Assembly (NCBI GenBank): GCA_007280205.1
Contig: QYPX01000197.1
Span: 1-32,898 of the forward strand
Direction: 5' to 3'
DNA from: Comamonadaceae bacterium
Lineage (GTDB): Bacteria; Pseudomonadota; Gammaproteobacteria; Burkholderiales; Burkholderiaceae_C
DNA length: 32,898 bases
Below the pieces are notes generated by a model. It did no database searches, was not told the DNA's origin, and saw only the letters and a program-made list of their open reading frames with translations. Positions 1 to 32,898 of the stretch are shown here, piece after piece. Position 1 is the first letter of the stretch. Each line of letters starts with the position of its first letter. Position numbers and translations under genes: made by a program.

Positions 1-217
1 CTGTTGTCATTGCGGACTTGATCCGCAATCCAGTGGTTGCGTGGCACTGGATCCCGGGTCAAGCCCGGGATGACAGCTTTCCAAGACCCGGGATGACAGC
101 TGAGGCGCCCGGGATGACAACTTCTCGTCATTGCGGACTTGATCCGCAATCCAGTGTTCGTGTGGCACTGGATCCCGGGTCAAGCCCGGGATGACAACTG
201 GAAGCGGGATGACAACT
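1..217. repeat. Palindromic repeat cluster A
   Basis: Two copies (about 6-74 and 127-195) of a two-hairpin element. The left arm GTCATTGCGGACTTGATCC.. forms a hairpin with GCAATCCAG; the right arm begins CTGGATCCCGGGTCAAGC and ends CCCGGGATGAC. Outer ends are complementary (GTCAT..ATGAC). Between and after the copies are solitary right-arm ends of the type cccgggatgacagct, at about 87-97, 108-118 and 203-212. This is a dispersed, non-coding, REP-like repeat. The same design recurs at 3347, 5151, 26791 and 27285. Confidence 0.85.
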
Positions 218-227
218 CTTCGCCCCG

Positions 228-485
228 CTACGTCGGAGCGGACTTGGTAATTTGCACGGCCACGCAAAGCTGGTAGCCGCTTCCCCGGATGGCTTTGATG
301 GTGGGCGCGGGGGCGCCGGCTTGTTCGAGCTTTTTGCGCAGGCGCCCGATCTGAACCTCCAGCGCTGCCTTGCTCTGTTCTTCCATGGCGCTGCCCGAGA
401 GCTCCATCAGTTGCCAACTCTCCAGACGATGGTCTTTGGCTTTGCTCAAGGCCAGCAGGAGCGTGCTTTCATGGTCAGGTAGGCC
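228..485 (-). pseudogene. Response-regulator C-terminal winged-helix remnant
   Basis: On the minus strand the last ~85 codons read as the end of an OmpR-type Trans_reg_C domain: an ESTLLLALSKAKDHRLESWQ helix, then ALEVQIGRLRKKLEQAG (recognition helix) and IKAIRGSGYQL (wing). The receiver domain and start are absent. The reading frame enters from inside the truncated ATPase gene upstream, offset by one frame; the junction is near 478-485. I infer a decayed remnant of a two-component regulator fused by deletion to its neighbour. A short product starting inside the fragment cannot be excluded, but it would have only a DNA-binding half. Confidence 0.6.
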
Positions 486-1206
486 GCGAGCCCGGTGTCC
501 AGAAAATACAGCTTGGGTGTCTTGACCAGGCGCTTGGTCAGATTGCGGTGGTAGGGCTGCAGCAAATAAACCAGGCCCGATGTTTCAAGAATCGACAACC
601 AGGATTTGGCCGTCTTGTTGTCCACCTCCACATCGCGCGCCAGACTGGCGAAGTTGAGCAGTTGGCCGGTTCTTGCCGCCACCGCAACCAGGAAACGGTT
701 GAAGGCCATCTGGTCGGACACCTTGAGTACGTCCTGCACGTCGCGCTGGATGTAGGTCTGGATGTAGGAGCGGTAAAACAAATCTCGCGCCTGGGCGCCC
801 TGTGCAATCAGCCGCGGGTAGGAGCCAAGCCAGATCTGCTGGTAGATTTCTTTCAACCCATGCGATGGGGCCGAATCCTGCGCGCTTTGCCTGGCGTGCG
901 CAAGCCACTGGGGCGTAGGAATGAAAGGGCGCGAGGCAGCGGCGCGGCCAGTCAACTCTGCTTGCGCCAGCCCCAGTAAATCCACAATAGCAACCCGACC
1001 TGCCAGGCTTTCGGTGATGCCACGCATCAGGTGAAACTTCTGCGAACCGGTCAGCCAGAACAGGCCGTTTGGCTTTTCACGATCGACGATGATCTTGATG
1101 GCGCTGAACAGTTGCGGGGCGTACTGAATCTCATCGATGGTCACCGGTGGCGGCCATGTCTGCAAATGACGCCACGGATGGTCTGCTGAAGGGTACGCTG
1201 GTACAT
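446..1206 (-). pseudogene. Truncated AAA/DUF4143 ATPase
   Basis: The body (446-1165) matches the AAA_14/DUF4143 family: Walker B VTIDEIQYAPQLFSAI, the WLTGSQKF sensor motif, and the DUF4143 segment with LGSYPRLI and YIQTYIQRDVQDVL. An ATG at 1206 opens the typical N-terminus MYQRTLQQTIRGV but stops at 1141 in another frame. The stretch normally holding the P-loop (GPRQ.GKT) is missing, so an internal deletion with frameshift joins the N-terminus directly to Walker B. The C-terminus is also cut after YFLDTGLAAYLT, about 100 residues early, where the response-regulator fragment begins. Family members are poorly characterised ATPases often found in accessory regions. As it stands it cannot bind ATP normally and I call it dead. 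Confidence 0.75.
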
Positions 1207-1266
1207 GATGCGTTTATATTGGAATCTCACTCCAATGTAAACGACTTCAGGGTAAATCCCTCAGAA

Positions 1267-1485
1267 TCAGTAGTGCGGCGGCAACTCGTCGCGCAGGTTG
1301 CGGCTCGCGCCCACAGCGCCGTCGGTGCTGGATTGCCGCAGGTGGGCGATTTCGCGAATCAACTGGTCAATTTGCTGCTGCTGGCGCACCACGGTCTGGT
1401 TCAGCTCATCAAGCAAGTCCTCCTGGAAGCTGGCCTTGATCTCGAGATCGGTCAGGCGCTGCCCGGTGTTGTTTGCGTTTTCCAT
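1267..1485 (-). CDS. slyX: SlyX family protein
   Basis: A 72-residue, almost entirely coiled-coil protein. It opens MENANNTGQRLTDLEIKASF, continues with heptad-rich QEDLLDELNQTVVRQQQQ, and ends LRDELPPHY. The -PPHY end is typical of SlyX, a small soluble protein of unknown biochemical role named from an E. coli locus next to slyD. I chose the internal ATG at 1485 because the upstream extension does not look like protein and overlaps the start of dbpA. It is divergent from dbpA with about 40 bp between starts, so they share a short promoter region. Confidence 0.85.
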   Translation of the reverse strand: MENANNTGQRLTDLEIKASFQEDLLDELNQTVVRQQQQIDQLIREIAHLRQSSTDGAVGASRNLRDELPPHY

Positions 1486-1526
1486 ACCGCATTCTGCCAA
1501 GTAATTTGTTGTACCGATAATCGGGT

Positions 1527-2906
1527 ATGACAACAAAGTTCGATTCGCTGGCCCTGAACCCGGCCACACTGGCCAATCTGGTGCAACTGGGCTACCTGGA
1601 AATGACGCCGATCCAGGCCGCCAGCCTGCCCCCCGCCCTGCTTGGCAAGGACCTGATTGCCCAAGCCAAGACCGGCAGCGGCAAGACCGCCGCCTTTGCG
1701 CTGGCGCTGCTGGACAAGCTCAACCCGCGCCGCTTTGCCGTGCAAGCCCTGGTGCTGTGCCCGACGCGCGAACTGGCAGATCAGGTGAGCGTCGAGATCC
1801 GGCGTCTGGCGCGCGCCGAAGAAAACATCAAGGTGGTCACGCTGTGCGGCGGCGTGGCGCTGCGCGGCCAGCGCGCTTCGCTGGAGCACGGTGCCCACAT
1901 CGTGGTCGGCACGCCGGGGCGCGTGATGGACCACCTTGAGCGCGGCTACCTGACGCTCGATGCCCTCAGCACCCTGGTGCTCGATGAAGCCGATCGCATG
2001 CTCGACATGGGATTTTTTGACGACATTGCCACGGTGGCAAAACAATGCCCGCCGGATCGGCAAACCCTGCTTTTTTCTGCCACCTACCCCGAAGGCATCG
2101 AGAAACTGGCAACGCAGTTCATGCGCGAGCCGCAGACCATCCAGGTCGAAGCGCAGCACGCCAAGAGTCTGATCGAACAGCGTTTTTATGAAGTCACGCG
2201 CGCCAACCGACTCGAAGCGGTAGCGCTGCTGCTGAACCACTTCCGGCCCGCCAGCACGCTGGCGTTTTGCAATACCAAGCTGCGCTGCAAGGAACTCGTT
2301 TCCTACCTGCAGGCGCAGGGCTTCAGCGCCCTGGCGCTGTATGGCGAACTGGAGCAACGCGAGCGCGATCAGGTCCTGGCGCAGTTTTCGAATCGCAGTT
2401 GCTCGGTGCTGGTGGCCACCGACGTGGCTTCACGCGGTCTGGACATCACGCAGCTCCAGGCCGTGATCAACGTTGACATCACGCCCGACCCCGAGGTGCA
2501 CATCCACCGCATCGGGCGCACCGGACGCGCTGGTGAGTCGGGCCTGGCCCTGAGTCTGGCCAGCATGAGCGAGATGGGCTCGGTCGGCAAGATCGAGCTT
2601 TACCAGAACCACGAGTCGGTCTGGCACCAACTCGATGAACTGACGCCCGCCGGAGGCGGGCCGCTGCTGCCACCGATGGTGACACTGCAGATTCTGGGTG
2701 GGCGCAAAGAGAAGATCCGCCCCGGCGATGTGCTGGGCGCGCTGACCGCCGATTGCGGCTACAGCCGCGAGCAGATCGGCAAGATCGTGGTCACCGAATT
2801 CACCACCTTTGTGGCGGTGCAACGCGACATTGCCCTGGCGGCGATGCAAAAACTCAACGCCGGCAAGGTCAAAGGCAAGAGCGTGAAGGTGCGGCTTACT
2901 TCTTGA
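1527..2906 (+). CDS. dbpA: ATP-dependent RNA helicase DbpA
   Basis: A 459-residue DEAD-box helicase with all core motifs: Q motif (TPIQAASLP), motif I AKTGSGKT (~48-55), Ia PTRELADQ, II DEAD, III SAT, and VI HRIGRTGRAG. The C-terminal ~75 residues (from VTLQILGGRKEKIRPGDVLG to VKVRLTS) form the DbpA-type RNA-binding RRM. In characterised members this domain recognises hairpin 92 of 23S rRNA and directs the enzyme to late 50S subunit assembly. The RRM distinguishes it from the RhlE-type paralogue at 3621-4865. Its stop lies 11 bp inside the convergent OB-fold gene. Length and motifs are complete. Confidence 0.95.
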   Translation: MTTKFDSLALNPATLANLVQLGYLEMTPIQAASLPPALLGKDLIAQAKTGSGKTAAFALALLDKLNPRRFAVQALVLCPTRELADQVSVEIRRLARAEENIKVVTLCGGVALRGQRASLEHGAHIVVGTPGRVMDHLERGYLTLDALSTLVLDEADRMLDMGFFDDIATVAKQCPPDRQTLLFSATYPEGIEKLATQFMREPQTIQVEAQHAKSLIEQRFYEVTRANRLEAVALLLNHFRPASTLAFCNTKLRCKELVSYLQAQGFSALALYGELEQRERDQVLAQFSNRSCSVLVATDVASRGLDITQLQAVINVDITPDPEVHIHRIGRTGRAGESGLALSLASMSEMGSVGKIELYQNHESVWHQLDELTPAGGGPLLPPMVTLQILGGRKEKIRPGDVLGALTADCGYSREQIGKIVVTEFTTFVAVQRDIALAAMQKLNAGKVKGKSVKVRLTS

Positions 2907-3279
2907 CTGTGATGGTGGCGTCTTCAATCAGCAGCGGGTAGGAATAACCGCTGCCGAAGTCGCGATCCAGCACCACAGTGCCTGAAATGCTGACCTTGTC
3001 ACCAACGGCGGCGGTTTGCTTGCTGGTGACAACCAGGTTGTTGGTGCTGGCCTTGGCGTCGCCGGTGCCGTCTTGCACATGGACAAAGTTGCGCCCCATG
3101 ATGCCGTTATTGACCTTGACCACTTTGCCCTGGGCACTGACGGGCTTGCCTGCCAAGGCGGCCTTGTCCTTGTAGATCACGGCCACCGTCTTGGCAGGCG
3201 CATCGGCAGCCGTGGCGTTGAACGAAACCAGACCGGCGCCGGCAATCAGTGCGGCCAGCGCAATAGACAACAACTTCAT
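2896..3279 (-). CDS. Exported OB-fold protein
   Basis: 127 residues. An N-terminal signal peptide (MKLLSIALAALIAGAGLVSF..ATAADAP) with an AxA-like cleavage site predicts periplasmic location. The mature part has alternating beta-strand motifs GKPVSAQGKVVKV, NFVHVQDGTGD, GDKVSISGTVVLDRDFG and LLIEDATITV, which look like a single OB-fold, similar to small periplasmic nucleic-acid-binding-like or NrfJ-type proteins. The start at 3279 is preferred over an upstream one because it places the basic residue and hydrophobic core of the signal peptide correctly. A GGAGT ribosome-binding site lies just upstream on the minus strand. The 3' end overlaps dbpA by 11 bp. Function unknown; OB-fold assignment is by pattern only. 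Confidence 0.75.
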   Translation of the reverse strand: MKLLSIALAALIAGAGLVSFNATAADAPAKTVAVIYKDKAALAGKPVSAQGKVVKVNNGIMGRNFVHVQDGTGDAKASTNNLVVTSKQTAAVGDKVSISGTVVLDRDFGSGYSYPLLIEDATITVKK

Positions 3280-3325
3280 AAAAACTCCTGTGAATGGTTG
3301 CGCCAAGTATATCGGCAGCGCCAGT

Positions 3326-3625
3326 TGTCATCCCGTACGCGGCAGATGTCATCCCGGACCAAAGTGCTGTCGTCCCGGACCAAAGCGCTGTCATCCCGGA
3401 CCAAAGTGCTGTCATCCCGGACCAAAGTGCTGTCATCCCGGACCAAAGTGCTATCATCCCGGACTCGATCCGGGATCCAGTGCCACACCGCTACTGGATT
3501 GCGGATCGGGCCTGCCCCGGACTCCGATCCGGGGTCCGCAATGACAAGACGGGAGGGCAATGACAAGACGGGAGGGCAATGACAAGACGGGAGGGCAAGG
3601 ACAAGGCGGGAGGGCAAGGACTATA
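3326..3625. repeat. Palindromic repeat cluster B with 21-bp and 19-bp tandem arrays
   Basis: From 3347 to 3451 there are five 21-bp units of the form TGTCATCCCGGACCAAAGTGC, the second with two changes. A sixth at 3452 runs into a core hairpin region GGACTCGATCCGGGATCCAG..CTGGATTGCGGATC to about 3545. From 3540 to 3615 come four 19-bp units AATGACAAGACGGGAGGGC, the last one diverged. The left-hand units copy the left arm of the core (GTCATCCCGG) and the right-hand units begin with the right-arm end (AATGAC). Non-coding; ORFs through it are artefacts of the 21-bp period being a multiple of three. Confidence 0.9.
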
Positions 3626-4865
3626 CCGCCCGCAATGACAATGTCGCAGCCGCGCGCAGCTTGTCTTTCTTGTTCGGGCGCTTGCCCTTGACGCCGCCAC
3701 CGGCTGCTGCCGCGGGGCTGCTCGATTGCGTCGGCTCAAAGCCGGCGATCTGCTCCAGAGTCAGACTCAGACGCTGGCGCTTTTCTATCAAGTGAAAATG
3801 CGCCTGGCTCTCGGCGCTGACAAAGCTGATGGCCACACCGCTTTCGCCGGCGCGCCCGGTGCGGCCAATGCGGTGCGTGTAATCGAGCGCCGAACGCGGC
3901 AGGTCGTAATTCACCACCACCGGCAGCAGCGCAATATCGAGCCCGCGCGCCGCTACGTCGGTGGCAATCACCACCTTGACGCGTGAGGCCTTGAAGTCCG
4001 CCAGCACCTGGCTGCGCTTGCCCTGGCTCAACTGGCCATGAAAGGGCTCGGCATTGATGCGCGCCTTGCGCAGCTTGTCGGCAATCATTTCCGCGCCGTG
4101 GCTGGTTGCCACAAAAACCAGTACCTGTCTCCAGTGGTTTTGCTGGATCAGATGGCGCAGGAGTTGCGTCCGGTTCGACGCATCGACGGCAATGGCACGC
4201 TGCGCAATATCGGGCTCGGTCAGCGGTTCGGAGCGCAGCATGATGCGATACGGGTCGCGCAACAGCGTTTGCGCCAGTGCCTGCAGCGCTGGCGGGAAGG
4301 TGGCCGAGAAAAACAGGTTCTGCCGCACGGCTGGCAGCAGCGCCAGGATGCGAGTCAGTTCTTCGGTAAAACCCAAGTCCAGCAGGCGATCGGCCTCATC
4401 GAGCACCAGCATCTCGACCAACGAGAGGTCGAGTGCGTTGTGCGCCACCAGATCGAGCAAACGCCCCGGCGTGGCGACCACGATGTCGGTGCCGCCACGC
4501 AAACGCAGCAGTTGCGGGTTGATGGAGACACCGCCAAACACGATGGAAACTTTCAGCGCAGGCGACAGATGCGCGCCCAGACTGCGGATGACCTCGCCAA
4601 CCTGCGTGCTGAGTTCGCGCGTCGGCACCAGAACCAGCGCGCGCGCTCGCCTGGCTTGGCCGGGCGCGGCTTTTTCGAGTTGCTGCAGCAAAGGCAGGGC
4701 AAAGGCCAGCGTCTTGCCGGAGCCGGTTTGCGCCGAGCCGAGCACGTCGCGCCCCTCTAAGGCGGCCGGAATGGCGGCCTGCTGGATCGGAGTGGGGGTC
4801 AGGCAGGCTTTGTCACTCAAAGCGAGCAAAAGAGCCGGTGACAGGCCGAGGGAAGAAAATGACAT
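3621..4865 (-). CDS. rhlE: DEAD-box RNA helicase, RhlE type
   Basis: 414 residues from MSFSSLGLSPALL. Helicase motifs in order: TPTPIQQAAIP (Q), SAQTGSGKT (I), PTRELSTQ (Ia), TPGRLLDL (Ib), DEAD (II), SAT (III), TDVAARGLDI (V) and HRIGRTGRAG (VI). The short C-terminal tail is basic (VKGKRPNKKDKLRAAATLSL), as in RhlE proteins involved in ribosome maturation and RNA turnover, and has no DbpA-type RRM. The ATG at 4865 is chosen because family members start with the M-x-F-x-x-L-G-L motif; the upstream extension is not conserved-looking. Divergent from the 55-aa ORF at 4953. Confidence 0.93.
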   Translation of the reverse strand: MSFSSLGLSPALLLALSDKACLTPTPIQQAAIPAALEGRDVLGSAQTGSGKTLAFALPLLQQLEKAAPGQARRARALVLVPTRELSTQVGEVIRSLGAHLSPALKVSIVFGGVSINPQLLRLRGGTDIVVATPGRLLDLVAHNALDLSLVEMLVLDEADRLLDLGFTEELTRILALLPAVRQNLFFSATFPPALQALAQTLLRDPYRIMLRSEPLTEPDIAQRAIAVDASNRTQLLRHLIQQNHWRQVLVFVATSHGAEMIADKLRKARINAEPFHGQLSQGKRSQVLADFKASRVKVVIATDVAARGLDIALLPVVVNYDLPRSALDYTHRIGRTGRAGESGVAISFVSAESQAHFHLIEKRQRLSLTLEQIAGFEPTQSSSPAAAAGGGVKGKRPNKKDKLRAAATLSLRAV

Positions 4866-4952
4866 CAGGGTCGAGTTTAGTCGCCTGCCACAGCGGCTTG
4901 CCAAGACCGAGGATAATCACGCCTTTTCCACCCATTAATCGGAGTTAGTTTC

Positions 4953-5120
4953 ATGGCCAAAGAGTTCCGTACCGAAGCCGAGCGCAAGGCAACCCCCCGT
5001 CCCGTGCCGCCCAGAGGCGTCTGCTTCACCGCACCGAAGGGACAACTGCGCAGTCTGGAGCGCGGTACCGCCACCAACAACAAGAAGAACCCGGGCAAGC
5101 GCTGCAAAAAGGGCGGTTGA
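4953..5120 (+). CDS. Small basic hypothetical protein
   Basis: A 55-codon ORF: MAKEFRTEAERKATPRPVPP, a central GVCFTAPKGQLRSLERG, and a lysine-rich tail NKKNPGKRCKKGG. A GGAG ribosome-binding site (4941-4944) sits 8 bases before the ATG. About a quarter of the residues are Lys or Arg, with two cysteines, so nucleic-acid or ribosome binding is possible but not shown. I do not recognise a named family. It is divergent from rhlE across an 87-bp gap, which suggests an own promoter. Confidence 0.6.
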   Translation: MAKEFRTEAERKATPRPVPPRGVCFTAPKGQLRSLERGTATNNKKNPGKRCKKGG

Positions 5121-5150
5121 CCCAACTGGCGCCCTTGCGAGGCACATTGC

Positions 5151-5316
5151 GTCATTGCAAGGCCCATTGCGTCATTGCGTCCCCGGATCAGGTCCGGGGT
5201 GAAAGCACCCGCAATCCAGGGTCGCATGCCACTGGATGCCGGGTCGAGCCGGGCATGACAGCCTGGAAAGCGTCGCAGTAAACGCAATGGACTCTGCGTC
5301 GCAATGACGCAGGTCT
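5151..5316. repeat. Palindromic repeat cluster C
   Basis: GTCATTGC at 5151 and again at 5171 starts a degenerate copy of the two-hairpin element. The left hairpin is CCCCGGATCAGGTCCGGGG, followed by GCAATCCAG; the right half, CTGGATGCCGGGTCGAGCC, ends GGGCATGAC near 5259. Shorter CGTCGCAATGACGC fragments follow to about 5316. It fills the gap between the 55-aa ORF and the end of icmF and holds no gene. Confidence 0.8.
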
Positions 5317-5320
5317 GCAC

Positions 5321-8300
5321 TTACATATTGCGCCGGTACTGCCCACCGACCTCAAACAAGGCATTGGTGATCTGACCCAGTGAGCAGACGCGTACGGCGT
5401 CCATCAGTACTTCAAACACGTTCTTGTTTTCAATCACCGCCTGTTGCAGGCGCTTGAGCTGCGCCGGCGCTGCGGCCGCATGCAGCGCATGAAAGTCGGC
5501 CAGGCGTTTGAGCTGGCTCTGCTTTTCATCGTCAGTGGAGCGCGCCAGCTCCAGCTTGTCGAGCACGGCATCGCCATGCGGGTTGCGGAAGGTGTTGACG
5601 CCAATGATGGGCAACTCGCCGGTGTGCTTGAGCATCTCGTAGTGCATGGACTCGTCCTGAATCCGGCCGCGCTGGTAGCCGGTTTCCATGGCACCCAGCA
5701 CACCGCCGCGCTCGGCAATGCGCTCGAATTCGAGCAAGACGGCTTCTTCCAGCAACTCGGTCAGCTCTTCGATGATGAAAGCACCCTGGTTCGGGTTCTC
5801 GTTCTTGGCCAGACCCCATTCACGGTTGATGATGAGCTGGATCGCCATCGCGCGGCGCACCGAGTCTTCGGTCGGCGTCGTGATGGCTTCGTCAAACGCG
5901 TTGGTGTGCAGGCTGTTGCAGTTGTCGTAAATCGCGATCAGTGCCTGCAGCGTGGTGCGGATGTCGTTGAACTGGATTTCCTGCGCGTGCAGGCTGCGGC
6001 CACTGGTCTGGATGTGGTATTTGAGTTTCTGGCTGCGCTCGTTGGCGCCGTACTTCTCTTTCATCGCCACCGCCCAGATGCGCCGCGCCACGCGGCCCAG
6101 CACGGTGTACTCGGGGTCCATGCCGTTGGAGAAGAAGAAGCTCAGGTTCGGCGCAAAGTCGTCAATGTGCATGCCGCGCGCCAGATAGGCCTCGACCAGC
6201 GTGAAGCCGTTGGAGAGCGTGAACGCCAGTTGGCTGATCGGATTCGCACCGGCTTCGGCAATGTGGTAGCCGCTGATCGAAACCGAGTAGAAATTGCGCA
6301 CCCGGTTGTGCACAAAATACTCGGCAATGTCACCCATCACTTTCAGCGAAAACTCGGTCGAGAAAATGCAGGTGTTCTGACCCTGGTCTTCTTTCAGGAT
6401 GTCGGCCTGCACCGTGCCGCGCACGTTCTCCTGTACCCACTCCCGGATCTTGGCCAGTTCGGTGTCGGTCGGCTCGCGGCCGTTCTCGGCCTTGAATTTG
6501 TCAATGTTCTGGTCAATCGCGGTGTTCATGAACATCGCCAGAATGCTGGGCGCCGGGCCGTTGATCGTCATCGAGACCGAGGTCGTCGGGCTGCACAGGT
6601 CAAAACCGCTGTAGAGCACCTTGAGGTCATCAATCGTGGCAATGCTGACGCCGCTGTTGCCGACCTTGCCGTAGATGTCGGGGCGCGGATCGGGGTCGTT
6701 GCCGTACAGCGTGACCGAGTCAAAAGCGGTGGACAGGCGCTTGGCCGCCATGCCGGAGCTGAGCAGCTTGAAGCGCGTGTTGGTACGAAACGCGTCGCCC
6801 TCGCCAGCGAACATGCGCGTCGGGTCTTCGCCTTCGCGCTTGAAGGCAAAAGTGCCAGCCGTGTAGGGGTAGCTGCCGGGCACGTTGTCCAGCGTCAACC
6901 ACTTCAGAATCTCGCCGTGATCCTCGTACTGGGGCAGCGCCACCTTGCGGATGGTGGTGCCGCTCAAGGACTTGCTGGTCAGCGCCGTGCGCAGTTCCTT
7001 GTCGCGAATCTTGACCACGTACTCGTCGCCTGCATAGGCGCTCTGCATGGTCGGCCACTGCGCCAGCAGCTTGCGCTCTGCACTACCCAGCAGTTCCTCG
7101 CGCTGCACTGCGAGCTTGGTCAGCGCATCGCAGGCATCGCCCTTGTTGGCGTCAGCGAGTTTGAGCATGCGGCCGCTTTCGCGCAACTGCTGGACCTCGC
7201 GCGCCAGTTTGGCCTGCGAGCGGGCGCGCTTCTTGTAGCCGCGCACGGTGTCGCTGATTTCTGCCAGATAGCGGGTGCGCCCGGCTGGCACCACCGGCGT
7301 CTGATTGGTGCTGTGGCGCACAGCAACCGTTGGCAACAGACTACTGGACGAGAGTTTCAGACCCAGTTCGGAAAGCCGTGGTTTGAGCGCCTGGTACAGC
7401 GCCGTTACGCCGTCGTCATTGAAGCGCGCCGCCATGGTGCCAAAGACCGGCATCTGCTCCGCCGGTGTGGTGAAGGCTTCGCGGTTGCGCTGCACCTGCT
7501 TGGCCACATCGCGCAGCGCGTCGAGCGCGCCCTTGCGGTCAAACTTGTTGATGGCAACGAACTCGGCAAAGTCGAGCATGTCGATTTTTTCGAGCTGGCT
7601 GGCCGCGCCAAATTCAGGCGTCATCACGTACATGGGTACATCGACATGCGGCACGATGGCCGCATCGCCCTGACCAATGCCCGAGGTCTCGACCAGCACC
7701 AGATCAAAGCCCGCCACCTTGCAGGCTGCAATCACGTCCGGCAGGGCCGGACTGATTTCGGAACCGTAGTCACGCGTGGCCAGACTGCGCATGAAAACAC
7801 GCTGCCCGGAATCAACGACCCCGACGCCGCCGGGCCGCCCCAAGGCGGCGGACGCCCCGCCGGGGGGCAGCGCAGCACGCGCAGCGGCAAGCGTGGGGGC
7901 CCAAGGACTGATCGCGTTCATGCGGATCCTGTCACCCAGCAGGGCGCCACCAGTCTTGCGGCGTGATGGGTCGATGCTGATCAGGGCGATGCGCAGGCTG
8001 TCGTTCTGGTCGAGCCGCAGACGGCGGATCAACTCATCGGTGAGCGAAGACTTGCCGGCGCCACCGGTGCCGGTGATACCCAGCACGGGTACCTTCTTGC
8101 CGACGGCCGTCTTGCGTATCTGTTCAACCAGAGCGCTGACTGAGGCGCTGGTGGCGCCCTTGCCCTGACCGTCGGCCTTTTCGTTTTCCAGTGCCGTGAT
8201 CAGTTGCGCCAGCGCGCGCCAGGCCATCTCGCCGTGGCCCTGGATGGCGGCCAGTGCTTTGGGCGCATAGCTGGTGAGGTCCTTGTCGCAGCGCATCACC

Positions 8301-8737
8301 ATCTCGCCGATCATGCCGGCCAGCCCCATGCGCTGTCCGTCTTCCGGGCTGTAGATGCGCGAGACGCCATAGGCCTGCAACTCGCGGATTTCCGGCGGCA
8401 CGATGACACCGCCGCCGCCGCCGAAGACCTGAATGTGCGAGCCGCCGCGTTCCTTGAGCAGGTCGACCATGTACTTGAAATACTCTACGTGCCCGCCCTG
8501 GTAAGAACTGATGGCGATGCCCTGCGCGTCTTCCTGCAGGGCCGCCGTCACCACCTCTTCCACACTGCGGTTGTGCCCGAGGTGGATCACCTCGGCGCCC
8601 ATGCTCATCAGGATGCGGCGCATGATGTTGATGGCCGCATCGTGCCCGTCAAACAGGCTGGCGGCCGTCACAAAACGCACCTTGTTGACAGGGCGGTAAC
8701 TGGCGAGTGCCTTGAAATCGGCGGACAGATCGGTCAT
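5321..8737 (-). CDS. icmF: Fused isobutyryl-CoA mutase IcmF
   Basis: 1138 residues in the IcmF order. The N-terminal B12-binding domain (~18-150) has [10 protein letters not shown] with His32 as the predicted lower cobalt ligand, plus HLGHNRS and GGGGGVIVP. Next comes a MeaB/ArgK-type GTPase chaperone (~210-420) with P-loop [11 protein letters not shown] at 220-230 and [20 protein letters not shown]. Last is the acyl-CoA mutase barrel (~560-1138) with [27 protein letters not shown] and [10 protein letters not shown]. The AGTFAF segment differs from the arginine-containing methylmalonyl-CoA mutase version. The known reaction is AdoCbl-dependent interconversion of isobutyryl- and n-butyryl-CoA, with GTP used to load and protect cofactor. 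Residues ~277-312 are an extra GC-rich insertion in the G-domain. A 22-bp palindrome lies just upstream. Confidence 0.95.
7802..7909. repeat. GC-rich palindromic insertion inside icmF
   Basis: About 108 bp encoding ~36 residues ([18 protein letters not shown].. to ..VGVVDSGQ) lie between MNAI and [10 protein letters not shown], two segments that are nearly adjacent in the IcmF family as I know it. The minus strand reads GGGCCCCCACGCTTGCCGC, then CTGCCCCCCGGCGGGGC and a perfect hairpin GCCGCC-TTGG-GGCGGC. This style matches dispersed GC-rich intergenic repeats I associate with Comamonadaceae. The length is divisible by three and contains no stop, so the gene stays open. No clear target-site duplication was found. 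Confidence 0.75.
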
Positions 8738-8753
8738 GGTTAAACTCCGGGAC

Positions 8754-8775
8754 TTGACGTTTACGTAAACGTCAA
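8754..8775. promoter_or_regulatory. Perfect 22-bp operator-like palindrome upstream of icmF
   Basis: The half-site TTGACGTTTAC is followed immediately by its exact reverse complement GTAAACGTCAA. It ends 16 bases before the icmF ATG at 8737, next to the CGGAG ribosome-binding site, a typical repressor position. The sequence resembles, from memory, ACGT-rich operators of the MerR-family regulator LiuR, which controls branched-chain amino acid and acyl-CoA catabolism. No such regulator gene is in the window. Confidence 0.7.
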
Positions 8776-8873
8776 TCTTAGCGGTTTTCCGGCCAGCACT
8801 GCGCTATGGACCGAAACTTTGCATTACATTTCCTTGGAAAGTCATTTTCAGTCGGCCAAGGCGCGGGTGTCGA

Positions 8874-9767
8874 TCAAAAAGAGGCTCGACGCGCTGCCAG
8901 AAGGCGCTGAACCAGCAGATGCTGCACCTTGCGTTCGGTACCAATCGCGAAGAAGTTCTCTTCTACCTCATCGCAAGGCCCGAGAGTCCTTACCCCATCG
9001 CGCGCCAGCAAGTCTTCGCGAACCCATTCCACTGCCGGAAAGACACCCATGCCGCCGGCGCCAAAGGTCTTGAGCAGCGCACTGTCCTCGAACTCGCCAA
9101 CAACGCGTGGCCGGATGCCGCGCTGTTCAAACCAGTGGTCGATCCGGGCACGAACGTCGTTGTGGCTGGTGGGCAGCAGGACCGGCACCTCCGCGAGGGA
9201 ATGCGGAAAGTCCTTGTTTGCTGATTCGTAAAGCCCGGCACTTGCGAACCAGGCAATGGGCGAAGAACCCATGGAGTGCGAGTAGAGTTTGATGTTCGGA
9301 TTGGCAGGGGCAGGACGATCGGCCAAAACGATGTCCAGGCGGTGCAGGGCCAAATCTCCCAATAGATCATCGAACTCGCCCTCGTTGCACAACAGGCGCA
9401 AATGGGGCTCCATCAGGATGGGGTGCAGCAAGCCATGCACGACCAACTTGGGCAGCGCATCCGCTATGCCCACAGCCAGCCTGACGGCAGGAGTGCTCAT
9501 GGCATCTCGCACGACGGTAGGCAAGTTCTCACCGAGTTGAAATATCAGATCAGCCTGCTGCATGGCTGCTACACCGGCGTCGGTCAGCACCAAGCCCCTG
9601 CCTGCTGGCTTGAGCAAAGTGTAGCCCAGCGAACGCTCGAGTTCCCTCACTTGCGCACTGATAGTCTGCACCGCCATATCGAGTTTGTTTGCGGCACGGG
9701 AAATGCCTCCCTCTTTGGCCACAACCCAGAAATAGTAGAGATGCTTGTAATTGAAGTCGGCGCGCAT
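8874..9767 (-). CDS. nhaR: LysR-family regulator, NhaR type
   Basis: 297 residues. The N-terminal winged helix (~5-64) has FNYKHLYYFWVVAKEGGISRAANKL and QTISAQVRELERSLGYTL, a pattern characteristic of NhaR, the LysR-type activator of Na+/H+ antiporter nhaA in E. coli. The effector domain follows (~90-297), with LAVGIADALPKLVVHGLLHP. The protein is divergent from the Tim44-domain gene (101 bp between starts), so it probably controls that operon and itself. No antiporter gene is nearby, so its regulon here may be different. Family call is firm, the NhaR orthology moderate. Confidence 0.8.
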   Translation of the reverse strand: MRADFNYKHLYYFWVVAKEGGISRAANKLDMAVQTISAQVRELERSLGYTLLKPAGRGLVLTDAGVAAMQQADLIFQLGENLPTVVRDAMSTPAVRLAVGIADALPKLVVHGLLHPILMEPHLRLLCNEGEFDDLLGDLALHRLDIVLADRPAPANPNIKLYSHSMGSSPIAWFASAGLYESANKDFPHSLAEVPVLLPTSHNDVRARIDHWFEQRGIRPRVVGEFEDSALLKTFGAGGMGVFPAVEWVREDLLARDGVRTLGPCDEVEENFFAIGTERKVQHLLVQRLLAARRASF

Positions 9768-9868
9768 AGTTCGCTTTTATGGGATTATTAATACGTAATT
9801 ATCTGCTTTTTAGATCTTGTTCAAGCAACTACTCTTGCCCCTGAAACCTTTCATCAACGGAGACTTCA
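9768..9868. promoter_or_regulatory. Divergent promoter region, nhaR / Tim44 operon
   Basis: An unusually AT-rich 101-bp gap (for example GGGATTATTAATACGTAATTATC at 9781-9803, given in part) separates the two divergent starts. The imperfect dyad TTATTAATACGTAATTA is a candidate LysR-type binding region. The GGAG at 9859-9862 is the ribosome-binding site of the Tim44 gene. Exact promoters cannot be assigned by eye. Confidence 0.5.
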
Positions 9869-10756
9869 ATGAAACTTCTTCTTTCAATTTTGGCGGTCGT
9901 ACTGACGCTTGGGCTGTTCCTTGGCGCCGGAGATGCCGAAGCGGCAAAGCGGCTGGGAGGTGGCAAGTCATCGGGGATGCAGCGTCAGTCGGCCCCTGCG
10001 AACAAGACGCCAGAGGTCAAGCCAGCGCAAGCGCCCACCGCCCCTGCAGCGGCTGCAGCACAACCGAAACGCTCCTGGATGGGACCGCTGGCGGGCCTGG
10101 CCGCCGGTCTTGGCCTCGCTGCCCTGGCTTCCCACTTCGGATTTGGTGAGGAACTGGCATCCATGATGATGATGGGGCTGGCAATCATGGCCGTCCTCGC
10201 GGTGGTCGGTTTGATCATGCGCAAGCGCGCCGCTGCCCAGCAACCACTGGCAGCGCGAATCGGCGGCATGCAATACGCGGGTGCCGGCCATGATCGCGCC
10301 GACATGGCAGCCAAAAGCTATGACGTCTCCATGCCAGGCTCCAGCATCGGTTCAAAGCTGCTTGCTACCAGCAGCATTCCACCGGAATTTGATGCGGCAG
10401 GCTTCGAGCGCAATGCCACGGCTCAGTTCATTCGCTTGCAGGCTGCCAACGACAGCGGAAATCTGGACGACATCGGCGAGTTCACCACGCCCGAGATGCT
10501 CGCCGATTTGAAGCTGGACCTGGCGGCGCGCGGTGGTGCTGCGCAGGAAACCGAGGTTGTGAACGTCCAGGCCAAGGTGATTGATGTGCTTGACGAGGGC
10601 GATCGCTACGTGGTCAGCGTGCGCTTTACCGGAACGATCCGCGAGAGCAAAGGCTCTGTGCCTGAGTCATTCGACGAGACATGGCACCTGGTCAAGGGCC
10701 GTGAAGGCAGGGGTGGCTGGGTTCTCTGCGGAATTCAACAGGTGCAGCCGGCCTGA
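9869..10756 (+). CDS. Tim44-domain membrane protein
   Basis: 295 residues. A signal/anchor (MKLLLSILAVVLTLGLFLGA) ends in AEAAKR; then a Gly/Ala/Pro-rich linker (~30-70), and two adjacent hydrophobic stretches, WMGPLAGLAAGLGLAALASH and MMMMGLAIMAVLAVVGLIM. The C-terminal Tim44-like fold (~165-293) contains FERNATAQFIRLQAAND, FTTPEMLADLKLDL and a final ETWHLVKGREGRGGWVLCGI. Bacterial Tim44-domain proteins are membrane-associated and mostly uncharacterised; the domain is related to mitochondrial import proteins and to ribosomal L45. It ends 12 bp before the TerC-Usp gene, so the two are probably co-transcribed. Confidence 0.85.
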   Translation: MKLLLSILAVVLTLGLFLGAGDAEAAKRLGGGKSSGMQRQSAPANKTPEVKPAQAPTAPAAAAAQPKRSWMGPLAGLAAGLGLAALASHFGFGEELASMMMMGLAIMAVLAVVGLIMRKRAAAQQPLAARIGGMQYAGAGHDRADMAAKSYDVSMPGSSIGSKLLATSSIPPEFDAAGFERNATAQFIRLQAANDSGNLDDIGEFTTPEMLADLKLDLAARGGAAQETEVVNVQAKVIDVLDEGDRYVVSVRFTGTIRESKGSVPESFDETWHLVKGREGRGGWVLCGIQQVQPA

Positions 10757-10768
10757 GAGATATGAAAT

Positions 10769-12040
10769 ATGGACATCTTTACCATTGAATTTGCCACCGC
10801 ACTGGCAGCAATCATTGCCATTGATCTGGTCCTGGCCGGTGACAATGCCATTGTGATTGCACTGGCGGCGCGCAACGTGCCGCGTCACCTCCAGCGCCGG
10901 GCCATGATGGTCGGGGCTGCTGGTGCGGTCATTGTCCGCAGTCTGCTGACCCTGGTCGTTGTCTGGCTGCTGCAGTTTCCGGGGTTGCTCTTCGCGGGCG
11001 GCGCGATGCTGATCTGGATCGCCTACAAGCTGCTCATACCCGAGCACGAAAATGGGGAAGCAGCACAGATCAAGGGTGCCCCCACGTTCTGGGCCGCCAT
11101 CCGAACGATTGTGGTGGCAGACATGGTGATGGGAATGGACAACGTCCTGGGCGTCGCCGGCGCAGCCCACGGGAGTTTCCTGCTGGTGATGCTGGGTCTG
11201 CTGATCAGCATCCCGATCCTGATTTGGGGCAGCAGCATCCTTTTGAAGTACGTTGAGCGCTACCCCGCACTCGTGTATCTGGGCGCTGGTGTGCTGGCCC
11301 TCACGGCAGCCAAGATGATGACCTCGGAGCCCGCCCTCAAGGATGCCCTCGGTACTTACGCCCTGACGGTGCCGATGGTTTACTTTGTCACCGTTTTTGG
11401 TGTCTTGTGGCAAGGGTTTGTAGAAAACCACCACCGCCTGGAATCACGAATCAGTGTCAGGTTGGCGGATTTGAAGAGGCAAAGGGTAGCGATATTGGAA
11501 ACGTCGAATAACTTTGAAGGAGAAAGCGTCATGGAAAAGGTACTTGTTCCGGTAGATGGCTCACGCAACGCCCAGCATGCAGTGCGGCATGTCATCAATG
11601 AGTTTCGCAAGAATGGGCTGATGGAGGTTCACTTGTTGAATGTTCAGACCCCTTTCTCAAAGCACGTTGCGCAGTTCGTCAGTCGCAAGACTCGGGAGGG
11701 ATACCACCGTGACGAAGCGGCCAAGGCGCTCAAGCCGAATCGCCGGATGCTCGATGCCGCCAATGTTGGCCATAGTGTGCACGTCGAAGTAGGACGAAAG
11801 GCTGAAGTGATTACTGAAACAGCGCGGCGTCTGGGCTGTGATCACATCGTGATGGCTACAGCGCGCAAAAATTCCCTCACGCGCATGCTCGAGGCTTCGG
11901 TCACCAACCGGGTGGTGGAACTGACCACGGTGCCGGTTGAAGTGATCGCGGGTGATGCCGTCTCCAAGGCGGAGCGCTTTGGCATACCGATCGGCATTGC
12001 CGGCGCCATTGGCTTGATGTTGTTTGCAGTGGCTGATTAA
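10769..12040 (+). CDS. TerC-family transporter fused to a universal stress protein domain
   Basis: 423 residues. Residues 1-~225 are a TerC/YjbE-type integral membrane domain with several helices and the two conserved acidic motifs LVLAGDNAIVIALA and VADMVMGMDNVLGVAG. Members are implicated in metal-ion (Mn2+) efflux and exoenzyme metalation. Residues ~255-395 are a UspA-like domain beginning MEKVLVPVDGSRNAQHAVRH and including DHIVMATARKNSLTRMLEAS and TTVPVEVIA. A C-terminal hydrophobic segment IPIGIAGAIGLMLFAVAD follows. There is no stop between the parts. At 11515-11522 a GAAGGAGA ribosome-binding site precedes an in-frame ATG at 11531, so a separate Usp product from the same message is plausible. 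Confidence 0.85.
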   Translation: MDIFTIEFATALAAIIAIDLVLAGDNAIVIALAARNVPRHLQRRAMMVGAAGAVIVRSLLTLVVVWLLQFPGLLFAGGAMLIWIAYKLLIPEHENGEAAQIKGAPTFWAAIRTIVVADMVMGMDNVLGVAGAAHGSFLLVMLGLLISIPILIWGSSILLKYVERYPALVYLGAGVLALTAAKMMTSEPALKDALGTYALTVPMVYFVTVFGVLWQGFVENHHRLESRISVRLADLKRQRVAILETSNNFEGESVMEKVLVPVDGSRNAQHAVRHVINEFRKNGLMEVHLLNVQTPFSKHVAQFVSRKTREGYHRDEAAKALKPNRRMLDAANVGHSVHVEVGRKAEVITETARRLGCDHIVMATARKNSLTRMLEASVTNRVVELTTVPVEVIAGDAVSKAERFGIPIGIAGAIGLMLFAVAD

Positions 12041-12069
12041 AACCGTCGTTGGCGGGTTTTCAGGGTAGA

Positions 12070-12085
12070 AGGCGCCGCGGCGCCT
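12070..12085. terminator. Possible bidirectional terminator
   Basis: A perfect 16-bp palindrome AGGCGCCGCGGCGCCT lies between the convergent ends of the TerC-Usp gene (12040) and the TRAP large permease (12092). There is no T-run on either side, so it would be a weak or factor-dependent terminator. Confidence 0.4.
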
Positions 12086-12091
12086 CCTGTC

Positions 12092-14047
12092 CTATTTGTA
12101 CAGCGTATGCGGCAGCCACAAACCGATCGCCGGGAACGTATAAAGCAGAACAATGGCCACCACCTGGATCGCCATAAAGGGCAGCATGCCGGCAAAAATC
12201 TGGTTCAGCGTGACGTGTGGCGGGCTCACGCCCTTCAAGTAGAACGCAGCCATCGCCACCGGCGGACTCAGGAACGCGGTTTGCAGATTCAGCGCCACGA
12301 GCAGGCCAAAGAACAGCGGATCGACGCCAAAGTGCGGCAACAGCGGGATGAAAATCGGCATGAAAATGACGATGATCTCGGTCCACTCCAGCGGCCAGCC
12401 CAGCAAAAAGATGACGACTTGCGACAGCACCATGAACTGTATCGGCGTCATGTTGAGCGACAGCACCCACTGGTTGATGATCTCCTGGCCACCGAGCAGG
12501 GCAAAAGCGGCCGAGAAAATGCTGGAACCTACAAACAGCCAGCACACCATGGCACTGGTCTTGGCCGTCAGATACACCGATTCGCGGATCATGCCGATAT
12601 TGAGCCGCCGGTAGGCAGCCGCCAGCACCAGACCACCCGCCGAGCCCATGGCCGCCGCCTCGGTTGGCGTGGCCAGACCGAACACGATGGTGCCCAGCAC
12701 CGAGATGATCAGCATGGCAAGCGGAAAGAAAGACCCCAGCAGCATCTTGAAAATTTCGAGGCGGGCAAAGTTGAAGAAGCCGTAAGCAATCGCCAAACCC
12801 ACAACGCAGCTGGCCAGCGCAATCCAGAAGGCCAGCGGCACCGGCTGACGCTCCGGGGGCGGCAGGGGTTTGGCTTCGGCCGGCGTCGCCGGCTTGACCG
12901 TGGCTTTTGCTGCCACCACCGCTGATGCCGGTTCGACCGACTTGGCCGTCGCTGCGCTCGCTGCCTCGACTGGTGGTTCCTGCAGGCCAGCTTCCGCCTC
13001 AGGCTCCTGCAAGCCACCGGCCTGCGGCTTCTCATCCTCAGCCGAGTTGAGTATGCCGCCACCCATCTCGACCACGCCCTCCGGGGCGCGCTCGATGGGT
13101 GCCGTCACGCTCATGTACACGACACCCATGATGGAGGCCACCGTGATGGCCGGCAGCAGCACGATGAACAAATGCGTCAGCAGCGTGCGCATAGGAACCG
13201 TTGCGTTGCGTTGTCCCTTGATGGCGCCGATCAGGCCGGGCAGGACGTTGTTGCTGATGGTTTTGGAGATTTCCTGAGCAAATGCAGGCAATGCCACCTT
13301 GCGGTCCTCTTCCGACAGCGGTGGCGCCAGACTGGGTTTTAGCTTGGCCAGGACAATCACGTAGCCGACATACAGTGCGGCCAGCATGATGCCGGGGAAG
13401 AAGGCGCCGGCATAGAGCTGCACCACCGAGACGCCGGCCGTAGCGCCATAAACAATCAGCAGCACCGAGGGCGGAATCAGGATGCCCAGACAACCGCCGG
13501 CGGTGATGGCACCGGCCGACAGCTTGATGTCGTAGCCTGCCTTCAGCATGGCCGGAAAGGCCAGCAGGCCCATCAGCGTTACCACTGCACCCACAATGCC
13601 GGTGGCCGTCGCAAACACAGCACAGGTGACGATGGTGGCCACTGCCAGCGAACCCGGAATGCGGGCCGTGGCAAGGTGCAGACTCTTGAACAGTTTCTCG
13701 ATCAGGTTGGCCCGCTCCACCAGATAGCCCATGAAGACGAACAGGGGAATCGAAATCAGCACATCGTTGGACATCACCGAATAGGCACGCTGCACCATCA
13801 GGTCCAGCGTCTGCTGCACCGCCAGCGAGGGGTTCTGACTTCGATAGGCAATCCAGGCAAACATCATGCCCATGCCCATCAGGGTAAAGGCGGTCGGAAA
13901 GCCAAGCATGATGGCAACCACAATGAGGGCCAGCATCAACAGACCCAGATGACCGTTGGCCATTTGCGCCGGTGCGGGCAGCAGGACAAAAGCCGCCAGC
14001 ACGACGGCGGCCATGATGATGAGACCAAACCAGACTTCTTTTCTCAT
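12092..14047 (-). CDS. dctM: TRAP transporter large permease (DctM-like)
   Basis: 651 residues, longer than the usual ~430 for DctM. Many hydrophobic helices include the family signatures SIPLFVFMGYLVERANLIEKLF, GGCLGILIPPSVLLIVYG and GLATPTEAAAMGSAGGLVLA. The two halves of the transport domain are separated by a hydrophilic Ala/Pro/Glu-rich linker (residues ~317-404) with a short internal repeat (GLQEPEAEA / GLQEPPVEA). This subunit carries out Na+-coupled transport of an organic acid delivered by the periplasmic binding protein. Its start codon overlaps the DctQ stop by 4 bp (ATGA), showing translational coupling. The substrate is unknown. Confidence 0.9.
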   Translation of the reverse strand: MRKEVWFGLIIMAAVVLAAFVLLPAPAQMANGHLGLLMLALIVVAIMLGFPTAFTLMGMGMMFAWIAYRSQNPSLAVQQTLDLMVQRAYSVMSNDVLISIPLFVFMGYLVERANLIEKLFKSLHLATARIPGSLAVATIVTCAVFATATGIVGAVVTLMGLLAFPAMLKAGYDIKLSAGAITAGGCLGILIPPSVLLIVYGATAGVSVVQLYAGAFFPGIMLAALYVGYVIVLAKLKPSLAPPLSEEDRKVALPAFAQEISKTISNNVLPGLIGAIKGQRNATVPMRTLLTHLFIVLLPAITVASIMGVVYMSVTAPIERAPEGVVEMGGGILNSAEDEKPQAGGLQEPEAEAGLQEPPVEAASAATAKSVEPASAVVAAKATVKPATPAEAKPLPPPERQPVPLAFWIALASCVVGLAIAYGFFNFARLEIFKMLLGSFFPLAMLIISVLGTIVFGLATPTEAAAMGSAGGLVLAAAYRRLNIGMIRESVYLTAKTSAMVCWLFVGSSIFSAAFALLGGQEIINQWVLSLNMTPIQFMVLSQVVIFLLGWPLEWTEIIVIFMPIFIPLLPHFGVDPLFFGLLVALNLQTAFLSPPVAMAAFYLKGVSPPHVTLNQIFAGMLPFMAIQVVAIVLLYTFPAIGLWLPHTLYK

Positions 14048-14670
14048 GGCTGGCTCCCCTTGGCATGGACGACATAGGCATCCAACTTGGCGATATCTTC
14101 GTCCTTCACGTGCACCATTTCTTTCAGCTTGTCGACGTCGACTTCCTCCACATCATCGACGCGCTTGGGCCACTCGCCGGTCTGCAGGCACATGACACAG
14201 CGGATGATTTCAACCACGCCCTGCACCAGCAAAAAGGCACCGGCCAGCGGCAACACGGTCTTGAACGGATAAACCGGCGGACCGTTGGCGGTCACATTCG
14301 AATGCTCGTTGATGGCCCACGACTCGGCAGCAAAGTTGTAGCCCGCCCAGGCCAGTGCAAACACGCCAGGGATGAAAAACAGGATGTACAGCGCCAGATC
14401 AAGCCCGGCCTGCAGGCGCGGCGGAAAAAAGCCGTAAAGAACATCACCACGCACATGCCCGTTCTTGGACAGGGTGTAGGCGCCGGCCATCATGAACACG
14501 CTGCCGTAGAGCATGATCATGACATCAAAAGCCCAGGGGTGCGGGTTGTCCAGCGCGTAGCGCGAGAAGACCTCCCAGGTAATCATCAGGGTCAGTGCCA
14601 TGATGAGCCAGGAAAACGTCTGACCGACAAAGGTGCTGATCCGGTCGATCGTCAAGAGCAATTTCTGCAT
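14044..14670 (-). CDS. dctQ: TRAP transporter small permease (DctQ-like)
   Basis: 208 residues from MQKLLLTIDRISTFVGQTFS, with four membrane helices: SWLIMALTLMITWEVFSRY, MIMLYGSVFMMAGAYTL, LALYILFFIPGVFALAWAG and LPLAGAFLLVQGVVEIIRC. The EVFSRYALDNPHPWAFD motif is typical of DctQ. The acidic C-terminal tail (VDDVEEVDVDKLKEMVHVKD) extends beyond the usual family end. The ATG at 14670 is chosen because it begins right before the family N-terminus; upstream codons lie in the terminator region. It overlaps dctM by 4 bp. Confidence 0.9.
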   Translation of the reverse strand: MQKLLLTIDRISTFVGQTFSWLIMALTLMITWEVFSRYALDNPHPWAFDVMIMLYGSVFMMAGAYTLSKNGHVRGDVLYGFFPPRLQAGLDLALYILFFIPGVFALAWAGYNFAAESWAINEHSNVTANGPPVYPFKTVLPLAGAFLLVQGVVEIIRCVMCLQTGEWPKRVDDVEEVDVDKLKEMVHVKDEDIAKLDAYVVHAKGSQP

Positions 14671-14683
14671 AGCGTGAACGCCT

Positions 14684-14720
14684 AAAAAAACAGCCACCCG
14701 AACTGCTGCCCGGATGGCTG
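14684..14720 (-). terminator. Intrinsic terminator between dctP and dctQM
   Basis: On the minus strand CAGCCATCCG..CGGGTGGCTG forms a 10-bp stem with one mismatch and a ~10-nt loop, followed directly by seven T residues (the A-run at 14684-14690 on the plus strand). It lies 18-54 bp after the dctP stop and just before dctQ. This would lower permease expression relative to the binding protein. Confidence 0.8.
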
Positions 14721-14738
14721 ACAAACGTCAATAATCCC

Positions 14739-15872
14739 TCAAGCCTTCTTGGGGGCGGCTTTTTTGGCTCCGAAGAAATGATTCGCCGCCATGCGTCGGC
14801 TGATGACCGTGTCCTGCTCCCACTTCACGGCGCGCTCGGCAAACGCCATCTGCGACTCCACGATTTCCTTGAAGAGTGGATTTTCGGCCGACTTTTTCGT
14901 CAGAATCGCATCCCACAGGGTGAGTTGATCCTGCAGCACAGCGTCCGGCGTCTTGTAGAACTTGACCTTGTCCTTGGTCTGCAATTCGATGTAGTCCTTG
15001 GAATAGCGATCAACCGCCTTCCAGGACATGTCAGCCGACGAGGCTTCGACAGCACCGGCGATGATGGCCTTCATCTTGGCTGGCAGTGCCTCGTACTTGG
15101 GTTTGTTGAACATGATCTCGAAGGTCTCGGCGCTCTGATGGTAGCTCTGCAGCATGCAGACCTTGGAGACGTCCGGAAAGCCCAGCACCCGATCGGAAGT
15201 CGCGTTGTTGAACTCAGCACCGTCCAACAGACCGCGGTCCATGGCTGGAACAATTTCACCGCCTGGCAGTGCATTGACTGCAGCCCCCATGGCGGTGAAC
15301 AGATCAATGGCCAGTCCGTTGGTACGGAACTTCAACCCCTTGAAATCCGCCGACTTGGTGATGGGCTTCTTGAACCAGCCCAAGGGTTGCGTCGCCATGG
15401 GTCCATACAGGAAGGAGGTCACGTTCATGCCAATGGAGGCGTAGAGCTTGGCCAGCAATTCCTGCCCGCCGCCGTATTTGTGCCAGGAAAGCAGCATATT
15501 GGCATCCATGCCGAAGGCCGGGCCAGAATTCCACAGCGCCAACGCGTTCTGCTTGCCATAGTGATAACCCAGCACCCCGTGTCCACCGTCCAATGTACCC
15601 TTGGTCACAGCTTCCAGCAAACCAAAGGCGGGCACCACGGCACCGGCTGGCAGTACTTCGATCTTCAGATCGCCACCGGTCATGTCGTTGACCTTCTTGG
15701 CGAAATCCAGAGCGTATTCGTGGAAAATATCTTTTGACGGCCAGGTGCTCTGCCAGCGCATCGAAATGGGTCCGGTTTGTCCTTTGGCAATCATGGGGGC
15801 CGCCATCGCGCCCGCCGCGACTGCGACACCTTTGAGCAAATTACGACGACGGCTGGTTTTGAGTTCTGTCAT
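14739..15872 (-). CDS. dctP: TRAP transporter substrate-binding protein (DctP/TakP-like)
   Basis: 377 residues from MTELKTSRRRNLLKG. The SRRRNLLKG motif plus hydrophobic VAVAAGAMAAPMIAKG is a twin-arginine-like signal, so export may be via Tat. The mature protein is a SBP_bac_7/DctP fold with WQSTWPSKDIFHEYALDFAK, GALDGG-like segment GTLDGGHGVLGYHYGKQ, and KGLKFRTNGLAIDLFTAMGA, which supplies the conserved arginine that usually binds a substrate carboxylate. It resembles the TakP group that binds 2-oxoacids, but substrate is not established. The start is chosen by the AGGAGACC ribosome-binding site. First gene of the TRAP operon. Confidence 0.9.
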   Translation of the reverse strand: MTELKTSRRRNLLKGVAVAAGAMAAPMIAKGQTGPISMRWQSTWPSKDIFHEYALDFAKKVNDMTGGDLKIEVLPAGAVVPAFGLLEAVTKGTLDGGHGVLGYHYGKQNALALWNSGPAFGMDANMLLSWHKYGGGQELLAKLYASIGMNVTSFLYGPMATQPLGWFKKPITKSADFKGLKFRTNGLAIDLFTAMGAAVNALPGGEIVPAMDRGLLDGAEFNNATSDRVLGFPDVSKVCMLQSYHQSAETFEIMFNKPKYEALPAKMKAIIAGAVEASSADMSWKAVDRYSKDYIELQTKDKVKFYKTPDAVLQDQLTLWDAILTKKSAENPLFKEIVESQMAFAERAVKWEQDTVISRRMAANHFFGAKKAAPKKA

Positions 15873-16053
15873 AGGGGTCTCCTGTTGGTGGTACATAAAG
15901 TCTTCTCTCCCTCGAGATTTTCTTTTGATTTTGTCACTTATTGGTATTTCGGTTAGAGGGTTTCCACTAGGTGGCAACAGCTGACGGCGATTCCTCCTAC
16001 ACTTCGCGCACCCAAATCAGCCCACAAGCCCGAAGTCAGGAAACGATCAAGCC
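15873..16053. promoter_or_regulatory. Divergent promoter region, TRAP operon / rhodanese
   Basis: The 181-bp gap between dctP and the rhodanese gene contains an AT-rich tract (GATTTTCTTTTGATTTTGTC at 15917-15936) suited to the minus-strand promoter of the TRAP operon. AGGAAACG upstream of 16054 is the rhodanese ribosome-binding site. No clear operator dyad was seen. Confidence 0.45.
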
Positions 16054-16482
16054 ATGTCTGCGCCAGCATCTTCTGAAGACGTCTATCCGGCCCAGGGCTA
16101 TGCGGGTGATGTCACACCCGCCACCGCGTGCCAGTGGTGGCAAGCGGGCCAGGCCATATTGGTGGATGTGCGGAGCACGGCGGAGCTAGAGTGGGTCGGC
16201 TTTGTTCCCGGCTCTGTTCACATCGCCTGGAAGCAGTGGCCGGGAATGGTCGCCAACGCCAACTTTGACAAAGCCATTCTGGAGTCCGTGCCGAAGGACA
16301 GGAAAGTCGTCTTGCTATGCCGCAGCGGTGTGCGATCCATTGCCGCTGCCCAACGCGCCACAGAGCTCGGTCTGCAGGCCTACAACATTCTTGAAGGCTT
16401 CGAGGGCAACCCGGACGCACTGGCGCAGCGCGGGCATGTGGGTGGCTGGCGCTATCACGGACTGCCCTGGCGCCAGGGCTGA
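16054..16482 (+). CDS. Rhodanese-like sulfurtransferase
   Basis: 142 residues, one rhodanese domain. Signatures: QAILVDVRSTAELEWVGFVPG near the N-terminus, and the active-site loop VVLLCRSGVRS with catalytic cysteine, followed by AAQRATELGLQAYNILEGFEG. The six-residue loop after Cys (RSGVRS) is that of sulfur-handling rhodaneses, which pass sulfane sulfur from thiosulfate or persulfides to acceptors. No signal peptide, so cytoplasmic. It ends 1 bp before the convergent amidase stop. Physiological acceptor unknown. Confidence 0.9.
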   Translation: MSAPASSEDVYPAQGYAGDVTPATACQWWQAGQAILVDVRSTAELEWVGFVPGSVHIAWKQWPGMVANANFDKAILESVPKDRKVVLLCRSGVRSIAAAQRATELGLQAYNILEGFEGNPDALAQRGHVGGWRYHGLPWRQG

Positions 16483-16483
16483 A

Positions 16484-17914
16484 TTACGGCAGTGCAGGCT
16501 TGCGCATCAGCACGTCCTGCGCCACCTGTTCGTAAGCGTGTGCGAGTTGCAACAACTCAAAGTCGCCACGCGGCTTGCCTATCAGTTGCATGCCCATCGG
16601 CAGACCGCGCTCATCAAAGCCCACCGGCAGACTGATGCAGGGCAGGCCGGCAAAAGTGGCGTAAATCACCACCTCCATCCAGCGGTGGTAGGTATCCATC
16701 GCCACACCGTTGATCTGACTCGGCCAGCGCTCGGCCGCGTCAAACGGCCAGACCTGCGACACCGGCAGCGCCAGAAAGTCATGAGTTTCAAACAGCGTCA
16801 GCAGGTGCTGGTAGAAAGCGGTTCGCTGCACGCTGGCGCGCAGAAAGTCGGTGCCGCTGAGTTGGGCCGCTTGGTCGAACTCCCACAGCGCTTCGGGCTT
16901 GATGAGTTCGCGGTTCTTCGGTTTCAACAGAAACGGCGCAATGCGACTGGCCACCAGCGCACGTCGCCAGACCAGCCAGGCCTGCCAGATGGCATCCGGC
17001 GCGGTACCGAACTGCAGGGGCTGCACGGCGCAGCCCAAGGACTCCAGCCGGCGCAAGCCCTGCTCGCAGACGCCCAGAATGCCGCCCTCCATCGGCAGAT
17101 AGCCGTCAAGGTCTGCCAGCCAGCCAATGCGCAGCTTGCAACAGTCCAACCCCTCCAGCGGCTGCGTGAAGTCAGCACCGTCGACCAGCGACAGCGGCAC
17201 CCGCGCATCAAAACCGGACTGCACGGCCAGCAACTGCGCTACGTCCTGCGCGGTGCGTCCCATCGGGCCTTCGGTACCCAACTGACTGACCCAGACATCG
17301 GTGGCCGGCCACATCGGCACACGTCCCTGACTGGGGCGCAAACCAAAAACATTGTTCCAGCCCGCAGGGTTGCGCAAGCTGCCCATGAAATCCGAGCCAT
17401 CTGCCACTGGCAGCAGGCGCAGTGCCAGCGCCACGGCAGCGCCGCCACTGCTGCCACCGGCGGAGCGCGTGGCGTCAAAGGCATTGCGGGTGACGCCAAA
17501 GACTTCGTTGAAAGTATGCGAGCCCAGGCCAAATTCTGGCGTGTTGCTCTTGCCAACGACGATGCAGCCGGCGCTCTTCATGCGCTGCACCATCAAGCCG
17601 TCCTGCTGCGGGACAAAGCTGCACATGAGGGGCGAGCCCAGTGTGGTCGCAATACCCGTGGTATTGGCCAGATCCTTGATCGCCTGCGGCATGCCGTGCA
17701 TCCAGCCCATGGACTGCCCGCACGCCAGCTGCGCATCACGCGCGTCGGCCTGCTGCAGCAGCGACTCCGGGTCCTGCAGACTCACCAGTGCGTTGTGAAC
17801 GGGGTTAAGAGCATCGATGCGCGACAAGTAGGCCTGCATCACCTCGTGGCAGGAAATTTCACGCGCGTGAATCGCGCGCGACAGGGCGTGGGCAGTGAGT
17901 TCGGTGATGGACAT
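16484..17914 (-). CDS. Amidase (amidase-signature family)
   Basis: 476 residues from MSITELTAHALSRAIHARE. The Ser-cisSer-Lys catalytic set is visible: Lys80 in MPQAIKDLANTTG, cis-Ser155 in SAGGSSGGAAVAL, and the nucleophile candidate Ser179 in DGSDFMGSLRNPA, with the expected 24-residue spacing between the serines. The GatA-like start, length and C-terminal GLPCISLPVGFDERGLPMGMQ fit a general amidase hydrolysing a small carboxamide rather than GatA, since no gatB/gatC is nearby. The ATG at 17914 matches the family start. Divergent from coaX with 23 bp between starts. Substrate unknown. Confidence 0.9.
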   Translation of the reverse strand: MSITELTAHALSRAIHAREISCHEVMQAYLSRIDALNPVHNALVSLQDPESLLQQADARDAQLACGQSMGWMHGMPQAIKDLANTTGIATTLGSPLMCSFVPQQDGLMVQRMKSAGCIVVGKSNTPEFGLGSHTFNEVFGVTRNAFDATRSAGGSSGGAAVALALRLLPVADGSDFMGSLRNPAGWNNVFGLRPSQGRVPMWPATDVWVSQLGTEGPMGRTAQDVAQLLAVQSGFDARVPLSLVDGADFTQPLEGLDCCKLRIGWLADLDGYLPMEGGILGVCEQGLRRLESLGCAVQPLQFGTAPDAIWQAWLVWRRALVASRIAPFLLKPKNRELIKPEALWEFDQAAQLSGTDFLRASVQRTAFYQHLLTLFETHDFLALPVSQVWPFDAAERWPSQINGVAMDTYHRWMEVVIYATFAGLPCISLPVGFDERGLPMGMQLIGKPRGDFELLQLAHAYEQVAQDVLMRKPALP

Positions 17915-17937
17915 GATTTCGCCATGATAATCACGCC

Positions 17938-18705
17938 ATGAAATTTCTGGCAATCGATGTCGGCAACACCCGGCTGAAATGGGCTCTGTACCAGAACCCT
18001 CATGCGAATGCACCGGTGCTGGCGCAAGGCGCGGAGTTTCTCGACAACATCGACAAGCTGGCGGAGGGCGCCTGGTCCGCACTGCCAGCACCGGAGCGCA
18101 TGCTGGGCTGTGTCGTCGCGGGCGAAGCCGTGCGCAAGCGGGTCGAAGCGCAGATGGAACTCTGGGATGTGGCGGCCCAATGGGTGGTCCCCAGCATCGC
18201 CGAAGCCGGTATCCGCAACGGCTACGACTTCCCGACCCGCCTTGGCGCCGACCGCTGGGTCGCGATGATAGGAGCCTGGCATCGCAGCCTGGTGCAGGGG
18301 CCGGCGCGCCCCATGGTGGTGGTCATGGTTGGCACGGCGGTGACGGTTGACGCCATCGATGCTGATGGTAAATTTCTCGGCGGGCTGATCATTCCCGGGC
18401 ACGGCATCATGTTGCGCGCCCTCGAAACCGGCACCGCCGGCCTGCGCGTCCCCACGGGCGATGTGCGCGAGTTCCCGACCAACACCAGCGACGCCCTGAC
18501 CAGCGGTGGCACCTACGCCATTGCCGGCGCAGTGGAGCGCATGGTGCAGCACGTGCGAAGCCACTGCTGCGTGGAGCCAAAATGCATCATGACGGGCGGC
18601 GCCGGCTGGAAGATGGCACCCAGCATGTCGCTGCAATTCGAACTGGTCGACAACCTGATTTTTGATGGCCTGCTGGAGATGGCCGCGCGCCGCTTTGCAG
18701 CCTGA
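17938..18705 (+). CDS. coaX: Type III pantothenate kinase
   Basis: 255 residues of the ASKHA fold. The phosphate loop is [11 protein letters not shown] at the N-terminus; then [20 protein letters not shown], the second phosphate motif [27 protein letters not shown], and TGGAGWKM near the end. These are CoaX signatures. It catalyses ATP-dependent phosphorylation of pantothenate, the first step of CoA synthesis, in the cytoplasm, and unlike CoaA is not feedback-inhibited by CoA. Complete. The restriction endonuclease gene follows 16 bp downstream on the same strand and may be read from its promoter. Confidence 0.95.
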
Positions 18706-18721
18706 GCGTAAGCGCACTACT

Positions 18722-19576
18722 ATGATGGTAACCATGCCGAGAATACGTCGAACCGCCTCCAGTGCGACGCCAACCGCTTTTAGAGCCCTTGAAGCCAAAG
18801 GCTTCGATATTCTTTTCCAGGCCCACGCAAAGTCAATCGTTTCAGGCGAGTTCCCACAAGCACTCGCAGAGATTGGTGAAGCGCTTAATGCGGTCAGCTT
18901 GCCAATCACAGAGATCATCGGTTCGGGAGGCGGTGAAACCAAGTTCACACAAAGACTGCGCAAGTCACTTTCAGAAATCGGCTGGAAAAAACATGTTTTT
19001 GAAATTGGGAAAACGATTGACGGCGTACCAAGAGAGTCGACTTCCCATGAAGTTGATCATGTCAAGCAGTACAAAGGGGTAGGCTCAATAGCCATGGAGA
19101 TCGAGTGGAACAACAAGGATCCGTTTTTTGATCGCGATCTAGAAAACTTCAAACGACTTCATGCTGAGGGCGCAATCAGTGTCGGGGTGATTGTGACGAG
19201 GGGAAGATCACTGCAGGATTCGCTTTGGGGTGCGGTCCATCGTTTCGCAACCGAACGTGACATCGCATCAATGGAGAATCTGGCGGAGAACGGTGTTGTC
19301 CCGACGCCAAAACAACGCGCCAACATTTTAAAACGTGCAAACCGGCACAAGGATCCGGTGCCTTTTGCTGACGCTTGGACAGACAACTTTGTGTCGAACA
19401 AATTTGGCCAGGCCACCACTCATTGGGAAAAGCTCATTCACCGTCTTGAGCGCGGTGTTGGCAATCCTTGTCCTTTGCTATTGATAGGACTACCGGCATC
19501 GATTGTCGTGTTTGACGAAGCCAAAGTTGACCAGCAATCGGAAGAAGATTTGGTTGATGACACGAAAGATGCGTAA
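18722..19576 (+). CDS. Type II restriction endonuclease, BglII/BstYI family
   Basis: 284 residues from the first of two tandem ATGs (MMVTMPRIRRTASS); a start at 18734 is also possible because the ribosome-binding site is weak. The core HEVDHVKQYKG..GSIAMEIEWNNKDPFFDRDL plus ISVGVIVTRG matches the BglII endonuclease family, in which an Asp and a Glu..(Gln/Glu) pair bind the catalytic Mg2+. Here the pair is EIE rather than the ExQ of BglII. Known members cut AGATCT or RGATCY; the exact site here is not readable. Base composition is clearly more AT-rich than neighbouring genes, indicating recent acquisition. It follows coaX closely and is convergent with the methyltransferase at 19855. Confidence 0.85.
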   Translation: MMVTMPRIRRTASSATPTAFRALEAKGFDILFQAHAKSIVSGEFPQALAEIGEALNAVSLPITEIIGSGGGETKFTQRLRKSLSEIGWKKHVFEIGKTIDGVPRESTSHEVDHVKQYKGVGSIAMEIEWNNKDPFFDRDLENFKRLHAEGAISVGVIVTRGRSLQDSLWGAVHRFATERDIASMENLAENGVVPTPKQRANILKRANRHKDPVPFADAWTDNFVSNKFGQATTHWEKLIHRLERGVGNPCPLLLIGLPASIVVFDEAKVDQQSEEDLVDDTKDA

Positions 19577-19607
19577 GTATCTTTGATGATCAGGCTGACG
19601 GTCCACT

Positions 19608-19826
19608 CAGCTCCGCGGCTGTCCCCCGCCCTTTGGGCTCCTCCTTTATGCCGCTGCGCTGAGCGCCCCATCATCCCGATCTTGCATGCGGTGTTGGTAT
19701 TCGAAGCACGCGAACCACCGATACACGCCGCCGAGGGTGATGCGGTGGGTGACGCAGCGAAATAAAGGCGGAGGCCGCAGGCCGGGGGACATTCGCGGAG
19801 TCACCCATTGCGGCGCCCTCGGTGCC
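19608..19826. repeat. Nested inverted repeats between the R and M genes
   Basis: The arm 19608-19658 (CTCCGCGGCTGTCCCCCGCC..CTCCTTTATGCCGCTGCG) is an imperfect inverted copy of 19753-19802 (CGCAGCGAAATAAAGGCGG..CGGGGGACATTCGCGGAG). A second pair overlaps it: GCCGAGGGTGATGCGGTGGGTGAC (19730-19753, part) with GTCACCCATTGCGGCGCCCTCGG (19800-19822, part). The GC-rich block contrasts with the AT-richer flanking genes. It is non-coding and could act as a bidirectional terminator or be a dispersed palindromic repeat. Confidence 0.7.
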
Positions 19827-19854
19827 TGCGCCGGCCTGAATAGATTGGTATTAA

Positions 19855-20508
19855 TTAAGCAAGCGCCAATTGCAATTCTGCGTGCGACTGTGAATGATTG
19901 GAATAAGTCGGCCAGCTTGGCACGTATTTTTCGTCGGCTTGATTGCCCCAAATCACCCAGTCGTCGCGCTTTCCCCGTGCAAACATTTCAAGATACGGAC
20001 CGGGACTGCAAGACGAAATGAGATGATACTGTTCGTCTGGTTTACGTGAGTGCTCACGCTTGCGCGTGCACATGATGTTGACCTGGGTTCGTCCCGGTTG
20101 AAGTGTTCTGGCGTTCTTGCCACGGGTGCCGAACAACAGGATTTCAGTCACGTTTCGGAAGTAGAAGCCGACACCCCGTCCATCCGGACCGCCGTCCTTT
20201 CTAATTTTTTGCCAAACGACATTCGACTTGTATTTGAATCCCCACGCCGCCATGACTGCAAGCCCCTCCGGCAACAGTGCATTGGGTACCCACAGGTACA
20301 GATGCGATGTTTCATCAGCTGCACTGGAAACCGGCAGCGATTTGATGTCATCAAGTGTCAGAGTGCCGTACCGATTGAGTCGCTTGTGCTCTGGCGCAAT
20401 CTTCCCTGTTCTGTTCTGAAATTGCCACGGAGGATCAGCCAAGATGGTCTTGAATTTTCGACCCGCTAAGAAACTCGAAAAATCATCGGCGACTAGTGCA
20501 TTTGTCAT
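19855..20508 (-). CDS. MT-A70 family DNA adenine methyltransferase
   Basis: 217 residues. The catalytic motif DPPWQF is in FKTILADPPWQFQNRTG near the N-terminus. Family segments follow: LYLWVPNALLPEGLAVMAAWGFKYKSNVVWQKI, the SAM-region motif RNVTEILLFGTRG, and a C-terminal YLEMFARGKRDDWVIWGNQ. MT-A70 proteins methylate adenine N6; DNA-modifying members partner type II nucleases. Its convergent neighbour is a BglII-family nuclease, so I infer the protective methyltransferase of one R-M system. It is AT-richer than the surroundings and shares the island. Complete by length for the short bacterial type. Confidence 0.87.
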   Translation of the reverse strand: MTNALVADDFSSFLAGRKFKTILADPPWQFQNRTGKIAPEHKRLNRYGTLTLDDIKSLPVSSAADETSHLYLWVPNALLPEGLAVMAAWGFKYKSNVVWQKIRKDGGPDGRGVGFYFRNVTEILLFGTRGKNARTLQPGRTQVNIMCTRKREHSRKPDEQYHLISSCSPGPYLEMFARGKRDDWVIWGNQADEKYVPSWPTYSNHSQSHAELQLALA

Positions 20509-20594
20509 GATCGTATGGTGTTATGAAACTTAAGGGTTCGGCAATAATACTGTACATAGATCCATATGACAACAAAATTCGCGATAAGGCCCGA

Positions 20595-20720
20595 TCAATT
20601 GTTCAATCCATCCACCATCTGGAACAAAGCCTGCCGTACCTGACTGATGATTTGTTCTTTCCAGACGTCGGTGTCGGTATAGAAAGCGTCGATCATCTGC
20701 GGCTTGAGTCGGCCCGACAT
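20595..20720 (-). pseudogene. 3'-end remnant of a DUF2817 gene
   Basis: A 41-codon reading frame, MSGRLKPQMIDAFYTDTDVW, continuing with KEQIISQVRQALFQMVDGLN. From QMIDAF onward it closely repeats the C-terminus of the intact DUF2817 protein encoded at 22248-23345 (QQMMDAFYTDTDVWKEQII and SQARQSMFQAAQGL). The rest of the gene is missing. It lies 15 bp after the ppk2 stop, on the same strand, so ppk2 is bracketed by an intact DUF2817 gene and this tail. Best explained as the residue of a tandem duplication. Confidence 0.85.
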
Positions 20721-20735
20721 GGTTCGTTTTGAATC

Positions 20736-22238
20736 TCAGCGCCTGTTCTTTGCAGGCGTGTGCCCCATGGCCTGCTCCAACCGCTCGCACAGAGTCGTCA
20801 GCACCTCGATGCGTGAAAACATCTTGTCGTCAGAGGCCACCACATGCCAGGGCGCCAGTTCGGTCGAGGTGCGGTCTATCATGTCACCGATGGCGCGCTG
20901 GTACTGCGGCCACTTGTCGCGGTTACGCCAATCGTCCTCGGTGATCTTGAAATTCTTGCGCGGCGTGGCCTTGCGCTCATTAAAGCGGCGCAACTGCTCG
21001 TCGATCGTGATCGCCATCCAGAACTTGACCACCACCGTGCCGGCTTCGACCAGCTGCTCCTCAAAAGCATTGATCTCGTCAAACGCACGCATCCAGTCGC
21101 TCTCGCTGCAGAAGCCCTCGACCCGCTCCACCAGTACGCGGCCGTACCATGAACGATCGAACACCGAAGCGTGTCCATGGTGCGGTAAGTGGCGCCAGAA
21201 GCGCCACAGATAGGGCTGTGCGCGCTCTTCTTCGCTCGGCGCAGCAATGGGTATGACGTGGTATTGGCGCGCGTCCAGCGCCTGCGTCACGCGCCGGATG
21301 GTACTGCCCTTGCCAGCCGCGTCCATGCCCTCGAACACCAGCACCAACGAGCGCTTGCGCATGGCCGGGTCGCGCATCAGCAGATTCAACCGACCCTGCA
21401 AGTCCACCAGACGACGCTGGTAGGTCTTGAGTGGCAGCGCACGCTTGTAGTCAAAGGAACCGAGCAGAGTGCGTTGATCGATGGCCGGTGGTGCCACCGG
21501 TGCCGACACCGCCGCAGTCACTGCCTGCCCGGCCAGCCGCTGGCCGAGCGCGTCGAGAAGATACTGACCGGCCGTCAACGCGCGGTAGGCCGGATCGCTG
21601 CCTTCAATCACCAGCCATGGCGCCTCTCCGGTGCTGGTCTTGCGCAAAGCCTGCTCGCTGACTTTGACAAAGGCATCGTAATGCTTGAAACGCTGCCAGT
21701 CATGAGGCGTCACGCGCCAGGCATTCCTGGGGTCCGATTCCAGTGTCTTGAGTCGCTTGCGGGCTGCCACCTTGGACAGATGAAACCAGAACTTGACCAG
21801 CAGCGCCCCCTCGGCCACCAGCATGCGTTCAAACTCGCGGATATTTTCCAGTCGTTGTGTGAAACGCGCGCTCTTCTCGTGCCCCATGACACGCGCCACG
21901 ATGGGTTCGGTGTACCACGAACCAAAAAGAATGCCGATATGTCCCTTGGCCGGCAGCACCTGCCAGAAGCGCCACATGGCAGGCATCCCGTGCCCGTTCT
22001 CGGTCGCCTCACCCAGCGCCTCGGTCCGGATGTGACGCGGATCCATCCACTCGTTGAGCAGATTGACGGTTTCACCTTTGCCGGCGCCGCCCACCCCGTT
22101 GACCAAAATGATCACCGGGAATTGGGCGGATTTCAACAAGCTGTATTGCAATCCAAGCAATGCCTCGCGCAACACCGCTTCGCGTTGCTTGTATTCCTTC
22201 TTGCCGATCCTGTGACCAATTTCAGCAGATTCGAACAT
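20736..22238 (-). CDS. pap: Polyphosphate:AMP phosphotransferase (two-domain PPK2)
   Basis: 500 residues made of two PPK2 domains in tandem. Domain 1 has a P-loop NGVGGAGKGET at 47-57, lid-type LPAKGHIGILFGSWYTEP and WFHLSKVAARKRL. Domain 2 has FEGMDAAGKGST at ~302-313, GHASVFDRSWYGRVLVERVEG and FWMAITIDEQLRRFNERK. This two-domain, ~500-residue form is the class II PPK2, PAP, which phosphorylates AMP to ADP with polyphosphate; in known members the C-terminal domain is the active one. It is cytoplasmic. It starts 10 bp after the DUF2817 stop on the same strand, suggesting one operon. Confidence 0.92.
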   Translation of the reverse strand: MFESAEIGHRIGKKEYKQREAVLREALLGLQYSLLKSAQFPVIILVNGVGGAGKGETVNLLNEWMDPRHIRTEALGEATENGHGMPAMWRFWQVLPAKGHIGILFGSWYTEPIVARVMGHEKSARFTQRLENIREFERMLVAEGALLVKFWFHLSKVAARKRLKTLESDPRNAWRVTPHDWQRFKHYDAFVKVSEQALRKTSTGEAPWLVIEGSDPAYRALTAGQYLLDALGQRLAGQAVTAAVSAPVAPPAIDQRTLLGSFDYKRALPLKTYQRRLVDLQGRLNLLMRDPAMRKRSLVLVFEGMDAAGKGSTIRRVTQALDARQYHVIPIAAPSEEERAQPYLWRFWRHLPHHGHASVFDRSWYGRVLVERVEGFCSESDWMRAFDEINAFEEQLVEAGTVVVKFWMAITIDEQLRRFNERKATPRKNFKITEDDWRNRDKWPQYQRAIGDMIDRTSTELAPWHVVASDDKMFSRIEVLTTLCERLEQAMGHTPAKNRR

Positions 22239-22247
22239 GGTGCATGC

Positions 22248-23345
22248 TCAGTCACTCAAACCCTGCGCTGCCTGAAACATCGATTGCCGCGCCTGGCTGA
22301 TGATCTGTTCCTTCCAGACGTCGGTGTCGGTGTAGAACGCATCCATCATCTGCTGCTTGATCTGCTGGGCCAGATCAGCTGGCGCCTCTGGGTGCTTGTT
22401 CAGCCAGTGCTCGGCGCGCAGCGCCTGCGTCACTTGCGGGAACGGCAAGGTGCCGTACTCCATGGCCAGACCGGTGTACTCGGCTTGCGGACACTCCTCG
22501 TAGGCTGACATCCACATCAAACCTGTCAGGAAGGCCGAAGTGGAAGAGCCATCGTAAATCGAAGTCACCGGCGTCGCGCCGTTGCCACCCCACCATTGGC
22601 TGGCACGGGCATACGCTGCCTTGTCATCCTTGCAGGCAAAAATGCGCTCACCCACCCCGCTGGGACCCAGACCGGTGTGCAAATCAATCCAGGCCAGTTT
22701 GTGTGCCGTGCGGCCATGCTCACGCAGCACCTGACGAATCGTCAGGTTGCTCCAGGTCGGCCCGGTGCCACCGAAGAACAGGCCGTCAGGAAACTCGTGC
22801 TGACCGCTCGACACTGCGGACTGGAAGGCGGCCGCGCCGTTCTTCTCAACAAAAGCAGCAATGGCGGCCGCGTTGTCGGCGCCCGGTGGCCAGTGATCCG
22901 GCAGCAGCAGCGGCTGAATCGTCCGGTAACCCTGGTTCACCGGCAGCGGCTGGCTGAAGTCATGGAAGTTGCGATTGAGGTCCACGTTTTCGTGGGTGGC
23001 CCGGCGCACATGCGAAAAGCCAAAGGGGTTGAGCGCATGCACATACAGCACCGCGACATTTTTTTCCCGTGCCTGCTGACGCCACGCTTCATCGTGCAGG
23101 GCAGCCACCTGCACACCACTGCCGCAGTAGCCTTCAACACCATGGCAGGCGCTGCTGACAATCAGCAGTCGCTCCGCATCTGCGGCACCGTCGAGCACCA
23201 CGTCCATCGCCAGCGCTTCGCCGTCGCGCCCGGCAAGCGGGTGCGCGTGCGAGGTCACTGGCAGGTTGGCGGCCACCGCCGCGGCAAAAAACTTGCCCCG
23301 GGCCTGCGCGTAGCTGGCAGAAAAAGCGTCCGCTACATTCATCAT
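22248..23345 (-). CDS. DUF2817 / M14-like peptidase family protein
   Basis: 365 residues from the ATG at 23345 (MMNVADAFSASYAQARGKF). Motifs resemble zinc carboxypeptidases of the DUF2817 group: SSACHGVEGYCGSGVQ with a His..Glu metal-ligand pattern, ALNPFGFSHVRRATHENVDLNRNF (the NVDLNRN motif is typical of M14 enzymes), and WIDLHTGLGPSGVGE with a third histidine. No signal peptide. The likely role is hydrolysis of a small peptide or acyl-amino-acid bond. Its neighbours are an M20 amidohydrolase upstream and ppk2 downstream on the same strand. A tail copy of this gene lies at 20595. Confidence 0.85.
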   Translation of the reverse strand: MMNVADAFSASYAQARGKFFAAAVAANLPVTSHAHPLAGRDGEALAMDVVLDGAADAERLLIVSSACHGVEGYCGSGVQVAALHDEAWRQQAREKNVAVLYVHALNPFGFSHVRRATHENVDLNRNFHDFSQPLPVNQGYRTIQPLLLPDHWPPGADNAAAIAAFVEKNGAAAFQSAVSSGQHEFPDGLFFGGTGPTWSNLTIRQVLREHGRTAHKLAWIDLHTGLGPSGVGERIFACKDDKAAYARASQWWGGNGATPVTSIYDGSSTSAFLTGLMWMSAYEECPQAEYTGLAMEYGTLPFPQVTQALRAEHWLNKHPEAPADLAQQIKQQMMDAFYTDTDVWKEQIISQARQSMFQAAQGLSD

Positions 23346-23358
23346 GGCTCGCAATCCT

Positions 23359-24552
23359 TCAAGCCGCCGTCTTCAGCCATTCCTCGGCCAGGCGCACCCA
23401 GTAGGTGGCGCCCAGTGGAATCATGTCGTCGTTGAAGTCATAACTCGGGTTGTGCAACATGCACGGACCTTCGCCGTGCCCGGATTCACGGTGCGTGCCG
23501 TCGCCATTGGCAATAAAGCAGTAGCAACCCGGCTTTGCCATCAGCATGTAAGAGAAATCTTCCGCACCCATGACCGGCTCCTGCGGCAGCACGTTGTCGG
23601 CGCCGACGATGCTCTGCATCACCTTGCGCGCAAATTCGGCCTCGGCTGCGCTGTTGATGGTGGGCGGGTAATTGCGCACAAACTCGAACTCGCAGCGCAT
23701 GTCGAAAGCAGCGCAAGTGTGTTCGGCAATGCTCTTCATGCGCTGCTCGATCAGGTCCAGCACTTCCACCGAGAAGGTGCGCACCGTACCCTGCAACTCG
23801 CAGTGATCAGGTATCACGTTGGTGGCCTCACCCGCATGAACCATGGTGACCGAAATCACGCCCGCATCGATCGGCTTCATGTTGCGGCTGATGATGGTCT
23901 GAAAGGACTGCACCAACTGGCATGCCACCGGCACCGGGTCGAGTCCCGTGTGCGGCGTCGCAGCGTGACCGCCGCGCCCGTAAATCATGATCTTGAACTC
24001 GTTGCTCGATGCCATCACCGGGCCAGCGGCGACGGCAAATTTGCCAACCGGGAAGCCCGGCCAGTTGTGCATGCCAAACACCGCGTCCATCGGAAACTTC
24101 TCAAACAAACCGTCCTTGATCATCTCGCGCGCACCGCCACCGCCCTCTTCGGCCGGTTGGAAGATCAGGTACACCGTGCCGTCAAAATGGCGTTCCTTGG
24201 CGAAGTGCTGCGCTGCTGCGAGCAGCATGGCGGTGTGGCCGTCGTGGCCGCAGGCGTGCATCTTGCCGGCCTGCGTGCTGGCGTGGCCAAAGGTGTTGAA
24301 CTCCTGCATCGGCAGCGCGTCCATGTCGGCGCGCAGGCCAATCGCGCGCGAAGACGTGCCGTTCTTGATGATGCCGACGACGCCGGTGGTGCCCATGCCC
24401 CGATGAATCGGGATGCCCCACTCGGTCAACTTCTGCGCCACCAGATCAGCGGTGCGGGATTCTTCAAAACACAGTTCGGGATGGGCGTGGATGTCGCGGC
24501 GAATGGCAGCAATGCCTGCCGCCTGGGTGACGATGGAATCGATGATTTTCAT
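23359..24552 (-). CDS. M20 family amidohydrolase (hippurate hydrolase-like)
   Basis: 397 residues from MKIIDSIVTQAAGIAAIRRD. Features of the M20D subfamily: RRDIHAHPELCFEE, RADMDALPMQE, the metal-binding KMHACGHDGHTAML, catalytic glutamates in FQPAEEGGGG, HNWPGFPVG, and the dimerisation-domain motif GRGGHAATPH. The metal ligand MGAEDFSYML is near the end. Members remove acyl groups from N-acyl amino acids (hippurate, N-acetyl amino acids, IAA conjugates). Cytoplasmic, binuclear metal enzyme. The start at 24552 is supported by family alignment and an AGGAGT ribosome-binding site. Thirteen bp ahead of the DUF2817 gene, so co-transcribed. Confidence 0.93.
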   Translation of the reverse strand: MKIIDSIVTQAAGIAAIRRDIHAHPELCFEESRTADLVAQKLTEWGIPIHRGMGTTGVVGIIKNGTSSRAIGLRADMDALPMQEFNTFGHASTQAGKMHACGHDGHTAMLLAAAQHFAKERHFDGTVYLIFQPAEEGGGGAREMIKDGLFEKFPMDAVFGMHNWPGFPVGKFAVAAGPVMASSNEFKIMIYGRGGHAATPHTGLDPVPVACQLVQSFQTIISRNMKPIDAGVISVTMVHAGEATNVIPDHCELQGTVRTFSVEVLDLIEQRMKSIAEHTCAAFDMRCEFEFVRNYPPTINSAAEAEFARKVMQSIVGADNVLPQEPVMGAEDFSYMLMAKPGCYCFIANGDGTHRESGHGEGPCMLHNPSYDFNDDMIPLGATYWVRLAEEWLKTAA

Positions 24553-24638
24553 GGGTACTCCTAATATTGCGAGTCTATCGCCAACGGCGGGACGCTGCTT
24601 TGTGCGCCAAAATACGCCTGAACACTCACCTTGCAGCC

Positions 24639-26744
24639 ATGAATCCAACATCTACCGCAGTTCCCGACGTCAAGACCAGCCAGATCCTGGGCGCCTGCCC
24701 ACACGACTGCCCTGACACCTGTTCGCTGCTGACCACGGTAAAGGGCGGCGTCGCCATCAAGGTGGGTGGCAACCCGGAGCATCCACACACCGCTGGCGCG
24801 CTGTGCACCAAGGTGTCGCGCTACCCGGAGCGCACTTACCACCCGCAGCGCATCCTGCAGCCGCTCAAGCGCGTCGGCCCCAAGGGCTCAGGCCAGTTTG
24901 AGCCGGTCAGTTGGGGCGCGGCGCTCAGTGACATTGCAGCCCGCCTCCAAGCCATAGCTGCGGACGGACCCGACGCTGCGCAGGCCATCCTGCCCTACAG
25001 CTACGCCGGCACCATGGGACTGGTGCAGGGCGAGGGCATGGCCGCACGCTTCTTTCACCAACTGGGCGCCTCTTTGCTGGATCGCACGGTCTGCTCCTCA
25101 GCCGGCGCCGAGGCGCTGACGCAAACGCTCGGCGGCAAGCTCGGCATGCACCTGAAGTTTTTTGCCGAATCCAGACTGATCCTGATCTGGGGCAGCAACT
25201 CGATCACCAGCAACCTGCACTTCTGGCGCTATGCGCAGAAGGCGAAGAACCAGGGCGCCAAACTGATCTGCATCGACCCGCGCAAAAGCGAAACGGCAGA
25301 CAAGTGCGACGAACACATCGCGCTGTTACCCGGCACCGATGGGGCGCTGGCCTTGTCACTCATGCACGAACTGATTCAGCATGACTGGCTGGACCACGAC
25401 TACCTGGCTCGCTACACCCTGGGCTGGGACTTGCTGCGCAGCCGCGCCCTGCAGTGGCCACCCGAGCGTGCAGCGCGGGTCTGCGGCATTGGGCCCGAGC
25501 AGATTCGTGCGCTGGCCCGGGACTACGGCGCCTGTGCCGCCAGCGGTGAGCCGGCCGCCATCCGCATGAATTACGGCATGCAGCGCGTGCACGGCGGTGG
25601 CAACGCGGCGCGCCTGATCGCCTCGCTGCCAGCGCTGATCGGTGCCTGGCGCCATCGTGCGGGTGGTGTGCTGCTGTCAAGTTCCAGCAGCTTCCCGATC
25701 CAGCGCGCCGCATTGCAGCGGCCCGACCTGCTTGGTGGCCGAAAACCGCGCACGATCAACATGAGCACCATTGGCGACAACCTGCTGCGAGCGGCCAGCC
25801 AGGACTTTGGCCCGGCCGTCAAGGCGCTGATCGTCTACAACAGCAACCCCGTCGCGATTGCCCCGGACTCTGCCAGGGTGGTGCAGGGTTTTGAGCGCGA
25901 CGATCTGTTCACGGTGGTGCTGGAACACTTCCAGACCGACACCGCCGACTACGCCGATTACATCCTGCCCGCCACCACGCAACTGGAACACTGGGACGTG
26001 CACATGAGCTACGGCCACACCGATGTGCTGCTCAATCGGCCGGCGATTGCGCCACTGGGCCAGGCCAAGCCGAACGCGCAGATCTTTCGGGAACTGGCGC
26101 AGCACATGGGCTTTGATGACCCCTGCTTTGCCGACGACGACCTGACGCTGTGCCGCATGGCGTACGGCGCGGCGGTCGATTTTGATGAACTGCTGGAGAA
26201 GGGTTTCGTTACTCTGAAATTGCCCGATGCACCGTTTGCCCAGGGGGCTTATCCGACGCCCTCGGGAAAATGTGAGTTCTTCAGTGCCCGGCTCGCCGCA
26301 ATGGGTCTGGACGGACTGCCTGACCATGTGCCGAATCACGAGCCTTTCAACTCGTCGGTCGACTATCCGCTGGCCATGATCTCGCCACCGGCGCGCAACT
26401 TTTTGAACTCCAGCTTCGTCAACGTGGAGAGCCTGCGCGCGCTCGAAGGCGAGCCGCTGCTGGAGATGCACGCCGATGACGCTGCCGCGCGCGGCCTGCA
26501 AAACGGCGACACGGTGCGCGTCTTCAACCAGCGCGGCGTGTATCGCTGCAAGCTCAAGATCTCCAGGCGGGCGCGCGTTGGCGTGGTCAACGGCCTGGGT
26601 GTCTGGTGGCGCAAGCACGGACTCGCTGGCACCAATGTGAACGAGCTCACCAGCCAGGCCCTGACCGACATCGGTCGCGCGCCAACTTTTTACGATTGTC
26701 TGGTGCAGGTAGAAGCAGATTCCCGGATCGGTGGAACTCACTGA
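24639..26744 (+). CDS. Cytoplasmic formate-dehydrogenase-like molybdopterin oxidoreductase
   Basis: 701 residues from MNPTSTAVPDVKTSQILGAC. The N-terminal [4Fe-4S] site is CPHDCPDTC with a fourth cysteine in GALCTKVSRYPERTYHP. Bis-MGD-binding segments follow: LILIWGSNSITSNLHFW, CIDPRKSETADKCD, LLPGTDGALALSLMH and YIPATTQ-type YILPATTQLEHWD. RTVCSSAGAEAL suggests a cysteine Mo ligand, as in Nap-type and Cys-formate dehydrogenases. The C-terminal molydop_binding domain includes LLEMHADDAAARGLQNGDTVRVFN. No Tat signal, so cytoplasmic. No partner flavin or NuoEF-like subunit is adjacent. Substrate is unknown; formate or a small oxidised compound is possible. Confidence 0.88.
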   Translation: MNPTSTAVPDVKTSQILGACPHDCPDTCSLLTTVKGGVAIKVGGNPEHPHTAGALCTKVSRYPERTYHPQRILQPLKRVGPKGSGQFEPVSWGAALSDIAARLQAIAADGPDAAQAILPYSYAGTMGLVQGEGMAARFFHQLGASLLDRTVCSSAGAEALTQTLGGKLGMHLKFFAESRLILIWGSNSITSNLHFWRYAQKAKNQGAKLICIDPRKSETADKCDEHIALLPGTDGALALSLMHELIQHDWLDHDYLARYTLGWDLLRSRALQWPPERAARVCGIGPEQIRALARDYGACAASGEPAAIRMNYGMQRVHGGGNAARLIASLPALIGAWRHRAGGVLLSSSSSFPIQRAALQRPDLLGGRKPRTINMSTIGDNLLRAASQDFGPAVKALIVYNSNPVAIAPDSARVVQGFERDDLFTVVLEHFQTDTADYADYILPATTQLEHWDVHMSYGHTDVLLNRPAIAPLGQAKPNAQIFRELAQHMGFDDPCFADDDLTLCRMAYGAAVDFDELLEKGFVTLKLPDAPFAQGAYPTPSGKCEFFSARLAAMGLDGLPDHVPNHEPFNSSVDYPLAMISPPARNFLNSSFVNVESLRALEGEPLLEMHADDAAARGLQNGDTVRVFNQRGVYRCKLKISRRARVGVVNGLGVWWRKHGLAGTNVNELTSQALTDIGRAPTFYDCLVQVEADSRIGGTH

Positions 26745-26790
26745 CTCCAAAGTGCGTGCATTGGGATAGCCGAGACGCCGGGTCTTGCTC

Positions 26791-27080
26791 GTCATCCCGG
26801 ACCTCGGCGTTGTCAACCCGGACCTCAGCGTTGTCCTCTCGGCCCCCGGCGTTGTCATCCCGGCCCACGGCGTTGTCATCCCGGCCCACGGCGTTGTCAT
26901 CCCGGCCCACGGCGTTGTCCTCTCGGCCCCCGGCGTTGTCATCCCGGACTCGATCCGGGATCCAGCCCCCCGCAGACACTGGATTGCGGGTCAGGCCCGC
27001 AATGACAAAGCGTGGCAAGCAATGACAAAGCGTGGAGCGCAATGACAAAGCGTGGCACGCAATGACAAAGCGTGGCCCGT
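26791..27080. repeat. Repeat array D (7 x 21 bp, core, 4 x 20 bp)
   Basis: Seven 21-bp units of the type GTCATCCCGGCCCACGGCGTT run from 26791 to 26937; two variant units read GTCCTCTCGGCCCCCGGCGTT. The two-hairpin core follows (26938 to about 27006): GTCATCCCGGACTCGATCCG, GGATCCAG, then CTGGATTGCGGGTCAGGCCC and GCAATGAC. Then come four 20-bp units AATGACAAAGCGTGGcaagc (27001-27080) differing in the last few bases. No gene. It sits after the molybdoenzyme stop. Confidence 0.92.
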
Positions 27081-27095
27081 AATGACCTGAACGGC

Positions 27096-27200
27096 TCAGC
27101 GCACCACTGCGTGCGCCAGCACGAAGGCCGCGATGGCTGCCGTGTCGTCCACGTCGCCCACGTCGCCCACGTCGCCCAGCGTACGGTAAATCACACAAGA
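27096..27200 (-). pseudogene. mobB 3'-end remnant with GDV triplet repeat
   Basis: The frame VIYRTLGDVGDVGDVDD, then TAAIAAFVLAHAVVR and a stop, matches the last ~15 codons of mobB (TAAIAAFVLAHAVLR). DNA 27081-27145 is nearly identical to 27695-27759, including the array junction AATGACCTGAACGGCTCAGC. Upstream on this strand is a four-fold 9-bp repeat, GTCGCCCAC on the plus strand (27144-27179), giving repeated Gly-Asp-Val, then unrelated AT-richer sequence. There is no P-loop or start. This is the tail of a duplicated mobB. Confidence 0.85.
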
Positions 27201-27284
27201 GTCCGCTATTTTGTAACCGGCATGTCCGCGATTCTTAACTTACTGAGCTTTCCATAAATCATGACGCGCAGAAAGGAACACACT
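27201..27284. other. AT-richer spacer between repeat arrays
   Basis: About 85 bp (ctattttgtaaccggcatgt.. to ..gaaaggaacacactg), distinctly less GC-rich than its surroundings. It contains no repeat unit, no convincing ORF and no obvious promoter. It marks the junction between the two duplicated array segments. Confidence 0.5.
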
Positions 27285-27694
27285 GTCATGCCGGACTCAG
27301 CGCCTGTCATCCCGGACTTCGACGTTGTCATCCCGACCCACGGCGTTGTCATCCCGGACCTCAGCGTTATCCTCTCGGCCCCCGGCGTTGTCATCCCGGA
27401 CCTCGGCGTTGTCCTCTCGGCCCACGGCGTTGTCATCCCGGACTCGATCCGGGATCCAGCCCCCCGCAGACACTGGATTGCGGGTCAGGCCCGCAATGAC
27501 AAAGCGTGGCACGTAATGACAAAGCGTGGCACGTAATGACAAAGCGTGGCACGTAATGACAAAGCGTGGCACGTAATGACAAAGCGTGGCAAGCAATGAC
27601 AAAGCGTGGCCCGTAATGACAAAGCGTGGCAAGCAATGACAAAGCGTGGGACGCAATGACAAAGCGTGGCAAGCAATGACAAAGCGTGGAGCGC
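27285..27694. repeat. Repeat array E (7 x 21 bp, core, 10 x 20 bp)
   Basis: This has the same architecture as array D. Seven 21-bp units occupy 27285-27431 (first GTCATGCCGGACTCAGCGCCT, later GTCATCCCGGACCTCGGCGTT and ATCCTCTCGGCCCCCGGCGTT). The core hairpins occupy 27432 to about 27500. Ten 20-bp units AATGACAAAGCGTGG + five variable bases (CACGT, CAAGC, CCCGT, GACGC or AGCGC) fill 27495-27694. The array abuts the mobB stop codon within 16 bp. No coding function. Confidence 0.92.
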
Positions 27695-27709
27695 AATGAC
27701 CTGAACGGC

Positions 27710-28228
27710 TCAGCGCAGCACTGCGTGCGCCAGCACGAAGGCCGCGATGGCTGCGGTATCGGCCAGATCGAGTTGCGTCAGGCCGGGGGTCACGCTGTGC
27801 TGCACTTCGGACTTCGGCGGCGTGTCGCTGGCGATGGCCAGAATGCCCGGCCAGTCGGGCCACAGGGTCTTGGTGCCGACTTCAGCGCGCCAGACTTCAA
27901 TCTTGGGAAAGCTGCCGTGCTTGAAGCCTTCGATCAGCACCAGATCGCAGTCCATCATGCGGTCCAGCAGGTAGTCCAGCGAGGGCTCGCTGGCGCCGCG
28001 CAGCTCGTGCATCAGGGCCCAGCGATCGTTGCCCAGCAGCAGCACTTCCTTGCAGCCCGATTCGCGCAGACGGCAAGAGTCCTTGCCGGGGCGGTCGATA
28101 TCAATGTTCTTGTGGCTGTGCTTGATCAGGGAAACCCGCAGGCCGCGCTTGGTGAGCTCGGGCACCAAGCGCTCCAGCAAGGTCGTCTTGCCCATACCGG
28201 AATGTCCGGCGATACCGAAAATTTTCAT
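27710..28228 (-). CDS. mobB: Molybdopterin-guanine dinucleotide biosynthesis adaptor MobB
   Basis: 172 residues from MKIFGIAGHSGMGKTTLLER. The P-loop GHSGMGKTT, LIKHSHKNIDIDRPGKDS and DCDLVLIEGFKHGSFPKIEVWR are diagnostic of MobB, a GTP-binding protein that assists MobA in attaching GMP to molybdopterin to form the bis-MGD cofactor. It ends TAAIAAFVLAHAVLR. It is the last gene of a minus-strand operon with a molybdoenzyme, its Fe-S subunit and a TorD-like chaperone (gap to the chaperone gene 34 bp), which fits cofactor supply. The start at 28228 replaces a longer non-homologous extension. Its 3' end is duplicated at 27096. Confidence 0.93.
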   Translation of the reverse strand: MKIFGIAGHSGMGKTTLLERLVPELTKRGLRVSLIKHSHKNIDIDRPGKDSCRLRESGCKEVLLLGNDRWALMHELRGASEPSLDYLLDRMMDCDLVLIEGFKHGSFPKIEVWRAEVGTKTLWPDWPGILAIASDTPPKSEVQHSVTPGLTQLDLADTAAIAAFVLAHAVLR

Positions 28229-28262
28229 GCTTGCTTCTCCAACGCAGCTGACTGCTTGCCGC

Positions 28263-28898
28263 TCAGTGCAGCGCCAGCGTGTCCCCCTGGATGCGCACAA
28301 AGCGTTCGGTCAAAGCGCCGAGTTCGCGGTAGAACGCAGACTGAGCGCCGCTGGCCATCGCTGCGGCAAACGGGGCTATCCACGCGCCAAGGTGTTCGGC
28401 CAGAAAGCGCTGTTTCAACCATTGCAGGGCGACGGCCTCTTCGCTCTTCCCAGCAGTAGCAGCGTGGTTCTGGTTAAAGGTCAAAAGGTACAGAAATTCC
28501 AGTTCCACCGCCACATGGTCGGGCCGCTCCCTGAACTCTTCATCGATCTCGAAGCCGCCCTGGCTGTACAGCTCCAGCACCGCCAGCGGCGGCGTGTCTT
28601 GCGTCGGGGCAGATGAACTCAGCCAGGACTCACCATAGGGACTGGCCAGCGCCTGCACCGGCCCGAGAAAGAGCCGTGTGTAGTCCACCAGAAGGGTCTC
28701 GATGTCCTGCGCCGTGAAGGCGTCGCCCAAGCGGCGCGCGTGCTCTGCCAGATACGGATCAAGCCGCCTGGCCGCGATCAGCATGTTGTCAAACAATTTC
28801 TCCTCGACGAATTCCGCCGCCGGCTCGTAATAGCAGGCGGACAGAAAGCGGCACAGGTCCTCGCGCGCAACCGTCTCGTCGGGGTCATAGTCGGACAT
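28263..28898 (-). CDS. TorD/DmsD-family molybdoenzyme chaperone
   Basis: 211 residues from MSDYDPDETVAREDLCRFLS. The all-helical TorD fold is indicated by LLVDYTRLFLGPVQALASPYGESWL (the Y-x-R-LF-GP..PYES-like signature) and by RPDHVAVELEFLYLLTFNQ (the conserved E-L-E-F motif). Such proteins bind the Tat signal of a partner molybdoenzyme and hold the apoenzyme until cofactor is inserted. The partner here is almost certainly the enzyme at 29795-32353. Two ATGs are adjacent (28901, 28898); the second has better spacing from AGGAGAG. A terminator lies in its leader, 16-42 bp upstream. Confidence 0.9.
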   Translation of the reverse strand: MSDYDPDETVAREDLCRFLSACYYEPAAEFVEEKLFDNMLIAARRLDPYLAEHARRLGDAFTAQDIETLLVDYTRLFLGPVQALASPYGESWLSSSAPTQDTPPLAVLELYSQGGFEIDEEFRERPDHVAVELEFLYLLTFNQNHAATAGKSEEAVALQWLKQRFLAEHLGAWIAPFAAAMASGAQSAFYRELGALTERFVRIQGDTLALH

Positions 28899-28913
28899 CA
28901 TCTCTCCTGGAAC

Positions 28914-28940
28914 AAAAAAGGGGCCGGTCATCCCGGCCCC
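28914..28940 (-). terminator. Intrinsic terminator between the Fe-S subunit gene and torD-like gene
   Basis: On the minus strand GGGGCCGG-GATGA-CCGGCCCC forms a perfect 8-bp GC stem with a 5-nt loop, followed by six T residues (A-run 28914-28919 on plus). It lies 25 bp after the Fe-S gene stop and just ahead of the chaperone ribosome-binding site, so it should reduce read-through into the chaperone and mobB. Confidence 0.85.
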
Positions 28941-28964
28941 CAAAGACACTTGGCGCCGGGCCGC

Positions 28965-29762
28965 TCAGGCACGGGGGCTGTACTTGCCAATGTAATGCAC
29001 ATTGGGCTTCGTGCCTTTTTCTTCCAGCAAACGGAAAGATTTCTCATTCTTGAGGATCTGCGAAATCTGGCTGGCCGGATCTTCCTGGTCGCCAAAGATG
29101 CGCGCCTTGGACGCGCAGACCTCTACGCAAGCCGGTTGCAGACCGTTAAGCACGCGGTGATAGCAGAAAGTGCATTTCTCCACCACGTCGTCGCTGCGCA
29201 CCGGCTGCAGGTCGCCACCCTTCCACGCATTGAGCATCGGTGGCACCGCGCCTGCCAAGGCTGCCACTTCGGCACCGGACGAAGTGCAACCAGGAATGGC
29301 CGAGCTCTTGTCGGCCCAGCGCGGCTGCGTGCTTTCGTCCATGGCGTTAAAGCTGATCACACTGTAGCTGCCGCCGTCCAGGCTCGTCGCATCGAGCTTC
29401 TCACGGCTGTACGGGCAATTGGTCTGGCATTCCCGGCAGCCGACGCACAGCGCCGGGTCGTGCAGGGTAATGCCTTCGGGCGTCTTGAACAGCGCCTTGT
29501 AGGGGTTGCCCGGGCCGGCTTTCTTCGGGTTGCCAGGGCATTTGGTGACGCAAGGCGCGTCGCTGCAGTGGTTACACAGGACCGGCAATACCATCTGCGT
29601 CACGTTCGGGAACGTGCCCTCGGTGCGCATGATGAAGTCGGCCCAGTTGTAGCTCTGCTCATTGCCGCGGTCGCGGGTGTTGTTTTCGGCTTTGCAGGCA
29701 AAGGCGCAAGCGCCGCAACCGTTGCATTTTGCGAGGTCGATGACCATTCCAAGTCTAGACAT
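28965..29762 (-). CDS. Four-cluster ferredoxin subunit of a respiratory molybdoenzyme
   Basis: 265 residues in the DmsB/PsrB/TtrB/ArrB group. Four [4Fe-4S] sites are visible: CNGCGACAFAC, CNHCSDAPCVTKC, CVGCRECQTNC, and CTFC..(11)..CVEVC, with the usual cross-pairing to C-terminal cysteines. No signal of its own; such subunits are exported by piggy-backing on the Tat signal of the catalytic subunit. The insertion between clusters (about residues 130-185, with SLDGGSYSVISFNAMDES and a lone Cys in SAIPGCTSSG) is longer than in DmsB. AGGAG sits 9 bases before the ATG. It lies 32 bp after the catalytic gene and transfers electrons between it and the quinone or cytochrome partner. Confidence 0.92.
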   Translation of the reverse strand: MSRLGMVIDLAKCNGCGACAFACKAENNTRDRGNEQSYNWADFIMRTEGTFPNVTQMVLPVLCNHCSDAPCVTKCPGNPKKAGPGNPYKALFKTPEGITLHDPALCVGCRECQTNCPYSREKLDATSLDGGSYSVISFNAMDESTQPRWADKSSAIPGCTSSGAEVAALAGAVPPMLNAWKGGDLQPVRSDDVVEKCTFCYHRVLNGLQPACVEVCASKARIFGDQEDPASQISQILKNEKSFRLLEEKGTKPNVHYIGKYSPRA

Positions 29763-29794
29763 GATGTATTGCTCCTGTAGCTGGTTGTAGGCGG

Positions 29795-32353
29795 TCAGGC
29801 CTTCTGGATCCGGACACCGGTGAAGCCGCCGTTGCGGGCGGTCGAACCACTCAGCCGGTCGTAGTCATCGACCAGGATTTCGTTGTTGTTGCCGCCAAGG
29901 GGAATGGCTTTGGCATAGTCTTTGGCCGCCACACGTCCGTAAGCCCAGTGACCCTGGCCGTAGCATTTGGCCACCGTACCCGGGCGTACACCCTCCCACA
30001 GTTTGAGCTGACAACTGATCGTTCCGATGGTTGAAGTGATCTTCACGCTGTCACCGCTCTTGAGGCCCAGCCTGGCGCCATCGACCGGATTCATCTTGAC
30101 CACGTCGCTCCAGGACACATCGCCCGAATCGACCTTCTTGAACTCCTGGTACCAGGGCAGATTGGCAGAGCGGCCCTCGCGGTTCAGCCGCGACTTGTAG
30201 TCAATGAAGGTCAATGGGTAATCGGCCAGGCTGCCGTGGCGCTTGACGGTCTCATAGTGCGGCACAAAGGCCTGCTCGCCGCGCGCCATGTAACCACTGA
30301 CCGTCATGATGTCGTCCACTGTGGTTTGGTACTTCTTGGCGTGTTCGAGCAGTCCCTTCTTCAGGGTCTCGCTGTAGAACTCGAACTTCTTGGTCTCGGT
30401 GGCAAACTTGCCGCCCCAGCCCTTTTTGAGCGTGTATTTGGCGCCGCTGAACATGCCTTTTTTCTTGTAGTCGGCCCAGCCATTGATCGGTGTATCGCCC
30501 TTCAATGGCTCTTTTGCCATCCAGATCGGAGCACTCTTCATCTTCGTAGCTATCTCGGAGAATTCCATTGCGGTGGTGGGCGCCTTGCCGGTCTCGGGGT
30601 CCTTGAACTCTTTTGAGTAGTAATCAAACAGGTTGGCAAAACCCTTGGCCTTGAGCTTTTCAGCCAGCAGCCACATGACCTCGGTTTCTTCCTGCTTGAC
30701 GTCCCACAGGCGCTTGACCGCGCCTTGCTGGATCGATGCGTAGGCAAAGCCATTGGCCATGTTGGTGACAATCGACCAGCCTTCAGCGGAATTGAAGGTG
30801 GACGGGAGCACAATGTCGGCGAACTGCGTCATCTCCGAGGCGTTGGGCACCATGTGCACAAAGAACGGCACCTTGGCCATCACCTTGTCCCAGCGGTCTG
30901 CGCCAGTGCAGGAGAAGTTGAAGTTCGCCCATGAGGCAATCAATACCTTCACGGCATTCGGGTCCTTGAGCATGCCGTTGGCCACGTTGTTGGTGACCAC
31001 GCCGCTGCCCGGCTTGGCATTCATCATCGCGGGCATGTCCTTCGCACCACGGCCATCGAGCTTCTTGCCGGTGCTGCCTTTCTTGGCGATGTCATCGACG
31101 TAGGCGTCGGATTTGGGGAATGCAGCCAGCGGTGGGCCACTGGGGCTTTGCCAGACCCCGCCTTCCACATCGACCGAGCCCAGCAAGCCATTGAGCGCAT
31201 AGACCGCCATGGAGGCGTAGGTGCCGCGCGGCGTCATGGCCACGCCAGGGCCCATGTAGACCACGGTCTTGGGAGCGGCTTTGCCCATGGCGCGGGCCAC
31301 GCGCACGATTTGTGCGGCTGGAATCAGCGACTCTTTTTCACCCCAGGCGGGTGTCTGGTTTTTGAGTTCCAGGTTCCACCACTTGACCAGACCGTAAGTC
31401 TCTTTCTCTGCAAAAGCGGCTTCGTCCACCGTCCTGCCAGCGACAAAAAGATTCTTGCCATCCTTGAAATCACCGACAAACTCGCGGTTCCACAGACCTT
31501 CTGTCAACAACACATGGGCAATGGAGCCTGCCAGCGCACCATCGGTGCCAGGGCTGATCGGCAACCACTCGTGTGCCTTGGCTGCGACCGTGGACAAGCG
31601 CGGGTCGATGGCGATCACGGTGCCGCGCTTGACGATTCCCGCGAACTGGCTTTGCATATTGGGCACCATGCGGTTCGACGCCAGCGGGTCGCAACCCCAA
31701 GCCACCAGGCAATTCGTGTTGGCCAGATCGTAGTCACGATAGCCAAAGAAGCCCTGCGTCAGGCCCGGACCCATTTTTTCGGCTTCGGCGCAAATCGCAC
31801 TGTGTGAAAAATAGTTGGGAGTGCCAAAGACTTTGGGCAGCGTGCCGTACAGCAGATCGGTGGACGTGGGTGAATAACGACCCCGAATGTAGGTCAATTT
31901 TTCCGGCTCGCCGGCCTTGCGCAGCGCAATCATCTTGTCAGCCACTGTATTCATCGCTTCGTCCCAGCTGATGGGGACAAATTTTGGATCGATACCACGG
32001 CCCTTCTGCGGATTGGTCCGCTTCATCGGTACCTTGATGCGGTCCGGGTCGTACATCTGCTGCGGAATCATGTGGCCCCGCGGGCAGACATAGCCATGGT
32101 TTGATTTGGAAAGCGGATTGCCGCGCACGCGCGTGGCGCGACCACCCTGTACATAAATTTGAATCGCGCACCACTGCGTGCAACCCTGGCAGGTGCTGGC
32201 CACCCAGTCGCCAGCGGCCGGGCTGGAAGCTTTGGCATTGCGCGGCAGCAGCGCGCTGTGCACCGGTCCGGCGGGCAAACCGGCGCAACCGGTGACCAGC
32301 GACCCGGCAGAAATGCCCGATGCCATGATGAAAATTCGTCTTGTTAGCCTCAT
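29795..32353 (-). CDS. Tat-exported respiratory molybdoenzyme, ArrA/TtrA-like clade
   Basis: 852 residues. The N-terminus MRLTRRIFIMASGISAGS carries a Tat RR motif and then LVTGC (Cys23), a lipobox-like sequence. The Fe-S motif CQGCTQWC..C has spacing C-x2-C-x3-C-x27-C, as I recall for arsenate reductases. The Mo ligand region is FSHSAICAEAEKMGPGLTQG with Cys as ligand; His (-4), Lys (+5) and Tyr (+17) sit where I recall ArrA active-site residues. GRYSPTSTDLLYG precedes it. Length is close to ArrA (~850) and shorter than TtrA (~1,020). Role: terminal reduction (or oxidation) of an inorganic oxyanion such as arsenate, tetrathionate or a selenium/sulfur compound. Substrate is inferred only. Starts the operon to mobB. 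Confidence 0.85.
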   Translation of the reverse strand: MRLTRRIFIMASGISAGSLVTGCAGLPAGPVHSALLPRNAKASSPAAGDWVASTCQGCTQWCAIQIYVQGGRATRVRGNPLSKSNHGYVCPRGHMIPQQMYDPDRIKVPMKRTNPQKGRGIDPKFVPISWDEAMNTVADKMIALRKAGEPEKLTYIRGRYSPTSTDLLYGTLPKVFGTPNYFSHSAICAEAEKMGPGLTQGFFGYRDYDLANTNCLVAWGCDPLASNRMVPNMQSQFAGIVKRGTVIAIDPRLSTVAAKAHEWLPISPGTDGALAGSIAHVLLTEGLWNREFVGDFKDGKNLFVAGRTVDEAAFAEKETYGLVKWWNLELKNQTPAWGEKESLIPAAQIVRVARAMGKAAPKTVVYMGPGVAMTPRGTYASMAVYALNGLLGSVDVEGGVWQSPSGPPLAAFPKSDAYVDDIAKKGSTGKKLDGRGAKDMPAMMNAKPGSGVVTNNVANGMLKDPNAVKVLIASWANFNFSCTGADRWDKVMAKVPFFVHMVPNASEMTQFADIVLPSTFNSAEGWSIVTNMANGFAYASIQQGAVKRLWDVKQEETEVMWLLAEKLKAKGFANLFDYYSKEFKDPETGKAPTTAMEFSEIATKMKSAPIWMAKEPLKGDTPINGWADYKKKGMFSGAKYTLKKGWGGKFATETKKFEFYSETLKKGLLEHAKKYQTTVDDIMTVSGYMARGEQAFVPHYETVKRHGSLADYPLTFIDYKSRLNREGRSANLPWYQEFKKVDSGDVSWSDVVKMNPVDGARLGLKSGDSVKITSTIGTISCQLKLWEGVRPGTVAKCYGQGHWAYGRVAAKDYAKAIPLGGNNNEILVDDYDRLSGSTARNGGFTGVRIQKA

Positions 32354-32509
32354 AAGAAACTCCTGATTTGATGTTCAATCACTGCACCGCCGAACCCAGG
32401 CTGACGCGCCTTGACCACGGTCTGATCAAGTTTGGTGCTGCAACTTTCGCGCCAGCGCCGGGTTTTCGCCGAGGCACAGCGACAGCGTCCGAACCGCCGC
32501 AACCAGTCG

Positions 32510-32525
32510 GTTACCTCAAGGTAAC
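32510..32525. promoter_or_regulatory. Operator-like palindrome 1
   Basis: GTTACC-TCAA-GGTAAC, perfect 6-bp arms with a 4-bp spacer. It lies 157 bp upstream of the molybdoenzyme start on the minus strand, in an activator-like position for that operon. Confidence 0.7.
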
Positions 32526-32605
32526 GCCGGGCCGGTAAAATTCATAGCGTTTTCAACAAGGTGGCACGTTTCATGTGGGCCTTGCTCTAACCGGCCTGAA
32601 CCGAC

Positions 32606-32621
32606 GTTACCGATGGGTAAC
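32606..32621. promoter_or_regulatory. Operator-like palindrome 2
   Basis: GTTACC-GATG-GGTAAC, the same arms and spacer length as palindrome 1, with one extra C/G pair outside. Its centre is 96 bp from palindrome 1 and 40 bp from palindrome 3, about nine and four helical turns. Confidence 0.7.
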
Positions 32622-32645
32622 GCAAATCAGCCGAAACGGCCCGAT

Positions 32646-32661
32646 GTCACCGTTTGGTAAC
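32646..32661. promoter_or_regulatory. Operator-like palindrome 3
   Basis: GTCACC-GTTT-GGTAAC, one mismatch in the left arm, plus an outer T/A pair. It ends 11 bp before the PhnD-like gene start and touches its ribosome-binding site, suggesting repression or autoregulation of that gene. Confidence 0.65.
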
Positions 32662-32672
32662 AAGGAAGCACG

Positions 32673-32898
32673 ATGTACCGATTTCTGGGGAAACTGCTTG
32701 TCGCAGCCTGGCTGGGCGCGTTTTGTCTGGCGGCGCTCGGTGCCCCCGACACGCGGATCATCCGCTTCGGCATGACGCCAGCCTTTTTGCACGATCAGCA
32801 TGCCTTGCTGGCCGAGTGGCGCGTCTATCTGGAAAAGCGCATACAGCGCCCAGTGGAGTTTGTGCAACGCGACCGTTATCGCGAGACCATGGACTTGC
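32673..32898 (+). CDS. Exported PhnD-like oxyanion-binding protein or sensor, N-terminal part (runs off the window)
   Basis: The open frame starts MYRFLGKLLVAAWLGAFCLA and continues without a stop to the last base (75 codons). Residues 1-~24 form a signal peptide or signal anchor (LAALGAPD cleavage region). Then TRIIRFGMTPAFLHDQHALL and EWRVYLEKRIQRPVEFVQRD match the first lobe of phosphonate-type periplasmic binding domains (PhnD/PF12974). Such domains occur as free binding proteins (ArxX, AioX) or as the sensing half of histidine kinases such as TtrS, next to arsenic or tetrathionate enzymes. Position, divergent from the molybdoenzyme operon, fits a ligand sensor for it. Which of the two forms it is cannot be told from this fragment. 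Confidence 0.75.
   Translation, partial: MYRFLGKLLVAAWLGAFCLAALGAPDTRIIRFGMTPAFLHDQHALLAEWRVYLEKRIQRPVEFVQRDRYRETMDL

Follow-up and report, generated by a model that had tools for sequence, protein, structure and literature searches.

The question raised by this locus is which regulator acts on three palindromes that lie between a molybdoenzyme operon, arrAB, and a divergent gene, X, which encodes an AioX/PhnD-type periplasmic binding protein. The window (the whole stretch of DNA analysed, which is one whole contig of 32,898 nt) comes from an organism whose genus, and that of its close relatives, we have taken as Rhodoferax. We consider the dyads to be the predicted operators of the NtrC-type regulator (R) of an arrXSR three-component system made up of X, a sensor kinase (S) and R, and from sequence comparisons we give this reading a probability of about 0.86. 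On this reading there is a concrete circuit, open to experiment, by which arsenate respiration would be controlled in Rhodoferax, which was enriched as an arsenate respirer in 2021 and was termed not reported to date as one in the account given by PMC8290898.

The dyads and their gene neighbourhood

The features on which the argument depends are listed here in the order in which they occur in the window.

27710..28300, minus strand: MobB, molybdenum cofactor protein (profile match)
28263..28949, minus strand: TorD-type chaperone gene (profile match)
28965..29762, minus strand: arrB, iron-sulfur subunit (NF041715 213.5 bits, below the cut-off of 450)
29795..32353, minus strand: arrA, predicted respiratory arsenate reductase catalytic subunit, 852 aa, with an RGRY motif
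32439..32454, minus strand: putative sigma54 -24/-12 element TGGCGCGAAAGTTGCA, reading towards arrA (pattern match)
32510..32525, no strand: dyad 1, GTTACC-TCAA-GGTAAC, exact; putative upstream activating site for the arrA sigma54 promoter, with counterparts in orthologues
32536..32541, plus strand: putative -10 element of X, TAAAAT (by pattern only)
32606..32621, no strand: dyad 2, GTTACC-GATG-GGTAAC, exact; inside the putative leader of the X gene
32646..32661, no strand: dyad 3, GTCACC-GTTT-GGTAAC, one left-arm mismatch; abuts the X ribosome-binding site
32662..32668, plus strand: X ribosome-binding site AAGGAAG (read directly)
32673..32898, plus strand: X gene, AioX/PhnD family periplasmic binding protein, cut by the contig end after 75 codons

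The coordinates of the dyads in the initial annotation and their centre-to-centre distances, 96 bp between dyads 1 and 2 and 40 bp between dyads 2 and 3, proved to be right, as did the remark that one dyad touches the ribosome-binding site of the PhnD-like gene, which dyad 3 abuts. The annotation had also given all three dyads the same arms and the same 4-bp spacer; this holds for the arms of dyads 1 and 2 and for the length of the spacers, but not for the left arm of dyad 3 (GTCACC), nor for the spacer sequences, which all differ. The T-to-C change in this half-site of dyad 3 also recurs in orthologues.

Nothing like the dyads had been seen elsewhere in the window, and we agree that it holds no further GTTACC-N4-GGTAAC site with up to one mismatch. 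Windows simulated with a first-order Markov model (n = 2400) contained a mean of 0.013 such sites, and a pair or triple within the observed span was found in none of the 2400. When three mismatches were allowed the window contained 8 sites compared with a shuffle mean of 5.0, and 10 of 100 shuffles reached 8, so this total is not raised. The whole 4.19-Mb assembly has five sites with up to one mismatch (the three dyads plus two elsewhere) against nine for the reversed control, and the other two near-matches (L174 and L175), which have no XSR or reference-enzyme match, were taken as background. It is the clustering of the dyads that is special and not their genome-wide total. Occurrence at background frequency across the genome had been named as grounds for discarding the motif; single sites genome-wide are indeed at background, whereas clusters are above it.

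The enzyme beside the dyads had been described as a respiratory oxyanion enzyme, and it can be placed as ArrA by motif. It contains KLTYIRGRYSP, which has the (R/K)GRY motif and not GRGWG; the RGRY-type motif marks ArrA and GRGWG marks ArxA according to PMC6549141. The match to NCBIfam NF041714 was nearly full length and the best among the models shown, at 1023.5 bits, but missed the cut-off of 1600, and we therefore call the enzyme ArrA-type by its motif and nearest relatives and not by this model, with arsenate reduction as its predicted activity. Its nearest solved structure is ArrA (E = 1.5e-273), and its identity is 69–77% with the ArrA-type proteins from L094, L110 and L130, compared with 32–33% with three ArxA-type proteins; on these values and the RGRY motif an ArxA identity was rejected. 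The N-terminus looks twin-arginine-like by eye. A tetrathionate (TtrSR) reading was also rejected, as the relatives have an X that is not part of the kinase and an R of the NtrC type, and the enzyme scored 1023.5 bits for ArrA compared with 74.5 bits for TtrA.

We also note a second molybdopterin oxidoreductase of 725 aa at positions 24567–26744 of the window, for which the best models were DmsA/YnfE and formate dehydrogenase, all far under their cut-offs. In the relative L036 a multihaem cytochrome c joined to a b561-type membrane domain is encoded beside the arr operon (L036:4082–6085), and is a possible quinol link.

The window contains only a fragment of X, which shares 89% identity with the G034 X across 76 aa and gave no match in a Pfam search. 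In L036 the gene after X (PF12974) encodes a HAMP-HisKA-HATPase kinase, S, and the next one encodes R, a regulator with receiver, sigma54 activation and Fis-type HTH domains (all by Pfam), and X, S and R were matched by BLAST in other relatives. A response regulator had been expected downstream of the PhnD-like gene, and this is borne out in the relatives, where both a sensor kinase and a DNA-binding regulator follow. Among solved structures the X of L036 is nearest to AioX (E = 3.8e-55) and then to ArrX (E = 8.5e-36), and the R of L036 is 43% identical to NT-26 AioR. The source organism's own assembly contains no second good X (the sole match has 28% identity) and no close S or R (the first five R matches are 39–44% identical and resemble other regulators), which is expected with a contig break inside X in an 84%-complete genome, and S and R presumably come after X here as they do in the relatives. 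Several relatives also have a dyad-like site some 100 bp ahead of R, within the coding sequence of the kinase (L036:13310, L094:4500, L077, L078 and L104), where it may reflect a coding constraint or an internal control site.

Conservation of the dyads and co-occurrence with X

An orthologue search of 148 genomes, with the window's own included, gave 18 same-genus relatives with 82–92% identity, of which 17 were informative upstream (L023 is the 3' end of the gene only). Three dyads with up to one mismatch were found in 15 of these 17 orthologues; L048 has two dyads and lies at a contig end, and L043 has no dyads and no X, so that sites and regulator are absent together. Absence of the dyads from orthologous promoters had been put forward as a reason to abandon the annotation's reading, and the conservation seen here clearly removes it. 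The arms are conserved more than the spacers, which differ between loci with some common to close relatives.

A wider comparison used what we refer to as the named loci, which are the best 80 of 516 relatives from a scan of the genome collection. In these 80 loci there are 85 dyads with up to one mismatch in the 68,075 bp upstream of the enzyme (up to 900 bp before it) compared with 11 in 918,016 bp elsewhere, and some of these 11 outlying dyads adjoin X or fall inside the kinase gene. X was counted as present at an identity of at least 45%, and 18 of the 80 loci were dropped for short flanks. Dyads occur in 29 of the 30 remaining loci with X and in 2 of the 32 without, which supports the suggested tie to the divergent PhnD-like sensor gene, with the qualification that the loci are related and not independent, so that the Fisher value of 6e-14 overstates the association. 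In the only X-bearing exception, L122, the dyads are beside X and 3 kb from the enzyme, and in L101 and L130 a dyad is present without an X of at least 45% identity.

Palindromes of this kind may also be mRNA hairpins, here with 6-bp stems and 4-nt loops, which would govern translation or termination of the X transcript: the dyads could form such stem-loops, and one of them lies against the ribosome-binding site. Against this, positions 1, 3, 4, 5, 12, 13 and 16 are invariant in 88 dyads from the window and named loci (a set picked at up to one mismatch, which favours invariant positions), the mispair of dyad 3 is kept across loci, and dyad 1 lies upstream of both the putative X start and the arrA sigma54 element. 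As it is the arms and not the pairings that are conserved, we regard hairpins as extremely improbable and have set them aside.

Scans for the exact site gave a similar picture at larger scale. In the genus it was found in 27 of 89 genomes, with 44 sites compared with 37 for the reversed control (both summed), and by our own sorting 42 of the 44 are upstream of a molybdoenzyme: 31 of arrA, 9 of enz2 (a family described below), 1 of a TtrA/PhsA-like enzyme and 1 of aioBA. These sites adjoin X wherever the contig reaches X. The remaining two are in G008, in an arx neighbourhood about 4 kb beyond the enzyme genes, and in G001 (L173), where there is no XSR or reference enzyme nearby and the site was taken as background. 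A dyad pair 32 bp apart, one member with two mismatches, was also seen about 4 kb beyond the arx enzyme cluster of L049 (positions 2325 and 2357), with none listed near the X start of this locus.

In the order scan the exact site was found in 31 of 300 genomes (39 sites compared with approximately 58 for the reversed control, summed), and 29 loci were examined with the source genome and G123 left out. Where there were at least two dyads in 3 kb, X was present in 11 of 12 loci, compared with 1 of 17 loci with a single dyad; it should be noted that L248 and L257 are from genomes seen before and that L251 shows a 100% match to the Sulfuricella reference, which leaves 8 of 9 when only new multi-dyad loci are counted. 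As the exact-site totals are not raised compared with the reversed control, single sites mean little, and it is the placing of the sites and not their total that stands out. At least two dyads per 3-kb locus is nonetheless a simple DNA signature for finding oxyanion molybdoenzymes.

The only multi-dyad locus in the order scan without X is L236, in which an exact pair 34 bp apart lies between MFS and TetR genes with no X match in the 3-kb locus, and it brings up the alternative that a repressor, of the TetR type or otherwise unlinked, uses TTACC-N4-GGTAA-like dyads and acts at these sites. We think this very unlikely for the arr locus, given that profiling of genes next to the arr dyads, which covered the window and L036, gave no TetR match, that the dyads go with X in the proportions reported above, and that the half-site type tracks the recognition helix of R. 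This reading was set aside for the arr locus, and the look-alike pair in L236 stays as a caveat to the assignment of the dyads to R.

Promoter elements and the predicted circuit

The upstream end of the putative -24/-12 element is 63 bp from the centre of dyad 1, and counterparts of this element are found in dyad-bearing named loci such as L051–L053, L056 and L062. Across 79 named-locus rows, dyads and sigma54 elements occur together in 24, dyads only in 13, sigma54 elements only in 6, and neither in 36. On the X side, a 9-mer with TA[AG]AAT lies 71–75 nt before dyad 2 in 15 of 17 same-genus dyad loci, the exceptions being L041 (544) and L024 (41). In 14 loci selected for having three dyads and a good sigma54 element, the distance between dyads 2 and 3 is 40–42 bp in every case, compared with 96 to 600 bp between dyads 1 and 2.

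Because the spacing of the 9-mer, dyad 2 and dyad 3 is fixed and that of dyads 1 and 2 is variable, we read the region as two modules, with dyad 1 belonging to the putative arrA sigma54 promoter, and dyads 2 and 3 in the leader of a putative xsr promoter. The fixed place of the latter two past the putative xsr promoter suggests feedback. The geometry had also been thought to indicate cooperative binding, and this claim does not stand as made, since the spacings are no more than suggestive of helical phasing; the phase test is weak (p ~0.05 to 0.11, with ~0.05 for dyads 1 and 2 and their 11 distinct spacings), and we did not accept it as proof that binding is cooperative.

What can be read from the sequences compared is that the sites exist and are conserved, that promoter-like elements accompany them, which domains X, S and R have in relatives, and that dyads co-occur with X. 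From this we infer R binding, the ligand, looping and feedback in the following circuit. Periplasmic X would bind an arsenic oxyanion and signal through the kinase S, and phosphorylated R dimers would bind GTTAC(C)-N4-(G)GTAAC. At dyad 1, with help from dyads 2 and 3 farther upstream, R would oligomerise and contact the sigma54 polymerase at 32439–32454, thereby turning on arrAB-torD-mobB. From their place some 60–110 nt past the putative xsr start and next to the ribosome-binding site, dyads 2 and 3 would allow R to limit its own operon, and dyad 3 with its degenerate half-site would be filled last.

An alternative to the feedback is that the three dyads enhance arrA only, in which case dyads 2 and 3 would have no autoregulatory part and their place in the X leader would be incidental. 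In its favour, NtrC-type sites act at a distance, and the dyad pair of Sulfuritalea-type loci is upstream of a sigma54-like element. According to PMC6011840, arsenite leaves aioXSR unchanged in NT-26. This is a serious alternative, but we find it doubtful given the near-constant distance from the putative X -10 element to dyad 2 in the same-genus dyad loci, and the fixed distance between dyads 2 and 3 compared with the variable distance between dyads 1 and 2 in the selected set. We therefore retain the two-module reading with putative feedback on xsr.

The layout is mirrored in the Sulfuritalea-type arr loci, in which the sigma54-like element has the dyad pair on one side and, on the other, a third dyad close to arrA (L074, L105–L108, L111, L114, L116, L117 and L119).

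Related systems, recognition helices and other enzymes

The predicted circuit can be compared with several known systems. NtrC enhancer pairs are palindromic sites upstream of sigma54 -24/-12 promoters, with autoregulation; the locus has the same arrangement of palindromes upstream of a -24/-12 element and the same, here putative, autoregulation, and differs in motif, signal and target.

The initial annotation did not recognise the motif as that of a described regulator, and in this it was mistaken, as the core is the AioR consensus GTT-N10-AAC, for which in vitro binding is reported in PMC5335332, and twin palindromes are known at aioBA (PMC5335332, PMC3834237). PMC3834237 gives twin palindromes and -24/-12 boxes for all 12 aioBA operons with aioXSR, and for none without. 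As the consensus and the aioBA palindromes are already published the regulatory logic is known, and the AioR-type switch that appears to have been placed here on a betaproteobacterial arsenate reductase would be a variant of a known system. The likeness to AioXSR/aioBA as described in these two papers includes the X-S-R genes and an NtrC-type R (as read in the relatives), the GTT-N10-AAC palindromes, the -24/-12 element and sites found only with XSR. The differences are that the enzyme here is ArrAB, that the half-site is GTTAC(C) compared with GTTCG at NT-26 and Agrobacterium aioBA, and that the sites number three, of which two fall within the putative leader of the divergent xsr operon.

Dyads 1 and 2 contain the complete GTT-N10-AAC core and dyad 3 has it on one half only. 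On inspection, no dyad here fits the full 16-position AioR motif in the form given by PMC5335332, as dyads 1 and 2 depart from it at positions 7–10 on both strands, and dyad 3 at position 8 on the plus strand and position 14 on the minus strand. As is the case for AioR-type boxes, a sigma54 -24/-12 element is found downstream of the site (TGGCGCGAAAGTTGCA), and the sites occur with XSR and not without when X is used as the marker.

ArxXSR/arxB2ABCD shares the divergent layout and XSR homologues with our locus (PMC6683785, PMC6549141), and dyads are present at several arx-type loci (L050, L210, L225 and L227), the difference being the GRGWG motif of ArxA compared with RGRY in the window enzyme; a predicted ArxR site is given in PMC5908839. 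The same paper describes arrXSR systems in which ArrR is CitB-like with a FixJ-like site in Chrysiogenes/Firmicutes, and AtoC-like in Epsilonproteobacteria. These resemble our locus in having an arsenic-oxyanion sensor beside arrA (PMC5908839), the AtoC-like ArrR of Epsilonproteobacteria being a further likeness to the R predicted here, and the Chrysiogenes/Firmicutes system differs from it in that R here is predicted to be NtrC-type and the X of L036 is closer to AioX than to ArrX. In a literature search with most subscription papers outside its scope, we found no use of this regulatory logic on a betaproteobacterial arr operon, and within the same scope no GTTAC(C) half-site set there, divergent three-site layout or link to enz2; no title listed for ArrR or arrXSR beyond PMC5908839 was recognised as describing these dyads on arr, and searching with the hexamers gave unrelated titles among the matches listed.

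The half-site difference from aioBA can be compared with the recognition helix of R. When genomes were scanned for X it was found in 12 of 369 at the level of the class and in 10 of 398 at that of the phylum, giving 25 loci, and with 8 plasmid loci this made a set of 33 in which the helix could be read in 26. Sites were accepted within 700 bp of the reference gene start and with up to one mismatch in the 10 arm bases. Loci with a K-type helix (mostly SRKNLW) had GTTAC-type sites in 15 of 17 cases, with a GTTCG-type site in addition in L217, and loci with a T-type helix (RTTLW) had GTTCG-type sites in 7 of 9 cases and GTTAC-type sites in none. No site was found within 700 bp for the K-types L205 and L206 (the R of L206 was read 6 kb from X and may be no partner), or for the T-types L222 and L137, the last of which has a GTTCG-type site farther out. 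The recognition helix of R thus appears to go with the half-site (K with GTTAC and T with GTTCG), a correspondence which is new here and provides indirect support for the predicted binding of R. It should be noted that the four named T-type loci are all from alphaproteobacteria and the four named K-type loci from betaproteobacteria, so the split follows taxonomy, and it agrees with a recognition code but does not prove one.

The same box and XSR are found at Arx, Aio, enz2 and other loci besides ArrA. The enz2 proteins are a molybdoenzyme family of approximately 866 aa, whose genes face X-S-R with the same dyads in L165–L170, L214 and L254 (which includes part of enz2 only). In five of the six loci L165–L170 R is 73–81% identical to the R of L036, and L169 ends before R. 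The enz2 proteins of these six loci share 24–28% identity with the aligned ArrA and ArxA proteins and lack both GRY and GRGWG at the corresponding position, and the best models for enz2 were PhsA and then ArrA or DmsA, all far under cut-off. In L168 enz2 is accompanied by a 4Fe-4S subunit of its own, a TorD-type gene and another 4Fe-4S protein, in L170 arsA- and acr3-like genes are found nearby, and the L214 enz2 (54–56% identical) is about 17 kb from the aio locus of the same genome. The dyad signature therefore points to an unnamed enzyme family that is predicted to be under the control of the same switch.

A broader reading, to which we would give slightly less than even odds, is that GTTAC(C)-N4-(G)GTAAC and XSR may form an exchangeable oxyanion-sensing cassette, with the half-site read by one position of the R helix (K/T), which has come to lie upstream of at least five molybdoenzymes (ArrA, ArxA, AioBA, the TtrA/PhsA-like enzyme and enz2). 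This tentative reading would make enz2 an unrecognised arsenic- or antimony-oxyanion respiratory enzyme, and would allow that arsenite may even be the signal for the Rhodoferax arr sensor, since the binding loop of X is of the AioX type and ungapped (the binding-loop rule is from PMC5908839).

The TtrA/PhsA-like molybdoenzyme, a protein of 974 aa, was seen with X and dyads in L171, as was a close relative of it in L253.
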